64,000 nt of DNA from Halarchaeum nitratireducens (GCF_014647155.1 NZ_BMOQ01000001.1:248001-312000), one strand, 5' to 3'; shown: positions 1 to 64,000, counted from the stretch's first letter. A program made the numbers and translations. Notes: generated from the sequence alone by a model not told the origin.

Positions 1-234
1 GCCGAGCGCGACGGGAACGTCATCCCGCGTCACTCGGTCTACTACATCATCCCCGAGAACCCCGACGACCTCGATGCGCTCCTCGAGTACCTGAACAGCC
101 CCAAGGCGCGTGCGTGGCTGGAGGCGAACGCGCAGAAGGCGCACAACGACTACTACCGGATGCAGTCGAAGCTCCTGAAGAAGCTGCCCGTCCCGGAGGA
201 GATCGGCGAGACGAAGCAGACGACGCTCGTCTGA
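1..234 (+). CDS. C-terminal end of a DNA methyltransferase (partial)
   Basis: The frame is open from the first base and stops with TGA at 232-234, giving 77 residues of a protein that begins outside the window. The segment (RHSVYYIIPE, then NSPKARAWLEANA and a Lys/Leu-rich tail ending KLPVPEEI) looks like the C-terminal target-recognition end of N6-adenine DNA methyltransferases (Eco57I/TaqI-like). The stop lies one base from the stop of a PaeR7I/XhoI-type endonuclease on the other strand, so this is most likely the protecting methylase for CTCGAG. A CTCGAG site lies inside it at 82-87. The catalytic motifs are off-window, so the methylase assignment rests on the C-terminal pattern and on the neighbour. 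Confidence 0.7.
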   Translation, partial: AERDGNVIPRHSVYYIIPENPDDLDALLEYLNSPKARAWLEANAQKAHNDYYRMQSKLLKKLPVPEEIGETKQTTLV

Positions 235-235
235 A

Positions 236-979
236 TCAGTCGTCGACGTCGAGCTTAGTCTGCTTGTTGTCGATCTGCGTCTCGACGTGGGCGACGAGAT
301 CGTCGAGGAACCGCTGGAACGAGAGGTCGGGGTTCGGTTCATCGTAGCCGCCGTCGAGTCCTTCGCCCTCGCCCGATGTGAGGAAGGCCGTCGAGTCCAC
401 GACGCCCTGCCGCACCAGCCGCTCGCAGAGCAGCCTAGCGCGGTCGATGTAGGACGCGTCCCGGTACTCGTCGTCGATGTCGAGGTTCGGCTCGCGCACC
501 CTGACGGAGCTGCTGGAGTCCTCGTTGTCCGCCATAAGGATCAGGTAGCCTACCCACGGCGGTTTCGGCTGCTCGATGACGCCGTTCTCGTACGCCTCGT
601 GAATGTCGATGTTGTTGCCGACGGCTTCCTCGACGCGGTTGTTGAGGTTGTTGCCGAACGAGCTGGCGATGGACTTGAGTTCGATCGCAGCGAGTACCTC
701 ACCCTCGTGGACGACGGCGATGTCCCACCGCTTCGTCGCGCGGAAGTACCCCGGTAGGGTGGCGTCGTGGTCGTGGAGGACGTCGTCTCGCGGGAGACCG
801 GCCTCAACAAGTGCGTCCTCGATGAGGCCGGCGAACCCGTCCATCTGTGCGCCACCGAGTACCTGTGCCCGGCGACCACGTGCCGTGTTGTCCGAGTCGC
901 GCTGATCGTCTGCTTGGTCAGAGAGGGTCTCCCAGTACCATTCGACGGCGTCGGAGACCTCATTCCCAATATCTGCCAT
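236..979 (-). CDS. PaeR7I/XhoI-family type II restriction endonuclease
   Basis: This 247-residue protein matches the usual length of PaeR7I (about 246). It carries a PD-(D/E)xK-type core: Asp86 in KRWDIAVV, then Glu100 and Lys102 in AAIELKS. The family hallmark SFGNNLNNRVEE follows at 107-118. Known members cut CTCGAG. ATG at 979 is preferred; a GTG at 991 would add four residues (MGGN) that family proteins lack. The gene is convergent with the methylase end, separated by one base, unlike the co-directional arrangement in Pseudomonas PaeR7. The family call is confident. Cleavage specificity is inferred from the family. Confidence 0.9.
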   Translation of the reverse strand: MADIGNEVSDAVEWYWETLSDQADDQRDSDNTARGRRAQVLGGAQMDGFAGLIEDALVEAGLPRDDVLHDHDATLPGYFRATKRWDIAVVHEGEVLAAIELKSIASSFGNNLNNRVEEAVGNNIDIHEAYENGVIEQPKPPWVGYLILMADNEDSSSSVRVREPNLDIDDEYRDASYIDRARLLCERLVRQGVVDSTAFLTSGEGEGLDGGYDEPNPDLSFQRFLDDLVAHVETQIDNKQTKLDVDD

Positions 980-1064
980 ATTACCACCCACCAGTCAGGC
1001 TGCCTAAAACCATTGGTGGAAGCCGTTCCTCGTCGGGGACATCACCAACTCGTCGTGGAAGCGC

Positions 1065-1088
1065 GCCCGCCCGGCAAGCCGGGCGGGC
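1065..1088. repeat. Perfect 11-bp inverted repeat, GC-rich
   Basis: GCCCGCCCGGC at 1065-1075 is followed by AA and its exact reverse complement at 1078-1088. It lies in the 368-bp gap between the divergent restriction gene and the next gene. No T-run follows, so it is not a typical archaeal terminator. It could form a hairpin or be a remnant of an inserted element. Confidence 0.6.
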
Positions 1089-1152
1089 ACGACCCGCGAA
1101 AGGGCCGTAACCCCGTCGCCGCGGGCGAAGAGAGCGGCGGAAGGCGCGGGTT

Positions 1153-1171
1153 CCCGGAACTTTGTTCCGGG
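1153..1171. repeat. 8-bp inverted repeat with 3-nt loop
   Basis: CCCGGAAC, TTT, GTTCCGGG form a perfect stem in the same 980-1347 gap as the 11-bp inverted repeat. No convincing coding frame is visible in this gap on either strand. The two hairpins are its only clear structure. Confidence 0.5.
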
Positions 1172-1347
1172 GTTCCTCGACGCGATTCGAGTTCGCGCCG
1201 GCCCACTACCCTCGTAACCCTCTTCGGGTCTCTCTGACGCGTAGCCGTCGCTCTACGCGGTAGTCGGAACGACGGCGCTCGTACGATGTCGCCCGGTCAC
1301 TCCGAGAGAGCGGGGGACGTATCCCCGTCCGCCTCTTTCCGTCGCTT

Positions 1348-2094
1348 ATGACGGACACTGCGCCTACGACGGACACTGAGGGCGTCACGGTTCCGGTCCC
1401 GACGGCCGACGCCACCGTGGCGGAGCGCGATCGCGTCGTCGCGCGCGTCCGTGAGCACGCCGGTCGTCTCGCGCGCGAACTCGCCCGCCTCCAGGGGGGC
1501 GACTACGGTCGCCGGACCTTCCGCGTCGACGGCGGCGAGTGGACCCTGAAGTACGAGGCGGGCGACCTCGATTTCCTGCGCTTCGAGGGCCGCTCCGGCC
1601 TCGACGTCTACGTCGTCTCGCAGAAGACCGACCCGGACGCCGCCGACCTCGCGACGGCGATGGACCACTACGAGGCGTTCGCCGAGGCGTTCGACGCGCA
1701 CGTCGACTCGCTGCGCGGCGTCCTCGACGGCGTCCCCGAGACGTTCCCCGACGTCGCCACGACGGGCGAAGTGGCGGCCGAGCGCGATCGGATCGTCTCG
1801 CGGATGCGCGACGCCGCCGACCGGATGGCGGCCGAACTCCACCGCGTCGAATCGACCGAATACGGGACGTTCGGCACCACGGTCGCGGGGACGCGCTGGG
1901 AGCTCAAACGCGAAGCCGATCGGGCCAGTTACGTCCGTGCGGGCGGCGAGGGCGGCGTCTACCTCGTCTCGCAGTACGCACCGCCGTCGCCGGGTGACGT
2001 CCGCACGTACGCGCCCGAGTTCCGCGGCTTCGTCGAGGCGTTCAACGAGGAGCTGGCGGAGCTCGGCGACGCCTTGGACGGCGTCGAACTCTGA
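1348..2094 (+). CDS. Haloarchaeal protein with an internal tandem duplication
   Basis: The function is not recognised. The 248-residue acidic protein contains two copies of a domain of about 105 residues, at roughly 24-129 and 142-247. Matching landmarks are AERDRVVARVRE versus AERDRIVSRMRD at the start of each copy, VYVVSQ versus VYLVSQ in the middle, and AFDAHVDSLRGVLDGV versus AFNEELAELGDALDGV at the end. Each copy appears to be helix, beta-rich core, helix. There is no signal peptide, membrane segment or Cys motif, so it is probably cytoplasmic. It stands alone between divergent and convergent neighbours. Confidence 0.85.
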   Translation: MTDTAPTTDTEGVTVPVPTADATVAERDRVVARVREHAGRLARELARLQGGDYGRRTFRVDGGEWTLKYEAGDLDFLRFEGRSGLDVYVVSQKTDPDAADLATAMDHYEAFAEAFDAHVDSLRGVLDGVPETFPDVATTGEVAAERDRIVSRMRDAADRMAAELHRVESTEYGTFGTTVAGTRWELKREADRASYVRAGGEGGVYLVSQYAPPSPGDVRTYAPEFRGFVEAFNEELAELGDALDGVEL

Positions 2095-2104
2095 CGTCTC
2101 GCGC

Positions 2105-2317
2105 TCAGTCGATGTAGCCGAGGCGTTCGAGGCGCTCGACGACGTCGGAGTCGAGATCGGCGTCTTCGAGCGCGTCGCGGCCGGCGGCGTCGCGCTCTTC
2201 GAGGATAGTGAGGAGTTGGAGCGACGTCCGGAGTTTGTAGTGGACGTCCGGGTCGTCGGTCTCTTCGAGGAGCGATTCGAGTATCGTCCGAATCGTCTCG
2301 ATCGGGTCGTCGGTCAT
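2105..2317 (-). CDS. Small conserved haloarchaeal protein, 70 aa
   Basis: An acidic, mostly helical 70-residue protein starting MTDDPIETIR and ending ERLGYID, with two Leu-rich helices (TILESLLEE and LQLLTILEERD). No family function is recognised. The frame is open upstream to 2569, but that stretch reads as Ser/Arg-rich shadow sequence of the Nudix gene, so ATG at 2317 is chosen. It is divergent from the Nudix gene that begins 116 bp away and convergent with the duplicated-domain gene, 10 bp from its stop. Confidence 0.7.
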   Translation of the reverse strand: MTDDPIETIRTILESLLEETDDPDVHYKLRTSLQLLTILEERDAAGRDALEDADLDSDVVERLERLGYID

Positions 2318-2432
2318 ACCACCGTAGCATGGCGTAATCGTGATAAACCATTCCGATCGTCCCGGACGATGAGAACCCGATCGGCCGCGCGGAACCGAAA
2401 CGGCGAGGGGGCGCGGGGCCGATCCGTCCACC

Positions 2433-3014
2433 ATGCCCGACGACACCGGCGGCGAGGACGACGCCGACGCACGCGACGACATCGCGTGGGAGACGACGGA
2501 CAGCGACGTCGCGTACACCTGCCCCGGGTTCGACATCGTCCGCGACGAGGTCGTCCTCCCGGACGGCACCGAGAGCGACTACGACTACCTCGACGACGAC
2601 CCGGCGGTCGTCGTCCTCCCGTTCACGCCCGAGGGCGACGTGGTCGTCATCGAGGAGTGGCGACAGGCGGTCAAACGCGTCAGTCGCGGGCTCCCGGCGG
2701 GGAGCGTCGAGGCCGACGACGTCGACCTCGCGGCCGCGGCGCGCCGCGAGCTCGAAGAGGAGACGGGGTACGAGGCCGACGCCCTCCGCGCGCTGACGAC
2801 GATCGAGCCCGCGAACGGCATCTCGAACGCCGTCCACCACGTCTTCGTCGCGGAGGGGTGTACGCCGACGGGCGAACGCGATCTCGACTTCAACGAGAGC
2901 ATCCGCGTCGACGAGACGACGCCCGCGGCGCTGCGCGACGCCGTCCGCGAGGGGACGTGTCGGGACGGCCGCACCGCACTCGCCCTGCTCTACTACGAGG
3001 CCTTCGAGGCGTAG
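2433..3014 (+). CDS. Nudix hydrolase, ADP-ribose pyrophosphatase-like
   Basis: A 193-residue Nudix protein. The box begins at Gly90 (LPAGSVEADD) and its catalytic helix is RELEEETGYEA at 105-115. The preceding VVVIEEWRQAVKR (71-82) resembles the QYR region of ADP-ribose/NDP-sugar pyrophosphatases. The consensus spacing G-x5-E-x7-REUxEExGU is one residue too long here, and the first Glu is replaced by an Asp/Val stretch, while the metal-binding REL-EE core is intact. Hydrolysis of a nucleoside diphosphate linked to another group is expected; the substrate cannot be read from sequence. The N-terminus is strongly acidic. Confidence 0.85.
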   Translation: MPDDTGGEDDADARDDIAWETTDSDVAYTCPGFDIVRDEVVLPDGTESDYDYLDDDPAVVVLPFTPEGDVVVIEEWRQAVKRVSRGLPAGSVEADDVDLAAAARRELEEETGYEADALRALTTIEPANGISNAVHHVFVAEGCTPTGERDLDFNESIRVDETTPAALRDAVREGTCRDGRTALALLYYEAFEA

Positions 3015-3127
3015 CCCGGCGACCCGCGACGGGGACGTGACGCGCCGTCACCCGCACCGACGCGTCCGGACGCGTAACGCCGCCACCGAACGCAACCCTT
3101 AGTGACGCCCTCCGCCCATCACCACCA

Positions 3128-4621
3128 ATGAGAGACGTCTTCGAGATCCGCGCGCAGGACGCCGGCGGCCGCGTCGGCGACCTGCACGTCCCGCGGGCCG
3201 ACGTGACCGTCGAGACGCCCGCGCTCCTCCCCGTCGTCAACCCGAACGTGATCACGGTCGACCCCGCGCGCTTCGACGAGTTCGGCGCGGAGATCCTCAT
3301 CACGAACTCCTACATCATCAAGCGCGACGACGACCTCGCGGCGCGCGCCCGCGAGGAGGGCCTCCACGACCTGCTGGGCTTCGACGGCGCGATCATGACG
3401 GACTCGGGGTCGTTCCAGCTCTCCGAGTACGGCGAGATCGACACCGACACCGAGGAGATCCTCGCGTTCCAGCACGAGATCGGGAGCGACATCGGGACGC
3501 CCGTGGACATCCCGACGCCCCCGGACGTCGACCGGGCGCGCGCCGAGGACGAACTGCGCACGACACAAGAGCGCCTCGAACTCGCGGAGGCGGTCGACGT
3601 CGGCGACATGCTGGTAAACGCGCCCGTACAGGGCTCGACGTACCCCGATCTCCGCGAGGAGGCCGGAGCGCACGCCTACGCGACGGACCTCGACGTCTTC
3701 CCGGTCGGCGCCGCGGTGCCGATGATGAACGACTATCGCTACGACGACGTGGCGCGCGCCGTCGCGGGCGCGAAACGCGGGCTGGGGGCGGACGCGCCCG
3801 TCCACCTCTTCGGTGCGGGCCACCCGATGATGTTCGCGCTCGCCGTCGCCCTCGGGTGTGACCTCTTCGACTCCGCGGCGTACGCCCTCTACGCCCGCGA
3901 CGATCGCTACCTCACCGTCCACGGCACCGAACAGCTCGCGGACCTGCATCACTTCCCGTGCTCGTGTCCGATCTGCACCGAGCACACGCCCGAGGACGTC
4001 CGGCGGATGCCCGACGCGGCCCGCGAGGAACTGCTCGCCGAGCACAACCTCCACGTCTCGTTCACCGAGCTCCGCCGGGTGAAGCAAGCGGTCCGCGACG
4101 GCGACCTGCTCGAACTCGTGGAGGCCCGCGCGCACGCCCACCCGCGCACCCTCGACGGCTATCGGGCGCTCCTCGATCACGCCGGCCAGTACGAGGCGAG
4201 CGACCCCGCGAGCAAGGACGCCTTCTTCTACGCCTCCGCGGAGTCGGCGCGCCGCCCCGAGGTACTGCGCCACCGCGAGCGCCTCGCGCGCCTCTCCCCC
4301 GAGGGCCGCGTCCTCCTCACCGAGGGGCCGCGTCACGACGGCTACGACGACTGCTGGCGCGTGACGCCGCCGTTCGGGCCGTACCCGCGCGCGCTCTCCG
4401 AGGTCTACCCGCTCACGGCCGAGACGCCGGTGAACATGGACCGCGAGGGGTACGAGGCGGCCGCGAAGGGCGTCGCGCGTCTCGCCGGCGAGCACCCGGA
4501 CGCCGCGTTCACGCTCGCCCACGAGTCGTGGCCGGCGGACGCCCTCGACTACGTCCCGCCGCGCGTCGAAACGCTCGACCTCGGCGAGGATCTGCTGACC
4601 GGGCCCGACGGCGAGGCGTAG
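3128..4621 (+). CDS. tgtA: tRNA-guanine(15) transglycosylase (archaeosine pathway)
   Basis: A 497-residue archaeal TGT that swaps guanine-15 in the D-loop of tRNA for preQ0. Visible features are the substrate-pocket motif [13 protein letters not shown] with Asp92, the nucleophile region [15 protein letters not shown], and the zinc site Cys278, Cys280, Cys283 (PCSCPIC) with His306. The C-terminal extension after about residue 340 matches the archaeal C1/C2 domains. ATG at 3128 opens the conserved start MRDVFEIR. It lies 147 bp upstream of arcS, which acts on its product, so the two form a functional pair. The identification is very firm. Confidence 0.97.
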
Positions 4622-4768
4622 CGGCCGAACGGACGCGAACGGGACGAGTCGGCGCGGTCGAACGACCGGCGGAGCCGCAGCGGACCCGGTCGTCGGCGCG
4701 GCGCGTCCGGACGCGACGCCAGCGTGCGTAAGGTAAGACCCTTTGTTTCTCGTCCCCGACTCTCGCCA

Positions 4769-6529
4769 ATGACCGATTACTTCGAGGTTCATCGCCGGGA
4801 CGCGGCCGCCCGCATCGGCGAGCTGCGCCTCGCCGATCCCGTGACGACGCCGTGTCTCGCGGACGACGTCGTGACGGACGCCGGGAGCCTCTGGAACGCC
4901 GAGCGCGAGGTGCCCGAGGGCGACGAGTCCCGAGTGACGATCCTCCCGCATCGGGGGTTCCCCCGCGGGACCGCCGAGGAGGTGCAGACGTCCTTCGCGG
5001 TCGAGCACCCCGACGTCGACTACCCGAGCGGTGCCGTCGTCTCGCCCGAGACGGCGGCCGATCACGGCGCGGACGTCTACGTCGTCTCGGGCGCACCGGG
5101 GTTCGTCGGGCACGCGAGTTCGTTCCGCGACGCCGTGCTCGACGTCCGCGAGGCGACCCCCGACGACACCGCCCTCTACCTCTCCGGGGTGGCGACGCCG
5201 TCGAACGTCGCCACGCTCGTCTACGCGGGCGTCGACCTCGTCGACGGCGACCGGGCGGTCGTCCGCGGGACGCAGGGGCGCTACCTCACCACGGAGGGCG
5301 AGCACGACCTCGCCGACCTCGACGAACTGCCGTGTGCCTGTCCGACGTGCCAACAGCCGCTCGCCGAGTTCGACCGCGAGGACTGCGCCGCGCACAACGT
5401 GAACGCCCTCCAGGCCGAACTCGCGCGCGTCCGCGGGCGCATCCGGCAGGGTCGTCTCCGGGACTACATCGAGGGCCAAGCCCGTCACGAGGCGTGGACG
5501 ACCGCGGCGTTCCGCGAGCTCGACCAGCAGTGGCGTTACGTCGAGGAGCGCACGCCGATCGAGCGCGACAGCCTCCTCCTCGCGGCGAGCGAGGACGCCC
5601 TGCGGCGCGTCGAGATCCAGCGCTTCGCCGAGCGCGTCACCGAACGGTACACGCCCCGCCTCGACGACCACCCCCTCCTCCTCGTGCCCTGCTCGGCGCG
5701 CAAACCCTACTCGGACTCGCAGAGCCACCGGCAGTTCCAGGACGCCGCGAGCTATCGGGGGCACGTCGTCTCGATGACCTCACCGATCGGCGTCGTCCCC
5801 ACCGAACTCGAACTCACGTATCCCGCCCAACACTACGACTCGGTGGTAACGGGTCGGTGGACGGAGAACGAACTCGAGTTCGTGACGTCGGTCCTCGAAC
5901 GCTACCTCGACCGGACGGACTACCCGCGGATCGTCGCGCACGTCCCGACCGACGGATACCGGGAGATCGTCGAGCGCGCGACCGCGGGGCGCGACGTCCC
6001 CGTCGAGTACACGGTCGTCGATCACCCGACGTCGGACGAGTCGCTCGGCGAACTGAACGCCGCCCTCCAAGGGGAGGACCAGATCTGGGTGCAAGAGCGC
6101 GAGGCCGCCACCCTCCGCGCGGTCGCGGACTACCAGTTCGGCGACGGCGCGGGCGACGTCCTCTTTCCCGAGGACGACTTCACCCTCCAAGGACGCTACC
6201 CCAAACTGCAGGCGCTCGACGGCGACGGCGAGCAGCTGGCGGCGCTCGTCCCGCAGTACGGGACGCTCTCGCTCTCCCTCGCGGGCGCGCGGGCGTGGGA
6301 CGCGAGCGACGTGCCGACGAAACGCGTCGAGATCGACTCGTTCGTCCCGCGCGGGAACGTCCTCGCGCCGGGCGTGCTCGACGCTGACGCGTCGATCCGG
6401 CCGGGCGACGAGGTCGTCGTCGAGGGCCCCGCGGCGTTCGCCGTGGGGCGCGCGACCGTCCACGGGTCGGCGATGGCGGACGCGACGCGCGGCGTCGTCG
6501 TCGACGTCCGCCACAGCGAGGAGCGGTGA
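4769..6529 (+). CDS. arcS: Archaeosine synthase ArcS (TgtA2)
   Basis: A 586-residue TGT paralogue that modifies preQ0-15 in tRNA. In the two-enzyme pathway ArcS adds lysine to the nitrile and RaSEA then releases archaeosine. The TGT-like fold is retained (zinc cysteines 189, 191, 194 in PCACPTC). The diagnostic ArcS block LLVPCSARKPYSDSQSH begins near Cys308, and the protein ends in a PUA domain (from about GNVLAPGVLDADASIRPGD). The start is ATG 4769 (MTDYFEVH); the frame is open to 4724, but the extra residues are not conserved-looking. A T-rich TTTG box sits about 25 nt upstream. RaSEA is encoded 4.2 kb away in this window. Confidence 0.96.
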   Translation: MTDYFEVHRRDAAARIGELRLADPVTTPCLADDVVTDAGSLWNAEREVPEGDESRVTILPHRGFPRGTAEEVQTSFAVEHPDVDYPSGAVVSPETAADHGADVYVVSGAPGFVGHASSFRDAVLDVREATPDDTALYLSGVATPSNVATLVYAGVDLVDGDRAVVRGTQGRYLTTEGEHDLADLDELPCACPTCQQPLAEFDREDCAAHNVNALQAELARVRGRIRQGRLRDYIEGQARHEAWTTAAFRELDQQWRYVEERTPIERDSLLLAASEDALRRVEIQRFAERVTERYTPRLDDHPLLLVPCSARKPYSDSQSHRQFQDAASYRGHVVSMTSPIGVVPTELELTYPAQHYDSVVTGRWTENELEFVTSVLERYLDRTDYPRIVAHVPTDGYREIVERATAGRDVPVEYTVVDHPTSDESLGELNAALQGEDQIWVQEREAATLRAVADYQFGDGAGDVLFPEDDFTLQGRYPKLQALDGDGEQLAALVPQYGTLSLSLAGARAWDASDVPTKRVEIDSFVPRGNVLAPGVLDADASIRPGDEVVVEGPAAFAVGRATVHGSAMADATRGVVVDVRHSEER

Positions 6530-6533
6530 CGCG

Positions 6534-6875
6534 ATGCCGCACCCGATCCCGGCGGCCGCGTGCGAGGGCGCGGACGTCGATCCCGCGACGCTCGACGCGC
6601 TCCTCGGGCGCGTCGCGGACTACCTCCGCGGGAAGGAGCGCGCCCTCGAACGGCAGTACGAGCGCGCGATCGGCGCGCGCGACGGCGTGGTGCTGTTCGC
6701 GGACGCGGACTTCTGGGCGCGGACGGGCGCGGCGCTGGCGTTCACCGAGGTGGAGACCACGGCGGTCAAACGCGCCCACGAGGCCACTCTCCTGCTCGCG
6801 GGCGACCGCGCGGACCGCCTCGGGGAGTTCGAGACGGCCCTCGACGTGCGGACGGCCGTCGTGCTCGGGCGCTAG
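6534..6875 (+). CDS. Conserved hypothetical protein, 113 aa, downstream of arcS
   Basis: The function is not recognised. The protein starts five bases after the arcS stop and is probably co-transcribed with it. It is mixed alpha/beta with a basic helix (YLRGKERALERQYERAIGARDG) followed by VVLFADADFWARTG and a second helix with TTAVKRAHEATLLL. There are no Cys-pair motifs or membrane segments. The context suggests a link to tRNA modification, but nothing in the protein shows it. Its stop overlaps the end of the convergent antiporter gene. Confidence 0.75.
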   Translation: MPHPIPAAACEGADVDPATLDALLGRVADYLRGKERALERQYERAIGARDGVVLFADADFWARTGAALAFTEVETTAVKRAHEATLLLAGDRADRLGEFETALDVRTAVVLGR

Positions 6876-8047
6876 GCGAGACGCGAGGTGAGGACGCCCT
6901 CGCGCGCGATGGCGACCGTCCCGAGGATGCTCATGACGAGCACGTAGCCGACGGCGAACGGCGGGACGGTCTCGCGGATCGCGGGGACGGTGCTCGCCGC
7001 CGCCAGGGTCGCGACGATGAGCGAGAACTCCCCGCGCGCGAGTAGGCCGATACCGACGCGCGCCGAGCGTCGGGGGTCGAGGCCGGTGAGCCGCCCGCCC
7101 GCGTAGCCGCTCGTTAGCTTGCTCGCGGTCGTGGCGAGCGCGGCGACCGCGACGAGGAGCGCGACGCCCGCGACGACGCGGAGGTCGGTGTCGAGGCCGA
7201 TGGCGAAGAAGAAGACGGCGGCGAAGACGTCGCGGAGCGACGTTACGAGGTGTTCGATTCGCTCGACGAGATCGGTCGTGCTGAACGCCGTGCCGACGAA
7301 GAAGGCGGCGACGGCCTCGCTGACGCCGACGGAGAGCGCGAGCGCGCCGACCGCGACGGCGACGCCGACGACCCGGAGGACGAACAGCTCGTCCGGGCCG
7401 ACGTCGAAGACGCGCTCGACGTGATCGCTGCCGTAGTAGGCGACGAGGGCGAGGACCGCGAGGAAGCAGAAGGACCCCGCGACGCTCGTCGCCGCCCCCG
7501 CGAGCGTACCGCCGCCGACCACGGCGGCGAGCACCGCGAGGTAGACGGCGACGATGATGTCCTCGACGACGAGCGTCCCGAGGATGGTGCGACTCTCCGG
7601 GTTCGCCAGCCAGCCGGCGTCCGTCAGCGACTTCGTGACGATGGCGCTGGAGGAGACGAAGACGATCCCGACGACGAACACCGCGCCGAGCGGGCCGAGG
7701 CCGAACGCGTACGCGAGCGCGACGCCGACCGCGCCGTTGACGAGGAAGTCGACGCTCCCGAGGAGCGCGAGCTCCCGGCCCTGCGAGAGGAGGTAGCTGA
7801 CGTCGAACTCTAGTCCGAGGAAGAACAACAGGAGGACGATCCCGATCTCGGCGGCGGTGGTGACGAACTCGCCGTGGGTCACGAGCGCGAGCGAGACGCC
7901 CGCGACCTCCGTGGGCACGTACGGGCCGACGACGACGCCCGCGACGATGTACGCGGGAATGACGGACTGGCCGAAGCGGTGCGCGAGCGCGCCGGCGAGC
8001 GCGAGCGCGAGGAACGCGATACCGGTCTCGAAGAGGACGTCCGCCAT
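6872..8047 (-). CDS. KhtU-like monovalent cation/proton antiporter (CPA2 family)
   Basis: A 391-residue integral membrane protein with about a dozen hydrophobic segments. It starts MADVLFETGIAFLALALAGALAH and contains the CPA2 features IVAGVVVGPYVP and FFLGLEFDVSYL near TM3-4. It ends without an RCK domain, which is supplied by the upstream gene ending one base before its start. The KhtT/KhtU pair in Bacillus exports K+ in exchange for protons. The exchange direction and ion here are inferred from the family. ATG at 8047 is chosen because it follows the partner's stop directly; the upstream open frame is shadow sequence. Confidence 0.88.
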   Translation of the reverse strand: MADVLFETGIAFLALALAGALAHRFGQSVIPAYIVAGVVVGPYVPTEVAGVSLALVTHGEFVTTAAEIGIVLLLFFLGLEFDVSYLLSQGRELALLGSVDFLVNGAVGVALAYAFGLGPLGAVFVVGIVFVSSSAIVTKSLTDAGWLANPESRTILGTLVVEDIIVAVYLAVLAAVVGGGTLAGAATSVAGSFCFLAVLALVAYYGSDHVERVFDVGPDELFVLRVVGVAVAVGALALSVGVSEAVAAFFVGTAFSTTDLVERIEHLVTSLRDVFAAVFFFAIGLDTDLRVVAGVALLVAVAALATTASKLTSGYAGGRLTGLDPRRSARVGIGLLARGEFSLIVATLAAASTVPAIRETVPPFAVGYVLVMSILGTVAIAREGVLTSRLA

Positions 8048-8048
8048 C

Positions 8049-8546
8049 CTACGCCGTCTCGCCCTCGCCCGTCGCCACGAGCGACTGGAGGGCCTTCTGC
8101 TCCGCGCGCGACCCGATGGCGACGAGGATGTCGCCGGGTTCGAGGACCGTGTCCGTGCCGGGGTTGGCGAGCGTCTCCGCGCCGCGCTGGACGGCCGCGA
8201 CGGTCGCGCCCGTCTCCGCGCGGATGCCGGCGGCAGCCAGCGTCTCACCCGCGACGGGGGAGTCCGCGGGGACCTCCACCCACTCCATGATCGCGTCGCC
8301 GAGCGGGACCTCGACGTCGTCGAGATCGAGCGGTCGGAAGTCGGTTCCCTGCAGGACGCTCGCGGCCTCACGAGCCGTCGCCGCGTCGAGATCGAAGAGC
8401 TTCTCGGCGTCCGCGTCCGGCCCCTCGCGCCGGTAGATCTCCCGGCGGCCGTCGTGGTGCACGATGACGACGAAGCGCGTCTCCCCGCTCGTCGCCACCT
8501 CGTACTGTTTGCCGACGCCGGGGACGTCGACTTCGTGGATGACCAT
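8049..8546 (-). CDS. KhtT-like antiporter regulatory subunit with TrkA-C (RCK_C) domain
   Basis: A 165-residue soluble protein. The N-terminus MVIHEVDVPGVGKQYEV closely follows the KhtT/AmhM pattern (E-x-LPGIGxKFE). The C-terminal 80 residues (from about EWVEVPADSPVAGETLAAAGI to LEPGDILVAIGS) form a TrkA-C domain. In Bacillus this domain binds c-di-AMP and controls the antiporter KhtU. Haloarchaea make c-di-AMP, so the same control is plausible but not shown. It is first in a two-gene operon with the antiporter. ATG 8546 is preferred over the open-frame start at 8606, whose extra residues are not family-like. Confidence 0.85.
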   Translation of the reverse strand: MVIHEVDVPGVGKQYEVATSGETRFVVIVHHDGRREIYRREGPDADAEKLFDLDAATAREAASVLQGTDFRPLDLDDVEVPLGDAIMEWVEVPADSPVAGETLAAAGIRAETGATVAAVQRGAETLANPGTDTVLEPGDILVAIGSRAEQKALQSLVATGEGETA

Positions 8547-8796
8547 ACGCCCTCCCACGGCCGGATCGGCAAAGAAACCCGCCCGTCTCGGCGCGTCGCC
8601 CCTCACGCCCCGCGACTCCGGTACGGCCTCGTCACGTCCGCGCGCGCCGTCGGCGCCGATCCGTCCGTAGCAGCCCTCTCCGCTGATCCGCCGGGGTCAC
8701 GCCCTCTCGGCCGGTCCGTCCGTGCCACGCCCGGCCCGGTCCGACGCCCGCGTCGGGTTCGATGGGATTTAGCTCGCGGCCGGTCGACTGTCACGC

Positions 8797-9471
8797 ATGG
8801 AACGCGACGCGCTCGCTCGCGGCCTCCGCGACGCCCTGCCGATCCTCGTCGGTATCGTGCCGTTCGGACTCGTCGCCGGCGTCGCCGCCAGCCGCGCCGG
8901 CTTCACCTTTCCGCAGGCGATGGGGCTCTCCGTCTTCGTCTTCGCCGGCGCGTCACAGCTCGCGGCGCTCTCGCTGGTCGAGGGACACGCGGCGTTCGTC
9001 GCCGTCGTCGCTACCGCCGTCGCGATCAACCTCCGGATGGCGATGTACTCGGCGTCGCTCGCCCCGTACTTCGAGGGGTACGCCGCGCGCTGGCGCGCGC
9101 TCCTCGCCTACCCGCTCACCGATCAGGCCTTCGCGCTCTCCGTCGCCACCTACCGTGAGTCCGACGTCGATCGACGCTGGTACTACCTCGCGGTCGCGTT
9201 CGCCCTCTGGGCCGTCTGGCAGGTCACGACCGCCGCCGGCGTCCTCCTCGGCGCCGGCGTCCCGTCCTCGTGGGGGCTCGGCTTCGCGGTGCCGCTCGTC
9301 TTCCTCGCCCTCCTCGTGCCCGCCATCGAGGGCGTCCCGCACGCCGCCGCGGCGGTCGTCGGCGCCGCGATCGCCGTCTACGGCGCGGACTGGCCGTTCA
9401 ACGCCGGCCTGCTCGTCGGCGCGCTCGCCGGCATCGTCGCGGGCCTCGTCGTCGCGGGGTGGCGGCGATGA
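8797..9471 (+). CDS. azlC: AzlC family branched-chain amino acid exporter, large subunit
   Basis: A 224-residue membrane protein with the AzlC signature: LPILVGIVPFGLVAGVAA near the N-terminus, FAGASQLAAL, and NLRMAMYSASLAPY in the second third. About seven hydrophobic helices are visible. AzlC works with the small subunit AzlD, whose ATG overlaps this stop codon (ATGA at 9468-9471). The 250-bp gap to the divergent antiporter operon holds no other gene. Substrate assignment follows family knowledge. Confidence 0.92.
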   Translation: MERDALARGLRDALPILVGIVPFGLVAGVAASRAGFTFPQAMGLSVFVFAGASQLAALSLVEGHAAFVAVVATAVAINLRMAMYSASLAPYFEGYAARWRALLAYPLTDQAFALSVATYRESDVDRRWYYLAVAFALWAVWQVTTAAGVLLGAGVPSSWGLGFAVPLVFLALLVPAIEGVPHAAAAVVGAAIAVYGADWPFNAGLLVGALAGIVAGLVVAGWRR

Positions 9472-9815
9472 CGACCTACGACGCCCTCACGACGTGGGCG
9501 CTCATCGCCGCGATCGCCGTCCCGACGTTCCTCATCCGCTTCTCCTTCATCGGCCTCCTCGGGCGCGTCGGCGGCGTCCCCGACTGGGCGGAGCGCGCAC
9601 TGGCCTTCGTCCCCGCTGCCGTCCTCGCCGCGCTCGTCGTCCCGGACATCGTGACGATCCGCGCGACCGTCGCCGCCACGATCGCCCAAGAGAAGGTCGT
9701 CGCCGGCCTCGTCGCCGCCGGCGTCGCCTACTACACCGAGGACGTCCTCGCCACGATCGCCGTCGGGATGGGGGTCTTCTGGGCGATCCGCTTCGGCCTC
9801 CCGCTCGTGACCTGA
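9468..9815 (+). CDS. azlD: AzlD family branched-chain amino acid exporter, small subunit
   Basis: A 115-residue protein with four hydrophobic segments, including the AzlD pattern TFLIRFSFI near residue 20 and ALAFVPAAVLAALVVPDI in the middle. It is translationally coupled to azlC by a 4-base overlap. The frame is open upstream to 9270, but that stretch is azlC shadow. It would form the exporter complex with AzlC. Confidence 0.92.
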   Translation: MTTYDALTTWALIAAIAVPTFLIRFSFIGLLGRVGGVPDWAERALAFVPAAVLAALVVPDIVTIRATVAATIAQEKVVAGLVAAGVAYYTEDVLATIAVGMGVFWAIRFGLPLVT

Positions 9816-9816
9816 C

Positions 9817-10050
9817 GTGTCGGTCCGCTCCCGCCGCGTCCCCGCTGCGTCCCCGTCGCGCTCCTCGTCGTCTCGCTCGCCGCCGCGACCCTCTCCCCGG
9901 TGCCGGCGCGCCGACCGCCGGTGGGCTCCCGCGGGACGCGCCCCTGCACGCCGCGGGCTGTGCGGCGATCGTCGTCGCCGGCGCGTGGGCGGTCCGCCGC
10001 GACGACCCGCCGGCGCTCCTCGGGCTCGTCGCCCTCGTGTCGCGCTACCT
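9817..10050 (+). pseudogene. VanZ-like membrane protein remnant (frameshifted, truncated)
   Basis: No single frame gives a sensible protein, but two adjacent frames do. Around 9843-9895 one frame reads a membrane helix PVALLVVSLAAATLSPVP. From about 9905 the next frame reads LPRDAPLHAAGCAAIVVAGAWAVRRDDPPA and another hydrophobic segment, LLGLVALVSRY. The LHAAG helix pattern resembles VanZ-like proteins (D-K-x-x-H-x-x-x-Y). The sequence then runs into the opposite-strand CoxG-like gene and is truncated. It could be a decaying gene or a sequencing indel in a short gene; truncation favours decay. The family assignment is tentative. Confidence 0.5.
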
Positions 10051-10623
10051 CCACTCGGGGTCCTTCACCACCCGCTCGCTCTTGGGGCCGCCGAGCGCGG
10101 CGAGGCGGTCGTCGAGCGCGTCGAAGTAGTCGGCGGCGACGCGCGTGATCGTCGACTCGACGGCACGCCGGTCGTCCGCGGCGAGTCGCCCGCCGACCGC
10201 CGCCTCCGCGCGCCACGTCGCGAGACACCCCCCCTCTCGCTCGTCGAGGGCGAGTGTCGCTTCCATCGCCGCGTCGATGTCGTCGCCGATGGCTCCCTCG
10301 ACGACCATGTCGGGGTAGTCGCGCTCCGTGACCGTCGCGTCCACGTCGATTTCGACGTCGGCGCCGCGGACGCCCGCACCGATCACCGCGTCGTACCGCT
10401 CCCCCGCCGAGACCGTCCGCGCGTCGCGCGTCTCGGGGTCCGTGGCGAGCAGGCGCGCGATCGATCCCGACGGGAGCTCGCGGTCCGCGACGGGCGCGAG
10501 CGCCGTACACCCCGGGAGACACTCGCGGGTCGTCACCGGATCGGAGAGGGCGACCCAGACGGACTCGGGGGCGACCGCGAACGCGCGTTCGAGCGTGACC
10601 GCGATCGACGTTGACTCGGACAC
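10045..10623 (-). CDS. CoxG-like SRPBCC-fold protein
   Basis: A 192-residue protein of the SRPBCC superfamily, with the CoxG pattern AFAVAPESVWVALSDP at 14-29 followed by CLPGCTALAPV (Cys35-Pro-Gly-Cys39). The later blocks AVIGAGVRGADVEIDVDATV and GGRLAADDRRAVESTITRVAADYFDAL are also typical. CoxG in carboxydotrophs helps anchor CO dehydrogenase to the membrane, but no cox structural genes are nearby, so only the fold is secure. Its 3' end overlaps the VanZ-like remnant. Confidence 0.85.
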   Translation of the reverse strand: MSESTSIAVTLERAFAVAPESVWVALSDPVTTRECLPGCTALAPVADRELPSGSIARLLATDPETRDARTVSAGERYDAVIGAGVRGADVEIDVDATVTERDYPDMVVEGAIGDDIDAAMEATLALDEREGGCLATWRAEAAVGGRLAADDRRAVESTITRVAADYFDALDDRLAALGGPKSERVVKDPEWR

Positions 10624-10705
10624 ACGCGCAACCCGGCCGCCGGCCGCCTAAGCGTTGTCGTCGCCGTCCCCGCCCTCGACCGCGGGTAGGGGTCGACCGC
10701 GGGGG

Positions 10706-10711
10706 TTTTAC
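10706..10711 (+). promoter_or_regulatory. TATA-like box of raSEA
   Basis: TTTTAC lies 25-30 nt before the raSEA ATG at 10736, the spacing expected for a leaderless haloarchaeal transcript. It helps choose this start over the upstream open frame. Confidence 0.5.
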
Positions 10712-10735
10712 GCGCGCCCGGGCTTCTACGTGGTA

Positions 10736-11815
10736 ATGAGTAAGCCGTCCCCCGAGGTGTACGAGCAGGGGCGCGGGATGGACGCGCACAATCAGGTGAT
10801 GCGCGAACTCCGCGCCGAGAAGGGGAACAAGGAGTACGACCCGCACGAGCCGACGCGGGTGTGGCTCGACGAGGACAACACGCCCGACGGCGTCTACCAG
10901 AGCCTGACGATAATCCTGAACACGGGCGGCTGTCGCTGGGCGCGCGCCGGCGGCTGCACGATGTGCGGCTACGTCGCCGAGTCCGTCGAGGGCGGGAGCG
11001 TCGGCCACGACGCCCTCATGGACCAGATTCAGGCCTGCCTCGACCACGAGGCCGAGGAGGCCGACGACGAATCCGGGCTCGTGAAGATATACACCTCCGG
11101 GAGCTTCCTCGACGAGCGCGAGGTCCCCGCCGAGACTCGCAGTGCGATCGCCGACACCTTCGCGGACCGCGAGCGCATCGTCGTCGAGAGCCTCCCGGAC
11201 TTCGTGGAGGCCGAGCGCGTCTCCGACTTCACGGACGTCGGCCTCGAAACCGACGTCGCCGTCGGCCTCGAAACCGCCACGGACCGCGTCCGCCACGACT
11301 GCGTGAACAAGTACTTCGACTTCGCGGACTTCGAGGACGCCGCCGCTGAGGCGCGCTCCGTCGGCGCGGGCGTCAAGGCCTACCTCCTGATGAAGCCGCC
11401 CTTCCTCTCCGAGTCCGAGGCCGTCGCGGACATGAAGGCCTCCGTCGAGAAGTGCGCGGCCGTCGAGGGCTGTCACACCGTCTCGATGAACCCGACGAAC
11501 GTCCAGCGCTACACGATGGTCGATCGACTCCACTTCCGGGGCGGCTATCGCCCGCCGTGGCTCTGGTCGGTCGCCGAGGTGTTGGAGGAGACCGCCGACG
11601 AGGACGTCATCGTCGTCTCCGACCCCGTGGGGAACGGCTCCGACCGGGGCCCGCACAACTGCGGGGAGTGCGACGACCTCGTCTACGAGGCCATCAAGGA
11701 CTTCGACCTCCGGCAGGACCCGAGCGTCTTCGAGGAGGTCAGCTGTGAGTGCGAACTCACGCACGACGCCGTCCTCGAACGCGAGACGGCCTACAACCTC
11801 CCGCTGGCGGAGTAG
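10736..11815 (+). CDS. raSEA: Archaeosine biosynthesis radical SAM protein RaSEA
   Basis: A 359-residue radical SAM enzyme with the unusual cluster motif Cys66-x7-Cys74-x2-Cys77 (NTGGCRWARAGGCTMCGYV). This spacing is characteristic of RaSEA and unlike canonical Cx3Cx2C. RaSEA completes archaeosine-15 in tRNA by acting on the lysine adduct made by ArcS. The protein also has C-terminal cysteines (HNCGECDD and SCEC) that may bind metal. ATG at 10736 is chosen because a TATA-like TTTTAC sits 25 nt upstream; the frame is open further upstream without a good start. arcS and tgtA are in the same window but not in the same operon. Confidence 0.94.
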   Translation: MSKPSPEVYEQGRGMDAHNQVMRELRAEKGNKEYDPHEPTRVWLDEDNTPDGVYQSLTIILNTGGCRWARAGGCTMCGYVAESVEGGSVGHDALMDQIQACLDHEAEEADDESGLVKIYTSGSFLDEREVPAETRSAIADTFADRERIVVESLPDFVEAERVSDFTDVGLETDVAVGLETATDRVRHDCVNKYFDFADFEDAAAEARSVGAGVKAYLLMKPPFLSESEAVADMKASVEKCAAVEGCHTVSMNPTNVQRYTMVDRLHFRGGYRPPWLWSVAEVLEETADEDVIVVSDPVGNGSDRGPHNCGECDDLVYEAIKDFDLRQDPSVFEEVSCECELTHDAVLERETAYNLPLAE

Positions 11816-11870
11816 GCGGTTCTGGGCGGCGGCGAAGAATCGCTACTCACCGAACGGCGGCCGGAGGGGG

Positions 11871-11939
11871 CCGCGAGGAATAGGTCGCGCGACGCGCGAC
11901 CGGACATCCGAGCCGGGCGTGGCGATCCGCGAGGAATAG
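11871..11939. repeat. 13-bp direct repeats flanking an 8-bp hairpin
   Basis: CCGCGAGGAATAG occurs at 11871-11883 and again at 11927-11939. Overlapping the end of the first copy is the perfect inverted repeat GGTCGCGC-GAC-GCGCGACC (11883-11901). The element fills the 177-bp space between two convergent genes, where nothing else is visible. It may mark transcription ends or be a short mobile remnant. Confidence 0.55.
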
Positions 11940-11992
11940 AGCGGTTCGGGTGTCGTTCCGGTCGTCTCGGCCCGTCGGTCGGCCGGTCGCGA

Positions 11993-13201
11993 TCAGTCGC
12001 TGACGCGCACGACGCCGGAGTCGCGGCCGTGACCGGCGTAGTAGAGCGCGCTCCCGCGAACCGAGGGCGCACTCATGAGCGCGGGTCGGACGTCCAGCCC
12101 GAGCGACCACGTCGTCTCGCCGCTCGCGGCGTCGAGTGCGTACAGCGTCTCCTCCCCCAGCGCGAACCGCGTATCGGCGGCGACGACCGGCGGACGCGGC
12201 CCGAGGTCGGCGTCGAGCTCCCTCGCCCACCTCGTGGCTCCGTCAGTCACGTCGAACGCCGCGAGCGCGCCGTCGGGTGACTGGACGTGGAGCGTGTCGC
12301 TACTCACGGCGGCGTACGGACTCCCGTTCTCCGGCAGCGGGACGGACGCGCGCCACTGTGTCGCCCCGTCGTCCAGCGCGAGCGCGTACACGTCGCCGCG
12401 ATGGGCCGCGTAGTACAGGTGGTTCTCGCCGACCACGAGCGGGACGGTACTCTCCGGGAGGTCGTGCCGTCGCCAGCGCTCCTCGCCCGATGCGGGGTCG
12501 AGGGCGGCGACGCCGGTCTCTCCGTCCGTACCCACGGCCGCGTACGCGTCACCGTCGCGGGCGACGACGGACGCCGTAGACTCGCCTGCGTCGTAGCGCC
12601 AGCGCTTCTCGCCGCTCGCGGGGTCGCGACCGTAGACGGTCTCCCCGTCGTCCGTGAGGAGGACGTCCGCGGCGAGAACGGGCGCGTTCGACACCGTTCC
12701 GTAGCCGCCCTGATCGGTTCGCCAACAGAGCTCGCCGTTCCGGCCGTCGTACGCCGCCACGAACTCCGCCGTCGAGACGAAGACCGCGTCTCCGGCGACC
12801 GTCGGCGTCGACTTCCCATACGGATACCGAACCGACCACGACGCCTTCGACGAGTCGAGTCCGAAGCCACGATACGCACCCGCCTCGCCGTCCCCGTCGC
12901 TGTACCCCACGATACCACGGCCACCGGCGAGCGTTACCGAGGTGCCGGTCGCGACGCCGACGGCCGCGACGCTGGAAACGGCCGGATCGCTGGACGGACC
13001 GCCGTCGGCCGTCCCGCCGGTGTTCGCGAAGTCGTGTTGGTAGGTCGGCCACGCCCCGGTGACGTCGCCCACGGGGGCGTCCCGCTCGTGAACGCGATCG
13101 GTCCCGGCGACGACGCGACCCATACACCCCGTGAGGGAGGCGAGCGCCGTCGCTCCCGTCGCTGCGAGCAGCCCGCGGCGCGTCAGTGCGTTGGAGGGCA
13201 T
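11993..13201 (-). CDS. Tat-exported lipoprotein with PQQ-like beta-propeller
   Basis: A 402-residue protein starting with a twin-arginine signal (TRRGLLAATG at 7-16) and a lipobox ending at Cys26 (LTGC). The mature part is built from repeated beta-propeller blades with the recurring A-x-D-x-x-x-G-x-x-x-W pattern (for example GLDSSKASWSV, AYDGRNGELCW, ALDPASGEERW, ALDDGATQW, AFDVTDGATRW, ALDAASGETTW). This matches the PQQ-like/BamB fold. It is expected on the outer face of the cytoplasmic membrane. Its ligand or partner is unknown. A second protein of this architecture is encoded at 62215-63351. Confidence 0.9.
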   Translation of the reverse strand: MPSNALTRRGLLAATGATALASLTGCMGRVVAGTDRVHERDAPVGDVTGAWPTYQHDFANTGGTADGGPSSDPAVSSVAAVGVATGTSVTLAGGRGIVGYSDGDGEAGAYRGFGLDSSKASWSVRYPYGKSTPTVAGDAVFVSTAEFVAAYDGRNGELCWRTDQGGYGTVSNAPVLAADVLLTDDGETVYGRDPASGEKRWRYDAGESTASVVARDGDAYAAVGTDGETGVAALDPASGEERWRRHDLPESTVPLVVGENHLYYAAHRGDVYALALDDGATQWRASVPLPENGSPYAAVSSDTLHVQSPDGALAAFDVTDGATRWARELDADLGPRPPVVAADTRFALGEETLYALDAASGETTWSLGLDVRPALMSAPSVRGSALYYAGHGRDSGVVRVSD

Positions 13202-13340
13202 CCCGTCAGTGTCTCGACTGAACGAGTAAGTAAGTTGTCTCCGTCACGAGACCGGCGACGGTCGTTCGGGGCTCGGGTGCGGTTCGACGGGGGCGAGGTC
13301 AGCGCGGGCGCTCACTTGTCCGCGTAACCGGCTTCGCCAG

Positions 13341-14012
13341 TTACGCGAACGCTTCCAACACGCCCTGCCCGTCCGTCCTGCCGAGGAGCGGGAGCGCGGC
13401 GCGCTCCGGGTGGGGCATCATGACGGCGATCGTCTCGTCCGCGCCGAGGAGTCCCGCGACGTTGTGCTTCGAGCCGTTCGGGTTCGCTTTGTCGGTAACG
13501 GTCCCGTCGGCGTCGCAGTAGCGGAAGAGCACCCGGTTCTCGTCCTCGACGGCCGCCAGTTCGGCGTCCGGGATCTCGAAGCGCCCCTCGCCGTGCGCGA
13601 TGGGGAACTCGACGACGTCGCCCTCGTCGTAGGCGCGCGTCCACGGGGTGTCGGCGTTCTCGACGCGGAGGTGGACGTGCTCGCACTGGAAGCGCGCCGA
13701 GCGGTTCGTCGTGAACGCCCCGGGTGTCAGACCGCCCTCACAGCCGATCTGCGCGCCGTTACAGATCCCGAGGACGGGCGTGCCCGATTCGGCGGCGGCG
13801 CGGACGTCGTCCATGATGGGCGAGCGCGCCGCCATCGCGCCCGCGCGGAGGTAGTCGCCGTAGGAGAAGCCACCGGGAATGACCACGCCGTCGGTGTCGG
13901 CGGGGAGGCCGTCCTCGTGCCAGACGATTTCCGCGTCGACGCCGACCGCGTCGAGCGCGCGCACGGCGTCTCGATCGCAGTTCGACCCGCCGAAGCGCAC
14001 GACGGCGATCAT
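13341..14012 (-). CDS. purQ: Phosphoribosylformylglycinamidine synthase, glutaminase subunit PurQ
   Basis: A 223-residue class I glutamine amidotransferase. Nucleophile Cys84 lies in GICNGAQIG; the His-x-Glu partner is in MMPHPERA near residue 204. It supplies ammonia to PurL for FGAM synthesis in purine biosynthesis. PurL is not in the window. The start codon overlaps the purS stop by four bases, giving a tight purS-purQ operon. The open frame beyond 14012 is purS shadow. Confidence 0.96.
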   Translation of the reverse strand: MIAVVRFGGSNCDRDAVRALDAVGVDAEIVWHEDGLPADTDGVVIPGGFSYGDYLRAGAMAARSPIMDDVRAAAESGTPVLGICNGAQIGCEGGLTPGAFTTNRSARFQCEHVHLRVENADTPWTRAYDEGDVVEFPIAHGEGRFEIPDAELAAVEDENRVLFRYCDADGTVTDKANPNGSKHNVAGLLGADETIAVMMPHPERAALPLLGRTDGQGVLEAFA

Positions 14013-14263
14013 TCGCGCGCGGCGACGTCCACGTCGTAGTCGTGGATCGTCGGGTTGGCGAGCAGGCGCTCGGCCATCTCCTCGGCGCGCTCGGCCGCGG
14101 CGTCCGCGTCCGCGGCGTCGAGGTCGACCTCGAAGCGGTCGGTCGAGCGCAGCGCCTCCAGCTCGAAACCGAGGCGTTCGAGGGCGCGTTTCGTGGTCTC
14201 GGCCTCGGGATCGAGGACGCCGCGCTTCAGTCGGACGGTCACCGTCGCGGTGTAGGCGCTCAT
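14009..14263 (-). CDS. purS: Phosphoribosylformylglycinamidine synthase subunit PurS
   Basis: An 84-residue protein with the PurS fold: YTATVTVRLKRGVLDPEAETTKRALERLGF at the N-terminus and the dimer-forming C-terminal part ending in NPTIHDYDVDVAA. PurS bridges PurQ and PurL. ATG at 14263 is chosen; the open frame upstream to 14440 reads as Arg-rich non-coding sequence. A T-run box on this strand at 14288-14293 lies 26-30 nt upstream, consistent with a leaderless mRNA. Confidence 0.95.
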   Translation of the reverse strand: MSAYTATVTVRLKRGVLDPEAETTKRALERLGFELEALRSTDRFEVDLDAADADAAAERAEEMAERLLANPTIHDYDVDVAARE

Positions 14264-14287
14264 CGCCCGTGAGTGCGTGACCGTGGT

Positions 14288-14293
14288 CAAAAA
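14288..14293 (-). promoter_or_regulatory. T-rich promoter box of purSQ
   Basis: Read on the minus strand, TTTTTG precedes the purS ATG (14263) by about 26-30 nt, the TBP-site spacing for a leaderless haloarchaeal gene. Confidence 0.45.
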
Positions 14294-14477
14294 GACTTCT
14301 GAAAAAGCGGGGATGTTGCACGTTCGTGTGGCTCCCGCTCCCTCGAATCCCGCTCGCGAATCGCTTCCCGTCTGCCGGCGTGTCGCGTCCCGTCGCCCGG
14401 GCCGGGCGCCGTACGGTCGCGGCGCTGTGCGATCACTCACGCCGTACCGACCGCGGGCGTCCTCCCCGCCGGAACGA

Positions 14478-15296
14478 CTAGGCGACGAACGTGACTTCGA
14501 AGCGCCGCACGTCGGCGTCGTAGTAGGCGCTCACGAGGTCGTCGGCGTCGGTCGGGACGATCCGCTGCGGGACGGTCGCGGCGAGCGCGTCGATCTCGAA
14601 GGGGTAGGGATCGAGTCGGAGCGTCGCGGGGCCGACCGGCGTCACGTCGAGCGTCGCCGTGTCGTCACCCGTGACCGGGACGGGCCCGATCTCCGTCGCC
14701 TCGAACCGGGCACTGTGGCAGGCGTAGAGCGAGAGCGAGTCGAGCGCCTGCAACAGGAGGTAGTGTTTCCATAGGTCGCCGCGGATCGCGCCCGCCGGGG
14801 CCGTCCCGTCGGCGTGGAGGACGTCGAGCGTCTCCCGGTCGCGCTCGGGGAGGTCGAGCGACGCCGCGAACTCCGCTTGGCGCGCTTCCTGCGCGTCGAC
14901 GAACGACGCGAACGGCGCCTCGTCGCTCAGGTCGAGGATCTCGGTGCGGACGCCGTAGCCCCCGCGGCGGAGGCCGGCGGCGTGCATCGAGACGAGCAGG
15001 CCGGCGTAGGGATCGATGTCCGCGGCGACGTCGACGCCGCGCGCGTAGAAGTCGGTCCAGTCGTCGCCGTCGACCGCGACGAAATCGACGGGGTCGCCGT
15101 CGTCGTCGAGTCGCGGTCGGCAGTCGTAGTCGCTCCACCCCTGGTCGTGGGTCTCGGCGGCGACGACGAACGGGACGCGCGGGCCCGGGAGGACGGTGTC
15201 CCCGCCGCCCCAGTGGCGCGCGAAGCGCCCGCTGAGCGCCGCGTGGTCGGGTTGGGTGACGAACCGATAGCGGTCGCCGGCCTCGGTGACGATCAT
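14478..15296 (-). CDS. DUF3891 family protein
   Basis: A 272-residue protein with the DUF3891 landmarks: an N-terminal QPDHAALSGRFARHW, then AAETHDQGWSDYD and VSMHAAGLRRGGYG. Conserved His/Asp residues in these blocks suggest an HD-like metal site, but no activity is established for the family. No signal or membrane segments are present. ATG 15296 opens MIVTEAGDRY. It is downstream of purC on the same strand, after a 243-bp gap. Confidence 0.85.
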   Translation of the reverse strand: MIVTEAGDRYRFVTQPDHAALSGRFARHWGGGDTVLPGPRVPFVVAAETHDQGWSDYDCRPRLDDDGDPVDFVAVDGDDWTDFYARGVDVAADIDPYAGLLVSMHAAGLRRGGYGVRTEILDLSDEAPFASFVDAQEARQAEFAASLDLPERDRETLDVLHADGTAPAGAIRGDLWKHYLLLQALDSLSLYACHSARFEATEIGPVPVTGDDTATLDVTPVGPATLRLDPYPFEIDALAATVPQRIVPTDADDLVSAYYDADVRRFEVTFVA

Positions 15297-15539
15297 GTCG
15301 AAGGAGAGGTGCCGGCGCTACAAAGAGGTAGCCCGCCTCGCCGCCTCGGGTGAGGCGGTCGAACGCGAGCGGGACAGTGCTCACAGTTGGGTCGGAAATG
15401 CACGTACGCGTCGGAACCGCGGCTCATGGACCGCTCATCTGCCCTCATGGCCGACGGCGACGTGCCCGTCCTTCCGGGCCGCGACGGCGCCGGGGCCGTC
15501 GACGTCGACGAGCGCGCCGATGACGGGAGCGAGGTCGCG

Positions 15540-16568
15540 TTAGAGGTCTCGCACGGCGTCGACGGCCGCGTCGATGTCGGGCGCGTCGAACCACTCGCTC
15601 CCGGCGTAGGCGTTCGTCCCCGCCCGATACAGCGCCGACACCGTCTCGATCACGTCCTCGGGGAGGCGCTCGGGCGTCGTGCCGCAGAGCTCGCGCCAGT
15701 CGGCGACGCCCTCCCGGTCGGCCTCGGCCTTCGCCTCGCTCACGGCGTCGACCCACGTCGGGTCGTAGCTCTTGTAGAACTGCCGGACGACCTCCTTCGA
15801 GACCTGCTGGCCGCGGTAGGAAAAGCGGTTCTCGTCGAACGTCCCGACGACGTCGGCGACGACGACCTCGCCGTCGATCACCGCGCACTCGATCTTGCCG
15901 TCCTGGTGCTCGAAGCCCGCCGCCTCGGCGCGCTCGGTGACGACGTCGTTGACGCGACGCGCGAGCGATTCGAGGTCGGCGACGGCGGCGTCGCCCGCGA
16001 TCCGGTCCGCCTCGGCGTCGTCGACGTAGCGGTCCTGCTCCTCGAACTTCGTGGAGAACTCGACGACGGGGTCCGCGAGGGTGACGGGTTCGGCCGGCCA
16101 CTCGGCGACGTCGAGGCCGTACTCCTCGGGGCTCGCGCGCGAGCGGAGACTGGAGCCGACCGGGACGGTGTTGCGAAAGACGATCTCCAGGGGCACCACG
16201 TAGTTCGATCCCGCCTCCGCGTGGAAGGCGTCGTAGTCGTAGTCGCCGTCGGCGAACGGGAGGTCGGGCACCCGCACGAGGTCGATGGCCATCTCGGTCG
16301 GCGGGGTGCCCGCGCTGTCGAGGTCGACGACGCGCTCGGCGTCGCCGGCGTCGACGACGCCCCGGTAGTGCGTGGGGACGCCCGCGGCTTCGAGCAGTTC
16401 GAAGTTGTACGCGCCCATCGTGCAGAGCGCCGCGCCCTTCTGCGGGATCTGGTCGGGCATCTTCCCCCAGTCGAAGACGCTGTAGTCGTCGGTGAACGCG
16501 AACCGACCGCGGCCGGCGGCCTCCCGCGTCGGGGCGTCCGCGACGCGGAGGTCCTTGACGCTCGTCAT
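15540..16568 (-). CDS. purC: SAICAR synthetase PurC
   Basis: A 342-residue phosphoribosylaminoimidazole-succinocarboxamide synthase, longer than bacterial forms (about 240) as is usual in haloarchaea. The start MTSVKDLRVADAP and the ATP-binding region FAFTDDYSVFDWGKMPDQIPQKG are clear, as are VVPLEIVFRNTVPVGSSLRSR and the C-terminal KDxxRQFYKSYDP-like block. It joins CAIR and aspartate. The 15297-15539 region downstream holds no credible gene; the same frame stays open for about 34 codons after the stop, probably by chance. Confidence 0.95.
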   Translation of the reverse strand: MTSVKDLRVADAPTREAAGRGRFAFTDDYSVFDWGKMPDQIPQKGAALCTMGAYNFELLEAAGVPTHYRGVVDAGDAERVVDLDSAGTPPTEMAIDLVRVPDLPFADGDYDYDAFHAEAGSNYVVPLEIVFRNTVPVGSSLRSRASPEEYGLDVAEWPAEPVTLADPVVEFSTKFEEQDRYVDDAEADRIAGDAAVADLESLARRVNDVVTERAEAAGFEHQDGKIECAVIDGEVVVADVVGTFDENRFSYRGQQVSKEVVRQFYKSYDPTWVDAVSEAKAEADREGVADWRELCGTTPERLPEDVIETVSALYRAGTNAYAGSEWFDAPDIDAAVDAVRDL

Positions 16569-16675
16569 ACGCGTCCTCCGTCGTCCGGGGACTAAGTGGT
16601 TTCCATCGACGTGCCTACCGGAACCGATCTCAGACCCGAGGTATGCACGTCTGTGCTATCTCCGTTCCACCCGTC

Positions 16676-16681
16676 TTTATG
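16676..16681 (+). promoter_or_regulatory. TATA-like box of the aldolase gene
   Basis: TTTATG lies 25-30 nt before the ATG at 16706 and supports that start over the in-frame ATG at 16643. Confidence 0.55.
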
Positions 16682-16705
16682 ACTCGGCGCGCGCCACGGT
16701 CGAAC

Positions 16706-17356
16706 ATGGTAGCAGACCCGACGCTGTCGGAGCTCACGGAGTGCGGCGTCGTCGCCGTCATGCGCGGCCTCGAACCGGAGACGCTGATCGACACGGGCGA
16801 GGCCCTCCGCGCGGGCGGCGTCACGACCATCGAGGTCACGGCGGACTCGCCGGGCGCGATCGAGGGGATCGACGCGCTCGCCGACCACTTCGCGGACACC
16901 GAGGTCCACGTCGGCGCGGGGACCGTCATCGACGAGGAGACGGCGAACGCCGCCCTTCGGGCCGGTGCCGAGTTCGTCGTCTCGCCGTCGCTCCACGAGT
17001 CGGTCATCGAGACCTGCAACCGCTACGGCGTCGCCTCCTTCCCGGGGATCATGACGCCGACGGAGGCCGTCTCGGCCATCGAAGCCGGCGCGAGCGCGGT
17101 GAAGGTCTTCCCGGCGAAGAGCGTCGGACCCGCGCACGTCTCGGCGCTGAAGGGCCCGCTCGGCCAACTCGACATCGTTCCGACGGGCGGTGTCGGCCCG
17201 TCCAACGCCCGCGAGTACATCGAGGCCGGCGCCGCCGCCGTCGGCGCGGGCGGCTCGCTCATCGACGAGGACGCCATCGCGGCCGGCGACTTCGAGGCCA
17301 TCACCGAGAACGCCGAGGAACTCGTCGCGGCCGTAAAAGCGGGACGTGACGCGTAA
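16706..17356 (+). CDS. 2-keto-3-deoxy-6-phosphogluconate/galactonate aldolase (class I, Eda type)
   Basis: A 216-residue Schiff-base aldolase of the KDPG/KHG family. Lys133 lies in the signature SAVKVFPAK and Glu43 in TTIEVTADSP. GAGTVIDEETANAALRAGAEFVVSP and the phosphate-binding VPTGGVGPSN are intact. It would split a 2-keto-3-deoxy-6-phospho sugar acid to pyruvate and glyceraldehyde 3-phosphate in a semi-phosphorylated Entner-Doudoroff or DeLey-Doudoroff route. Whether the substrate is the gluconate or galactonate epimer cannot be read. It is monocistronic. Confidence 0.92.
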   Translation: MVADPTLSELTECGVVAVMRGLEPETLIDTGEALRAGGVTTIEVTADSPGAIEGIDALADHFADTEVHVGAGTVIDEETANAALRAGAEFVVSPSLHESVIETCNRYGVASFPGIMTPTEAVSAIEAGASAVKVFPAKSVGPAHVSALKGPLGQLDIVPTGGVGPSNAREYIEAGAAAVGAGGSLIDEDAIAAGDFEAITENAEELVAAVKAGRDA

Positions 17357-17434
17357 GCGCCCCGAAGACGCGAACGCCACGGCGTAGGAAGGGCGAGGGG
17401 GCGATCCTCACTCGACGTGCTCTCGCGAGAAGGC

Positions 17435-17438
17435 TTTT
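17435..17438 (+). promoter_or_regulatory. T-rich promoter box of first small membrane protein
   Basis: The TTTT of AAGGCTTTTGG is 25-28 nt before ATG 17463. Similar boxes precede the two following paralogues. Confidence 0.4.
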
Positions 17439-17462
17439 GGCCCCGTCGCCCCACGCTCCGGT

Positions 17463-17798
17463 ATGGCTCGCGACCGCGTCGACTACTGGAGCCCGATCGC
17501 CGCGCTGGGCGCCGCGGTACTTCTCGCGCTCCTCGCGTTCGGACGCCCGACGCCCCCGGTGACGGCGGCCCTCGCGCTCGGCGTCGTCGCCTTCGCCGCG
17601 GGCGTGCTCCTCCCCGTCCGGGAGGCCATCCCGTCGTACGCGCGGCTCCTGGGCGTTTACCTCGGCGTCTTCGGGATCGCCGTGTTCGTCAGCGACGGCT
17701 GGAGCCTCACCGTCGCAGCGATGCTCCTGGTCGGGGTCGTCTCCCTCCTCGAACTCGCCTACGCGCGCGTCACCGGGCGCTCGCCCACTATCGCCTGA
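17463..17798 (+). CDS. Small four-helix membrane protein, paralogue 1 of 3
   Basis: A 111-residue protein of unknown function with four hydrophobic segments. It starts MARDRVDYWSPIAALGAAV, has the central motif VREAIPSYARLLGVYLGVFGI, and ends ELAYARVTGRSPTIA. The next two genes share this architecture and the same landmarks, so this is the first of a tandem triplet. A T-rich box AAGGCTTTT lies about 27 nt upstream. It is probably located in the cytoplasmic membrane. Confidence 0.82.
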   Translation: MARDRVDYWSPIAALGAAVLLALLAFGRPTPPVTAALALGVVAFAAGVLLPVREAIPSYARLLGVYLGVFGIAVFVSDGWSLTVAAMLLVGVVSLLELAYARVTGRSPTIA

Positions 17799-17834
17799 GG
17801 CGTGCGCGCGACCACGCGACGCGCACGCCGGTAC

Positions 17835-17840
17835 TTTTTT
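17835..17840 (+). promoter_or_regulatory. T-rich promoter box of second small membrane protein
   Basis: Six T residues at 26-31 nt before the GTG start at 17866. The same run could also end transcripts of the first paralogue. The repeated spacing favours a promoter role. Confidence 0.4.
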
Positions 17841-17865
17841 GCCTCGGTCGGTCGTCACGCTCCGC

Positions 17866-18180
17866 GTGTCGTTCACTGATCACTTCGATCGCTGGAGCCC
17901 GGTCGTCGCGTGCGTCGCGATCGGGTGTGCGGCGCTCGGAGCGCTCGCCACGCACGTCGCACTGACCGGCGCGTACGTCCTCGTCGCGGTCGTCTTCGGC
18001 GTCGGCGTCCCGATCGGGCTCCGCGACGCCGTCCCGGTGTACGACCGGATCGCCGCCGTCTCCCTCGGCGTCTACGGCGTCGCCCGACTCGCCGTGACCG
18101 GCGTGTGGCGTCTCGACGGCGTCACGTGCGCGGTCGTGGGCGCCGTCGCCCTCCTCGAACTCGCCCTCTCGCGGGTCTGA
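17866..18180 (+). CDS. Small four-helix membrane protein, paralogue 2 of 3
   Basis: A 104-residue protein starting with GTG (MSFTDHFDRWSPVVACVAI) that aligns end to end with its neighbours. The central motif is LRDAVPVYDRIAAVSLGVYGV and the end is LLELALSRV. It lacks the TGRS tail of the other two. The GTG is chosen over upstream open sequence because it aligns with paralogue 1 and sits at leaderless distance from the TTTTTT box. The function is unknown. Confidence 0.75.
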   Translation: MSFTDHFDRWSPVVACVAIGCAALGALATHVALTGAYVLVAVVFGVGVPIGLRDAVPVYDRIAAVSLGVYGVARLAVTGVWRLDGVTCAVVGAVALLELALSRV

Positions 18181-18200
18181 TCGGATTTCCGCGGCGAAGG

Positions 18201-18205
18201 TTTTT
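18201..18205 (+). promoter_or_regulatory. T-rich promoter box of third small membrane protein
   Basis: TTTTT in AAGGTTTTTC, 26-30 nt before ATG 18231. It is nearly the same sequence and spacing as the box of the first paralogue. Confidence 0.4.
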
Positions 18206-18230
18206 CTCCCCGCCCCGCGTTCCGCCGCCC

Positions 18231-18569
18231 ATGGCCCTCCGCGATTCGCTCGACTACCGAAGCGCCGCGTACGCGCTGCTCGTCGCCACCGGCGTCGTCT
18301 CTTTCGCCCTCGGTTCGCCCCCGCTCTCCGAGGTGCTCTCGTTCCTCCCGCTCGTCCTCGTGTCCCTCACGGGAATCCCCGTCCCCGTCCGCGAGCGCGT
18401 CCCCGAGCACGACCGCCTGCTCGCCGTCGGCATCGGGATCATCGGCGTCTACGGCCTCGCCGCAGAGGGCCCCTCACTCCTCGACGCGCTCTTCGCGCTC
18501 GCGGGCGTCGCCGCCGTCGCCGTCGTCCTCTACGAGCGCATCACGGGCCGCTCGACGCGGATCGCGTGA
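18231..18569 (+). CDS. Small four-helix membrane protein, paralogue 3 of 3
   Basis: A 112-residue protein with four hydrophobic segments. It starts MALRDSLDYRSAAYALLVATG, has the central motif VRERVPEHDRLLAVGIGIIGVYG, and ends VLYERITGRSTRIA, matching the TGRSPTIA tail of paralogue 1. ATG 18231 is chosen; the open frame upstream to 17910 is shadow of paralogue 2. The function is unknown. Confidence 0.8.
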   Translation: MALRDSLDYRSAAYALLVATGVVSFALGSPPLSEVLSFLPLVLVSLTGIPVPVRERVPEHDRLLAVGIGIIGVYGLAAEGPSLLDALFALAGVAAVAVVLYERITGRSTRIA

Positions 18570-18618
18570 GGCGACGTCCGTCACCGGTTCCCCCACTCAC
18601 CTGACGGGACCCGCCCGC

Positions 18619-18622
18619 TTTT
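18619..18622 (+). promoter_or_regulatory. T-rich promoter box of cofH
   Basis: TTTT lies 26-29 nt before the cofH ATG at 18648, supporting the short start over the open frame at 18621. Confidence 0.4.
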
Positions 18623-18647
18623 GCGTGTGCGCGCGAAATCGACGTGT

Positions 18648-20000
18648 ATGTCTTGGATCGACGATCGGGCGGCGGACCTCGACGCCGACGAGTTCGGCTT
18701 CGACGTCGTCCCCGAGACCGACCAGTCCTTCGAGAACGCGCTCTCGAAGGCCCGCGACGGCGTTCGTCTGACCGTCGACGACGGGATCGAGCTCATCACG
18801 ACCGGCACCGACGTCGAGGGGCTCGATCCGTACCGGAAGGAACTCGTCTTGGAGGCCGCGGACCGCCGGCGCGCGGAGGTCGTCGGCGAGGAGGTGACGT
18901 TCATCGCCAACGTCAACAACAACGTCACGACGGCGTGCAACACCGGCTGTCTCTTCTGTAACTTCAAAGACACCGCCCACCAGTTCGAGACGGAGTACCA
19001 ACAGGAGCACGGCGGCTTCACGAAGTCGCCCGCCGAGTCGCGTGCGGTCGTCCAAGACGCCGTGGATCGCGGCGTCTACGAGGTCACGTCGGTATCGGGG
19101 CTTCATCCCGCCTTCGGGCTGAACGAGGAGCACCGCGAACTCCTCGACCCCGACGATCCCGAGCTGAACTACAAACCGCCGGAGGCGTACGACACCGATC
19201 CGACGACGTACCGCGAACAGATCGCCGCGATGGCCGAGACGGGCGCGCACGTCCACTCGATGACCCCCGAGGAGGTCGATCACGCGCAGCGCGGAGCCGA
19301 CTGGGGGTACGCGGACGTCTACCGCGAGCTCGCGGACGTCGGCCTGAAGACGGTGCCCGGAACCGCGGCGGAGATCCTCGTCGACGAGGTGCGCGAGATC
19401 ATCTGTCCGGGCAAGATCACCACCCAGGAGTGGGTGGACTCGATGGCCGCCGCCGCCGAGGTCGGCCTCCCGATGACGGCGACGATGATGTACGGTCACG
19501 TCGAGAACGAGGCCCACCGCGTGGAGCACCTGAAGGTCATCCGCGACCTCCAAGATCGGACGGACAACATCACGGAGTTCGTCCCGCTCTCCTTCATCCA
19601 CCAGGACACCCCGCTCCACGAACACGGCGTCGTCGAGTCGGGGGCCTCGAAGGCCGAGGACGAACTGCTGATCGCCGTCGCGCGCCTCTTCCTCGACAAC
19701 GTCGAGCACATCCAGTCCTCGTGGGTGAAGTACGGCGACGAGTTCGGCCTCAAACTCCTCAACTGCGGCGCGGACGACTTCATGGGCACCATCCTCTCTG
19801 AGGAGATCACGAAGCGCGCGGGCGGTCAGTACGGCGAGTTCCGCTCCTTCCGCGACTACGTCGAGATGCTCACGGCGATCGGCCGTCCGCCGGTCGAGCG
19901 GAACACCGACTACACCGAACGCCGTCGGATCGACACGGATGCGGACGTTTTCGGTCCCCAGCTCGGCCCCGCGGCCGACGGCACACCGCTCCTCGACTAG
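18648..20000 (+). CDS. cofH: FO synthase subunit 2, CofH
   Basis: A 450-residue radical SAM enzyme with Cys97-x3-Cys101-x2-Cys104 (CNTGCLFCNF). Together with CofG it makes FO, the deazaflavin chromophore of coenzyme F420, from tyrosine and a ribityl-aminouracil. CofH-type features include the TSVSGLHPAFGLNEEHRELL stretch, TVPGTAAEILVDEVREIICPGKI and the C-terminal GGQYGEFRSF. cofG and cofC are encoded within 9 kb. The start is ATG 18648 (MSWIDDRAAD). Confidence 0.95.
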   Translation: MSWIDDRAADLDADEFGFDVVPETDQSFENALSKARDGVRLTVDDGIELITTGTDVEGLDPYRKELVLEAADRRRAEVVGEEVTFIANVNNNVTTACNTGCLFCNFKDTAHQFETEYQQEHGGFTKSPAESRAVVQDAVDRGVYEVTSVSGLHPAFGLNEEHRELLDPDDPELNYKPPEAYDTDPTTYREQIAAMAETGAHVHSMTPEEVDHAQRGADWGYADVYRELADVGLKTVPGTAAEILVDEVREIICPGKITTQEWVDSMAAAAEVGLPMTATMMYGHVENEAHRVEHLKVIRDLQDRTDNITEFVPLSFIHQDTPLHEHGVVESGASKAEDELLIAVARLFLDNVEHIQSSWVKYGDEFGLKLLNCGADDFMGTILSEEITKRAGGQYGEFRSFRDYVEMLTAIGRPPVERNTDYTERRRIDTDADVFGPQLGPAADGTPLLD

Positions 20001-20025
20001 GCGTGGCCCACGCGAGGTCCCGGCC

Positions 20026-20520
20026 ATGATGGTCACGACGCACGCGGTGATGGGCGCCGCGCTCGTCACGCTCCTCCCGCTCTCGCCGCGGGTCGCCGGC
20101 GTCGCCGCTTTCGCCGCCTTCTGCGGGGGCGTCTTTCCCGACCTCGATCTCCTCGTCGGCGAGCACCGCCGGACGCTCCACTACCCCGACTACTACGCGC
20201 TCTGTCTCGTCCCCCTCGTCGGCCTCGCCGGCCTTCGCCCGCACGCGCTCACCGTCGGCCTCGCGCCGCGGCCGTGGCTCCGCGACGACCACCGCGGCGT
20301 CTACTGCCGTCTCGGGCGACGCTGGCTCCACCCGCGCCACTGGATCCGGTGGGACGGCGCGCCCGAGGACCTCGCGCTCTGCGGCGTCTGCGTCTGCGTC
20401 GTGCTCTTCGGAGCCGACCGGCCGCTTCGACTGCTCGCCGTCGCGACGCTCCCGGTCTCCGTCGTTTACACGCTCCTCCGCAAGCGCCTCCCCGACCTCG
20501 CGCCGTGGCTGGTCGGGTGA
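20026..20520 (+). CDS. Membrane-bound YdjM-like (DUF457) putative metal-dependent hydrolase
   Basis: A 164-residue protein with hydrophobic helices and the DUF457/YdjM signature: THAVMGAAL near the start, FCGGVFPDLDLLVGEHRRTLHYP (Asp-x-Asp plus His) at about 35-57. The middle region LRDDHRGVYCRLGRRWLHP is polar and unusual. ATG 20026 or 20029 are both possible; the first is listed. It follows cofH by 25 bp and may be co-transcribed. No activity is established for this family in archaea. Confidence 0.75.
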   Translation: MMVTTHAVMGAALVTLLPLSPRVAGVAAFAAFCGGVFPDLDLLVGEHRRTLHYPDYYALCLVPLVGLAGLRPHALTVGLAPRPWLRDDHRGVYCRLGRRWLHPRHWIRWDGAPEDLALCGVCVCVVLFGADRPLRLLAVATLPVSVVYTLLRKRLPDLAPWLVG

Positions 20521-20556
20521 GTGCCCACGCGGTGGCGTGCGGTGTGGCCGTTCGGC

Positions 20557-20937
20557 TCACCCCTCCTCGGGCGTCCACGTCGCCCCGACGCGATCGTACC
20601 CCATCATCGACGGCCCGTCGTGCGCCGTGAACACGACCTTCAGGTTCTCCGACGGTACCCCGTGGGCCTCGCGGGCGCGCTCCATCACCGCGAGCGCGAA
20701 CTCCCGTTTCGTCTTGTCGTCCCGGCCGCGGCGGATCTCCGCGTCCACGAAGAGCAGCGGACCGTCGACGCCGCGTCCGATGGAGAGCGCCGCGTCCGCG
20801 TGCGTGCGGACCGTCACCGCGACGTGGTCCGTTCCCGTCCGCATCACGTCCGCGTACGTCTCGCGGACGAACGCCGCGAACGCTTCGGTCTCCGCCTCGT
20901 CGAGCGCCAGCGTCGTGTCGAACTGCAAGAGCGGCAT
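20557..20937 (-). CDS. Tautomerase/MIF-like protein
   Basis: A 126-residue protein starting Met-Pro (MPLLQFDTT). Removal of Met would expose the catalytic Pro1 typical of the tautomerase superfamily. Length and pattern (VAVTVRTHADAALS and GPLLFVDAEIRRG in the core) fit the MIF-like branch better than the 60-residue 4-OT branch. The substrate is unknown. It is convergent with the DUF457 gene and upstream of the FrhB-like gene's stop by about 100 bp. Confidence 0.82.
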   Translation of the reverse strand: MPLLQFDTTLALDEAETEAFAAFVRETYADVMRTGTDHVAVTVRTHADAALSIGRGVDGPLLFVDAEIRRGRDDKTKREFALAVMERAREAHGVPSENLKVVFTAHDGPSMMGYDRVGATWTPEEG

Positions 20938-21034
20938 GCGAGAATCGATCGCGCGCGAGCGCCGTAAAACCGCAGGAGAGTGGTGTGAGCGGAGCGAACC
21001 GATCAGGCGGCGGCGGGGCGGACCGCCGGCCGGT

Positions 21035-22537
21035 TCAGTGCCCGCGGTCGTGGGGTGCGACCTGCGTGCCGTAGTACTCCGCGTGGTCGGTGTAGTCGAT
21101 GAAGCGCGGCGCGTCCGGATCGAAGGGGCGTTCGAGCGACTCGAAGGCCTTCTTCTTGTCCCAGCCCTGGAGCTTCCCGACCGCCTTGCGCGAGTCGAGG
21201 TCGCGGTGTTCGAGGGCGTGCTCGGTGAGTTCCCACGCCTCCATGCCTTCCTCGGTGCGGACGATGACGGAGGAGTAGCCGTCCGCGGAGCCGACGGATC
21301 CGACGGTGATGTCGGAGGTCATGCCGGTGAAGTCCGCGCACTCGTCACAGCCCTTGAGGGTGGCGTCGTGGAACTCGCCGACGTCCTCGGCGATGATCTG
21401 CTCGCCGTCGTTTCCGTAGACGCGCATCTCCCCCTCGATGACGTCCATCTTCCCGATGTCCTCGGGGTAGATGTCGCGCTTCTCGGCGAGCTGCTCACCG
21501 ATGAGGCGCTCGTAGTTGAAGTTCTTCGTGCACATCAGCGAGATGCGGTAGTCGACGGCCCCGAGGAGCTCCGTCTGTGCGCCCTTCGACCAGTCGAAGT
21601 CCTGGAGGGCGCGGACGCCCTCGATCTCGCAGGGCGTGCCGACGAGCGCGAGGCTGAGGTCCTCGGGGTCCTTCTCGGGGAGCTTGTGCTCCCACCGCCC
21701 GAGGTCGAGGTTGCCGAGCGCCATCGTCTGGTTGTAGAACGAGCCGGCGTTCTCGACGAGGTCCTCGTGGCTCGTGGCGAGGAAGGACTCGGCCTTCCAC
21801 GGGTCCTCTTCGGACTCGGTGGCGACGAGCGCACCGTCGATCTCGCCCTCCTCCAGCAGCGTGGAGAGGACGGCGGTGACGACGCCGCCGTCCTGGGCGT
21901 CCTCGTGCCAGTCGTCGCGAACCTGTGCCGTGAACTCCGTGATGGGGTCACCAGCGCCGCTGACGTTGTCGTCGCCGCCGGTGATCTTCCACTGGCGCTC
22001 GTAGCGCAGACCGCCGCGCGGACAGAAGTCCCAACACATCGAGCAGCCCGTACACATCTTGACGAGCTCGGGGTGGCCGTCGTCGCCGACGCCGATGGAG
22101 TCGGAAGGACAGGCGGCGACGCAGGTCCCACACTGGATACAGCGGTCGGCGTCGATGACCGCCTCGTCCAGCTCCGTGAACCACGTCTTCTCGTCGGGCG
22201 TCTCGATGTCGTTCATCTCCGAGCGGATCGAGTACTCGGGGGTGTCGAGATCGACGCCCTCCGGGACGCCGACGCGCTTGTCGGGCTCCGCGCCCGGAGA
22301 GTCGACGTCCTGGCTCTTGCCCGTCGAGGGCTCGGTGAACTCCAGGTCGCCGAGCTGACCGTTCTCGTCGACGTTGACGGCTCCACCGTCCGCGCGGACG
22401 TCCGCGTTCGCGCTCCGGCTCTGGCCGGCACCCGTCGAGCAGCCACAGTCGCTCCCGCAGGCCTCGCCCTCGTTCCCGCCGTCGCTCGCGTTCGACGATC
22501 CGGCGCTCGGAACGCCCGGTTGGGGGCGTTCAGTCAC
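21035..22537 (-). CDS. FrhB/FpoF-like F420H2-oxidising flavo-iron-sulfur protein
   Basis: A 500-residue protein. Two [4Fe-4S] ferredoxin motifs lie at Cys133/136/139/143 (CIQCGTCVAACP) and Cys162/165/168/172 (CTGCSMCWDFCP). FrhB N- and C-terminal domains follow (about residues 205-480), with LALVGTPCEIEGVRAL and CDECADFTGMTSDI. FrhB domains bind FAD and accept hydride from F420H2. The N-terminal 120 residues are disordered and include a Cys cluster, CGSDCGC (27-33). GTG 22537 overlaps the stop of the siroheme reductase gene by eight bases, so the two are translationally coupled. It likely feeds electrons from F420H2 to that reductase. The longer open-frame start at 22573 is less likely. Confidence 0.88.
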   Translation of the reverse strand: MTERPQPGVPSAGSSNASDGGNEGEACGSDCGCSTGAGQSRSANADVRADGGAVNVDENGQLGDLEFTEPSTGKSQDVDSPGAEPDKRVGVPEGVDLDTPEYSIRSEMNDIETPDEKTWFTELDEAVIDADRCIQCGTCVAACPSDSIGVGDDGHPELVKMCTGCSMCWDFCPRGGLRYERQWKITGGDDNVSGAGDPITEFTAQVRDDWHEDAQDGGVVTAVLSTLLEEGEIDGALVATESEEDPWKAESFLATSHEDLVENAGSFYNQTMALGNLDLGRWEHKLPEKDPEDLSLALVGTPCEIEGVRALQDFDWSKGAQTELLGAVDYRISLMCTKNFNYERLIGEQLAEKRDIYPEDIGKMDVIEGEMRVYGNDGEQIIAEDVGEFHDATLKGCDECADFTGMTSDITVGSVGSADGYSSVIVRTEEGMEAWELTEHALEHRDLDSRKAVGKLQGWDKKKAFESLERPFDPDAPRFIDYTDHAEYYGTQVAPHDRGH

Positions 22538-24236
22538 CGTGCGCCACCCCCGTCGAGACGGGGCCGTCGGCACGCTGCATCACGGTGCGCAGGCGGTCGT
22601 TGTCGACGCGGCGCGTCCACTCGTAGAAGCGCTCGCCCTCCGTGCGCTCCTCGGTGTAGACGGCAAACAGCTCCTCCAGGGCGTCGGTGACGCTCCCGGC
22701 GGGGACGGCGGTCTCCACCCAGTCGATGAAGGCGTTGTCGGCGCCGAGGCTTCCCCCGAGGCCGACGTCCATGCCCTCGACGATGTCGTCGTCTGAGTTG
22801 TCCGCGGTCTCGACCTTCACGGTCTCGCCGCGGAAGCCGACGTCGGCGATCTGGGGCTGCGCGCACGAGGCCGAGCACCCGGACATGTGCATGCGGACGA
22901 CGTCGAGGTCGTCGGGCGTCTCGATCTGCTCGTCGAGCTGGCGCGCCCACTGCTTCGTGCGGGCCTTCGTCTCGATGATCGCGTACTTGCAGTATTCGGT
23001 GCCCGTGCAGGCGACCGCGCCGCGGGAGAACGGGCCGGGGTCGGGCTGGTAGTCCTCGGCGAACTCCTCGTTCACGAGGTCCTCGACGTTCTCCTCGGGG
23101 ACGTGGGTGATGAGGAAGTTCTGGTCGGTGGCGAGGCGAATGGTCGACTCCTCGGTGCCGTACTCCTTCGCCGCTCGTGCGGCCTCGACGAACTCGTCGC
23201 CACCGACGCGACCGGAGATGACGTTGAAGCCGACGTACTGCAGTCCCTCCTGCTTCTGGTCGTGGACGCCGACGTGGTCGCCGACGTACCCCTCGGTGAG
23301 GTCGATCCCGCTCTCGGGGAGCTCCACGTCGCAGCGCTCGCGGACCGCCTGCTCGAAGTTCTCCGGGCCCATCTGCTGGACGAGGTAGCGCATCCGGCAG
23401 ACGCCGCGGTTGTGCCGGTCGCCGAGCTCCTTGAACGTCTGCGCGATGGCGCGGCAGAGCTCGACGGCGTCCTCCGGGCGGACGAAGACGTCGAGGTTCG
23501 AGGCCATCCGCGGGCCGTCCGAGAGGCCGCCGCCGACGCGGAGGTGGAAGCCGTACGTGTAGCCGGCGCCCTCGCCGTCGAGTTCCTTCTTCGCGGGGAC
23601 GAGCCCGACGTCGTTGATCTGGGACTGCGCGCAGTCGTGCTTGCAGCCCGTGATCGTCATCTTGAACTTCCGCGGGAGGTTGCCGAACTCGCGGTTGCCG
23701 GTGAAGTAGTCGCTGACGGCGTCGATGACCGGCTGGGCGTCGAAGCACTCGTGCTCGTCGAGGCCCGCCGCGGGACAGCCGAGGACGTTGCGCGCGGAGT
23801 CACCGCATCCCTGGATCGTGGTGAGGCCGACCTCGTCGTACTTGTCCCAGATCTCCGGGATGTCCTCGACGCGGATCCAGTGCATCTGGATGTCCTGTCG
23901 CGTCGTGATGTCGAGGTAGGCGTCGCCCCAGTAGTCGTCGTTGACCTCGTCGTACTCCTCCTCGGGCTGGACCGCGTACTCGTCGGCGACCTCGCCGATG
24001 ACCTCGGCCTGCTCGGGTGTGAGGTGGCCGCCGGGGACCTTCGTCCGCATCATGAAGTACCCCTCCTGCTTCTGGGTGTAGGTGCCCGCCCACTTCAGGC
24101 GCTCCCACTCGCCGTCCCCCGCCCGCTCCTCGATCTCGTCGAAACCGAGCTCCTCCTCTGCGTACTCGCGGAGGTCCGCGACGACATCGAGGGGATGTTT
24201 CTCCTGTTTCCACTGTTCGGTCGTGTTCAGACTCAC
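22530..24236 (-). CDS. Siroheme [4Fe-4S] nitrite/sulfite reductase
   Basis: A 568-residue assimilatory-type reductase. The cluster-siroheme ligands are Cys410 and Cys416 (CTGTEYC), Cys454 and Cys458 (CSASC). The N-terminal half has TTRQDIQMHW, TTIQGCGDSARNVLGCP and TGCKHDCAQ, the usual NirA/Sir half-domain landmarks. It performs a six-electron reduction of nitrite or sulfite; the substrate cannot be separated by eye. The start is GTG 24236 (MSLNTTEQW), with a TACAAAG-like box about 30 nt upstream. It is first gene of an operon with the FrhB-like protein, which suggests reduced F420 rather than only ferredoxin as donor. No nitrate reductase gene is nearby. Confidence 0.93.
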   Translation of the reverse strand: MSLNTTEQWKQEKHPLDVVADLREYAEEELGFDEIEERAGDGEWERLKWAGTYTQKQEGYFMMRTKVPGGHLTPEQAEVIGEVADEYAVQPEEEYDEVNDDYWGDAYLDITTRQDIQMHWIRVEDIPEIWDKYDEVGLTTIQGCGDSARNVLGCPAAGLDEHECFDAQPVIDAVSDYFTGNREFGNLPRKFKMTITGCKHDCAQSQINDVGLVPAKKELDGEGAGYTYGFHLRVGGGLSDGPRMASNLDVFVRPEDAVELCRAIAQTFKELGDRHNRGVCRMRYLVQQMGPENFEQAVRERCDVELPESGIDLTEGYVGDHVGVHDQKQEGLQYVGFNVISGRVGGDEFVEAARAAKEYGTEESTIRLATDQNFLITHVPEENVEDLVNEEFAEDYQPDPGPFSRGAVACTGTEYCKYAIIETKARTKQWARQLDEQIETPDDLDVVRMHMSGCSASCAQPQIADVGFRGETVKVETADNSDDDIVEGMDVGLGGSLGADNAFIDWVETAVPAGSVTDALEELFAVYTEERTEGERFYEWTRRVDNDRLRTVMQRADGPVSTGVAHGD

Positions 24237-24420
24237 TGTGTTACGCCTAGATGCGCGCCACCCTCTTTGTACCTATGTCCGCAAGCGGTGCCCCGACTCC
24301 CGGGTTTCACTGTATTCCGCCCGCACCCACGACGGTTCGTTCGCGGCAAAACACGCCTCAAAGCGACCGAACGCCACGCCACCCGTCGCTTAAGACAAAC
24401 GAACTCATCACAGATACCGG

Positions 24421-24430
24421 CAAAAATTGC
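24421..24430 (-). terminator. Oligo-T terminator after cofG
   Basis: On the minus strand, a run of five T (CAATTTTTG context) begins about 10 nt after the cofG stop codon. Short oligo-T tracts commonly end archaeal transcripts. Confidence 0.4.
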
Positions 24431-24436
24431 GAGCCC

Positions 24437-25525
24437 TTACGGATCGGCGCGGACGGCCCGGTAGCGTTCGCCGGCCTCGTCCGTCGCGTCGAGGGCCGCC
24501 AGCATGCGCTCGGAGAGCCACGCCTCGTCGAGGTAGCGCTCGTACGTCGGGAGTCGCTCCGTCAGCGGGACGCCCGCGTGCTCGGCGACGGCCTCCAGTT
24601 CGCGCAGCGCCGGCCACGCGTACTCGGGGTTGACGTGGTCGTCCGTCACCGGCGATACGCCCCCCAAGTCGTCGATCCCGCAGTCGACGACGTCGCGGGC
24701 GTCCATGAGGTTCGGCGGTACCTGCACGGAGACGCCCTCCGGGAGGACGGCGCGCGCCATCGCCACCGCGCGACGCATCGTCGCCGTCGACGGCGACCCC
24801 TCCTGCCAGCGCTCGTTGTCCGTGACCGGTTGGACGATCACCTCCTGGACGTGCCCGTATCGTCGATCGAGCTCCCGGATCGCTAGCAGGCTCTCCGCCC
24901 GGTCGCGCCACGTCTCGCCGAGGCCGACGAGGATGCCCGTCGTGAAGGGGATCCCGTGTTTCCCCGCGTTGGCGATGGTGTTCAGGCGCTGGCCCGGCAC
25001 CTTCGAGCGCGGCCCGCCGTGCGCCCGCACCTCGGCGGTCGTCTCCAGCATCACGCCCATCGAGGCGTTGACGTCCGCGACCGCCCCCATCTCCTCGTAG
25101 GTCTGATCGCCCGGATTGCTGTGCGGGAGGAGCCCCTCCTCCAGGGCGATCTCGCAGGCCTCGCGGAGATACGTGTGGATCGAGTCGTGACCGAGGTCGG
25201 CGAGCTCGTCGTGGATCTCCGTGTACCGATCGTCCGGATCGTCGCCGAAGGTGAAGAGCGCCTCCGTACAGCCCGCGGCCGCGCCGCGCCGACACGTCTC
25301 GCGGATCTCCTCGGGCGTCATGAGCGTCGCCTGTCCGGGCGGATCGTAGTAGGTGCAGTAGGTACACGTGTAGCGACACGCCGTCGTCAGCGGGAGGAAG
25401 ACGTTCCGCGCGAAGGAGAGCTCGTCCGCCGCCGCGACGTCGTCCGGACGGACCGCGAGCGCGTCCCGCACGTCGCGCTCCGCGACCGTCACGTCGACGT
25501 CGTACGCCTCGATACCCGGGAACAC
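24437..25525 (-). CDS. cofG: FO synthase subunit 1, CofG
   Basis: A 362-residue radical SAM protein with Cys50-x3-Cys54-x2-Cys57 (CRYTCTYC). Partner of CofH in making FO for coenzyme F420. The sequence [24 protein letters not shown]-like block and [15 protein letters not shown] are typical. GTG 25525 ([10 protein letters not shown]) is chosen because haloarchaeal CofG proteins begin at this point and a minus-strand TTTTT box lies 26-31 nt upstream. The frame is open to 25639, but the extra residues read as antisense of trpB. cofC lies about 1.4 kb away beyond trpB. Confidence 0.93.
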
Positions 25526-25598
25526 GCCCGGCGCTACTGCGTCCGTGCCGAAAAACGTTGCTACAGGGGCGACGCGTCCCGCCACGAGCGGCGCACGC

Positions 25599-25604
25599 TT
25601 TATG
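25599..25604 (+). promoter_or_regulatory. TATA-like box of trpB
   Basis: TTTATG lies 25-30 nt before the trpB ATG at 25629. Confidence 0.5.
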
Positions 25605-25628
25605 CCGGTCAGGGCGAATCCCTCGCGT

Positions 25629-26779
25629 ATGTCCGGCACGTTCGACGGCTACGGCGGCCGCCACGTCCCCGATCCGCTCGAAGCGCCCCTCGAACAGCTC
25701 GCGGCGACCTACGACGACCTGAGAGACGACGACGACTTCCGCGCGGACCTCGATCTGTTCCTCCGCGACTTCGCGGGCCGTCCGACGCCGCTCTACTACG
25801 CCGAGCGCCTCTCCGCGGAGTACGGCGCCGAGATCTACCTCAAGCGCGAGGACCTCCTCCACGGCGGCGCCCACAAGATCAACAACGCCCTCGGACAGGG
25901 CCTCCTCGCCCACCACGCCGGCAAGGACCGCCTCATCGCGGAGACGGGCGCGGGTCAGCACGGTACCGCGACGGCGATGGTCGGCGCGCTCCTCGGCCTC
26001 GACACGGAGATCTACATGGGCGAGAAGGACATCGAGCGCCAGAAGATGAACGTCTTCCGCATGCGTCTGATGGGCGCCGAGGTCAACGAGGTCACGCGCG
26101 GCGACGCCGGCCTCGCGGACGCCGTCGACGCCGCCCTCGAGGACTTCGCGGCGAACGTCGAGGACACCCACTACCTCGTCGGCAGCGTCGTCGGCCCCGA
26201 CCCCTTCCCGCGGATGGTCCGGGACTTCCAGCGCGTCATCGGCGACGAGGCCCGCGAGCAGTTCCGCGAGCGCACCGGCGGCCTCCCCGACGCCGCCGTC
26301 GCCTGCGTCGGCGGCGGATCGAACGCCATGGGCCTCTTCCACGCCTTCCGCGACGACGACGTCGAGTTCCACGGCGCGGAGGGCGGCGGCGAGGGCGCGG
26401 ACTCGAAGCGTCACGCCGCGCCGCTCGCCGCCGGCGAAGACGGCGTCATCACGGCATGAAGACGCGCGTCATCGACGACGACGTCGAGGTCCACTCCGTC
26501 TCCGCCGGTCTCGATTACCCCGGGGTCGGCCCCGAGCACGCCATGTTCCGCGCCGTCGGGCGCGCCGAATACACCGGGATCCCGGACGACGAGGCGCTCG
26601 CCGCCTTCCGCGACCTCGCGGAGTGCGAGGGGATTATCCCCGCCCTCGAATCGAGCCACGGGCTCGCGCTCGCCAAGCGCCTCGCCGAGGCGGGCGAGCA
26701 CGACACGCTCCTCGTGAACCTCTCCGGGCGCGGCGACAAGGACATGGAACAGGCCGCGGAGCGCTTCGACCTCGGCTGA
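25629..26779 (+). pseudogene. trpB: Tryptophan synthase beta chain, split by a one-base deletion
   Basis: The first part (25629-26459) encodes 276 residues of TrpB with PLP lysine Lys83 in [12 protein letters not shown], the [10 protein letters not shown] loop and phosphate-binding GGGSNAMG. It runs out of frame at DGVITA-stop. The rest (from [18 protein letters not shown] 26456) continues in another frame through the conserved [14 protein letters not shown] and [13 protein letters not shown] to 26779. Family proteins read GVI-H-G-M here, so one C appears missing near 26449-26451. Together the parts give about 383 residues with no gap, so loss is very recent or an assembly error. ATGA overlap of the two frames could allow coupled translation of two halves. 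trpA and trpC are absent nearby. Confidence 0.9.
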
Positions 26780-26910
26780 GCCGCCACGCGTCGACCGACA
26801 CCGGTGCCACGGCCTCCGATACCGCGGCGTCTCCGACGTGCGCGGCGTCACGGCGGTACTGACAGCCCGCCGCGACACGTCCATCACCGAGCGCGACGCC
26901 CGCGACCGGG

Positions 26911-27516
26911 TCACTCCCTCCGGGTGACGTTCGTCCGCCCAGCGCCGTCGGCGAGCGCGACGCCCGCGTCTCTGAGCCACCTGGGCGTCCGCCCCTCGCC
27001 GCGCGACAACACGTCCGCGAGGTCCGCGCGCTCGTCGACGTCGAGGGCGAGGCGCGCCGCGTCGAACTCCCGCACCGAACAGCCCGCCGCCGCGGCGTTC
27101 CGCAGGTGGTCGCGGTACGACGCGCCGTGGTAGTCGACCGCGAAGCCGTCGTCGCGGACGACGAGCGCGTTCGTCCCGCCGCCGAGGCCGGGCGCGAGGA
27201 CGACGTCGCCCGACGCCGCGAAGAGGGACCGGAGGACGCGCGGCGTCGCCAGCGCGAGGTCCGCCATCACGACCGCCGTCCCCGGATCGAGGCGCGCGTT
27301 CACGGCGTCGCTCAGCCCCCGCTCGTCCACCGCGACCGGCGCGTCGCACGCGACGTCCTCGGTGGCGACGACGAGCGGCTCGCCACCCGCCGCGTGCACC
27401 GCGTCGAGGACGTCCGCGAGCATCACCGCCGCCAGCTCGCGGCGCTCCGCGGGCGAGAACAGCGCGTCGAGACGCGTCTTCGGATCCGTCGCGTCGAACG
27501 GGACGAGCGTCCGCAT
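26911..27516 (-). CDS. cofC: 2-phospho-L-lactate guanylyltransferase CofC
   Basis: A 201-residue nucleotidyltransferase-fold protein: MRTLVPFDATDPKTRLDALFSPAERRELAAVML at the start (the PK-x-R nucleotide site), PGTAVVMADLALATPRVL in the core, and APGLGGGTNALVVRD near residue 130. It activates 2-phospholactate (or a related three-carbon acid) with GTP for F420 assembly. ATG 27516 is preferred over GTG 27522. It lies on the same strand as cofG with the trpB gene between them on the opposite strand. Confidence 0.92.
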   Translation of the reverse strand: MRTLVPFDATDPKTRLDALFSPAERRELAAVMLADVLDAVHAAGGEPLVVATEDVACDAPVAVDERGLSDAVNARLDPGTAVVMADLALATPRVLRSLFAASGDVVLAPGLGGGTNALVVRDDGFAVDYHGASYRDHLRNAAAAGCSVREFDAARLALDVDERADLADVLSRGEGRTPRWLRDAGVALADGAGRTNVTRRE

Positions 27517-27557
27517 CGTCACCCGCTACCCGGCCGAGGCGAAAAAGCCGTGTGACT

Positions 27558-28343
27558 TCAGCCGAGGCGGTCGTAGGTGTCGCGCTGATTCAGGTACCAC
27601 CAGACGATCCCCCCGAGGATCACGAGGAGCACGACGACACCGCCGCCGATGAGCGCCCAGCGCTGGGTCCGCTGGGAGGAGGAGGCCGCGTCGGCCCGCG
27701 ACTCCGCCTGGTTCGCCAGCGAGACCGCGTTGTCGAAGTTCCCCGCGTTGTACGCGGACTTCGCGTTCTGCAGGAGGTCGCGGGCGTCACCGATCCCCGC
27801 GCCCGACGCCGCGGCGCTCTCGACCGCGCTCTCGGACTGCTCGATCTCCATCCGGGCGCTCTGACTCGCCTCCGTGTACGGCCGGACGTCGTCCCACGTC
27901 TCGATCACCGTCGCCGAGCCGCCGGGTTGGGCCTGCGTGAACGCCGCGTACGTGATCGATTGCGCCGGCTCGTAGCTCCAGCGCTCGACCGGCGGCGTCG
28001 TGCCCGTCAGGTCGACGGTCACGCGCGTGACGCCCTCGCTCGCCTCCAGATCGTAATCGAACGACCGGCCGTTCAACACCCGCTTGTCGACCTGCGCGCC
28101 GGTGTTGTCGTACGTCGTCACGACCCACGTCACGTCCGTCAGCTCCGTCTCGCCGCGAAGCGTCCACTCGTTGTACTGCCCGGAGAAGGGATCCGTGAAC
28201 GTGAACTGCGTCTCCTGTTTCGCGCCGACCTCGGCGCTCTGGGGCACGTCGCCGCTCGCGTCGACGGCGAGCGCGCCGCCGGCGGCCGTCGCGAGGAGCA
28301 CGAGCGCCGCGAGCGCGAGCTTAGAACAGCGGCTCGAGTTCAT
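27558..28343 (-). CDS. Exported membrane-anchored protein overlapping cetZ1
   Basis: The function is unknown. The 261-residue protein has an N-terminal signal peptide (about residues 1-27, Leu/Ala-rich ending GGALA), an extracellular beta-rich domain, an Ala/Asn-rich helical stretch (GDARDLLQNAKSAYNAGNFDNAV) and a C-terminal membrane helix (ALIGGGVVVLLVILGGIVWWYL) with a short cytoplasmic tail. ATG 28343 lies 23 bases inside the cetZ1 gene, so the two are tightly coupled. A receptor- or anchor-like role linked to CetZ1 is an inference from this overlap only. Confidence 0.8.
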   Translation of the reverse strand: MNSSRCSKLALAALVLLATAAGGALAVDASGDVPQSAEVGAKQETQFTFTDPFSGQYNEWTLRGETELTDVTWVVTTYDNTGAQVDKRVLNGRSFDYDLEASEGVTRVTVDLTGTTPPVERWSYEPAQSITYAAFTQAQPGGSATVIETWDDVRPYTEASQSARMEIEQSESAVESAAASGAGIGDARDLLQNAKSAYNAGNFDNAVSLANQAESRADAASSSQRTQRWALIGGGVVVLLVILGGIVWWYLNQRDTYDRLG

Positions 28344-29502
28344 CGTCGTCGTCTTCGACGAGCTCCTGTAAGTTCTGTTCGCTCTCCGATTCGATCTCGC
28401 CGATGTTCTCCTGGGCCTCAATGGCGACCTGTTGGAGCTCCTTGATCCGCGGGACGTTCGTCACGCCGCTGAGCAGGACGACGGCCGCGACGTTGTCGGA
28501 GGCCTCGACGGGGTAGTCGCCGCCGCGCACCTCCATCGAGCCGGTCTGCTCTTCGAGCCACTTGCGCCCGCGCTCGATCCCCTTCCGGTTGAGGAACTTC
28601 GAGGGGCCGGCGGTGACGAGCAGCGCCCGCTCCGCGCCGTCGATCTCGCAGGGGAGAGTGAGCCGCCCGAGCGCGGCCTTCCGGACGAGCGACGTGATCC
28701 GGTTCGTCGTGTTCGCCGAGTCCAGCGAGCTCTCCTCGTTCGAGCCGGTGAACCGCGAGAGGATGCCACCGCCCCCCTTCTCGTCCGCGACGCTCTCCGC
28801 CGCGTACCCGACCGTCGAGACCCCACCGCCCGCGAGCGTGTTGATGATCTCGGAGGAGTCGACGACGCTCTCCGCGACCTCGCCGCCCTGCTCGACCTCG
28901 CCCGCGCCGAAGAGGATGCCGAAGCGTTTGACGATCTCCTCGTTGATCTGCGCGTAGCCCCCCTGCATCGACTCGCCGGTCTTGCGCCACGCGTCGTTGT
29001 CGAAGACGAGGAGGTTGTCGACCTCGCGCACGAGCGTCTGGAACGACCGCGCGGCGTTCAGCGTGTAGATGCCGCCCTCGTCGCCCGCGGGGAGGACGCC
29101 GAGCCCGTAGACGGGTTCGGTGTAGATGCGTTTGATGTGGCGCGCCAGGACGGGCGACCCGCCGGAGCCGGTGCCGCCACCGAGGCCGGTGATGATGAGG
29201 AACGCGTCGATCTCGTGGACGGGGATGTCGTCGATCGACCCCTGGATCTCGTCGATGTCCTCCTCGGCGATCTCGGCTCCGAGTTCGTTGTCCGCGCCGA
29301 CGCCGTGGCCCTTCACCCGCGATTGGCCGATGAGCACCCGGTTCTCCTCCGGGACGTGCTCCAGCCCCATCAGGTCGGCCTTCGCCGTGTTGACCGCCAC
29401 GGCCGCCCGGACGATGTTGCTCCCCGCCTGCTGGTCGTGCTCGAGGAACGCATCGAGTATCTTCCCACCGGCTTGTCCGAAGCCGATCATTGCGAGTTTC
29501 AT
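28321..29502 (-). CDS. cetZ1: Tubulin-like cell-shape protein CetZ1
   Basis: A 393-residue tubulin/FtsZ superfamily GTPase of the CetZ group. The N-terminal MKLAMIGFGQAGGKI and GTP-binding loop GGGTGSG (108-114) are clear. The long domain spacer, VSTVGYAAES segment and acidic C-terminal tail ending DDDDELEPLF match CetZ1, which controls rod formation and motility in Haloferax. It is in an operon with the overlapping exported protein, and cofC follows further downstream on the same strand. A TTATCC-like box lies about 40 nt upstream. Confidence 0.94.
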   Translation of the reverse strand: MKLAMIGFGQAGGKILDAFLEHDQQAGSNIVRAAVAVNTAKADLMGLEHVPEENRVLIGQSRVKGHGVGADNELGAEIAEEDIDEIQGSIDDIPVHEIDAFLIITGLGGGTGSGGSPVLARHIKRIYTEPVYGLGVLPAGDEGGIYTLNAARSFQTLVREVDNLLVFDNDAWRKTGESMQGGYAQINEEIVKRFGILFGAGEVEQGGEVAESVVDSSEIINTLAGGGVSTVGYAAESVADEKGGGGILSRFTGSNEESSLDSANTTNRITSLVRKAALGRLTLPCEIDGAERALLVTAGPSKFLNRKGIERGRKWLEEQTGSMEVRGGDYPVEASDNVAAVVLLSGVTNVPRIKELQQVAIEAQENIGEIESESEQNLQELVEDDDDELEPLF

Positions 29503-29679
29503 GCTGGTGGCCGTTGCCGTATCGAGTGCGATCAGACGGATAAGTGTTGGTGTGACGGTCGTCCGACTGTCTGGCGATACGCGACGATACCGGGAGTCTC
29601 ACGGGCTAACTGGCGCCAGCGGCTTCGTCGCACACCGCTCGGCCGCTGTCGTGACGGCACGCCACGCGCCGCCGCGGGC

Positions 29680-30567
29680 CTAGTGCCCCTCTTCGAGGTA
29701 CTCTTCGAGTCGCGTCAGGTCCTCGGGATCGCGCCCGAACGCCGTCACGTCGTTCTCCGCGACGGTGTTGTCGAAGCGCAGCGAGCGGTACTGGTCGTCG
29801 CCGAAGGGGACGAACGGGAGCGGATCGGCGAGCGACATCCCGACCCCCGCGAGCGCCATCGGCACCGGGAGGACCGTCAGCGACTGGCCCTTCGACCGAT
29901 AGACGGCTCTCGCCACGTCCGCGAGCGTCAACACCTCCGGGCCGCCCACCTCGTAGGTCGCGCCGTCGTGCTCGCCGTCGAGTCCGTCCGCGATCATGGC
30001 CACCAGATCGCCGACCCAGAGCGGCTGGAAGCGCGTCTTCCCGCCCCCGGGCAGCGCCGTCACGTACGGCGTGGTCAGCGTCTCCGTGAACGAGACGAAC
30101 TCCCCGCCGTCCCCGAACACGACCGAGGGCCGGAAGATCGTCCACGCGAGCTCCGAGTCGCGCACCACCTCCTCGGCTCGCCCCTTCGCGCGGATGTACG
30201 CCGTCTCCCCGTCGGGGTCCGCTCCGAGCGCCGACAGCTGCACGATCTTCCCGACGCCGTGCTCCTCGGCGGCGTTCACGACGTTCCGCGTCCCCTCGAC
30301 GTGGACCGCGAAGTGCCGCTCGTCGCCGCCCCGCGGTTTGAACAGCGGCGAGAGCGCCACGAGGTTGACGACGGCGTCTTGGCCCTCGAAGGCGCCCGCG
30401 ATGGAGTCGTACGCCGTCACGTCGCCGGTCGCGGTCTCGACGCCGTCGGCGATCCGCGCGTCGCCCGGCGAGCGCGAGAGCGCGGTCACGTCGTGGCCGC
30501 GTTCGTCGAGTTCGCGGCAGAGGTGCGTCCCGATGAATCCCGTGCCGCCCGTGACGAGGACCTTCAT
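29680..30567 (-). CDS. NAD(P)-binding SDR, complex I NDUFA9-like
   Basis: A 295-residue atypical short-chain dehydrogenase. The dinucleotide motif VTGGTGFIG sits at the N-terminus, with VNLVALSPLFKPRGG, IVQLSALGA and TIFRPSVVFGDG later. This pattern fits the NDUFA9/NmrA-like epimerase branch, which binds NADPH and often acts structurally. No catalytic YxxxK is obvious in the usual place (AYIRAKGRAEE retains Tyr-x3-Lys). ATG 30567 is chosen; the long upstream frame is shadow of tmk. Confidence 0.85.
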   Translation of the reverse strand: MKVLVTGGTGFIGTHLCRELDERGHDVTALSRSPGDARIADGVETATGDVTAYDSIAGAFEGQDAVVNLVALSPLFKPRGGDERHFAVHVEGTRNVVNAAEEHGVGKIVQLSALGADPDGETAYIRAKGRAEEVVRDSELAWTIFRPSVVFGDGGEFVSFTETLTTPYVTALPGGGKTRFQPLWVGDLVAMIADGLDGEHDGATYEVGGPEVLTLADVARAVYRSKGQSLTVLPVPMALAGVGMSLADPLPFVPFGDDQYRSLRFDNTVAENDVTAFGRDPEDLTRLEEYLEEGH

Positions 30568-30684
30568 GTCCCGAGCGTTCGCACGACACCGCCCTAAAAC
30601 TACCTCCGTTTCACACCGATACCCCGGCTCGTCGGCCGGCGGCCGAGACGGCACGCCTAAACCGGCCCGTCGGGAACGACGCGT

Positions 30685-31269
30685 ATGCTCGTCACGCTCG
30701 AAGGGATCGACGGGAGCGGCAAGACGACCGCGTGGGGGGCGCTCCGGGAGGCCCGTGGCGACGGCTACGCGTTCACCCGCGAACCCACCGACTCGTGGTA
30801 TGGCGAGGCCGTCCTTCGCTCCGTCCGCGACGACGACGCCGATCCGCTCGCCGAGGCGTTCCTCTACACGGCCGACCACGCCGCCCACCTCTCGCGGACC
30901 GTCCGCCCCGCGCTGGAGCGCGGCGACGTCGTCGTCTCCGATCGCTACTCCGATTCGCGCTACGCCTATCAGGGCGTCGCCCTCGACGGCGTCGTCGACG
31001 ACCCGGTCGATTTCGTCCGCCGAATTCACGCGCCGTGGACTCGCCCCCCCGATCTCACGCTCTACTTCGACGTCGATCCCGAGGTCGCCGCCGAACGCGC
31101 CGGCGCGACGAACAAGTTCGAGCAGGTCGCGTTCCTCGAACGCGTCCGCGAGAACTACGAGGCCCTGATCGCCGCCGATCCCGAGCGCTTCGTTCGGATC
31201 GACGCCGAACGGCCCGTCCACGACGTCCGCGAGCGCGTCGAGTCGGTGCTCGACGAGCGCGTCGAGTGA
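30685..31269 (+). CDS. tmk: Thymidylate kinase
   Basis: A 194-residue dTMP kinase. The P-loop GIDGSGKTT is at 7-15, the [12 protein letters not shown] substrate block near 92-103 and the ADP/lid region [11 protein letters not shown] near 135-146. It makes dTDP for DNA synthesis. The gene is divergent from the NDUFA9-like SDR and convergent with the next. Confidence 0.94.
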
Positions 31270-31294
31270 TCCCCTAGCCTCGGCCTCTCTCCGC

Positions 31295-31774
31295 TCAGAG
31301 CTGATCGGCTTGCGCGTTCCCGGCCGCTCGATCCCGGAGGTCCTGGACGCCCTCGCGGTAATCGTAGCCCGGGATGATCCCCTCGAACCACGTCCCTTCG
31401 ACGTAGTTCACGACGGCGAGCGCGTCGTCCCCGGCGTTCTCCGGGCGCGCGTCGATCGTCGCCTCGAAGACGACGTCGCCGTCGTCGCGCTCGACCGTCG
31501 GGTCGCCCCGCGCTTCGGCGCGCGTCACGTTCGTCGCGTCGTCGAGGCGGAGCGCCAGCGTCTCGAACCACCCGTCCTCGACCACCGGCGCCACGTCCTC
31601 GCGTTCCGTTACCGACGCCGACAGCGTCGGGACGCGCACCGTCACCGTCACCGCCCCGTCCTCTACGACCACCGTCGCGTCCCAGTCGTTCGTCGTCGGC
31701 GCGTACGCGCCGTCGCCCGCGTCCTCGAACGTCGGGTGGGCCGCGAACGCCGCTCGGATGTCTCCGTCGCTCAT
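31295..31774 (-). CDS. Conserved haloarchaeal protein (DUF5813-like)
   Basis: A 159-residue acidic protein of the type annotated as DUF5813; that name is from memory and no function is known to me. Visible features are an N-terminal helix (IRAAFAAHPTF), a beta-rich centre with TVTVRVPTLSA, and a C-terminal VVNYVEGTWFEGIIPGYDY. There is no signal or metal motif. It is divergent from the riboswitch-crcB operon. Confidence 0.72.
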   Translation of the reverse strand: MSDGDIRAAFAAHPTFEDAGDGAYAPTTNDWDATVVVEDGAVTVTVRVPTLSASVTEREDVAPVVEDGWFETLALRLDDATNVTRAEARGDPTVERDDGDVVFEATIDARPENAGDDALAVVNYVEGTWFEGIIPGYDYREGVQDLRDRAAGNAQADQL

Positions 31775-31857
31775 ACGGGGGGAACGGCCGCGACGGAAAT
31801 GGGCGTTGCGCTACTCCGCCGGGCGTAAGTAGGTGCCCGACGACCGTCGACGTGACC

Positions 31858-31910
31858 GCGGCGATGGCGTCCGCCCGAACCGCCGGGTCCGCCGGCTGAT
31901 GACGCCTTCT
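31858..31910 (+). promoter_or_regulatory. Fluoride (crcB) riboswitch
   Basis: The aptamer is complete. Stem P1: GGCG 31860-31863 with CGCC 31872-31875. Stem P3: GCCGG 31882-31886 with CCGGC 31892-31896, after the conserved AACCGC. Pseudoknot: GGCGTC 31866-31871 with GACGCC 31901-31906. The invariant GGCTGATG precedes the 3' pseudoknot strand. It ends about 13 nt before the ATG of a fluoride exporter gene, so fluoride binding probably controls access to that start or early elongation. It also shows that the in-frame ATG at 31899 lies inside the aptamer and is not the start. The fluoride riboswitch class is known in bacteria and archaea. Confidence 0.92.
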
Positions 31911-31919
31911 CACACAGCC

Positions 31920-32324
31920 ATGTCCACCGGCACCCTCACTTCCGGCCCGCTCCTCGCACGCATCGAAGTCCTCGCGCTGGTCGCCCTCGGCGGGTTCGCC
32001 GGCGCGAACTGTCGGTACGCCGTGAGCCTCGCCGTCCCCGGTCTCGGCGGCACGCTGCTCGCCAACGTCGGTGGGGCCTTCCTCCTCGGGTTCGTCCTCT
32101 ACGAGTCCCGCTACGCGGGGTCACTCTCCCCCGAGACGCGCCTCGCCGTCTCCACGGGCTTCCTCTCGTCGCTCACCACGTACAGTACGTTCGCCCTCCA
32201 GAGCGCGCAGTCCCCGCCGCTCGTCCTCGTCGGCAACGTCGTCGCCACCTACGCGCTCGGCTTCGCCGCCGTCGCCGCCGGCCGCGCGCTCGCCCGTCGC
32301 AGCACCCGGGGTGAGTCCGCGTGA
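31920..32324 (+). CDS. crcB1: Fluoride exporter CrcB/Fluc, subunit 1
   Basis: A 134-residue four-helix membrane protein with the Fluc signatures GGFAGANCRYAVS in TM1, TLLANVGGAFLLGF in TM2 (pore Asn) and STGFLSSLTTYSTFALQ in TM3. It exports fluoride as one half of a dual-topology pair; a second crcB follows with a 4-base overlap. The fluoride riboswitch ends just upstream, fixing ATG 31920 as start. Confidence 0.94.
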   Translation: MSTGTLTSGPLLARIEVLALVALGGFAGANCRYAVSLAVPGLGGTLLANVGGAFLLGFVLYESRYAGSLSPETRLAVSTGFLSSLTTYSTFALQSAQSPPLVLVGNVVATYALGFAAVAAGRALARRSTRGESA

Positions 32325-32677
32325 CCCCACTCACCGACCCCGCCTACCTCGTCGGAGTCGGCGGCGCGCTCGGCGCGCTCCTCCGCACGCTCGTCGGCGA
32401 ACTCGTCACCGCCGACGCCTATCCCGCGAGCACGCTCGTCGTCAACGTCGTCGGGAGCTTCTGTCTCGCCGCGCTCACCGCCGCCGGCGCGGGCGACGAT
32501 CTCGTCCTCCTCCTCGGGACCGGCGCCTGCGGCTCGTTCACCACGTTCTCCTCGTTCGCCGTCGAGACCGTGCGCCTCTGGGAGGACGGCGACCGTCCCC
32601 GCGCCGCCGTCCACGCGGGCGCGAACCTCGGCGGCGCCGGGGTCGCTATCGCGCTCGCGTGGCTCCTCGTCGGCTGA
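32321..32677 (+). CDS. crcB2: Fluoride exporter CrcB/Fluc, subunit 2
   Basis: A 118-residue paralogue of the upstream gene: GVGGALGALLRTLVG in TM1, STLVVNVVGSFCLAAL in TM2 (pore Asn) and GACGSFTTFSSFAVE in TM3. It starts with GTG in the overlap GTGA with crcB1. Paired Fluc proteins of opposite orientation form a heterodimer, and the arrangement fits that. Confidence 0.94.
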   Translation: MTPLTDPAYLVGVGGALGALLRTLVGELVTADAYPASTLVVNVVGSFCLAALTAAGAGDDLVLLLGTGACGSFTTFSSFAVETVRLWEDGDRPRAAVHAGANLGGAGVAIALAWLLVG

Positions 32678-32680
32678 GCG

Positions 32681-33112
32681 TCACTCCCCGACCCGGACGA
32701 CCATCACCGGGACCTCGGCGTGTCGGAGGACGCGCTCCGTCACGCTCCCGAGGAGGAAGCGCTCGACGCCAGAGCGGCCGTGCGTCCCCATCACGATCGC
32801 GTCGCAGTCCTCATCCGTCACGGTGTCGAGGATGACCTCGTGGGGCGATCCCTCCGCGACGATCTTCTCGACCGGGATGCCCTCCTCGTCGCCCCGCTCG
32901 GCGACCGCCGCGACCGCTTCCTCGCCCTCCGCGTACAGTTCGTCCTGCAGCGTGGTCCACTTCGCCTCGGGTAGCGCCGTGTAGTCGCGGGTGTCGACGG
33001 CGTACAGCGCGACGACCGTCGCGCCCGTCAGCTCGGCGAGCTCCATCGCCTCGTCGATCGCGTCCTCGCTCTCCGGGCTCCCGTCCGTCGGCACTAGAAT
33101 CCGATCGTACAT
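32681..33112 (-). CDS. Universal stress protein UspA family
   Basis: A 143-residue single-domain Usp: MYDRILVPTDGSPESEDA at the start and the ATP-binding motif G-x2-G-x9-G-S (MGTHGRSGVERFLLGSVTE) near residue 110-130. It likely binds ATP and responds to stress. ATG 33112 is chosen; five upstream residues of open frame are not Usp-like. It is convergent with crcB2, three bases from its stop. A second Usp lies at 42312-42737. Confidence 0.92.
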   Translation of the reverse strand: MYDRILVPTDGSPESEDAIDEAMELAELTGATVVALYAVDTRDYTALPEAKWTTLQDELYAEGEEAVAAVAERGDEEGIPVEKIVAEGSPHEVILDTVTDEDCDAIVMGTHGRSGVERFLLGSVTERVLRHAEVPVMVVRVGE

Positions 33113-33235
33113 ACACTCCGACTTCACCCCCCTCCTACAAGAACGTGATCCCCAAAGCGGGAGACGACGGCCCGGTCGACGGTCGTGGCGCGCCGTCGGG
33201 GGCGCGTCGTCGACTCGACGCGTCGCTCATCAGAG

Positions 33236-33262
33236 TGCGAGCGGTGGGGTTCGAACCAACGT
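33236..33262 (-). repeat. Truncated copy 1 of the tRNA-Leu 3' end
   Basis: This stretch repeats, with a few changes, the T-arm and acceptor 3' half of the intact tRNA-Leu at 33448-33530 (TGCGAG-GGTGGG-TTCGAACC pattern). No anticodon arm or 5' half follows. Such fragments are typical attachment-site scars left by elements that integrate in tRNA genes. Confidence 0.75.
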
Positions 33263-33349
33263 GAGACGGTCACTCCCTCCGTTCGCGCTGCAACTCGCTG
33301 GGCCGCGAATCCCTCGTCTCGACTCACGACCCCCCTCCGGTCGTCGGAG

Positions 33350-33376
33350 TGCGAGAGGTGGGATTCGAACCACGGT
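33350..33376 (-). repeat. Truncated copy 2 of the tRNA-Leu 3' end
   Basis: A second, closer copy of the tRNA-Leu 3' end: TGCGAGAGGTGGGATTCGAACC is identical to the start of the intact gene's 3' end. It begins 98 bp from the intact tRNA and 114 bp from copy 1. The spaces between the copies hold no gene; the reading frames there are the usual artefacts across tRNA sequence. Confidence 0.8.
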
Positions 33377-33447
33377 CGTTCCGCTTCGCTTCACTCACTG
33401 ATTCGAATCTCACAGTCTCGATTCACTGCTCGCGTCGCTCGCAGGAA

Positions 33448-33530
33448 TGCGAGAGGTGGGATTCGAACCCACGTACCCCTACGGGAGCGGGTCTTAAGCC
33501 CGCCGCCTTTGGCCACTCGGCCACTCTCGC
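33448..33530 (-). tRNA. tRNA-Leu (UAA)
   Basis: An 83-nt class II tRNA. Acceptor GCGAGAG pairs with CUCUCGC, the anticodon loop CUUAAGA carries UAA, there is a long variable arm, and the T-arm reads GUGGG-UUCGAAU-CCCAC. CCA is not encoded. A T-rich promoter element lies about 30-45 nt upstream on the minus strand (33561-33570). Two truncated 3'-end copies follow downstream. Confidence 0.95.
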
Positions 33531-33573
33531 GGCCGTCCCTTCACGCGGCCGGCGCAAACCGTTTTCGTTTACG

Positions 33574-33912
33574 TCACCAGTCGACGGAGATCGTGCCGTC
33601 GCCCTCGGGATCGGGCGCGACCTCCTCGTCCGTCCGGCGGTTGACGACGTGGATGACGCCGCGGCCCTTCTTCGCCGGGCAGGCCTCGGCGGCGGCGACG
33701 TTGTGCGCGAGGTCATCCTCGCCGAAGAAGAAGGCCACGGGACGCGCCATCCCGCTCGTGAGGTCCATCTCCCAGTTCTCGGAGACGGCGGCGCACTTCC
33801 CCGCGCCGAAGCACTTGTTCGCCTCGAAGAGCACCTTGTACGGTGCCTCCTCGATCGGCGGGGCGTCCCCCTCGCCGATCACCGCGGGGTCGAGTCCGTC
33901 CGAGTCGCTCAT
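33574..33912 (-). CDS. [3Fe-4S]-type ferredoxin
   Basis: A 112-residue acidic ferredoxin with Cys-x5-Cys (KCFGAGKCAAV) and a later Cys-Pro (AEACPAKKGRG). Three cluster cysteines in this spacing are typical of single-cluster ferredoxins of the P450-associated [3Fe-4S] type; the fourth ligand position is Gly/Ala. It carries one electron for an unknown partner. ATG 33912 (MSDSDGLDP) is chosen. It lies downstream of the cyclophilin gene on the same strand. Confidence 0.85.
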   Translation of the reverse strand: MSDSDGLDPAVIGEGDAPPIEEAPYKVLFEANKCFGAGKCAAVSENWEMDLTSGMARPVAFFFGEDDLAHNVAAAEACPAKKGRGVIHVVNRRTDEEVAPDPEGDGTISVDW

Positions 33913-33962
33913 GTCCCTTTCTCGTGTCGCGGGCGCTTGAGCGGTTCGCTCTGGACGCCGCT

Positions 33963-34514
33963 CTAAACGCCGAGACCCGAGTAGTCGACGTCGCGCGTGT
34001 CGCCGTTCATCGAGACGGACTCCAGCGTGACGTCCTCTCTGGGCTCGTCGTTGCGGTCCGTCGGGACGCTCCCGATCTCCTCGACGACGTCCATCCCGTC
34101 GATCACCTGCCCGAAGACCGCGTGCCGGTCGTCGAGGTGCGGTTGGGCGTCGAGCGTGATGAAGAACTGCGAGCCGTTCGTGTTCGGCCCGGAGTTCGCC
34201 ATCGAGACGGTGCCGGCGTCGTCGTGGCGGAGGTCCTCGTGGAACTCGTCGTCGAACTGATAGCCCGGGCCGCCCCGCCCCGTCCCGGTCCGGTCGCCCG
34301 TCTGGATCATGAAGTCGCTGATGATCCGGTGGAACGGCACGTCCTCGTAGTACGCCTCGTTCTCGACGACCTCGCCCGTCTCGGGGTCCTCCCACGCGAT
34401 CTTCCCGTTCGAGAGCCCGACGAAGTTCCCGACCGTCGTCGGAACCTTCTCCGGGTAGAGCTCGATCTCGATGTCGCCCTCGCTCGTGTGCAGCGTCGCC
34501 GTCAGCTCGCTCAT
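33963..34514 (-). CDS. Cyclophilin-type peptidyl-prolyl isomerase
   Basis: A 183-residue cyclophilin. Catalytic features FHRIISDFMIQTGD, GPNTNGSQFFIT and HLDDRHAVFGQVIDGMDVV are all present in order. There is no signal peptide, so it is cytoplasmic. ATG 34514 (MSELTATLHT) is preferred to the open-frame start at 34532. It helps protein folding by Pro isomerisation. Confidence 0.95.
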   Translation of the reverse strand: MSELTATLHTSEGDIEIELYPEKVPTTVGNFVGLSNGKIAWEDPETGEVVENEAYYEDVPFHRIISDFMIQTGDRTGTGRGGPGYQFDDEFHEDLRHDDAGTVSMANSGPNTNGSQFFITLDAQPHLDDRHAVFGQVIDGMDVVEEIGSVPTDRNDEPREDVTLESVSMNGDTRDVDYSGLGV

Positions 34515-34595
34515 ACTCGGGGATGGGTGCAAGAACGGAAAACGCCACCGGTGCGATCCGCGCGGCGACGCGCGGCCGGTCGTTCGGTCGAGGCG

Positions 34596-35663
34596 TCAGG
34601 GCGAGAACGCCCGCAGGTCCGCGAGGGTCTCGGCGGCCGCGCCCGTCTCGATGGTCTCGCGCGCGACGGCGATCCCCTCCTCGATGTCCGCGACGTCCTC
34701 GGCCGCGTAGAGGCGCAGCGCGGCGTTGAGCGCGACGGCGTCCGCGAAGGCGTCCGTCCGCTCGCCCGCGAGCACGCCCGCCGTGATGCGCGCTGAGTCC
34801 GCGGCGACGTCCGCGACTTCGAGGTCCGCGTTCTCGACCGCCATCCCGTACGCCTCGGTCTCGATGGTGAAGTCCTCAAGGGCGTCGCCGTCCCACTCCG
34901 CGACCGTCGTCGAGCCCGGACGGACGTCGTCGTACCCCTCCAACCCCTGGAAGAGGAGTACCCGCGAGAACTCCGCGGTCTCGCTCGTCGCGACGGTCTC
35001 GGTGAGCTTCTTGGCGAACGAGAGGTGGTAGAAACTCCCGAGGTGGACGTCCGCCCTCGCGGGGTTCGCCAGCGTCTCGACGGTGTTGACGAACGTGCGG
35101 ACGCCCATCTGCTTCCGACGGTCGAGCAGGCCGTGGACGCCCGGGTTGAAGTTCGGCTGGTAGTAGAAGCCAAAGCCCACGTCGTCCGTCATCGCCGCCG
35201 AGGCGGCGGGATCGAGGTCCGTCTCCACGCCGAGCTCGTCGAGGACGTGTTTGTACGCGACGCCCTCGCCCGACGGGACGCGGTCACCCGAGTGGACGAC
35301 GACGGGCGTGCCCGCGCCGGCCGCGACGAGGCCCGCCGCGACGCCGAGCAGCGCCGTTCGTCCCTTCCCGTCGTAGTTCGCCCCGCAGTCCACGGGGTCG
35401 CACTCGGGGGCCATCGAGGCCACGGAGTCGCGCGCCATCACGTCGCGGTACGCCGCGAGCTCCGTCGGCGTGTTCTTCTTCCACCGATTCGCCAGCCAGA
35501 ACGCCCCCAGCGTCGTCGGATCCGGCTCCCCGCGCAGGACGCGCTCGAACGCCCCCGTCGCCTGCGCGCGCGTCATGTCCTCCGCCGATTTCGGCCCCGA
35601 CCCGACGACCTCGCTCAGCAGGCGCTTCAGCGGCCACTCCCCCGACTCCTGTTCGCTCGCCAT
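34596..35663 (-). CDS. Anthranilate phosphoribosyltransferase-like protein (TrpD family)
   Basis: A 355-residue glycosyltransferase family 3 protein. The N-terminal helical domain (PLKRLLSEVVGSGPKSAEDMTRAQATGAFERVLRGE-like) and VDCGANYDGKGRTALLGVAAG phosphate/PRPP region align with TrpD-type folds. The canonical GTGGD motif of TrpD is replaced by CGANYDGKG, so it may act on another base (as in TrpD2/YbiB-like proteins). No other trp genes adjoin it. Substrate unknown. Confidence 0.8.
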   Translation of the reverse strand: MASEQESGEWPLKRLLSEVVGSGPKSAEDMTRAQATGAFERVLRGEPDPTTLGAFWLANRWKKNTPTELAAYRDVMARDSVASMAPECDPVDCGANYDGKGRTALLGVAAGLVAAGAGTPVVVHSGDRVPSGEGVAYKHVLDELGVETDLDPAASAAMTDDVGFGFYYQPNFNPGVHGLLDRRKQMGVRTFVNTVETLANPARADVHLGSFYHLSFAKKLTETVATSETAEFSRVLLFQGLEGYDDVRPGSTTVAEWDGDALEDFTIETEAYGMAVENADLEVADVAADSARITAGVLAGERTDAFADAVALNAALRLYAAEDVADIEEGIAVARETIETGAAAETLADLRAFSP

Positions 35664-35712
35664 GTACGGTCGATGTGGGGCGACGGCCGTAAACGCTCCC
35701 CTCCGCGCCGGC

Positions 35713-35910
35713 TCAGTTCGCCCCGATGTCGACGTGGCGGAGCCACCCGTGCCAGAGGAGGAACGCCACGCCGAGATAGCCGGCGACGAAGACGACGTCC
35801 GCCACCAGCGGATAGCCCGCGCGGTTGAGGTAGTAGTGCGCCATCCCCGGTCCGAGGATTCCCACGACGGCCAACGTGGCCAGCGTCCACCGCGAGTACC
35901 GTTCGCTCAT
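35713..35910 (-). CDS. Small two-helix membrane protein, 65 aa
   Basis: Starts MSERYSRWTLATLAVVGILGPGMAHYYLN and has a second hydrophobic segment (VVFVAGYLGVAFLLWHGWL). The function is unknown. It lies upstream of the TrpD-like gene on the same strand, 49 bp from its start. Confidence 0.7.
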   Translation of the reverse strand: MSERYSRWTLATLAVVGILGPGMAHYYLNRAGYPLVADVVFVAGYLGVAFLLWHGWLRHVDIGAN

Positions 35911-36007
35911 GGTCGGGCTTGGGCGTCCGCGAGGGTCAACGGTTCGGTTCAGTTCGGGAGCGACGGAGACGTATCGGAGACGGCTGGCGACACGTCAGAA
36001 AAACGAG

Positions 36008-36081
36008 TGGGCCAGTGCGGATTTGAACCGCAAGCCTCCACCTTATCAGAGTGGCGCTCTACCTAGTTGAGCTACTAGCCC
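36008..36081 (-). tRNA. tRNA-Ile (GAU)
   Basis: A 74-nt tRNA: acceptor GGGCUAG pairs with CUGGCCC, the anticodon loop CUGAUAA carries GAU, and the T-arm reads UGCGG-UUCAAAU-CCGCA. No intron and no encoded CCA. A TTAACC box lies about 40 nt upstream on the minus strand. Confidence 0.95.
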
Positions 36082-36180
36082 GCGCCCGCTGCGTCCATCA
36101 CTTCGTTGCCGGGTGAGAAGGTTAAGGGTTTCCTTTCGGGGGAGCCCAGGGACGCCTTGCCACGCCGTCGGGCGATCCGC

Positions 36181-36753
36181 TCAGTCCGTCGTCCGGCCGT
36201 CCTCGTCGTCGAACTCTACGTCGTAGGCCTCCTCGTCGATGTCGACCGTGTCGCCGTCGCGGCGTCCGCCCGGACCGCCGGAGCCCCCCGGTCTGGGACC
36301 GCTCCCGCCCATCGGTCCCATCCCGCCGTCGCCGCTCGGGAAGCCGAACGTGTAGACGTTGCCGGTGGCGAACCCGCCGGTCATCTCGTCCATCTTTGGA
36401 ACGACGAATCGGGATTTGACGACGCCCCGAACGAGGCGGCGCGTCGGCGGGAAGACGAGGAGGAAGCCGACGACGTCGGTGACGAACCCGGGCGTGAGGA
36501 GGAACGCGCCGGCGGCGACGAGGAGGCCGCCGTCGACGAGTTCGTCCGTCGGCGGCTCGCCCCGCGCGAGCGAGCGCTGGATGCGCCGCAGGGTGTGTCG
36601 GCCCTCGGCGCGCACGGCCAGCATCCCGAGGAGGCCGGTGAGCACGACGAGGGCGACGATGAGCCGCCAGTCGAGGAACGCGCTCGACGCCACGAGGAGG
36701 AGCGCGTCCGCGAGCGGGATCAACAGGAGTCCCGCGATGAGGCGCTTTGCCAT
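36181..36753 (-). CDS. FxsA family membrane protein
   Basis: A 190-residue protein. N-terminal hydrophobic helices include LLLIPLADALLL, and LLVAAGAFLLTPGFVTDVVGFLLV (about 77-100) is the FxsA hallmark. The C-terminal 70 residues are Gly/Pro/Asp-rich and probably disordered. In bacteria FxsA influences phage exclusion when overproduced; its normal role is unknown. Confidence 0.9.
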   Translation of the reverse strand: MAKRLIAGLLLIPLADALLLVASSAFLDWRLIVALVVLTGLLGMLAVRAEGRHTLRRIQRSLARGEPPTDELVDGGLLVAAGAFLLTPGFVTDVVGFLLVFPPTRRLVRGVVKSRFVVPKMDEMTGGFATGNVYTFGFPSGDGGMGPMGGSGPRPGGSGGPGGRRDGDTVDIDEEAYDVEFDDEDGRTTD

Positions 36754-36874
36754 CTCGTCACGGACTAGGCCGCTCGCGCGTTATGGGCTTTTCGAGGCGT
36801 CGCGGCGCGACGCTCGGGTCTCCGCCCGTCGCCGTCTCCGAAGCGCTTTCCCGCGGGCCGCGCGACCCGTCGGT

Positions 36875-38494
36875 ATGGACGAGTCCGCCGAACGGACGAA
36901 AGTGGAGTGGCGGCCCTGGGGGCCGGCGGCGTTCGACGAGGCCGAGGCGTCCGATAAGCCCGTGTTGCTCTCGCTCGTCGCGTCGTGGTCGGCGCGCTGT
37001 CGGGAGATGGACGGCGGTGCCTTCTCGGTGCCGACGGTCGCCGCGAACGTCAACGAGGAGTTCGTGCCCGTCCGCGCGGACGCCGATCGCCATCCGCGCG
37101 TCCGCGAGCGGTACAACATGGGCGGGTTCCCCTCGACGGTGTTCCTCACGCCGACGGGCGACCTCATCGCCGGCGCGACCTATCTCGAACCCGAGAGCCT
37201 TCGGGGCGTCCTCGACCGCGTCCGCGAGACGTGGGCGGAGAAGGGTGCGGAGGCGGGTCGCGTCCCGCGCGCGCTCCGCGGACAGGCGCCGCCCGCCGGT
37301 CCCGTCACCGCGGACATCGAGGCGCTCGTCGCCGGCCAACTCGGCGAGCAGTACGACGAACGCTTCGGCGGGTGGGCGACGAACCAGAAGTTCCCGCTCC
37401 CGCGGACGATCGATTTCGCGCTGAAGCGCGAGCGCCAACAGGCCCTTCGGACCTTGGAGGCCGTGAGCCGGAACCTCGCGGACGACTACGACGGGGGATT
37501 CTACCGCTTCGCGCACGCCCGCGACTGGAGCGATCCCCAGCGCGAGAAACTGCTGGCGACGAACGCCGGCCTCCTCCGCGCGTTCGCGAACGCCTACCTC
37601 TACACGGGGCGCGAGACGTACGAGGGGCCGGCGTCGAACGCCGTCGAGTACCTCACGTCGACGCTCTGGACGGGCGAGGCCTTCGCGGGCAGCCAACACC
37701 CCGGCGACTACTTCGAGCGCCCCCCCTCGGAGCGCGCCGCGGACGACGAACCCGGCGTCGACGCGACCGCGTACGCCGGACACAACGCCCGCGCGGCCGA
37801 CGCGCTCCTCACGTATTACGCGTACACGGACGACCGGACGGCGCGGCGCTACGCCGAGCGCACTCTCGACTACCTCGCCGAGACGCTCGTCGAGGACGGC
37901 GTCGTCGTGCGCTACGACGACCCGGACGCGCCCCGCGGCATCCTCACCGACCACGCGGCGCTCGCGGTCGCGTTCGCCCGCGGCGCGCAGACCGTCGACC
38001 CGGACTACCTGGACGTCGCCACGGCGGTCGCCGATCACGCCGTCCGGACGCTTCAGGACGCGGCGTTCCGTGACGGTCCCGAGGAGGCGGTCGGCCTGCT
38101 CGATAAGCCGCTCCACCCGATCGACGACAACGCGACGATGGCCCACGGCCTCCTCGACCTCTCGGCGCTCACGGGCGACGACACGTACCGCGACGCCGCC
38201 CGCGACGCCATCGGCGCGTTCGCCGGTGCGGCCGACCGGATGGGCGTACAGGTCGCGGATTACGCCGCGGCCGCCTCGCGGGCCGTCGAACGCCCCCTCA
38301 CGGTCCGCGTGGGCGATGCGCCCGGAACCGACCTCCACCGCGCGGCGCTCCGCGTCGCCGACCACGAGAAGGTCGTCGTCCCGGACGCGGACGGCATCGA
38401 GGACGGCGCCGCGTTCGTCGCCATCGACGGCGAGGTACACGGCCCCGCGACCGACCCCGAGGAGCTGACGGCGCTCGTCGCGGAGCACGTCTGA
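36875..38494 (+). CDS. DUF255/SSP411-like thioredoxin-fold protein with six-hairpin domain
   Basis: A 539-residue protein with an N-terminal thioredoxin-like DUF255 domain (about 1-110: KPVLLSLVASWSARCREM and GFPSTVFLTPTGD) and a C-terminal alpha/alpha barrel with FGGWATNQKFPLPRTIDF and GGFYRFAHARDW. Family members usually have CHWCHVM; here the motif is SARCREM with a single Cys35 region cysteine, so the classical dithiol is lost. The function is unknown. ATG 36875 (MDESAERTKVEW) is chosen over the long open frame upstream. Confidence 0.88.
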   Translation: MDESAERTKVEWRPWGPAAFDEAEASDKPVLLSLVASWSARCREMDGGAFSVPTVAANVNEEFVPVRADADRHPRVRERYNMGGFPSTVFLTPTGDLIAGATYLEPESLRGVLDRVRETWAEKGAEAGRVPRALRGQAPPAGPVTADIEALVAGQLGEQYDERFGGWATNQKFPLPRTIDFALKRERQQALRTLEAVSRNLADDYDGGFYRFAHARDWSDPQREKLLATNAGLLRAFANAYLYTGRETYEGPASNAVEYLTSTLWTGEAFAGSQHPGDYFERPPSERAADDEPGVDATAYAGHNARAADALLTYYAYTDDRTARRYAERTLDYLAETLVEDGVVVRYDDPDAPRGILTDHAALAVAFARGAQTVDPDYLDVATAVADHAVRTLQDAAFRDGPEEAVGLLDKPLHPIDDNATMAHGLLDLSALTGDDTYRDAARDAIGAFAGAADRMGVQVADYAAAASRAVERPLTVRVGDAPGTDLHRAALRVADHEKVVVPDADGIEDGAAFVAIDGEVHGPATDPEELTALVAEHV

Positions 38495-38605
38495 CCCGCG
38501 CCGCGCCCGCGTGCGAGTCGCCGCCGCGGTGCGCCGTCCGACACGAGTCCGACCGGCCGGAGCGGTGCGTTATCCCGGCGTCCCGCAAACGAAACACTCG
38601 ATACG

Positions 38606-38610
38606 TTTAA
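38606..38610 (+). promoter_or_regulatory. TATA-like box of the TrmB-type regulator gene
   Basis: TTTAA in ATACGTTTAACC lies 26-30 nt before ATG 38636, fitting a leaderless transcript. Confidence 0.55.
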
Positions 38611-38635
38611 CCACGACCCGACCTAGTGTTCTCGC

Positions 38636-39430
38636 ATGCCGGATCTGACGGATCTCGGACTCTCGAAATACGAGGCCGAGGCCTATCACGCGCTCGTCGA
38701 CGCCGGACCGACAACTGCCCGGGAGTTGTCCGAGGTGAGCGACGTGCCGATGGGGCGGATCTACGACGTCCTCGGGAGCATCGAGTCCCGACAGCTCGCG
38801 CGCTCACAGGACGCCAGCCGGCCGAAGAAGTACGTCGCCGTCGACCCCGATGCCGCGCTCGATCGGCTCCTCGCCGCCCGCGAACGCGAGCTCGACGCCG
38901 AAGCCGACCAGTACGCGGCCGTCGCCGACGAGCTCCGGGGTGAGCTCACCGAGCCGCCGGAGCCCGACGAGGGGTACTGGACCGCCGAAGTCGGGGCGGA
39001 CGACGCGGTCGAGCGCCTCGTCGAACAGATCGACGACGCCGACGAATCGATCTATAACGTCTCGCACACCGTTCCGACCAGCATCGACGTCGACGCGGCC
39101 TCGAACCGCATCGGCGACCACCTCGTCGACGCGCTCGAACGCGGCGTCACGATCCGATTCCTCGTCTCGCCGACGCTGCTTGAGGATGTCGCCGACGATC
39201 CGAAGCTTTCCCGGCTCGAAGCGTACGAGAACTTCGAGGCGCGCGTCGGCGACTCCGTCCACGGGGACGTCACCATCGTCGACGGTGTCGAGGTCCGCCT
39301 CGACCTCCCCAATCCCATCGCGCCCGACGAGGCCTTCGCCGTCATCGACCTCACCGATCCGTCGTTCGCCACGCGCGTCCGCGAGGCCTTCGACCGCGGC
39401 TGGGTCGCCGCCGACCCAATCGACGGATAG
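38636..39430 (+). CDS. TrmB family transcriptional regulator
   Basis: A 264-residue regulator. Winged HTH at 5-70 (LTDLGLSKYEAEAYHALVDAG, then TTARELSEVSDVPMGRIYDVLGSIE), followed by a linker helix and an effector domain (about 110-264) of the TrmB-type sugar-binding/PLD-like fold. Its ligand is unknown. It is convergent with the NAD kinase gene and may act elsewhere in the genome. Confidence 0.9.
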   Translation: MPDLTDLGLSKYEAEAYHALVDAGPTTARELSEVSDVPMGRIYDVLGSIESRQLARSQDASRPKKYVAVDPDAALDRLLAARERELDAEADQYAAVADELRGELTEPPEPDEGYWTAEVGADDAVERLVEQIDDADESIYNVSHTVPTSIDVDAASNRIGDHLVDALERGVTIRFLVSPTLLEDVADDPKLSRLEAYENFEARVGDSVHGDVTIVDGVEVRLDLPNPIAPDEAFAVIDLTDPSFATRVREAFDRGWVAADPIDG

Positions 39431-39471
39431 CGGCCCGCGGCTCCCCGTCCGTACCGCTCCCTCCGTTCGCG

Positions 39472-40299
39472 CTACTCCAATTTGTTCAGTGCTTGGAAGA
39501 AGTCGCTCTCGGGGCCGGCGACGCGCGCGGGCTCGTCGGCGCGCGTCAGCGTGATGATCTCCGGGATCTCGACGTGATAGCGGCTCGCGCCGTCCGCGGA
39601 CACCACGACCTCGTCCGCGCCGTCGACGCGCACCGTGATCTCGGCGTCCAACGGAACGACGAGCGGCGGCATCGTGTCCGTCGCGCACATGTCGTTCACG
39701 ATGAATCCCGGGACGCCGGGCTGGACGAGCGGGCCGTCCTCGCTCATGTTGTACGCCGTCGACCCTGTCGGCGTCGCCACGAGCAGACCGTCCGCGTGCC
39801 CCGCCGTGTAGAGCGATCCGTCGACGCGCACCTCCATCTCGACGCCCTGGCCGTGTCCGCGTTTCGGGCCCTGCACGACCACCTCGTTCAGCGCCGGCGT
39901 CAGCGACCACTCCTGTCCCCCCTCGGCCTGTACTCGCGGGACCTCGCGGGCGCGGACCGTGCCCAGCTCGGCGACGCGCTCGACCTCCTCGTGGACCGCT
40001 GCGACCGCGTCGTCCGGCGACACCGCGTTCAGGAAGCCGACCTCGCCGAGGTTCACCCCGAGGATCGGCGTCGAACCCGCGCCGCGGGCGGCGAAGAGGA
40101 ACGTGCCGTCGCCCCCGATGCTCACCACGAGGTCGCACCGGTCGAACTCCTCGACGGGCGTCCCCGCGACGTCGATGGCGTCCGCTGTCTCCGTGTCGTA
40201 CCATGTCTCCGCGTCCCGCGCTGCGAGCATCTCGCCGATGTCCGCGGCGAGGTAGGCCGCACGGGCGTTTCCCCGCTGAGCGACGATCCCGACGCGCAT
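39472..40299 (-). CDS. nadK: NAD kinase
   Basis: A 275-residue NAD kinase with the GGDGTF motif at 62-67 (Asp64), EVGFLNAV, the NE-x-x-V region ALNEVVV and [16 protein letters not shown] near 170-187. It phosphorylates NAD to NADP. ATG 40299 ([10 protein letters not shown]) is chosen; the upstream open frame is unlike the family. It is divergent from the KaiC-like gene. Confidence 0.94.
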
Positions 40300-40428
40300 A
40301 CGAACGCCGAGGGGGCGCCCACTGAAAAAGACACACGTGTGCGACGCCGCGGGGGGAACCTTCTTGCCGTCCGCGACTGTCCGAGTACGCAATGGTGGAC
40401 GCCGCGATAACGCACGGGGGAGCGCGCT

Positions 40429-41403
40429 GTGTCAGGTGAGGACGACGGCGGGGACGAGTTCGCCGACGCCTTCGACGGCGAGAGCCCCGACGATTTCGAA
40501 GACGCCTTCGACAGCGGTGGGAGCGACGGCAGCGACGACGGCGGGGACGAGTTCGCCGACGCCTTCAGCGGCGGTGGCGGCGGTGGTGGAGGCGGCGGCT
40601 TCGGCTTCGACGCCAGCGACGAGCCCGACCCCGGCGAGTTCGGCTTCGGCGGCGGTGGCGGCGGTGGGGGGAGCGACGACTTCGCCGACGAGGCGTTCGA
40701 GTCCGACATTCCGCGCATCGAGTTCGGCGTCGACGGCCTCGATGAGATGGTTCAGGGAGGGATCCCCGAACGCAGTCTCCTCGTCACCATCGGCGGCGCC
40801 GGGACGGGCAAGACCACCTTCGGCCTCCAGTTCCTCCAGCACGGCATCGAGAACGGTCAGAAGGGCGCGTACATCACCCTAGAGGAGAGCTACGAGCGCG
40901 TCGTCCAGAGCGCCGGCGAGAAGGGGTGGCCCTTCGAGGAACACGTCGAGAACGGCGACCTCGCCGTCGTCGACCTCGACCCCATCGAGATGGCGAACAG
41001 CCTCTCCAGCATCCGCAACGAACTCCCCCAGCTCGTCGAGGAATTCGGCGCCGAACGCCTCGTCCTCGACTCCGTCTCCCTCCTGGAGATGATGTACGAC
41101 GACCAGGCCACTCGACGGACCGAGATCTACGACTTCACGAAGGCCCTCAAGAACGCCGGCGTCACCACCTTCCTCACGAGCGAGGCCAACCAGGACAACC
41201 CCTTCGCCTCCCGCCACGGCATCATCGAGTACCTCACCGACGGCGTCGTCGTCCTCCGCTACGTCCGTCCCGAGGACTTCCGCGAGACGCGCCTCGCCGT
41301 CGAGATCCAGAAGATCCGCGACGCCAACCACTCCCGCGAGACCAAACCCTACGAGATCACGAACAGCGGGATCAGCGTCTACCGACAGGCGAACATCTTC
41401 TAG
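40429..41403 (+). CDS. KaiC-like RecA-family ATPase with disordered N-terminus
   Basis: A 324-residue protein with one KaiC domain: Walker [10 protein letters not shown] at 122-130, catalytic EE pair in [10 protein letters not shown], Walker B RLVLDSVS near 205 and [17 protein letters not shown]. Residues 1-92 are low-complexity Asp/Gly with two copies of [11 protein letters not shown] and two poly-Gly runs. Haloarchaeal single-domain KaiC proteins act in signalling; this one's partner is unknown. It starts with GTG 40429. Its 3' flank is homologous to that of the UspA gene at 42312. Confidence 0.88.
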
Positions 41404-41500
41404 GACCTCGTGCCGCGTTCGCCTCGCTCGCTGGTAAAAGCGCCGTCAAAACCCCTCGTCGGAGCCGGTGGCCCCGCCTCGGCCTCGTGGCGAAACCGCG
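41401..41500. repeat. Left copy of a homologous 3'-flank repeat
   Basis: Beginning at the TAGGAC that holds the KaiC-like stop codon, about 100 bp resemble, in inverted orientation, the sequence after the UspA gene at 42312. The most conserved block is GGTGGCCCCGCCTCGGCCTCG (roughly 41469-41489), preceded by a CGCTGG-AAAAGC-CG-CAAAA pattern. In both places the repeat follows the stop codon in the transcript sense. Confidence 0.75.
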
Positions 41501-41644
41501 CGGAGATCGCTTCGATCACGCTCGCTCCGCCCGCGGGTGATCGGCGTGATGAGCGTCCGCCCGGGACTACCGCTGGCGCGCGACGCCGGCTGACCGTCCG
41601 ATGTAGCCACCACCTTGAACTGTGAGACATGTGAACTGTTCTCT

Positions 41645-42052
41645 GTGAGGGGAGATCGTCGGAGGTTACATCAGTTCGTCGAGGAACAGGCGGGGGACAC
41701 GTATCGGACGATGTTCTACTACGACGAAGACGATTGGACGACGATCTACGTTCGGGACGACTTGGCGACTGAGCGCCTGCGGGACTCCGTACCGAACATC
41801 GTCGAGCGGACGCGAGAGGCGCGCGCACTCGTGAGGGAGGACGATTACGAGCGGCTCGGTGAGACGACCGCGACGACCGAAGTCCACGACTCGGGCGTCG
41901 TACTCCACTTCCCACGAGAGGACCGACGCGGAGTCATCATCTCGCTCGATCGTGAGGCGGCACGACGACTGAGCGCTTTCGTCAGCCAGTGCGCCACCAT
42001 CCTTCAGTCGCCTCCCCCTTCAGCTTTCGAGGCCCGATCGGCGACTGATTAG
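41645..42052 (+). CDS. Hypothetical haloarchaeal protein between inverted repeats
   Basis: A 135-residue acidic protein read from GTG 41645 (a TTG at 41615 would add ten residues). Features: helix DRRRLHQFVEEQAGDTY, TMFYYDEDDWTTIYVRDDLATERL, HDSGVVLHFPREDRRGVIISLDRE, and a final helix AARRLSAFVSQCATIL. It resembles small haloarchaeal proteins of unknown function; no family is assigned. Codon and base use seem slightly less GC-rich than the neighbours. It sits alone inside inverted repeats, which suggests insertion as a unit. Confidence 0.6.
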   Translation: MRGDRRRLHQFVEEQAGDTYRTMFYYDEDDWTTIYVRDDLATERLRDSVPNIVERTREARALVREDDYERLGETTATTEVHDSGVVLHFPREDRRGVIISLDREAARRLSAFVSQCATILQSPPPSAFEARSATD

Positions 42053-42214
42053 CTCCGGGCGTCGTCAGACCAGCTACACAGACGTGCGGACAGATGGCAC
42101 GCAGACCGACGGCTCCCCGACGACGAGCGCCGACGAACCGCACTCCGATGACTCGCGTTCGCACGCGACCGGCTCGTTAGAGCCCGCTCGTGCCGCGATT
42201 CACTGTGGTGACGC

Positions 42215-42314
42215 CGCGAGGCCGAGGCGGGGCCACCGGCCCCGACCAAGGCTTTTGTCGTAGCTTTTGCCAGCGACGGCGCGCGTAGCGCGCCGAGCGC
42301 AGCAAAACGTCCTA
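42215..42314. repeat. Right copy of the 3'-flank repeat (inverted)
   Basis: On the minus strand, the UspA stop TAGGAC is followed by about 100 bp homologous to the flank of the KaiC-like gene. It includes CGCTGGCAAAAGCTACGACA and GGTGGCCCCGCCTCGGCCTCG. It also has a CGGCGCGC-TA-GCGCGCCG hairpin near 42275-42300 that the left copy lacks. Confidence 0.75.
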
Positions 42315-42737
42315 GCGCACGATCGTGACGGGGACGTTAGAGCGCCGGACGACGCTCTCGGCGACGCTCCCGAGGAGAACGCGCGTGACGCCGCTGCGGC
42401 CGTGGCTCCCCATGACGATGTGGTCGTAGTCGTTCTCCTCGGCGTAGTCGACGATGGTCCGCGAGGGCCGCCCGACCTCGGTGACGGTGTCGAGGGTGAC
42501 GCCGTACTCGTCGGCGGCGTCCCGGGCGTCCTCGAAGAGCGCTTGGGCCTCCTCCTCGGACTGCTCGTACCACTCCTCTGAGTAGCCCGGAACGGTGGCC
42601 TGGGCGGTGTAGCCGGCCTCGATGGGGTCGATGATGTTGATGACGGTGATGTCGTCGCTCTGGAACTCATCGAGGGCGTATTCGAGGGCGGCATCGGACT
42701 GCTCGGAACCGTCGATCGGAACGAGGATTCGCGTCAT
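42312..42737 (-). CDS. Universal stress protein UspA family
   Basis: A 141-residue single-domain Usp: MTRILVPIDGSEQSDAALEYA at the start and ATP-binding MGSHGRSGVTRVLLGSVAESV near 108-128. ATG 42737 is chosen over the open-frame start at 42764. It lies downstream of herA on the same strand, 51 bp after its stop. Confidence 0.92.
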   Translation of the reverse strand: MTRILVPIDGSEQSDAALEYALDEFQSDDITVINIIDPIEAGYTAQATVPGYSEEWYEQSEEEAQALFEDARDAADEYGVTLDTVTEVGRPSRTIVDYAEENDYDHIVMGSHGRSGVTRVLLGSVAESVVRRSNVPVTIVR

Positions 42738-42788
42738 GTCCCGGGGTTCGACCGCGCCCGGCAAAAGAGTGGGGGCCGTCGCTGCGCG

Positions 42789-44672
42789 TCACCCGCGGCC
42801 GTGGCGCGTCAGGCAGGTGGGGAGTCCGAGGAGCTCGACGGGCTCTGAGTTGTCCGGCGAGTAGACGACCATCTGACCCGTCTCCATGTAGGGCACTTTC
42901 TCGGCGAGCGCCGGGGGGATGTTGACGCTCTTGATGGCGTCCTCGTCGCCGAGGTTGAGGACGACTTTCGTGTTCACCTGCTTGAAGACGCTCTCCGCGA
43001 CGTCCTGGGGGTCCTGCGTGATGAGGAAGAGCCCCAGTCGCTCCTTTCGCCCCTGTTTGGCGGCGTCCGTGAACTTCCCGACGACTTGGCGGGCCTGAAC
43101 GGTGTCGGCGTCCGCGAGGAAGTTGTGCGCTTCGTCCATCCCGACGAGCAGCGGCGTGTCGGCGATCCGGGGGAATCGCGGGTCGCTGGAGAGCTTCTCG
43201 TCGACGAGGAGGCTGGCGAGCGCGAGGACGACGGTCTCCGTCGCCCGCGAGTCGCTGACGTGGTACGTGGGGACGACGGAGAGGCGTCCGGGCTTCACGA
43301 ACTGTTCGACGAGGTCCGTGATCGGACGCGCGTCCTGATCGAAGACGCCGTCCGGCATCCCGCGGACGCGTCGGAAGACGGCCTCGTAGGTCGCTTCGTG
43401 GATCCGCCCGGACTCGTCGAGTTCCTCTTTGAGCGCGGGATCGTCGAGGAACGAACAGAACTCGGCGTACGTGCCGCCATCCCCGTACTGCTCGAAGAAG
43501 CGCGACAGGAGGGTCTGGAGTGCGGGATACTGGTTGTCGTTGAGGCCCGCGGAGGCGGCCAGCCACGGCCGACTCCGCACCATGCTGAACGGGACGGTGA
43601 AGGGGATCTGTTCGGCGTCGTGGTGCGCGGCGGTGTACGTCGCGTTCCCCACCGTCGGGACGAACGCGACGGTGTCGTCGTGCCCGCCGTAGGCGACGCC
43701 CTCGCGCTCCCAGCGGCGTTCGTCTTCGGCGTCGGCCGCCGGGTTGTCGTCGTGCATCTGGGCGTACTCGTCCTGCGGGTCGAACTGGACGACCGCGGCC
43801 CGCACCTCCCGGTCGCTCCCGGCCTCCACCGGGTAGGTGCGCTCCGCGGAGAGGTACTGCCGGAGGACGTTCTTCGCGGTGTGGGTCTTCCCCGATCCCG
43901 TCCCGCCGGCGACGAGCGTGTGGCGGAAGGCGAGCGGGTCGCCCGTCGCGTAGTCGTCCGTGACGCGGTAGTCGATCGTCGGCGGCGTCGCGCCCGTCCG
44001 GACCTTCTCCCCGCCGACCGCGAGGTGGCCGAGGAACACCCCGTCGTCCGGAATCTTCAGCGCCGTCTTGATCTCCTCGTCGTCGTCCGCCTCGCGCACG
44101 ATCGTCTCGGGTTTCGGCACGCGATCGGGCATCCGCCGGCGCAGTTCGCCGCCGTCGCGGTAGAGGACGCTCACGGGTTCGAGGTCCGCGATGAACGTGT
44201 AGTCGTCCTCGTCGATCCCGCGCTCGCCCATCGCCCGCCGGGCGTGGATCTCGTTCGCGTCGTCGCCGTGGAAGCGCTGGCCGTACTCGAGGCCGACGAT
44301 CTTGCAGAACAGCGATTCGCCGTCCGGGTAGGGCGCGACGAGGTAGCGCCCGAGGCGGACGTTCGAGCGGTTCGCGCTCGTGACGTACGCCCGGAGGCGC
44401 GTCTCGTCCTCGCGCTCGCCGATGCGCAGCCCCTCGGAGACGGCGAGGACGCCGATGCCGTCCCCGTTCGCGCCCTCGTACGCGACGCGCTCGAAGGCGT
44501 CCTCCGCCTCGCTCGCCGCGTCGGCGGTCTCGGTGCGTTCGTACCCGCGTCCCGCGTCGACGTCCGCGCCCGTCCGGTCCGGCGCGCCGGTCGACGCGTC
44601 GTCGCCGTCGCCGTCGCCGTCGCCGCCGCTCCCCCCGAAGTCGGCGAAGCTCCCGAGGTCCTCGTCGGTCAT
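42789..44672 (-). CDS. herA: HerA-like DNA helicase/translocase
   Basis: A 627-residue ATPase with a disordered acidic N-terminus (1-60), the HAS barrel region (about 65-230), Walker A GGTGSGKT at 256-263, and Walker B LLVGMDEAHNF followed by RLGLFLITQDPQDV. It pairs with NurA in resection of DNA breaks. ATG 44672 (MTDEDLGSFADF) is used; the longer frame is shadow. nurA lies on the same strand 427 bp upstream, beyond a small opposite-strand gene. Confidence 0.92.
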   Translation of the reverse strand: MTDEDLGSFADFGGSGGDGDGDGDDASTGAPDRTGADVDAGRGYERTETADAASEAEDAFERVAYEGANGDGIGVLAVSEGLRIGEREDETRLRAYVTSANRSNVRLGRYLVAPYPDGESLFCKIVGLEYGQRFHGDDANEIHARRAMGERGIDEDDYTFIADLEPVSVLYRDGGELRRRMPDRVPKPETIVREADDDEEIKTALKIPDDGVFLGHLAVGGEKVRTGATPPTIDYRVTDDYATGDPLAFRHTLVAGGTGSGKTHTAKNVLRQYLSAERTYPVEAGSDREVRAAVVQFDPQDEYAQMHDDNPAADAEDERRWEREGVAYGGHDDTVAFVPTVGNATYTAAHHDAEQIPFTVPFSMVRSRPWLAASAGLNDNQYPALQTLLSRFFEQYGDGGTYAEFCSFLDDPALKEELDESGRIHEATYEAVFRRVRGMPDGVFDQDARPITDLVEQFVKPGRLSVVPTYHVSDSRATETVVLALASLLVDEKLSSDPRFPRIADTPLLVGMDEAHNFLADADTVQARQVVGKFTDAAKQGRKERLGLFLITQDPQDVAESVFKQVNTKVVLNLGDEDAIKSVNIPPALAEKVPYMETGQMVVYSPDNSEPVELLGLPTCLTRHGRG

Positions 44673-44767
44673 GTCACGCGAAACACCGCCCGCCCCTAAA
44701 CGTCTTTTCGTCGCGTGCATCCGCGCCCGCCACACGGTTTTTCGTCGTGCGTCCCCTAGAGGAGGGC

Positions 44768-45103
44768 ATGCTACTCGTGCGCGGCTCGGCGGCGGGCACC
44801 ACACTCACCGGCACGGTGTACGAGCGCGGCGAGGACGCCCCGTCGTTCAAGGGCGCGCCCGACGAGGACGCGCCCTACGTCTGGGTCTGCGACGAGTTCT
44901 ACGCCGTCGAGAGCGGCGGTCTCGTCCAGCAGGTCGACGGCGAGGACGTCAACGTCGCCTTCGAGTCGCCGATGCCGCGCGGCTTCGACACCCGGGATCA
45001 GGCGCTCTCCGCCGCCCGCGAGCACGTCCGCACGCAGTTCGCGCGCATCGGGGTCGACCCCGACGAGGTCTCCATCACCGTCGAGCGCGACCACCCGCGC
45101 TAG
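44768..45103 (+). CDS. Conserved haloarchaeal protein between herA and nurA
   Basis: A 111-residue protein, mostly beta with one helix: MLLVRGSAAGTTLTGTVYERG, YVWVCDEFYAVESGG, and a C-terminal helix ALSAAREHVRTQFARIGVD. It is on the opposite strand to herA and nurA but wedged between them. No function is known; a DNA-repair link is contextual only. It overlaps the nurA stop by four bases. Confidence 0.75.
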   Translation: MLLVRGSAAGTTLTGTVYERGEDAPSFKGAPDEDAPYVWVCDEFYAVESGGLVQQVDGEDVNVAFESPMPRGFDTRDQALSAAREHVRTQFARIGVDPDEVSITVERDHPR

Positions 45104-46350
45104 GCGTCGATCCCCCAGCGATCCACGTCGTACCCCTCGCGGGGCTCGGTGTCCATCGCGTCGGCCATCGCGTCCACGAGGTGTCGTTTCTCACGGACGC
45201 TGATCCGCGCGAGCTCGTCCGCGCGTCCGACCGCCGCGGGCGGCCCGCCCGCCGCCGCGACGTCCCGCACCAACTGGTCGGTGACGCGTTCGCGCGTCGC
45301 CTCGTCCTCGGCGAATATCCGGGGCAGCTCGGCCTTGTAGACGGTGTCGGTCCGCGGGTCGTGGAGGACGCAGAACGCCACCTCGTAGGCCTCCGCGTCG
45401 AGTTCGAGGTCGAGATCGAGGCGCTCGCCGAGCGTCGAGAACTCCCGATCGTACCCCGCCCGGGAGAGGAACCAGTTCGTGTACGCGAGATCGTCCGTGA
45501 CGCGCTCGCCCGCGTCGTCGCGTCGTTCGAGCAGCTGGCCGAACAGCTCGGCGTCGTCGAGCCACGGCGCGTGCGTCTTGGCGTCGAGCGCGCGGACGAC
45601 CCCGCGCGCGGAGACGTTCTTCACGAACCCCCCGAGGACGGTGTCCGTCTCGACCGCGCGCTCGACGAGGCCGAGGTAGTTCCGGATGACGCGCCGCGTC
45701 AGCCCGTCCTCGGCGGGGAGCGTGGCCAACTCCTCGTCGCGGTCGAGCCAGTTCGTCACGACCTTCGGATAGAGCGGGCCGTCGAGCAGGAGGAAGTCGG
45801 AGACCGCCTCGAAGTGCTCGTGGGCGTGCTCGCTCTCCGCAAGGTAGAGCGAGAGGGCGTGGACGACGGCGCGCTCGTGGCGCTCGACGTGCGGGGCCTC
45901 GATGGCCTTCCCGCGCCAGTGCCCCTCGTCCTGTCGCGTCCACGGCGTCTCCTCGAACTCCGGGAGGGTCACCGTCCGGTCGCGCGCGTGAACGGTGGCG
46001 ATCACGGTGCGCTCGCGGTGGAGCGCCGTGTTCCCGGGATCCGCGCCGAGCGCCGCCTGCGCGACGTCGAGGACGAGGCCGTTCTTGAACGCCCGGGGGT
46101 TGATCGTCCCGGAGTCCAGCCCGTGGACGGCGTCGAACGCCGGGTCGCTCGCGCCCGCCTCGGTCAGGTCGGCGAGATACCGTCCCTGGTCGCCGATGGG
46201 TCTGAGGACCGCCCCGTCGTCGTACAGCGGATCGAAGTACGTCTCCCACACCGCCTCGGCGTCAGCGCGGTGTTCGGCCTCGTCGACGTCGCCACCCACG
46301 CCGCGGACGAGCTCCGGGATGCCCGCGAAGTGGACGGGGTCGAGGGTCAT
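45100..46350 (-). CDS. nurA: DNA repair nuclease NurA
   Basis: A 416-residue NurA. The catalytic Asp79 lies in AVHGLDSGTINPRAFKNGLVLDVAQAALG-type motif (77-102); a later acidic site in FLLLDGPLYPKVV (near 223) supplies the second metal ligand. NurA is a 5'-3' nuclease that works with HerA, encoded next along the strand. ATG 46350 is chosen because upstream open sequence is Arg-rich shadow. Confidence 0.92.
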   Translation of the reverse strand: MTLDPVHFAGIPELVRGVGGDVDEAEHRADAEAVWETYFDPLYDDGAVLRPIGDQGRYLADLTEAGASDPAFDAVHGLDSGTINPRAFKNGLVLDVAQAALGADPGNTALHRERTVIATVHARDRTVTLPEFEETPWTRQDEGHWRGKAIEAPHVERHERAVVHALSLYLAESEHAHEHFEAVSDFLLLDGPLYPKVVTNWLDRDEELATLPAEDGLTRRVIRNYLGLVERAVETDTVLGGFVKNVSARGVVRALDAKTHAPWLDDAELFGQLLERRDDAGERVTDDLAYTNWFLSRAGYDREFSTLGERLDLDLELDAEAYEVAFCVLHDPRTDTVYKAELPRIFAEDEATRERVTDQLVRDVAAAGGPPAAVGRADELARISVREKRHLVDAMADAMDTEPREGYDVDRWGIDA

Positions 46351-46529
46351 ACTCGCGGGTGGACGCGGACGCGCTTGAACTCGGCGGTGCGATCCCCCGA
46401 CGGGCCGTTCGGTTCGTCGACTCCGACGACACCGCCGCCGGAGGCGCGAGTCGCGTCGGTCGCGTCCGCGCGCCGTCAGGCGACCGCACATCCCAAAGCC
46501 TAGTTACGCGTCGGGGTCGAGGGTAGCGT

Positions 46530-48047
46530 ATGCGAGCGGCACTCGTCATCCTGGACGGCTGGGGACTCGGCGACCACGACAGACTCGACGCGGTGAAGGC
46601 CGCGGACACGCCGAACGTCGACCGCTACACCGCCGCGGGCGCGTCCGGGACGCTCACGACGCACGGCCGGGACGTCGGCCTCCCGGACGACCAGATGGGG
46701 AACTCGGAGGTCGGCCACCTCACCATCGGCTCGGGGCGCGTCGTCCTGCAGGAGTACACGCGGATCAACGACGCCGTCGAGGCGGGCGAACTCGCCGCGA
46801 ACGACGCGATCCGCGGCGCGTTCGACTACGCGGACGAGCACGGCGGGCGCGTCCACTTCATGGGCCTCGTTTCCGACGGCGGCGTCCACGCGGACCACGA
46901 ACACCTGCACGCGCTCATCGAGGCCGCCGCCGACTACGGCGTCGAGGCGACGACGCACGCCTTCACGGACGGCCGCGACACCTCGCCGAAGGGCGGCGAG
47001 GGCTACCTCCACACCTTGGAGGGGGTCGTCGAGAGCTACGGGACGGGCGACGTCGCCACGGTCTCCGGCCGGTACTACGCGATGGACCGCGACCAGAACT
47101 GGGAGCGCACGAAGCGGGTCTACGACGCCATCGTCCACCGCGAGGCCGACCACCGGGTCGAGACGGCCGTCGAAGCCGTCACCGACTCCTACGACCGCGG
47201 CGACACCGACGAGTTCGTCGAACCCACCGTCGTTCGGGGCGGCGACCGCCTCTCCGACGGCGATTCGGTGGTGTTCTTCAACTTCCGCTCCGATCGCGCC
47301 CGCCAGCTCACCCGCCTCCTCGCGGACATCCGCCCCGACGACTGGGGCTTCGAGACCCACCCTCCCGGGGTCCGCGTCTCGACGATGACGGAGTACGACC
47401 AGACGTTCGATCTCCCGGTCGCCTTCGAACCGCGACAGCCCGTGCACACGCTCGGCGAAGTCGTCTCGGCGGCCGGTCGGACCCAGTTGCGCATCGCGGA
47501 GTCCGAGAAGTACGCCCACGTCACCTACTTCCTCAACGGCGGGCGCGAAGTCGAGTTCGAGGGCGAGATGCGACGGATCGTCGAGAGCCCGGACGTCCCG
47601 ACGTACGACCTCCAGCCCGAGATGAGCGCGCCCGAGGTGACGGACACCGCGATCGAGACCGTCGAGGCCGAGGATCCCGACCTCCTCGTCCTCAACTACG
47701 CGAACGCGGACATGGTCGGGCACACTGGCGACTTCGACGCCGCCGTCGAGGCCGTCGAGGCCGTCGACGAGCAGGTCGGCCGCCTCGTCCCCGCGCTCCG
47801 GGAAGCGGGCGCGCACGTCCACCTCACCGCCGACCACGGGAACGCCGACGACATGGGTACTCCGGAGGACCCCCACACCGCGCACACGTTCAACCCCGTT
47901 CCGTTCGTCTACCTCGCGCCCGACGGCGACGACGGCGGCCGCGAGGTCCGCGAGGGCGGTTCGCTGCGCGACGTCGCGCCGACCTTGCTCGAACACTGCG
48001 ACGTCCCGACGCCCGACGAGATGACGGGCACCGACCTCCTCGAGTAG
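46530..48047 (+). CDS. gpmI: 2,3-bisphosphoglycerate-independent phosphoglycerate mutase
   Basis: A 505-residue alkaline phosphatase-fold enzyme. Metal site Asp9 (ALVILDGWG), catalytic Ser59 (MGNSEVGHLTIGSGR), FTDGRDTSPKGG, ADMVGHTGD and LTADHGNADDM are all in order. It interconverts 3- and 2-phosphoglycerate. Its 3' end is convergent with and overlaps the nadC remnant. Confidence 0.96.
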   Translation: MRAALVILDGWGLGDHDRLDAVKAADTPNVDRYTAAGASGTLTTHGRDVGLPDDQMGNSEVGHLTIGSGRVVLQEYTRINDAVEAGELAANDAIRGAFDYADEHGGRVHFMGLVSDGGVHADHEHLHALIEAAADYGVEATTHAFTDGRDTSPKGGEGYLHTLEGVVESYGTGDVATVSGRYYAMDRDQNWERTKRVYDAIVHREADHRVETAVEAVTDSYDRGDTDEFVEPTVVRGGDRLSDGDSVVFFNFRSDRARQLTRLLADIRPDDWGFETHPPGVRVSTMTEYDQTFDLPVAFEPRQPVHTLGEVVSAAGRTQLRIAESEKYAHVTYFLNGGREVEFEGEMRRIVESPDVPTYDLQPEMSAPEVTDTAIETVEAEDPDLLVLNYANADMVGHTGDFDAAVEAVEAVDEQVGRLVPALREAGAHVHLTADHGNADDMGTPEDPHTAHTFNPVPFVYLAPDGDDGGREVREGGSLRDVAPTLLEHCDVPTPDEMTGTDLLE

Positions 48048-48049
48048 GA

Positions 48050-48445
48050 GGGGAGCAGTCGAGCGGCGGCGCGGAGTGCGTGAGCGCCCATCGAAATCAC
48101 GTCCGCGCCCGCCGCCGCGTACGCCGGCACGTCCGCGACGCCGATGCCCCCGCTCGCCTCCACGAGCACGGACGGCTCGAGGCGTTCGCGCGTCTCGCGC
48201 ACCGTCTCGGGCGTCGCGTTGTCCACGAGGACGACGTCCGCGCCCGCGCCGGCGGCGCGTTCGGCCTCCGCCACGGTCTCCACCTCGACGTCGAACACGC
48301 GCTCGGCGGCGTCCACGCCCGCGACGACGCCGCATCCCTTCGCGACGAGGCGCGCGGTCGACTCGCCCGGGAGATCGTTCGTCACGTCGTCGTGGCCGAG
48401 GTCCGCGCGGAGCCAGCGCTCGGCGTCCGCGCGCGTCACCGGCAC
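48050..48445 (-). pseudogene. nadC: nadC remnant (quinolinate phosphoribosyltransferase) with internal loss
   Basis: The frame from GTG 48445 reads a good NadC N-terminus (ADAERWLRADLGHDDVTND, then RLVAKGCGVVAGVDAAERVF). It then jumps straight to the C-terminal barrel (VEVETVAEAERAAGAGADVVLVDNATPETV, LVEASGGIGVADVPAYAAAGADVISMGA). About 140 central residues, including the RKTTPG and DLSHMVMVKDNH active-site blocks, are missing in frame. Just after MGA the expected LTHSAP is found one base out of frame. The open frame runs on into gpmI to 47909. The protein cannot be a working NadC. It is the third gene after nadA and nadB. Confidence 0.85.
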
Positions 48446-49890
48446 GGGACCCCCTCCAGCGCGTGACAGCCCGCCGGCTCGGCCTCGCGGGCGGCGCGCG
48501 CGAGCAGGAGGCCGGCCGTCGCGGCGTTCCGGAGCTCCGCAACCTCGCGCGACGGGCGCGTCCGCGCGTAGGCGTCCGTCTCGCCCTTCAGTCGGCGGAG
48601 CGCCGCGCACGCCCGCCCGAGGCCGTCGGGGTCGCGTCGGAGGCCGACGTGCTCGCCGAGCACGCGACGCAGGCGCTCGAACTTCCCGTCGACGAAGCCG
48701 TCGGGGAGCGCGGGGTCGCGCTCGGGGTGACTCGGTATCTCGGGGTCGCCGGTGACGCGCTCGCGGGTCGCGGCGTCGCGTCCCGCGCGTCGGCCCCAGA
48801 CGAGGCCCTCGAGGAGGCTCGTGGAGGCGAGGCGGTTCGCGCCGTGGACGCCGGTTCGCGACACCTCGCCGACGGCGTAGAGGCGGTCGAGGCTCGTGCG
48901 GCCCCGGTCGTTGACGGCGACGCCGCCGCAGAGGAAGTGCTCGGCGGGCGCGACCGGAATCGAATCGGGGTCGTGGCCGGCGTCGCTGACGCGCTCCCGA
49001 AGCGCCGGGAACGCGCTCGCGAAGTCGACGGGCGTCGTATCGAGGACGACGCCGCCGGTGCGCTCGCGCTCGTCCGCGACGGCGCGCGCGACCACGTCCC
49101 GCGGCGCGAGCTCGGCGTCCTCGTGGACGGCGGGCATGAAGCGCTCGCCGTCGGCGTTTCGCAACACCGCGCCCGCGCCGCGCACCGCCTCGCTGACGAG
49201 CACGGGGTCGTCGCCGACCGTCGCGGTCGGGTGGAACTGGACGTACGCGAGGTCCGCGAGGTCGGCGCCGGCGCGCGCGGCCATCGCGAGGCCGTCGCCG
49301 GTCGCGGTGTCGGGGTTCGTCGAGCGCGGGAAGCACGCGCCGACGCCGCCCGTCGCGAGCACCGTCGCGTCCGCGAGCTCGGCCGTCTTCGACCCGTCCG
49401 GGCCGTCGAGGAGCGCGCCGCGAACGCGGCCCTCGTCCGTGAGCAACTCGAGCGCCGCCGTGTCCGCGTGGACCGTCACGCGCGGGTGGTCGTCGAGGTG
49501 CGCGAGGAACGGCGCGAGGATGTGTCGCCCCGTCTCCGCGCCGACGTGCCGGATGCGGTCGGCGGAGTGGGCGGCCTCGCGCCCGTAGTCGTCCGCGAAG
49601 GGGACGCCGAGGCGCTCGACGAGCACCGCCTCGACGGCGTCGTCCGCGTTCTCAACGAGCGTCTCGACGGCGTGCGGGTCACAGCGGCCGTCGCCCGCAT
49701 CGAGGACATCGGCGGCGAACGCGTCGGGGTCGCCCCGCGAGACGGCGATTCCGCCCTGTGCCCAGTGCGTCGTCGTCTCCGCCGGCCGCGTGGCCTTCGT
49801 CGCGAGCACGACCTCCGCGCCGTTCTCGGCGGCGGCGAGCGCGGCGCTACACCCCGCGATGCCGCTCCCGAGGATGAGCACCCGCGTCAT
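48436..49890 (-). CDS. nadB: L-aspartate oxidase
   Basis: A 484-residue FAD enzyme: dinucleotide motif LILGSGIAGCSAALAA at 5-20, TTTHWAQGGIAV, HPTATVGDDPVLVSEAVRGAGAVLRN and GGVAVNDRGRTSLDRLYAVGEVSRTGVHGANRLASTSLLE. It makes iminoaspartate for quinolinate. ATG 49890 overlaps the nadA stop by four bases. It is followed by the damaged nadC. Confidence 0.95.
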   Translation of the reverse strand: MTRVLILGSGIAGCSAALAAAENGAEVVLATKATRPAETTTHWAQGGIAVSRGDPDAFAADVLDAGDGRCDPHAVETLVENADDAVEAVLVERLGVPFADDYGREAAHSADRIRHVGAETGRHILAPFLAHLDDHPRVTVHADTAALELLTDEGRVRGALLDGPDGSKTAELADATVLATGGVGACFPRSTNPDTATGDGLAMAARAGADLADLAYVQFHPTATVGDDPVLVSEAVRGAGAVLRNADGERFMPAVHEDAELAPRDVVARAVADERERTGGVVLDTTPVDFASAFPALRERVSDAGHDPDSIPVAPAEHFLCGGVAVNDRGRTSLDRLYAVGEVSRTGVHGANRLASTSLLEGLVWGRRAGRDAATRERVTGDPEIPSHPERDPALPDGFVDGKFERLRRVLGEHVGLRRDPDGLGRACAALRRLKGETDAYARTRPSREVAELRNAATAGLLLARAAREAEPAGCHALEGVPCR

Positions 49891-50996
49891 AGTTCGAGCA
49901 TCCGGTCGAGGGCGACTTCGGCGCTGCGCGCGACGTCGGGGTCGACGCTGACGACGTTGCGATCGACGCCGTCCGCGAGCCCCTCCAGTATCCACGTGAG
50001 GTAGTTCGGGTCGACCTGTCGCATCGCGTTGCAGTCCATGCAGGCGTCACCGCAGAGCGCGACGACGTCCGTCTCGTGCCACCGGTCGAGGTGCTCGACG
50101 AGGTGGATCTCGGTGCCGACGACCACCGTCTCCTCGCGGTCGGCATCCGCGACGGTCTCGCTGATGGTCGCGGTGCTCCCCGTCTCGTCGGCGGCGGCGA
50201 CGACCTCGGGGCGACACTCGGGGTGGACGACCACGGTCGCGTCCGGGTGGGCGTCGCGGGCGTCCGCGACGTGGTCGGCGGTGAAGCGCTCGTGGACCTG
50301 GCAGTAGCCGTCCCAGAGGACGGCGTCGGCGTCGCCGAGGTCGCCGCTCGACGCGTCGGCCCACGGGTCGAACTCGACGACGGAGTCGAGGCCCATCGCG
50401 TTCGCGGTGTTCCGCCCGAGGTGCTTGTCCGGGAGGAACACCACGGTGTCGCCCCGGGAGAGCGCCCACTCGAAGGCGGCGTCCGCGTTCGAGGACGTGC
50501 AGACGAGGCCGCCGTGCTCGGCACAGAACGCCTTCAGGTCCGCGTAGGAGTTCATGTAGGTGATCGGGACGACGTCGCCCTCGGTCGCGCGCTCGATGCG
50601 CTCCCACGCGGCGTCGACCTGGAGGGCCTCGGCCATCCCCGCCATCGGGCACGAGGCCTCCATCGAGGGGAGGAGGATGGTCTGCTCGTCGTCCGTGAGG
50701 AGGTCCGCGCTCTCCGCCATGAACGTCACCCCGCAGAAGACGACGTGCTCGGCGTCGGAGTCGGCGGCGTACTCGCTCAGCTGGTAGGAGTCGCCGACGT
50801 GGTCGGCGTGCTCGACGATTTCGCGGCGCTGGTAGTTGTGTCCGAGGACGAGGACATCGTCGCCCAGCACCTCGCGCGCCGCCGCGATGCGCTGTCTGCG
50901 TTCCGTCTCCGAGAGGTCGCGGTAGTCGGACGGGAGCGCTTCGAGGTTGCCGTATTTGAACAAGCTCAGTTCGCTATCGACTTCTGTCGTCTCCAT
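49887..50996 (-). CDS. nadA: Quinolinate synthase
   Basis: A 369-residue [4Fe-4S] enzyme. Cluster and active-site blocks are VFCGVTFMAESAD (Cys88), LVCTSSNADAAFEW, HPECRPEV and CGDACMDCNAMRQ. It condenses iminoaspartate with dihydroxyacetone phosphate. ATG 50996 (METTEVDSEL) is chosen; in-frame ATGs at 51005 and 51032 also exist. A CACATAAG box upstream (about 51035-51043) is nearer the distance expected for the two inner starts. It leads the nadA-nadB-(nadC) operon. Confidence 0.94.
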   Translation of the reverse strand: METTEVDSELSLFKYGNLEALPSDYRDLSETERRQRIAAAREVLGDDVLVLGHNYQRREIVEHADHVGDSYQLSEYAADSDAEHVVFCGVTFMAESADLLTDDEQTILLPSMEASCPMAGMAEALQVDAAWERIERATEGDVVPITYMNSYADLKAFCAEHGGLVCTSSNADAAFEWALSRGDTVVFLPDKHLGRNTANAMGLDSVVEFDPWADASSGDLGDADAVLWDGYCQVHERFTADHVADARDAHPDATVVVHPECRPEVVAAADETGSTATISETVADADREETVVVGTEIHLVEHLDRWHETDVVALCGDACMDCNAMRQVDPNYLTWILEGLADGVDRNVVSVDPDVARSAEVALDRMLEL

Positions 50997-51073
50997 CTGG
51001 ACCATGGTGGGGTGCTGTCTTGCTAGCGCCATAGAGATTCTTATGTGAAAAAGATTCGTCTTCAAGCCCGTAT

Positions 51074-51092
51074 TGAAGGAGATATCTCTTCA
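51074..51092. promoter_or_regulatory. Near-perfect palindrome upstream of nadA
   Basis: TGAAGGAGATATCTCTTCA is palindromic except near one position pair, with the core GAGATATCTC perfect. It overlaps the stop codon of the small upstream gene and lies about 80 nt before the nadA start, upstream of its probable TATA box. It is a candidate operator; no regulator is identified. Confidence 0.35.
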
Positions 51093-51308
51093 CGTCAGCG
51101 GCGTCCCGAAGAACGAACCAACCGCCCAGTCCTCTTTTCGGTCGTTCCGACGGCGCTCGACGCGTTCGCGGGTCTCCGCCTCCGCGACCTCGCGGTCCCT
51201 CCTCGGGCCTTCGCTGCTCTCGGCCCCGACGAGAACGTAGAGGAGGAGGGCGCCCGCGACGGCGAGCGCGAACGCGAGGACGATCAGGAGTGCGGGGGCG
51301 GCGCTCAC
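51090..51308 (-). CDS. Small single-helix membrane protein, 72 aa
   Basis: N-terminal membrane helix (ALLIVLAFALAVAGALLLYVLVG) followed by a charged Arg/Glu-rich tail predicted to be helical (DREVAEAETRERVERRRNDRKE). The function is unknown. It lies upstream of nadA on the same strand, with a 93-bp gap carrying the palindrome. Confidence 0.65.
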   Translation of the reverse strand: MSAAPALLIVLAFALAVAGALLLYVLVGAESSEGPRRDREVAEAETRERVERRRNDRKEDWAVGSFFGTPLT

Positions 51309-51332
51309 ACGACGGCTACACCCGCCAAAGAA

Positions 51333-52430
51333 TTACTGGCGCGCGTCGTGGACGACCTCGCCGTCCACGACCGTCATCGCCACGCCGACGTCGGCGATCG
51401 ACTCCGCCGCCCACGGCGAGCGATCGAGGACGACGAGGTCGGCCGCCCCGCCGACCGCGAGCGTCCCGTAGCGCGCCTCGTCGCCGCCCGCGTACGCGCC
51501 CCCGTCGGTCGCCGCGCGGAGCGCATCCGTCGTCCCCACGCCGCGCTCCACCGCCGCGTCGGCGGCCGCGAGCGGATCGTACGCGCCGCGCTCGCTCGCT
51601 CTCTCGCTATCCTTCCCCCGCCCGTCGTCGCTCTCGCCTTCGCCCGCACTTCGGCTTCCGCCGAACGCGACGCGCGCGTCGGCGCTGAAGAGCGTGTCGA
51701 TGGCTTCCGACCCCGGCGGGACGACCGTCACGACGCCGGTCTCGGCGAGTCGCGTCGCTATCGCGGGCGTGACGGCCTCGACGCCGACGACGCGGTGGCG
51801 CGCCCCGCCCGGGTCCGCGGTCGCGCGCTCGTAATCGTCGAGGAGGCTCGCCACGCTCGCCGAGTCGGCGGCTCGCGCCGCGATCCGGAAGCCGGCCTCG
51901 TCGGCGCGGCGCAGGACGTCGCGGCGGATCGCCGGCGTGATCTCCCCTTCGTCGTCGCCGACCGCCGGGACCGCGAGCGCGCCCGTCCACGCCCGATCGC
52001 TCCCGTGGCCGGTGCGCGCGCCCAGCGTCTCTACGGCGTCGAGCGCCTCGTACCCGTAGTCGAACGCGACGCGGAGTGGGAGCGTTCCGTCCGCGTCCAG
52101 TTCGCGGTACGCGGCCGCCCTCTCCCCCTCGACGCGATCGTGGACGGTCGTCACGCCGCGCTCGGTCGTCCGGCGTGCGGCCGCGCGGAGCGAGCGACGC
52201 GTCCCACCGCCACCGACTGCGGCGTCGACGTCGACGAACCCCGGGAGCACGACGCGGCCGTCGAGGTCGATCACGTCCGTCTCGACGCCGACGCTGAACT
52301 GCATCTCGTAGTCGCTGTCCAGTCGCGCGATCCGGCCGCCCCGCACCGCGACGGCGTCGTGCGTCTCGTCCGACTCCCCGAGCGTGTGGACCTCGCCACC
52401 GGTCAGGACGACGTCCGCGTCCGCGTGCAT
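51333..52430 (-). CDS. Amidohydrolase-fold protein lacking metal-binding histidines
   Basis: A 365-residue protein related to YtcJ-type amidohydrolases: ADVVLTGGEVHTLGES at the start, VIDLDGRVVLPGFVD near 53-67, and a C-terminal YGTLAVGGAADLVVLDRSPW. The usual H-x-H after GFVD is replaced by VDAAVGGGG, and the expected His in the AVHAIGD-like block reads AARAADS. It is about 150 residues shorter than typical YtcJ proteins. Catalysis by the standard metal mechanism seems impossible, so it may be a non-enzymatic or repurposed paralogue. Confidence 0.75.
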   Translation of the reverse strand: MHADADVVLTGGEVHTLGESDETHDAVAVRGGRIARLDSDYEMQFSVGVETDVIDLDGRVVLPGFVDVDAAVGGGGTRRSLRAAARRTTERGVTTVHDRVEGERAAAYRELDADGTLPLRVAFDYGYEALDAVETLGARTGHGSDRAWTGALAVPAVGDDEGEITPAIRRDVLRRADEAGFRIAARAADSASVASLLDDYERATADPGGARHRVVGVEAVTPAIATRLAETGVVTVVPPGSEAIDTLFSADARVAFGGSRSAGEGESDDGRGKDSERASERGAYDPLAAADAAVERGVGTTDALRAATDGGAYAGGDEARYGTLAVGGAADLVVLDRSPWAAESIADVGVAMTVVDGEVVHDARQ

Positions 52431-52480
52431 ACGCGATCAGGGGGCCGGCGGCGGCAAGAACGTTCGGAAACCCGGCTTCC

Positions 52481-52849
52481 TCACGCCCGCCGGCGGAACG
52501 CGAGCGCGTAGGCGAGCAGGGCGCCGACGAGGAGCGCCGCGAAGCCCGCCCACGGGCCCTCGACCCAGCCGACCGTCGCCCGCGCGAGCGTCTGGATGGC
52601 GACGAGCGCCGCGAACGCCGCGAGGTAGAAGACGACGAGCGCCCGCGCGAGCCGCTCCGGGGCGAGCGCGCGACGGACGGCGACGACGGCCCCGCACGCG
52701 CCGGCGAGCGCCGCGCCCGCGAGACCGTACGTGATGGCGGTGAACGGGTCCGGCGGGGCGAACGGCGCGGCGAGCGCGTAGCCGACGGGCGCGGCGGCGA
52801 AACAACCGAGCACCGCGCGGAAGACGGTGGTGACGTCCGGGCGACCCAT
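52481..52849 (-). CDS. Four-helix membrane protein, 122 aa
   Basis: Starts MGRPDVTTVFRAVLGCFAAAPVGYALAAPF and has three more hydrophobic segments, ending YALAFRRRA. The function is unknown. ATG 52849 is chosen; upstream open sequence extends to 52912 but is polar. It is divergent from hmgA. Confidence 0.72.
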   Translation of the reverse strand: MGRPDVTTVFRAVLGCFAAAPVGYALAAPFAPPDPFTAITYGLAGAALAGACGAVVAVRRALAPERLARALVVFYLAAFAALVAIQTLARATVGWVEGPWAGFAALLVGALLAYALAFRRRA

Positions 52850-52920
52850 ACCGGTCCTATCGACGGCCGGGGGAAGTACGCACCGATACGCATAGGCGTG
52901 TGGCTCGCACACCGTCGGGC

Positions 52921-54144
52921 ATGACCGACGACGCTGACGCCGCCGCGCTCGCGGAGCGGGTGCGGGCCGGCGACATCCGGCTCTACGAACTCGACGATCA
53001 CGCGGACGCCGCGACCGCCGCCGCGGCCCGCCGTCGCGTCCTCGAACGCGAGACCGGCGCGGCCCTCGACGCCACCGCCGACTACGCCTTCGATCCTGAG
53101 CGCGCGGCCGACGCGAACGTCGAGAACCTCGTCGGCGGCACGCAGCTCCCGCTCGGCGTCGCGGGGCCGCTCGCCGTCGACGGCGACGCCGCGAGCGACG
53201 ACTACCGCCTCCCGCTCGCCACGACCGAGGGCGCGCTCGTCGCCTCGATCAACCGCGGGTGCTCCGCGATCACCGCCGCGGGCGGCGCGAACGCCCGCGT
53301 GACGAAGCGCGGGATGACGCGCGCGCCGGTCTTCCGCGTCGCCGACGTCACCGAGGGCGCCGAGGTCGCCCGCTGGGTCGAGGACAACGTCGCCGAACTC
53401 CGCGAGGCCGCAGAGGCGACGACGAGTCACGGCACGCTCGACGAGATCACGCACTACGTCGTCGGCGACAACGTCTACCTCCGCTTCGCCTACGACACCG
53501 CGGACGCGATGGGGATGAACATGGTCACCATCGCCACTCGCGCGGCCTGCGAGGTCGTCGAGTCGGAGACGCCCGCGAGCCTCGTCGCGCTCTCGGGGAA
53601 CCTCTGCTCGGACAAGAAGCCGGCCGCGATCAACGCCGTCGAGGGTCGGGGGCGGACCGTCACCGCCGACGTGCGCATCCCACGCGACGTCGTCGAGGAA
53701 CGCTTCGGCGTCGCGCCCGAGGCCGTCGCCGAGGTGAACACCCGGAAGAACCTCGTCGGAAGCGCGAAAGCGGGGAGCCTCGGCTTCAACGCTCACGCCG
53801 CGAACGTCGTCGCGGCCGTCTTCCTCGCCACGGGTCAGGACGCCGCGCAAGTCGTCGAGGGCTCGAACTGCATCACGACCGTCGAGGCGCGCGAGGACGA
53901 ACTCTACGCCTCGGTCAACCTCGCGTCGCTCGAAGTCGGCACCGTCGGCGGCGGGACGAAGCTCCCGACACAGGCCGAAGCCCTCGACGTCCTCGGGGTT
54001 CGGGGCGGCGGCGACCCCGCGGGGTCGAACGCCGACGAACTCGCCGAGGTCATCGCCGCGGGCGCGCTCGCCGGCGAACTCTCCCTGCTCGCCGCGCTCG
54101 CCTCCCGTCACCTCTCGAGCGCGCACGAGGAGCTTGGTCGCTGA
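52921..54144 (+). CDS. hmgA: 3-hydroxy-3-methylglutaryl-CoA reductase
   Basis: A 407-residue class I-type HMGR. Catalytic residues sit in ATTEGALVASINRG (Glu), DAMGMNMVTIAT (Asp region), SDKKPAAINA (Lys) and the C-terminal SSAHEELG (His). It makes mevalonate for archaeal isoprenoid lipids with NADPH. ATG 52921 (MTDDADAAAL) is chosen over the open frame from 52900. Confidence 0.96.
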   Translation: MTDDADAAALAERVRAGDIRLYELDDHADAATAAAARRRVLERETGAALDATADYAFDPERAADANVENLVGGTQLPLGVAGPLAVDGDAASDDYRLPLATTEGALVASINRGCSAITAAGGANARVTKRGMTRAPVFRVADVTEGAEVARWVEDNVAELREAAEATTSHGTLDEITHYVVGDNVYLRFAYDTADAMGMNMVTIATRAACEVVESETPASLVALSGNLCSDKKPAAINAVEGRGRTVTADVRIPRDVVEERFGVAPEAVAEVNTRKNLVGSAKAGSLGFNAHAANVVAAVFLATGQDAAQVVEGSNCITTVEAREDELYASVNLASLEVGTVGGGTKLPTQAEALDVLGVRGGGDPAGSNADELAEVIAAGALAGELSLLAALASRHLSSAHEELGR

Positions 54145-54169
54145 AGGCGCCGACGGCGCGCACGACGCG

Positions 54170-54280
54170 TCACGCCCCGCGGAGCGCGCTTGCGTCGGGG
54201 ATCGAGTGCGTCCGGTGACCGAGTGCGACCGCGCACCCGCCGGCGACGAGCACGACCGCGAACCCGACGTGCGTGGGCAT
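54170..54280 (-). CDS. Possible 36-aa single-helix membrane peptide
   Basis: A short frame reads MPTHVGFAVVLVAGGCAVALGHRTH and ends ALRGA-stop. It has one membrane helix and a charged end, like many tiny haloarchaeal proteins. A GTG at 54292 would add MAYP. It fills the gap between hmgA and the next gene on the minus strand. The evidence is only codon pattern and hydrophobicity. Confidence 0.35.
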   Translation of the reverse strand: MPTHVGFAVVLVAGGCAVALGHRTHSIPDASALRGA

Positions 54281-54338
54281 CGGGTACGCCACCTGACGCC
54301 GCCGGTGATGCCCGCTCAGCCGCCGGTACGAGCGCGGC

Positions 54339-54860
54339 TCAGAGGAGGCGGTAGGTGCCGCCCGACTCGGAGGCCTCGCCGCGGCGTGCGAGCCGATCCA
54401 GCGCCTCGCGGGCGTACGACTCGCTCACGCCGTGCTCCGCGCAGTACGCGGCGACGGCGTCCGACGTCGGGTCGTCGAGTTCGCGGACGGCCTCCCGAAC
54501 CCGCTCGGTCCGCGAGACCGACCCTCCGGACGACTCCGCCCGCTCGTCCGCCGCGCGCGTCGCCGCGGGGTCGACGCCCCTCGCTTCGAGGTATTCGTCG
54601 TCGCTCACCACGTCGTCGTCGGCGCGCTCGCCCATCGCCGCGTAGGAGTCGAGATCCGCGAACGCCTCGCCGTGCCCGGAGCGGGTCGCCAGCATCGACG
54701 CGCGCACCTCCGCGGCGTGCTCGCGGTCGTCCGTCGTCACGAACTGCTTGCGCTTCGCGTGCGCCTTGCTCGTCCCGCAGCGCGGACACTCCGTGCGCTC
54801 CGGTCGCCCCTCGACCACCCAGAGCATCGAACACTCGCTGCACCCGACGACCGCGTACAT
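54339..54860 (-). CDS. Zinc-ribbon plus winged-helix protein (DUF5817-like)
   Basis: A 173-residue protein. Its N-terminal zinc ribbon uses Cys7, Cys10 (GCSECSMLWV) and Cys25, Cys28 (ECPRCGTSK), followed by KAHAKRKQF and a helix. A C-terminal winged helix (about 115-173) contains TSDAVAAYCAEHGVSESYAREALDRLARRGE. It probably binds nucleic acid. The DUF name is from memory. Confidence 0.82.
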   Translation of the reverse strand: MYAVVGCSECSMLWVVEGRPERTECPRCGTSKAHAKRKQFVTTDDREHAAEVRASMLATRSGHGEAFADLDSYAAMGERADDDVVSDDEYLEARGVDPAATRAADERAESSGGSVSRTERVREAVRELDDPTSDAVAAYCAEHGVSESYAREALDRLARRGEASESGGTYRLL

Positions 54861-54992
54861 ACCACACCCTCGCGCGCCATCGCGTAAAAACTCGTCCCCG
54901 CCGCGAGCGCTCGCCGCACCGCACCGCGCACCGCGCGCACGGGCGTTCCCCCGAGCGGTGTCTTCGCCGGCACCCGTACCGCTCGACCCCCG

Positions 54993-55277
54993 TCACTCCA
55001 CGGTGAATCCCATCTCTTCGAGCAGGTCCGGCACGCGGTCGGCGTGATCACCCTGAATCTCGACCGTGCCGTCGCTCACCGTCCCGCCCGCCCCCACCCG
55101 CTTTTTCAGCTTCGTGGCGACGTCGCCGAGGTCCGTCGAGTCCTCGTCGAACCCCTCGACGATCGTGACCGGCTTGTCGTACGTGCGTCGCTCGACGCGC
55201 ACCGACAGCACCTCCTCGGCGCGCGCGAGGTCCTCCTCGATACCCGGGATGTCCGCGAACGGATCGTCGTCGGCCAT
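54993..55277 (-). CDS. Translation initiation factor aIF1 (SUI1 family)
   Basis: A 94-residue SUI1 protein: VRVERRTYDKPVTIVEGFD, ATKLKKRVGAGGTVSDGTVEIQGDHADRV and a final LLEEMGF. It helps select start codons on the small subunit. Its N-terminus (DPFADIPGIEEDLARAEE) is acidic and longer than in some archaea. Confidence 0.94.
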   Translation of the reverse strand: MADDDPFADIPGIEEDLARAEEVLSVRVERRTYDKPVTIVEGFDEDSTDLGDVATKLKKRVGAGGTVSDGTVEIQGDHADRVPDLLEEMGFTVE

Positions 55278-55381
55278 ACGCGAGCGTAGGGACGCGACGA
55301 CAAAGAAGCCGGTGGCAAACGCCGCGGTCGTCGCTTTCGGGGTCGGAAGAACGGGGAGAATCGGGAGTGAAGGTCGCGTAC

Positions 55382-55538
55382 GCGAGGTCTTCGATTGCGT
55401 CGGGCGGGGCCCGACTACCCCACGACTCGCTTACGCGAGATCGTGGATACCACTGAACTCACGGGTGAGTTCGGCGGTGAGCGGAAAATCGGAGATTTTC
55501 CGCGGAGAAGAACGCGCCGTTCAGGCGAGGTCTTCGAT
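55382..55538. repeat. 14-bp direct repeats and two hairpins in the 304-bp icd 3' gap
   Basis: GCGAGGTCTTCGAT occurs at 55382-55395 and 55525-55538. Between them lie GAACTCAC-GG-GTGAGTTC (55455-55472) and a 10-bp stem GCGGAAAATC-GGA-GATTTTCCGC (55481-55503). No gene is convincing in 55278-55581. The gap lies upstream of aIF1 and downstream of icd on the minus strand, so the hairpins could serve as a terminator or a leader element. Confidence 0.55.
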
Positions 55539-55581
55539 ACTGTCGGAACGCGTCCGCGCTCCGACCGTCAAACGATCCGGA

Positions 55582-56862
55582 TTACGACAGATCATCGATG
55601 TTCTCGACGACGTTCTCCGCGAACTCGGTCGTGGAGAGCTTCACGCCGCCCTCGATCTGGCGTTCGAGGTCGTAGGTGACTTCACCGGCGTCGATGGACG
55701 CCTCGACGGCGTCGCGGACGAGCTTCCCGGCGTCCTCCCAGCCCATGTACTCGAACATGAGACGACCGGAGAGGATCATCGCGGACGGGTTCGCCTGGTC
55801 CTGACCGGCGCGCTTGGGGGCGCTCCCGTGCACGGGTTCGGCGAGACAGCGCCCCTTGCCGAAGTTCGCGCCGGGCGCGATGCCGAGGCCGCCGATCTGG
55901 GCGCCCGCGGCGTCGGAGAGGTAGTCGCCGTTGAGGTTCGGCATCGCCAGGATGTCGAACTCGTCCGTGCGGAGCTGCATCCACTGGAGCATCGCGTCGG
56001 CGAGGCGCTCTTCGACCATGACGGCGTCCTCCGGGATGTCGACTTCGTCCTGCTCCTCCCAGAGCGAGTCGGGCGCGGCGAAGACCTCCTCGTCGGGGTA
56101 CTCCTCCTCGGCGACCTCCATGCCCCACTCGCCGAACTGGCCCTCGGTGAACTTCATGATGTTCCCCTTGTGGACGAGCGTGACCTTATCGCGGTCGTTC
56201 TCGATGGCGTAGTCGATGGCCTCTCGAACGAGGCGCTTCGAGCCCTTCTCCGTGATCGGCTTGATGCCGATGCCGATCGGGCCCTCGTGCATGACGTCGT
56301 CGAAGCCCATCTCGTCCTCGACGAAGTCCCGGACCTGCTCGACGTCCTCGGTGCCGGCCTCCCACTCGATGCCGGCGTAGACGTCCTCCGTGTTCTCGCG
56401 GAACGTCACCATGTCCATCTCCTCGGGCGCCTTCATCGGGGAGGGGACGCCGTCGAGGTAGTAGGTCGGGCGGACGTTGGCGAAGAGGTCGAGCGTCTGC
56501 CGGAGCGCGACGTTCAGCGAGCGGTAGCCGGCGCCGACGGGCGTCGTGAGCGGGCCCTTGATGGCGACGCGGTGCTCACGGATGGCCTGCACCGTGTCGT
56601 CGGGGAGGTTGACGTCCTCTCCGTATCGGTCGCGGGCCGCCTGTCCGGCGTAGACGCGCATCCAGTTGATCTCGTGACCGGTCGCCTCCGCCGCCGCGGT
56701 GAGGACCTTCTGCGTCGCCGGACCGACGTCGCGGCCGATACCGTCCCCGTGCAGGATGGGGATGATCGGATTCTCGGGGACGTCGAGCTCGTCGGCGTCC
56801 TCGTCGTACGTGATCTTCTCCCCGTCCTCGGGGACCTCGATCTGCTCGTACTCGTAGCTCAT
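55582..56862 (-). CDS. icd: Isocitrate dehydrogenase (NADP-type)
   Basis: A 426-residue enzyme: PIIPILHGDGIGRDVGPA near the N-terminus, substrate loop SLNVALRQTLDLFANVRPTYYLDG, VTFRENTEDVYAGIEWE, KGNIMKFTEGQF and NLNGDYLSDAAGAQIGGLGIAPGANFG. HGSAPKRAGQDQANP near the C-terminus is the nucleotide site. It converts isocitrate to 2-oxoglutarate. ATG 56862 (MSYEYEQIEV) is chosen; the 20 upstream codons are open but not conserved-looking. Confidence 0.96.
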   Translation of the reverse strand: MSYEYEQIEVPEDGEKITYDEDADELDVPENPIIPILHGDGIGRDVGPATQKVLTAAAEATGHEINWMRVYAGQAARDRYGEDVNLPDDTVQAIREHRVAIKGPLTTPVGAGYRSLNVALRQTLDLFANVRPTYYLDGVPSPMKAPEEMDMVTFRENTEDVYAGIEWEAGTEDVEQVRDFVEDEMGFDDVMHEGPIGIGIKPITEKGSKRLVREAIDYAIENDRDKVTLVHKGNIMKFTEGQFGEWGMEVAEEEYPDEEVFAAPDSLWEEQDEVDIPEDAVMVEERLADAMLQWMQLRTDEFDILAMPNLNGDYLSDAAGAQIGGLGIAPGANFGKGRCLAEPVHGSAPKRAGQDQANPSAMILSGRLMFEYMGWEDAGKLVRDAVEASIDAGEVTYDLERQIEGGVKLSTTEFAENVVENIDDLS

Positions 56863-56994
56863 CTCGTTCGGAGCGTTCAAGCGAACGCGTAAAAGGACTG
56901 CTGTTTCCGTCTCTCCCGCCACGCTCGCGGGTCGCTCCCGCGCTCGGATCGACGCGGGGGCGATGATGACGCGGGGCGAGGAGTAGGGGCGAGA

Positions 56995-57681
56995 TTACGC
57001 GGGGGTGACGATCTTCGACTCGCTGCGCTCCTCGTGGGTCGTCTCGGGGTCGACCGCGACGAACCGATCGCCTCGATAGTCGTAGGCGGTGAGCGCGCCG
57101 CCGTAGACGCAGCCGGTGTCGAGCCCGACGGCGTGCTCGCGGACGACGGGTTCGGCGTGGACCGTGTGCCCGAAGAAGACCCGGTGGGGCCCCTCGTAGT
57201 CGTCGTACCAGAACGGGCCGTCGTACCCGTCGCCGCGCGGCGCGCGCATCGTCAACAGCTCCTCGAGCGTGTGGGCCGCGAGCGGCCGTTCGGGGTCGAC
57301 GCCGCCGTGGACGACGAGCGCGTCGTCGAAGGAGATCGCCACCGGGAGCGACGCGAAGTAGTCGTGATCTCCCTCGCGGAGCCAGTCGGGGTCCTCGTCG
57401 CCGCGGACGACCTTCTGCTCGTTGTTCCCGCGCACGCTCACGAGCCGGTCGTCGCCGCGTACGAGGTCGATCACGCCGGGGCTGTCCGGGCCCTTGCGGA
57501 CGAGGTCGCCGACGAAGACGACCCGGTCGTCCGCGGCGAGGGCGAGCTCGTCGAGGAGGCGTTCGAGCGCCTCGCGGCTCCCGTGAACGTCGCCGACGAC
57601 GTAGACGGACGCGTCGTCGGGGACGCTGAGTCGGTCGTGGTGTGGTTCTACGTCGTCGCTGAACCGTGGTGGCGTGCGCAT
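56995..57681 (-). CDS. Metallophosphoesterase (ApaH/PrpA-like)
   Basis: A 228-residue phosphoesterase: GDVHGSREALERLL near 30-43, GDLVRKGPDSPGVIDL, GNNEQKVV (the usual GNHE with Asn instead of His), VVHGGVDP and VFFGHTVHAEPV. This order fits the serine/threonine phosphatase/ApaH branch. The GNNE variant is common in this branch. The substrate is unknown. Confidence 0.9.
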   Translation of the reverse strand: MRTPPRFSDDVEPHHDRLSVPDDASVYVVGDVHGSREALERLLDELALAADDRVVFVGDLVRKGPDSPGVIDLVRGDDRLVSVRGNNEQKVVRGDEDPDWLREGDHDYFASLPVAISFDDALVVHGGVDPERPLAAHTLEELLTMRAPRGDGYDGPFWYDDYEGPHRVFFGHTVHAEPVVREHAVGLDTGCVYGGALTAYDYRGDRFVAVDPETTHEERSESKIVTPA

Positions 57682-57805
57682 GGTGTGGTCGGGGGTGTGT
57701 GGGTGGAGCCGTCCGCGTCGGGCCGGGACTGCCCCGCTTCCCGGGTGCTCGACCGTCAGTAGCCGGGTGCGGGGTTAATCGGTTACTAATAGGACACCGT
57801 ACGGG

Positions 57806-57813
57806 TATATATC
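57806..57813. promoter_or_regulatory. AT-rich TATA-like element in a 346-bp gap
   Basis: TATATATC stands out in a GC-rich gap (57682-58027) and is followed leftward by a second AT-rich patch (57774-57792). It could drive the phosphoesterase gene on the minus strand with a leader of about 100 nt, or a plus-strand RNA. No ORF in the gap is convincing. Confidence 0.4.
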
Positions 57814-57998
57814 TCGTCGCCGATCCGGGCCGCCCCGCGAACGCCCGGGCGTCGCGGGGAGGACGGGCGCGCCGAGAGCGCTCCGGACGGCGGAGCGGGC
57901 GACGAGCGTGGGCGCGAGTTCGAGACGCTGACGGGCGCTCGCGGTGGACACGCGGCCCGCACGGGCGGTGAGCCGCCGAGCGCGCCCACCCGACACCG

Positions 57999-58004
57999 TA
58001 AAAA
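57999..58004 (+). promoter_or_regulatory. TATA-like box of map
   Basis: TAAAAA lies 24-29 nt before ATG 58028, consistent with a leaderless transcript and with that start. Confidence 0.5.
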
Positions 58005-58027
58005 GACGGGCGCGCGAAGCCCCGAGC

Positions 58028-58924
58028 ATGACCGACACCGTGGAGCCCGGAAGCGAGGCGTACGAGAAGTATCACGAGGCGGGCGAGATCCTCGCGCAGG
58101 TGCTCGACGAGGCCGCAGAGCGCGTCGAGGTCGGCGCGAGCCAACTGGACGTCGCCGAGTTCGCCGAGGCGCGCATCGTGGAACTCGGCGGGAAGCCCGC
58201 GTTCCCGGTGAACATCAGCGTCGACGAGGAGGCGAGCCACGCCTCGCCCCACGGCGACGACGAGACGGCGTTCGGCGAGGAGATCGTCTGCCTCGACGTC
58301 GGCGTCCACGTCGACGGCTACATCGCGGACGCCGCGCGCACGGTCGACCTCTCGGGCAACCCCGAGCTGAAGGAGGCGGCCGAGGAGGCGCTCGACGCCG
58401 GCCTCGACGTCGTGGAGGCGGGCGCGCACACGGGCGAGATCGGCGCGGAGGTCGCGGACGTCGTCACCGCCTACGGCTATCAGCCGATCGTGAACCTCTC
58501 CGGGCACGGCCTCGAACCGTGGGACGCCCACACGGACCCGAGCGTGCCGAACCGCGGGACGGACCGCGGGACGACGCTCGAGGCCGGCGACGTCCTCGCC
58601 ATCGAGCCGTTCGCGACCACGGGCTCCGGGAAGGTCACCGAGGGGTCGAAGACGGAGATCTACTCCCTCGTCGACGACCGTTCGGTGCGCGATCGCGGGG
58701 CCCGTCAGGTCCTGGAGACGGTCCGCGAGGAGTACCGGGAACTCCCGTTCGCCAAACGGTGGCTCGACGCGCCGCGCGCGGACATGGCGGTCCAGCGTCT
58801 CGAGACGCAGGGCGTCCTCCGCTCGTACCCGGTGCTCCACGAGTCGGACGGCGAACTCGTCTCGCAGGCCGAGCACACGATCATCGTCACCGAGGACGGC
58901 TACGAGATCACGACCGACCGATAA
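58028..58924 (+). CDS. map: Methionine aminopeptidase, type II
   Basis: A 298-residue pita-bread enzyme. Metal ligands sit in LDVGVHVDGYIADAA (two Asp), SGHGLEPW (His), LAIEPFAT (Glu) and QAEHTIIV (Glu). The helical insertion near RSVRDRGARQVLETVREEY marks type II. It removes N-terminal Met from new proteins. ATG 58028 is chosen on the TATA spacing. Confidence 0.95.
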   Translation: MTDTVEPGSEAYEKYHEAGEILAQVLDEAAERVEVGASQLDVAEFAEARIVELGGKPAFPVNISVDEEASHASPHGDDETAFGEEIVCLDVGVHVDGYIADAARTVDLSGNPELKEAAEEALDAGLDVVEAGAHTGEIGAEVADVVTAYGYQPIVNLSGHGLEPWDAHTDPSVPNRGTDRGTTLEAGDVLAIEPFATTGSGKVTEGSKTEIYSLVDDRSVRDRGARQVLETVREEYRELPFAKRWLDAPRADMAVQRLETQGVLRSYPVLHESDGELVSQAEHTIIVTEDGYEITTDR

Positions 58925-59012
58925 GCGCCGCTGGTCGATCGTCCGAACGGGGGGAAGCGCTGACGCCGTCGATAAATCGTGAGGGGGATCGACGACGGAT
59001 CGTCGCGTCGCG

Positions 59013-59213
59013 TTACGCGTTGTTCATCCGGGTAGACGACTTCGCACCGCAGACGCGACACTTCGAAACGCGGTACGGTTCGCGCGAGAACTCGGCGTTC
59101 TCTTCCTTGTCGGACTCGGTCTTGAGTTCGACGGAGACAGCGTGAGGCGTCTCTTCACCGCAGTTCGCGCACGTTTCCGCCATACCGTCGGAACGAGGAG
59201 TTTTGCTTGCCAT
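59013..59213 (-). CDS. Small double-CxxC zinc protein
   Basis: A 66-residue protein with CANCGEETPHAVSVELKT and CRVCGAKSSTRMNNA, that is, two Cys-x2-Cys knuckles forming one zinc site. The middle block SDKEENAEFSREPYRV is conserved in haloarchaeal relatives. ATG 59213 is used; ATG 59183 would give 56 residues and is equally possible. The function is unknown, possibly a small RNA- or protein-binding factor. Confidence 0.78.
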   Translation of the reverse strand: MASKTPRSDGMAETCANCGEETPHAVSVELKTESDKEENAEFSREPYRVSKCRVCGAKSSTRMNNA

Positions 59214-59349
59214 CGGAACCACCCTCGTCGCATCCGATACGCTACGCACACAAAAACCCCGTCCTCTCTATTCAGCGCGCGTAACCGCCCTGTTCCGCCG
59301 TGCCCGGCTTTCCGAAAACTACCTCCCGCCGCCCGCCGAGCGTGCCCGT

Positions 59350-59898
59350 ATGGAACAGGTGTTCGCTCCGTGGCGGATCGAGTGGGTGAAACGCGACGAC
59401 AAGAACCCGGCCGTCGAGGAGTGCGTCTTCTGCGAACTCCCGGACCGCGACGACGCCCGCGAGAACCTCGTCGTCGCCGAGAGCGACCGCGCGTTCGCCC
59501 TCCTCAACAACGCGCCGTACAACCCCGGCCACCTGATGGTCATCCCCCGCGCGCACGGCGGCGACTTCGCGGCGCTCGACGACGCGACCCTCCTCGATCA
59601 CGCTCGGTTGAAACAGCGCGCGTTCGACGCCCTCGACGCCGCCTTCGAGCCCGACGCCTACAACGCCGGGCTGAACATCGGCGGCGGCGCCGCCGGCGGA
59701 AGCATCGACGACCACCTCCACACGCACGTCGTCCCGCGCTTCGAGGGCGACACGAACTTCATGCCGGTCGTCTCCGACACGAAGGTCGTCGTCGAGGGGC
59801 TCGCCGAGACGTACGACGCACTCCACGAGGCGTTCGCCGCCCAACCGGACGCGCGCGTGCCCGACCCGGACGCCGCGGTCGCTCTCGATTTCGACTGA
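59350..59898 (+). CDS. HIT family hydrolase/AP4A phosphorylase-like
   Basis: A 182-residue HIT protein. The triad motif HLHTHVVPR follows GGGAAGGSIDDH, a zinc pair lies in ECVFCELP (about 28-31), and NNAPYNPGHLMVIPRAH is present. These match the longer archaeal/actinobacterial AP4A phosphorylase-like branch. It hydrolyses nucleotides linked to another group. ATG 59350 (MEQVFAPWRIEWV) is the natural start. Confidence 0.92.
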   Translation: MEQVFAPWRIEWVKRDDKNPAVEECVFCELPDRDDARENLVVAESDRAFALLNNAPYNPGHLMVIPRAHGGDFAALDDATLLDHARLKQRAFDALDAAFEPDAYNAGLNIGGGAAGGSIDDHLHTHVVPRFEGDTNFMPVVSDTKVVVEGLAETYDALHEAFAAQPDARVPDPDAAVALDFD

Positions 59899-59946
59899 GT
59901 CGAACTTTCGCAACGCACTTACTCCGCGACGGTCAACCCCCGACGG

Positions 59947-60861
59947 ATGGATCGGAAGACCGCGATGCGGCGGGCGGGCGTGGTCGTGCTCGCCGCGAAC
60001 GTCGCCCTCGTCCTCGCCAAGGGCGCCGTCTGGCGGTACACGGGGAGCCTCGCCGTCGGTTCCGAGGCGGTCAACAGCGCGGCCGACGCCCTCTACAGCC
60101 TCGTCGTCCTCGGCGGCCTCTACCTCACGACGCGGCCCGCCGACTTCGAGCATCCGCACGGACACGAGCGCATCGAGCCGTTCGTCTCGCTGTTCGTCGC
60201 CGTCGGCGTGTTCGCCGCCGGCGCGGGCGTCCTCTACAACGCCACGACGGCGGTGCTCACCGGCGCCTCGGGCGGGTCGGCGGGTACGGCCGGCGTCGCC
60301 GTGCTCCTCACCTCCGCCGGCGTCAAGTACGGCCTCTATCGCTACTGTCGTCGGGTCGGCGAGGCGCACGACTCCCCGGCGCTGGTCGCCGCCGCGCTCG
60401 ACAACCGCAACGACATCCTCACGGCGGCCGCCGCGCTCGTCGGCGTCGTCGGCGCCGCGGCGGGCTACCCGCTCCTCGATCCGATCGCCGCCGGTCTCGT
60501 CTCCCTCGGCATCCTCTACACGGGCTACGAGATCGTCCGCGACAACGTCAACTACCTCGTCGGCGCCGCCCCGCCCGAGAAGCTGCGCCGCGAGATCCTC
60601 GAACGCGCGCTCCGCCACGACCGGGTGCGGGGCGCACACGACGTCGTCGCCCACTACGTCGGCCCCGAGGTCGACGTCAGCCTCCACATCGAAGTCGAGG
60701 GGAACCTCACGCTCTTCGAGGCCCACGAGATCGAGTCCGCGGTCGTCCGCGACATCCGCGCGATGTCCGAGGTGGACGACGTCTTCGTCCACGTCGACCC
60801 GAAAGAGATCGGCGAGTGGAAGGAGGACCGCGACGCCGATCGCCTGCTCGGCGACCGCTGA
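59947..60861 (+). CDS. Cation diffusion facilitator family transporter
   Basis: A 304-residue CDF antiporter with six hydrophobic helices, metal-site patterns SEAVNSAADALYS (TM2) and ALDNRNDILTAAAA (TM5), the loop HPHGHERIEPF between TM2 and TM3, and a soluble C-terminal domain (about 210-300). It exports a divalent metal such as Zn, Mn or Fe; the ion is not determined. Confidence 0.92.
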   Translation: MDRKTAMRRAGVVVLAANVALVLAKGAVWRYTGSLAVGSEAVNSAADALYSLVVLGGLYLTTRPADFEHPHGHERIEPFVSLFVAVGVFAAGAGVLYNATTAVLTGASGGSAGTAGVAVLLTSAGVKYGLYRYCRRVGEAHDSPALVAAALDNRNDILTAAAALVGVVGAAAGYPLLDPIAAGLVSLGILYTGYEIVRDNVNYLVGAAPPEKLRREILERALRHDRVRGAHDVVAHYVGPEVDVSLHIEVEGNLTLFEAHEIESAVVRDIRAMSEVDDVFVHVDPKEIGEWKEDRDADRLLGDR

Positions 60862-60870
60862 TAGCCGCGC

Positions 60871-62118
60871 TCAGACGGGATCGCCGAAGGCGTACATCGT
60901 CTGGTGGCCCGTCACCTCGACCGTGGCGAAGTCGCCCGGTTCGAGGCCGTGCTCGTCCGCGTTCTGCACGATGATCTGCCGGTAGGCCCCGTCGTAACAC
61001 TTCACCGAGTCGCCGGTCCCCTCCTCGGTGACGAGCACGTCGCGCTCCGTGCCGACCATCGACTCGTAGGCCTCGGCGACGACCTCGCGCTTCAGCTCGC
61101 TCATCGCCTTCGAGCGCTCCTTCTTCAGCGTCCCGCCGAGGCCCTTCAGGTCCGCGGCGTCGGTGCCGGGACGCTTCGAGAAGCGCGTGACGTTGATCTT
61201 CTCGGGGCGCGTCTCGCGCAGGAGCGCCATCGACATCTCGTGGTTCGCGTCCGTCTCCGTGGGGTAGCCGACGATGAAGTCCGTGGCGAGCGTCCACTCG
61301 TCCAGGTAGTCGTCGAACGTCTCGACGATCTCGACGTACTGCTCGACACGGTGTTGGCGTCGCATGTGTTCGAGAACGTCGTCGCTCCCGGATTGGACCG
61401 GCGCGTGCAGGAAGTTGTAGAGCTCCTCGTGTTCGGCGAACACCGACGCCAGCTCCTCGCGGATGCCGTGTACGCCGCCGGGGTTCGCCATCCCCACGCG
61501 GACGCGGAAGTCGCCGTCGATCTCCGTGCAGATCCGATCGAGGAGCTCGGGCAACTTCCGCTCGCCGTCGTCCCAGCCGTAGACCCCCGTGTCCTGCCCG
61601 GTGATGCGGATCTCCTTCGCGCCGGCGTGGACGAGCGCGCGCGCTTTCTCGACGTTCTCGGCCACCGGCGGACTGTCGACGCGGCCCGTCGCGTGCTTCG
61701 TGATGCAGTACGAGCAGTTGCTCATGCACCCCCGCGCGATCGGGAGGATGCCGATGACGCCGTCGAGGATCGGCTCGGCGTCCGGGGTGGGCGTCGGGCA
61801 CTCCCCGTTCGTGATCGCCTGTGGGACGTCGTCCCAGTGGAGCACCTCGGCGTCGACATCGCCGAACTCGTCGCCCTGCGCGAGCGCCATGCAGCCGGTC
61901 ACGTAGAGGTCGGCGGTCTCGTCTGCGAGTTCCTCGGCCCGGCGGAGCATGTTGCGCTCCGTCTTCTCCACGACCGTACAGGTGTTGAGGATGGCGACGT
62001 CCGCCGCCCCGGCCCCCTCGACTTTCCGGTGGCCGGCGTCGCGGAGCCGTCGCTCGATCTCGCGGCTCTCGCCGCGGTTCGACGTGCACCCGTAGGTCTC
62101 GATGTGGTACCGGGCCAT
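60871..62118 (-). CDS. tRNA t6A37 methylthiotransferase (MtaB/CDKAL1-like)
   Basis: A 415-residue MiaB-family enzyme. N-terminal cluster Cys11, Cys47, Cys76 (YGCTSNRGE, LNTCTVV, TGCMA), radical SAM cluster Cys131-x3-Cys135-x2-Cys138 (CMSNCSYC), and a C-terminal TRAM domain (from about SMVGTERDVLVTEEG). It adds a methylthio group to t6A at position 37 of tRNA. ATG 62118 (MARYHIETYG) is chosen; the long upstream frame is shadow. Confidence 0.94.
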   Translation of the reverse strand: MARYHIETYGCTSNRGESREIERRLRDAGHRKVEGAGAADVAILNTCTVVEKTERNMLRRAEELADETADLYVTGCMALAQGDEFGDVDAEVLHWDDVPQAITNGECPTPTPDAEPILDGVIGILPIARGCMSNCSYCITKHATGRVDSPPVAENVEKARALVHAGAKEIRITGQDTGVYGWDDGERKLPELLDRICTEIDGDFRVRVGMANPGGVHGIREELASVFAEHEELYNFLHAPVQSGSDDVLEHMRRQHRVEQYVEIVETFDDYLDEWTLATDFIVGYPTETDANHEMSMALLRETRPEKINVTRFSKRPGTDAADLKGLGGTLKKERSKAMSELKREVVAEAYESMVGTERDVLVTEEGTGDSVKCYDGAYRQIIVQNADEHGLEPGDFATVEVTGHQTMYAFGDPV

Positions 62119-62214
62119 CTCGTCCGCGTTTCGCGTGGGACGGCCAAAAGCCCCGCGCTTCGCGCGGCGCGCGCACCCCAAGCGATTTGCCGCCGCCGGG
62201 CGGACCACCGGACA

Positions 62215-63351
62215 ATGCCCTCCAGGCGACGCGTCCTCGCGACGACCGGCGCGCTCGGTGCCGCGGCGCTCGCGGGGTGTGACGCGGTCCGCGACGACGG
62301 CCCGACCGACGACGACTACCCCGAAGGCGTCCGCGTCCGCGCCGGCTGGCCCGCGCCGAACCGCGACGACGCCAACACGCGCGCCGCCCGCGACGGGAAC
62401 GCGCTCGAGTCCCCGAAACGCGCGGCGACGCTCCCCGGGAGAGCCGGCACGACCGCCGCCGACGGGCGCGTCTTCGCGGCCCTGAAAAGCGGCGTCCGCG
62501 CGTACGACGTGACCGGAGAACGCCGCTGGTCCGCCCCCGGGCTCGACGACGCGCCCCCGCGCGTCCTCGACGGCACCGTCTACGCGCCCCACCCCGAGGA
62601 CCCCCTCGTTCGCGGGTACGACGCGGCCACCGGCGAGGTGACGGCGACGTACGACCTCCCCGCGCGGGCCGTCACGTCGCCCGTCTGGAACAACGGGCGC
62701 GACCGCTTCGCCGTCGCGCTCGCGGACGGCCGCGTCGCCGGGGTCGCGACGGACCGCGACGCGACGTGGACCGGCGACCCCTGGGGGTCGGTGAACGCCC
62801 TCGCGGTCAACATGGGGAGCGTCGTCGCCGCCACCGACACCGGCGAGGTGTACGTCTACGGCACCGACGGGTCGCCCGCGTGGCGAGCGATCCTCGACGC
62901 GACGGACCTCGTCGCGCCCGTCGTCGGCGACGAGCGGCTCTACGTCGCCGGGTGGGACGGGACGATCCGCGCCCTCGACCGGACGGACGGGACGCCGGTC
63001 TGGACGCGCGAGCGGGGCTTCGTCGAGACGCCGCTCGCGCTCGACGGCCCGCGCCTCTACCACGGCCTCGGCGACCTGCGCGCGTACGACACCGCGACGG
63101 GCGCGACGCTGTGGTCGTACGCGCCGGACGCCACCGTCCGGTGCGCGCCCGCCGTCGTCGGCGACACCGTCTACGTCGGCCGAACCGACGGCGCGCTCGT
63201 CGCGCTCGATCGCGCCGACGGCACCGAGCGCTGGACGCTCGACCTCGGACGCTACGTCGGCCCCGCGGTCGCGGCCACCGACGGCGCCGTCTACGCCCGC
63301 GGGCGAACGGACGACGGACGAAGTGCGACGTTCGTCGTCACGGACGGGTGA
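62215..63351 (+). CDS. Tat-exported lipoprotein with PQQ-like beta-propeller (second copy)
   Basis: A 378-residue protein with twin-arginine signal (SRRRVLATTG at 3-12) and lipobox Cys22 (LAGC). Blades follow the pattern A-x-D-x-x-x-G-x-x-x-W (AYDVTGERRW, GYDAATGEVTA, ALDRTDGTPVW, AYDTATGATLW, ALDRADGTERW). It shares architecture with the protein at 11993-13201 and probably lies on the outer membrane face. The function is unknown. Confidence 0.88.
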   Translation: MPSRRRVLATTGALGAAALAGCDAVRDDGPTDDDYPEGVRVRAGWPAPNRDDANTRAARDGNALESPKRAATLPGRAGTTAADGRVFAALKSGVRAYDVTGERRWSAPGLDDAPPRVLDGTVYAPHPEDPLVRGYDAATGEVTATYDLPARAVTSPVWNNGRDRFAVALADGRVAGVATDRDATWTGDPWGSVNALAVNMGSVVAATDTGEVYVYGTDGSPAWRAILDATDLVAPVVGDERLYVAGWDGTIRALDRTDGTPVWTRERGFVETPLALDGPRLYHGLGDLRAYDTATGATLWSYAPDATVRCAPAVVGDTVYVGRTDGALVALDRADGTERWTLDLGRYVGPAVAATDGAVYARGRTDDGRSATFVVTDG

Positions 63352-63513
63352 TGCCGCCCCCACTGACGGTCGACAGCGCCGTCACGGGCGTCGGACACGA
63401 CCCTGCCGGCTTCGGTCGACGGACCGGTCGCGGCCGCGAAGAAGCCGGGTCCGCCCGTCACCGCCGCACGCCGGATGGTAACGCTTTCACGCCCGGCGTC
63501 CCGGTGTACGGCT

Positions 63514-64000
63514 ATGGTGCTCCCGTCCGGGTTCACGGTGCCGCCGCTGCCCGCACTCGCCGTCCTGCTCGCCGGCGTCGCCGCCGCCGCGGTCGCCCTC
63601 GCCCGCGAGCGCCCGCCGCTGACCGACCGGACGGTCCTCGCGTTCGCGCCGTGGATGGCACTCGGTTCCGCCGCCTACGTCTGCTACCAGCTCGATCTCC
63701 TCCCCGCCGCGGTGACGCCGTTCGCGTCCGCGCCCGCCGTCTACGGCTCGACGTTCGTCGTCGCCGTCGCCGTCTGGCTCGGCGCGCGCCGCACGGACTC
63801 GCCCAAGCGCGTGCTCGCCGGCGTCGGCCTCCTTGCGCTCTCCGTTCCCGTCGCGCTCACCGCCCGCTACGGGACGATGAACGACTCGTTCGCCCCGCTG
63901 TGGCCGCTGTTCGCGCTCCTCGCGGGGTTCCTCCTCGGCGCCGTCTGCTGGGTCGCCCTCCGCCGCTTCCGCCCTGCGGACGCGCGCGCCGTCGACGGGG
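63514..64000 (+). CDS. DUF63 family membrane protein (partial)
   Basis: The open frame from ATG 63514 has no stop before the window ends (162 codons). The start MVLPSGFTVPPLPALAVLL and RPPLTDRTVLAFAPWMALGSAAYVCYQLD match haloarchaeal DUF63 membrane proteins. At least four hydrophobic helices are visible. The function is unknown. The 63352-63513 gap before it holds nothing clear. Confidence 0.85.
   Translation, partial: MVLPSGFTVPPLPALAVLLAGVAAAAVALARERPPLTDRTVLAFAPWMALGSAAYVCYQLDLLPAAVTPFASAPAVYGSTFVVAVAVWLGARRTDSPKRVLAGVGLLALSVPVALTARYGTMNDSFAPLWPLFALLAGFLLGAVCWVALRRFRPADARAVDG

Follow-up and report, generated by a model that had tools for sequence, protein, structure and literature searches.

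Two overlapping haloarchaeal genes predicted to encode an F420H2-driven, two-subunit assimilatory-type sulfite reductase

Two overlapping genes in the window (i.e., the whole 64,000-nucleotide stretch of Halarchaeum nitratireducens DNA that was analysed) are interpreted here, with somewhat better than even confidence, as a haloarchaeal assimilatory-type sulfite reductase (aFsr) that is driven by F420H2 and probably obtains its sulfite from thiosulfate. In the proposed mechanism, the second gene product (aFsr-beta) would bind FAD and three [4Fe-4S] clusters and, in a predicted complex with the first (aFsr-alpha), would pass electrons to the siroheme-[4Fe-4S] centre of the latter, where sulfite would be reduced to sulfide with six electrons. 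The sulfite itself would probably be formed by rhodanese from thiosulfate, or else come from another organic or inorganic sulfur source, and not from sulfate by way of ATP sulfurylase. The idea dates from 2012, when such a pair was proposed in haloarchaea as aFsr-alpha/aFsr-beta (Susanti & Mukhopadhyay; PMC3448663), and the window's pair is a further member of this predicted kind, with a NirA/aSir-type siroheme subunit beside an Fsr-N/FpoF-like subunit. The Fsr-like logic put forward in the first-pass annotation (i.e., an F420H2-oxidase half and an assimilatory siroheme half as separate subunits) is well supported, as well as already published. aFsr-beta was again termed putative in 2022, in work on a nitrite reductase from ANME archaea (PMC9295563), and no experimental test of the aFsr pair was found in the literature searched.

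The reductase gene and the residues on which its assignment depends are located as follows:

22530..24236, minus strand: aFsr-alpha, NirA/Sir-type siroheme-[4Fe-4S] reductase of 568 aa with a GTG start (ORF and Pfam)
22863..23009, minus strand: siroheme/[4Fe-4S] ligands Cys 410, 416, 454 and 458 of alpha (CX5C-Xn-CX3C), predicted; invariant in the alignment
23898..23900, minus strand: Arg113, putative anion-pocket arginine of alpha, invariant; its motif TTRQ matches the known pocket Arg
23790..23792, minus strand: Arg149, putative anion-pocket arginine of alpha, invariant
23661..23669, minus strand: K190-F-K192, the Lys-x-Lys of the sulfite-type anion pocket of alpha, aligned with Asn226 of tobacco NiR

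aFsr-alpha contains both NIR_SIR halves (NIR_SIR and NIR_SIR_ferr) above the Pfam cut-off, and the four ligand cysteines were unchanged in all of 21 relatives, so that the siroheme reductase as first annotated stands. The AlphaFold model of alpha reached a pLDDT of 85, and Foldseek returned plant NiR and Mycobacterium tuberculosis NirA at the top, followed by maize SiR. Since matches to NiR/SiR (1e-40 to 1e-21) were far stronger than those to Fsr/Dsr (only 1e-11 to 1e-6), the enzyme is indeed of the assimilatory NirA/Sir type and not Dsr-like.

The partner gene carries the following features:

21035..22537, minus strand: aFsr-beta, ferredoxin plus FrhB electron-input subunit of 500 aa with a GTG start (ORF, Pfam, PDB and Foldseek)
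22530..22537, minus strand: 8-base overlap of the alpha and beta genes (translational coupling)
22439..22459, minus strand: Cys motif C27-GSD-C31-G-C33 in the disordered acidic N-terminal arm of beta
22022..22141, minus strand: two complete CX2CX2CX3CP [4Fe-4S] motifs in the ferredoxin domain of beta (residues 133-172), invariant in pair types A and B (see below)
21716..21934, minus strand: FrhB_FdhB_N of beta (residues 202-274; Pfam E 1e-21)
21206..21655, minus strand: FrhB_FdhB_C of beta (residues 295-444; Pfam E 2e-32)

The most likely start of aFsr-beta is the GTG at 22537 (500 aa), position 22573 being merely the first possible start of the ORF. With this start the overlap with alpha measures exactly 8 bases (22530-22537), as had been annotated: the alpha gene ends in ...GGTGACTGA, and the GTG inside that string is the beta start. 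The Fer4 dicluster, FrhB_FdhB_N and FrhB_FdhB_C domains each exceeded the Pfam cut-off, in agreement with the annotated partner with two [4Fe-4S] motifs and FrhB N and C domains; moreover, the third-cluster cysteines of FrhB_FdhB_C (Cys 303, 336, 397 and 400) were invariant in the alignment, which places beta in the FrhB family. The structure model of beta has low confidence in the ferredoxin domain and in the arm that precedes it. This N-terminal arm is long, acidic and poorly conserved; a C-x3/4-C-x-C motif is nevertheless present in 68/78 loci (vs. a mean of 0.27 after shuffling), in forms such as CGSDCGC here and CSPDTCTC or CGCGSSCGC in other loci, and is absent from some members (e.g., L051 and L041). 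It resembles metal-binding Cys clusters and possibly binds metal or carries sulfur.

Pairing of the two genes was examined in 242 haloarchaeal genomes, 64 of which (the window's genome included) carry the window's reductase type, referred to as type A; the other 63 proteins have 69-96% identity to the window's. Because 64/64 of these carry the partner on the same contig and strand and in the same order, reductase first, the pairing is far beyond chance and, among these genomes, obligate. The co-occurrence and gene-order check suggested at first pass thus came out in favour of the pair, which was adjacent throughout. Among 80 named public loci, all haloarchaeal as far as their titles show, the reductase motif lies upstream of beta in 75, and the genes overlap by 11 bases in 42 and by 8 bases in 28 loci (together 70/75). 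In a phylum-wide sample, the window's reductase type was confined to the class Halobacteria.

Besides type A, a deeper pair was present in 24 genomes (type B), with a reductase of ~48% identity. Two rhodanese domains are fused to the N terminus of this reductase, and an FrhB-like gene of its own comes next:

L053:8902-12591 (also L054-L072): type B pair, tandem rhodanese-siroheme reductase, then FrhB-like gene

In ten type B loci the partner start codon directly follows the reductase stop, behind a GGAGGTGA ribosome site. The possibility that alpha and beta of this type are fused by in-frame read-through was considered and rejected, given the stop codon directly before the ATG. The haloarchaeal NirA-rhodanese fusion has been noted before, the partner gene not being mentioned in the accessible part of that text (PMC11237513). 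In the reductase tree, each of the types A (paired), B (paired) and C (unpaired) was monophyletic, with the branching order of A, B and C not settled, and no FrhB-like ORF was found near the reductase in 16 clade-C loci.

Pair A sits on a megaplasmid in Haloferax mediterranei (pHME505; alpha and beta there being E6P09_RS15580 and E6P09_RS15575) and in Salinirubellus, and Haladaptatus carries it on plasmids, which points to horizontal spread:

L106:5999-9419 and L107:3999-7416: plasmid-borne pairs

Another siroheme reductase is widespread in haloarchaea:

L079:8250-10028, minus strand, and relatives: stand-alone reductase C1 with a Lys-Trp-Lys pocket

Its best NCBIfam model is a ferredoxin-nitrite reductase, and its substrate may be sulfite or nitrite. 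C1 was found in 28/64 genomes with pair A vs. 139/178 without, i.e., more rarely alongside the pair than expected (odds ratio 0.22, p 1e-6, genome relatedness not corrected). Since the presence of C1 and of the other reductases was decided by best E-values and kinship of the genomes was uncorrected, this is only a hint that pair A can stand in for C1 and vice versa. Pair A was the sole siroheme reductase found in 12 genomes.

With regard to the substrate, all four anion-pocket residues of alpha are of the sulfite type (R113, R149, K190 and K192), the two arginines having been assigned to the pocket through their sequence motif. The same Arg, Arg, Lys, Lys set is reported to be common to sulfite reductases (PMC10229431, the Fsr structure paper), and together with the CX5C-Xn-CX3C motif it gives alpha the hallmarks of an assimilatory sulfite reductase. 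Lys-x-Lys was found in 21/21 sampled clade-A proteins and in 75/75 named loci. Moreover, at the position of K192 tobacco nitrite reductase has Asn226, and the PDB also contains its N226K mutant; this exchange shifts the plant nitrite reductase towards sulfite. The Lys-x-Asn pocket of an assimilatory NirA is lacking in alpha and instead occurs in the one further siroheme reductase of the window's genome, directly behind a gene that passes the cut-off for the haloarchaeal assimilatory nitrate reductase NasA:

L077:5636-10248: NasA, then Lys-x-Asn NirA (ferredoxin-type nitrite reductase), in the window's own genome

Because the nitrite task is already assigned to this NasA-linked enzyme, sulfite is the likelier substrate of alpha, as judged from its sequence, and the nitrite that the first-pass annotation had named alongside it is disfavoured.

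F420H2 is the likely electron donor, since beta is homologous to F420-dependent subunits and the F420 pathway is complete in the window's genome (cofC, cofG and cofH in the window; cofD and cofE elsewhere). Among PDB sequences, beta matched 8riu (E 8e-42) and Fsr (7np8/7npa; E 1e-39), and also FrhB. However, the turn that would contact the F420 phosphate reads IEGE in the window's beta vs. GKGK in FrhB and KKGK in MjFsr, with at most one Lys in other type A proteins and mostly none in type B, so that beta lacks the lysines that mark the F420 branch of the FrhB family. Since the assignment of the GKGK turn to the F420 phosphate is itself a model-based inference (PMC3591093), the loss of these lysines counts against F420 without excluding it. 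An F420H2-driven enzyme, as first annotated, is thus favoured by subunit homology and the full pathway and weakened by the lost turn and by the local nature of the cof linkage. The neighbouring cof genes were assigned with NCBIfam equivalog cut-offs:

24437..25639, minus strand: cofG, co-directional upstream neighbour, outside the conserved unit (TIGR03550, 442 bits, cut-off 213)
18621..20000, plus strand: cofH, neighbour (NF005609, 519 bits, cut-off 426)
26911..27522, minus strand: cofC, neighbour (TIGR03552, 148 bits, cut-off 105)

Their position close by on both sides had been noted and is correct (on the upstream side of the reductase, cofG ends at a distance of 200 bp and cofC lies ~2.7 kb away; cofH lies ~1 kb downstream). 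As an argument for F420 use it was rejected, because cof genes lie close to the pair in only 5/21 loci sampled across families, i.e., the linkage is local. A CetZ tubulin-like gene lies beside the cof genes (28321-29502, minus strand), and haloarchaea are known to have cofC/G/H near cetZ1 as an arrangement in its own right (PMC9856176).

As to the source of sulfite, ATP sulfurylase was found in 6/242 genomes, all of which lack pair A. Given this absence, pair A has no role in sulfate assimilation by the ATP-sulfurylase route; PF01507 was unusable as a marker for PAPS reductase, as nearly all genomes match it with unrelated PP-loop proteins. Haloarchaea have been reported to lack a sulfate pathway via APS/PAPS, and for Natronomonas it was proposed that a sulfurtransferase converts thiosulfate to sulfite and NP4004A converts sulfite to sulfide (PMC3402447). 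Two Natronomonas homologues of F420 enzymes, with NP_4006A compared to Fsr, were considered too distant to assign (Pfeiffer & Dyall-Smith 2021; PMC8305020). We infer that NP4004A and NP_4006A form such an alpha-beta pair, because their locus numbers adjoin and NP_4006A is a listed Fsr homologue. The rhodanese fusion of type B likewise suggests a route from thiosulfate via sulfite to sulfide; in the window's genome there were eight rhodanese matches, none within the reductase gene.

Other readings of the same pair have to be weighed against this. That the complex would physiologically be a nitrite reductase is very improbable in our estimation, even though alpha scores best against nitrite reductases in both the PDB and NCBIfam, siroheme enzymes are frequently promiscuous, and an ANME-2c homologue of Fsr is a nitrite reductase (PMC9295563). 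By PDB sequence, NCBIfam and Foldseek alike, alpha is nearest to nitrite reductases and to M. tuberculosis NirA, and because this set mixes nitrite reductases with a sulfite-reducing enzyme (according to reference 94 of PMC11237513), general similarity does not decide between the substrates. The Lys-x-Lys pocket, the separate Lys-x-Asn NirA behind NasA and the fusion of the sister pair to rhodanese, a sulfur enzyme, all argue against nitrite. It also seems unlikely that beta would receive its electrons from ferredoxin (as in HCAR and BciB) or a pyridine nucleotide instead of F420H2. Such a donor would agree with the poorly conserved lysine turn, with the fold that beta has in common with HCAR and, for ferredoxin, with the haloarchaeal Fdx donor for nitrate assimilation cited in PMC8305020. 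Yet beta is clearly nearer to F420-dependent subunits by both sequence and fold: HCAR was not among its PDB sequence matches, and Foldseek placed 8riu, 8rja, Fsr and FrhB at 1e-22 to 1e-18 and the ferredoxin-dependent HCAR only at 2e-13, which sets beta apart from the HCAR/BciB type. Moreover, a ferredoxin-dependent Sir needs no separate flavin subunit, and the F420 pathway is complete.

A further alternative concerns the role and is compatible with the F420H2 mechanism, its probability overlapping with that of the preferred explanation: the pair might mainly detoxify or recycle sulfite or persulfide sulfur, carried in clade A by the Cys arm of beta and in clade B by the rhodanese domains, rather than supply sulfide for biosynthesis. 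We regard this as possible but doubtful. Methanogen Fsr serves to detoxify sulfite (PMC10229431), and the frequent Cys motif, the type B fusion and the megaplasmid location in some species, which suits an accessory role, point the same way; conversely, the 12 genomes with pair A as sole siroheme reductase fit a supply role too, and the Cys arm is a putative sulfur carrier that may bind metal instead. More speculative still, and a good deal less probable than an F420H2-driven aFsr as such, is that there are two related haloarchaeal sulfite reductases of this kind that handle sulfur on the enzyme. In type B, the siroheme subunit would receive sulfite or the sulfur of thiosulfate from the tandem rhodanese domains; in the window's pair, the flexible C-x3/4-C-x-C arm of beta would bind metal or carry sulfur. 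If true, F420 would thereby gain its first defined function in the sulfur metabolism of haloarchaea.

According to a 2021 review (PMC8498797), what F420 does physiologically in halophiles is undetermined, and haloarchaeal sulfide formation has been called little known (PMC3402447). The aFsr pair offers one test for both. Haloferax mediterranei is open to genetic modification. Since FrhB_C was not found in H. volcanii, which had served as a control in the profile search, and this species has F420 genes (PMC8305020), it would serve as a clean expression host.

Compared with known systems, the pair comes closest to the predicted aFsr, with the same two subunits, organism class and proposed electron flow; the window's genus is not among the genera named in the accessible part of the 2012 account (PMC3448663). 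Relative to the first-pass annotation, the present analysis narrows the substrate from nitrite/sulfite to sulfite and adds the Cys arm and the sister pair with fused rhodanese; these two additions, and the sulfite-type pocket beside a Lys-x-Asn NirA, are absent from the accessible part of the 2012 account. The Fsr-N half of methanogen Fsr (7np8, 7npa) is homologous to beta across the ferredoxin and FrhB domains, but methanogen Fsr is one fused chain whose Dsr/AsrC-like C half has an inserted ferredoxin domain, whereas alpha is of the duplicated NirA/Sir type without that insertion; the two-gene arrangement thus lies outside Fsr groups I and II (single chain, Dsr-like C half, inserted ferredoxin domain). 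With M. tuberculosis NirA (SirA, 1zj8), plant NiR and SiR, alpha has the full fold and ligands in common, yet those enzymes use free ferredoxin and alpha has a dedicated flavin/Fe-S partner. Finally, FpoF/FqoF and the F420-reducing subunits of ethanotroph CODH and Fwd (8riu, 8rja) are, like beta, stand-alone ferredoxin plus FrhB input/output modules, from which beta differs by its catalytic partner and its acidic N-terminal arm with a Cys motif.
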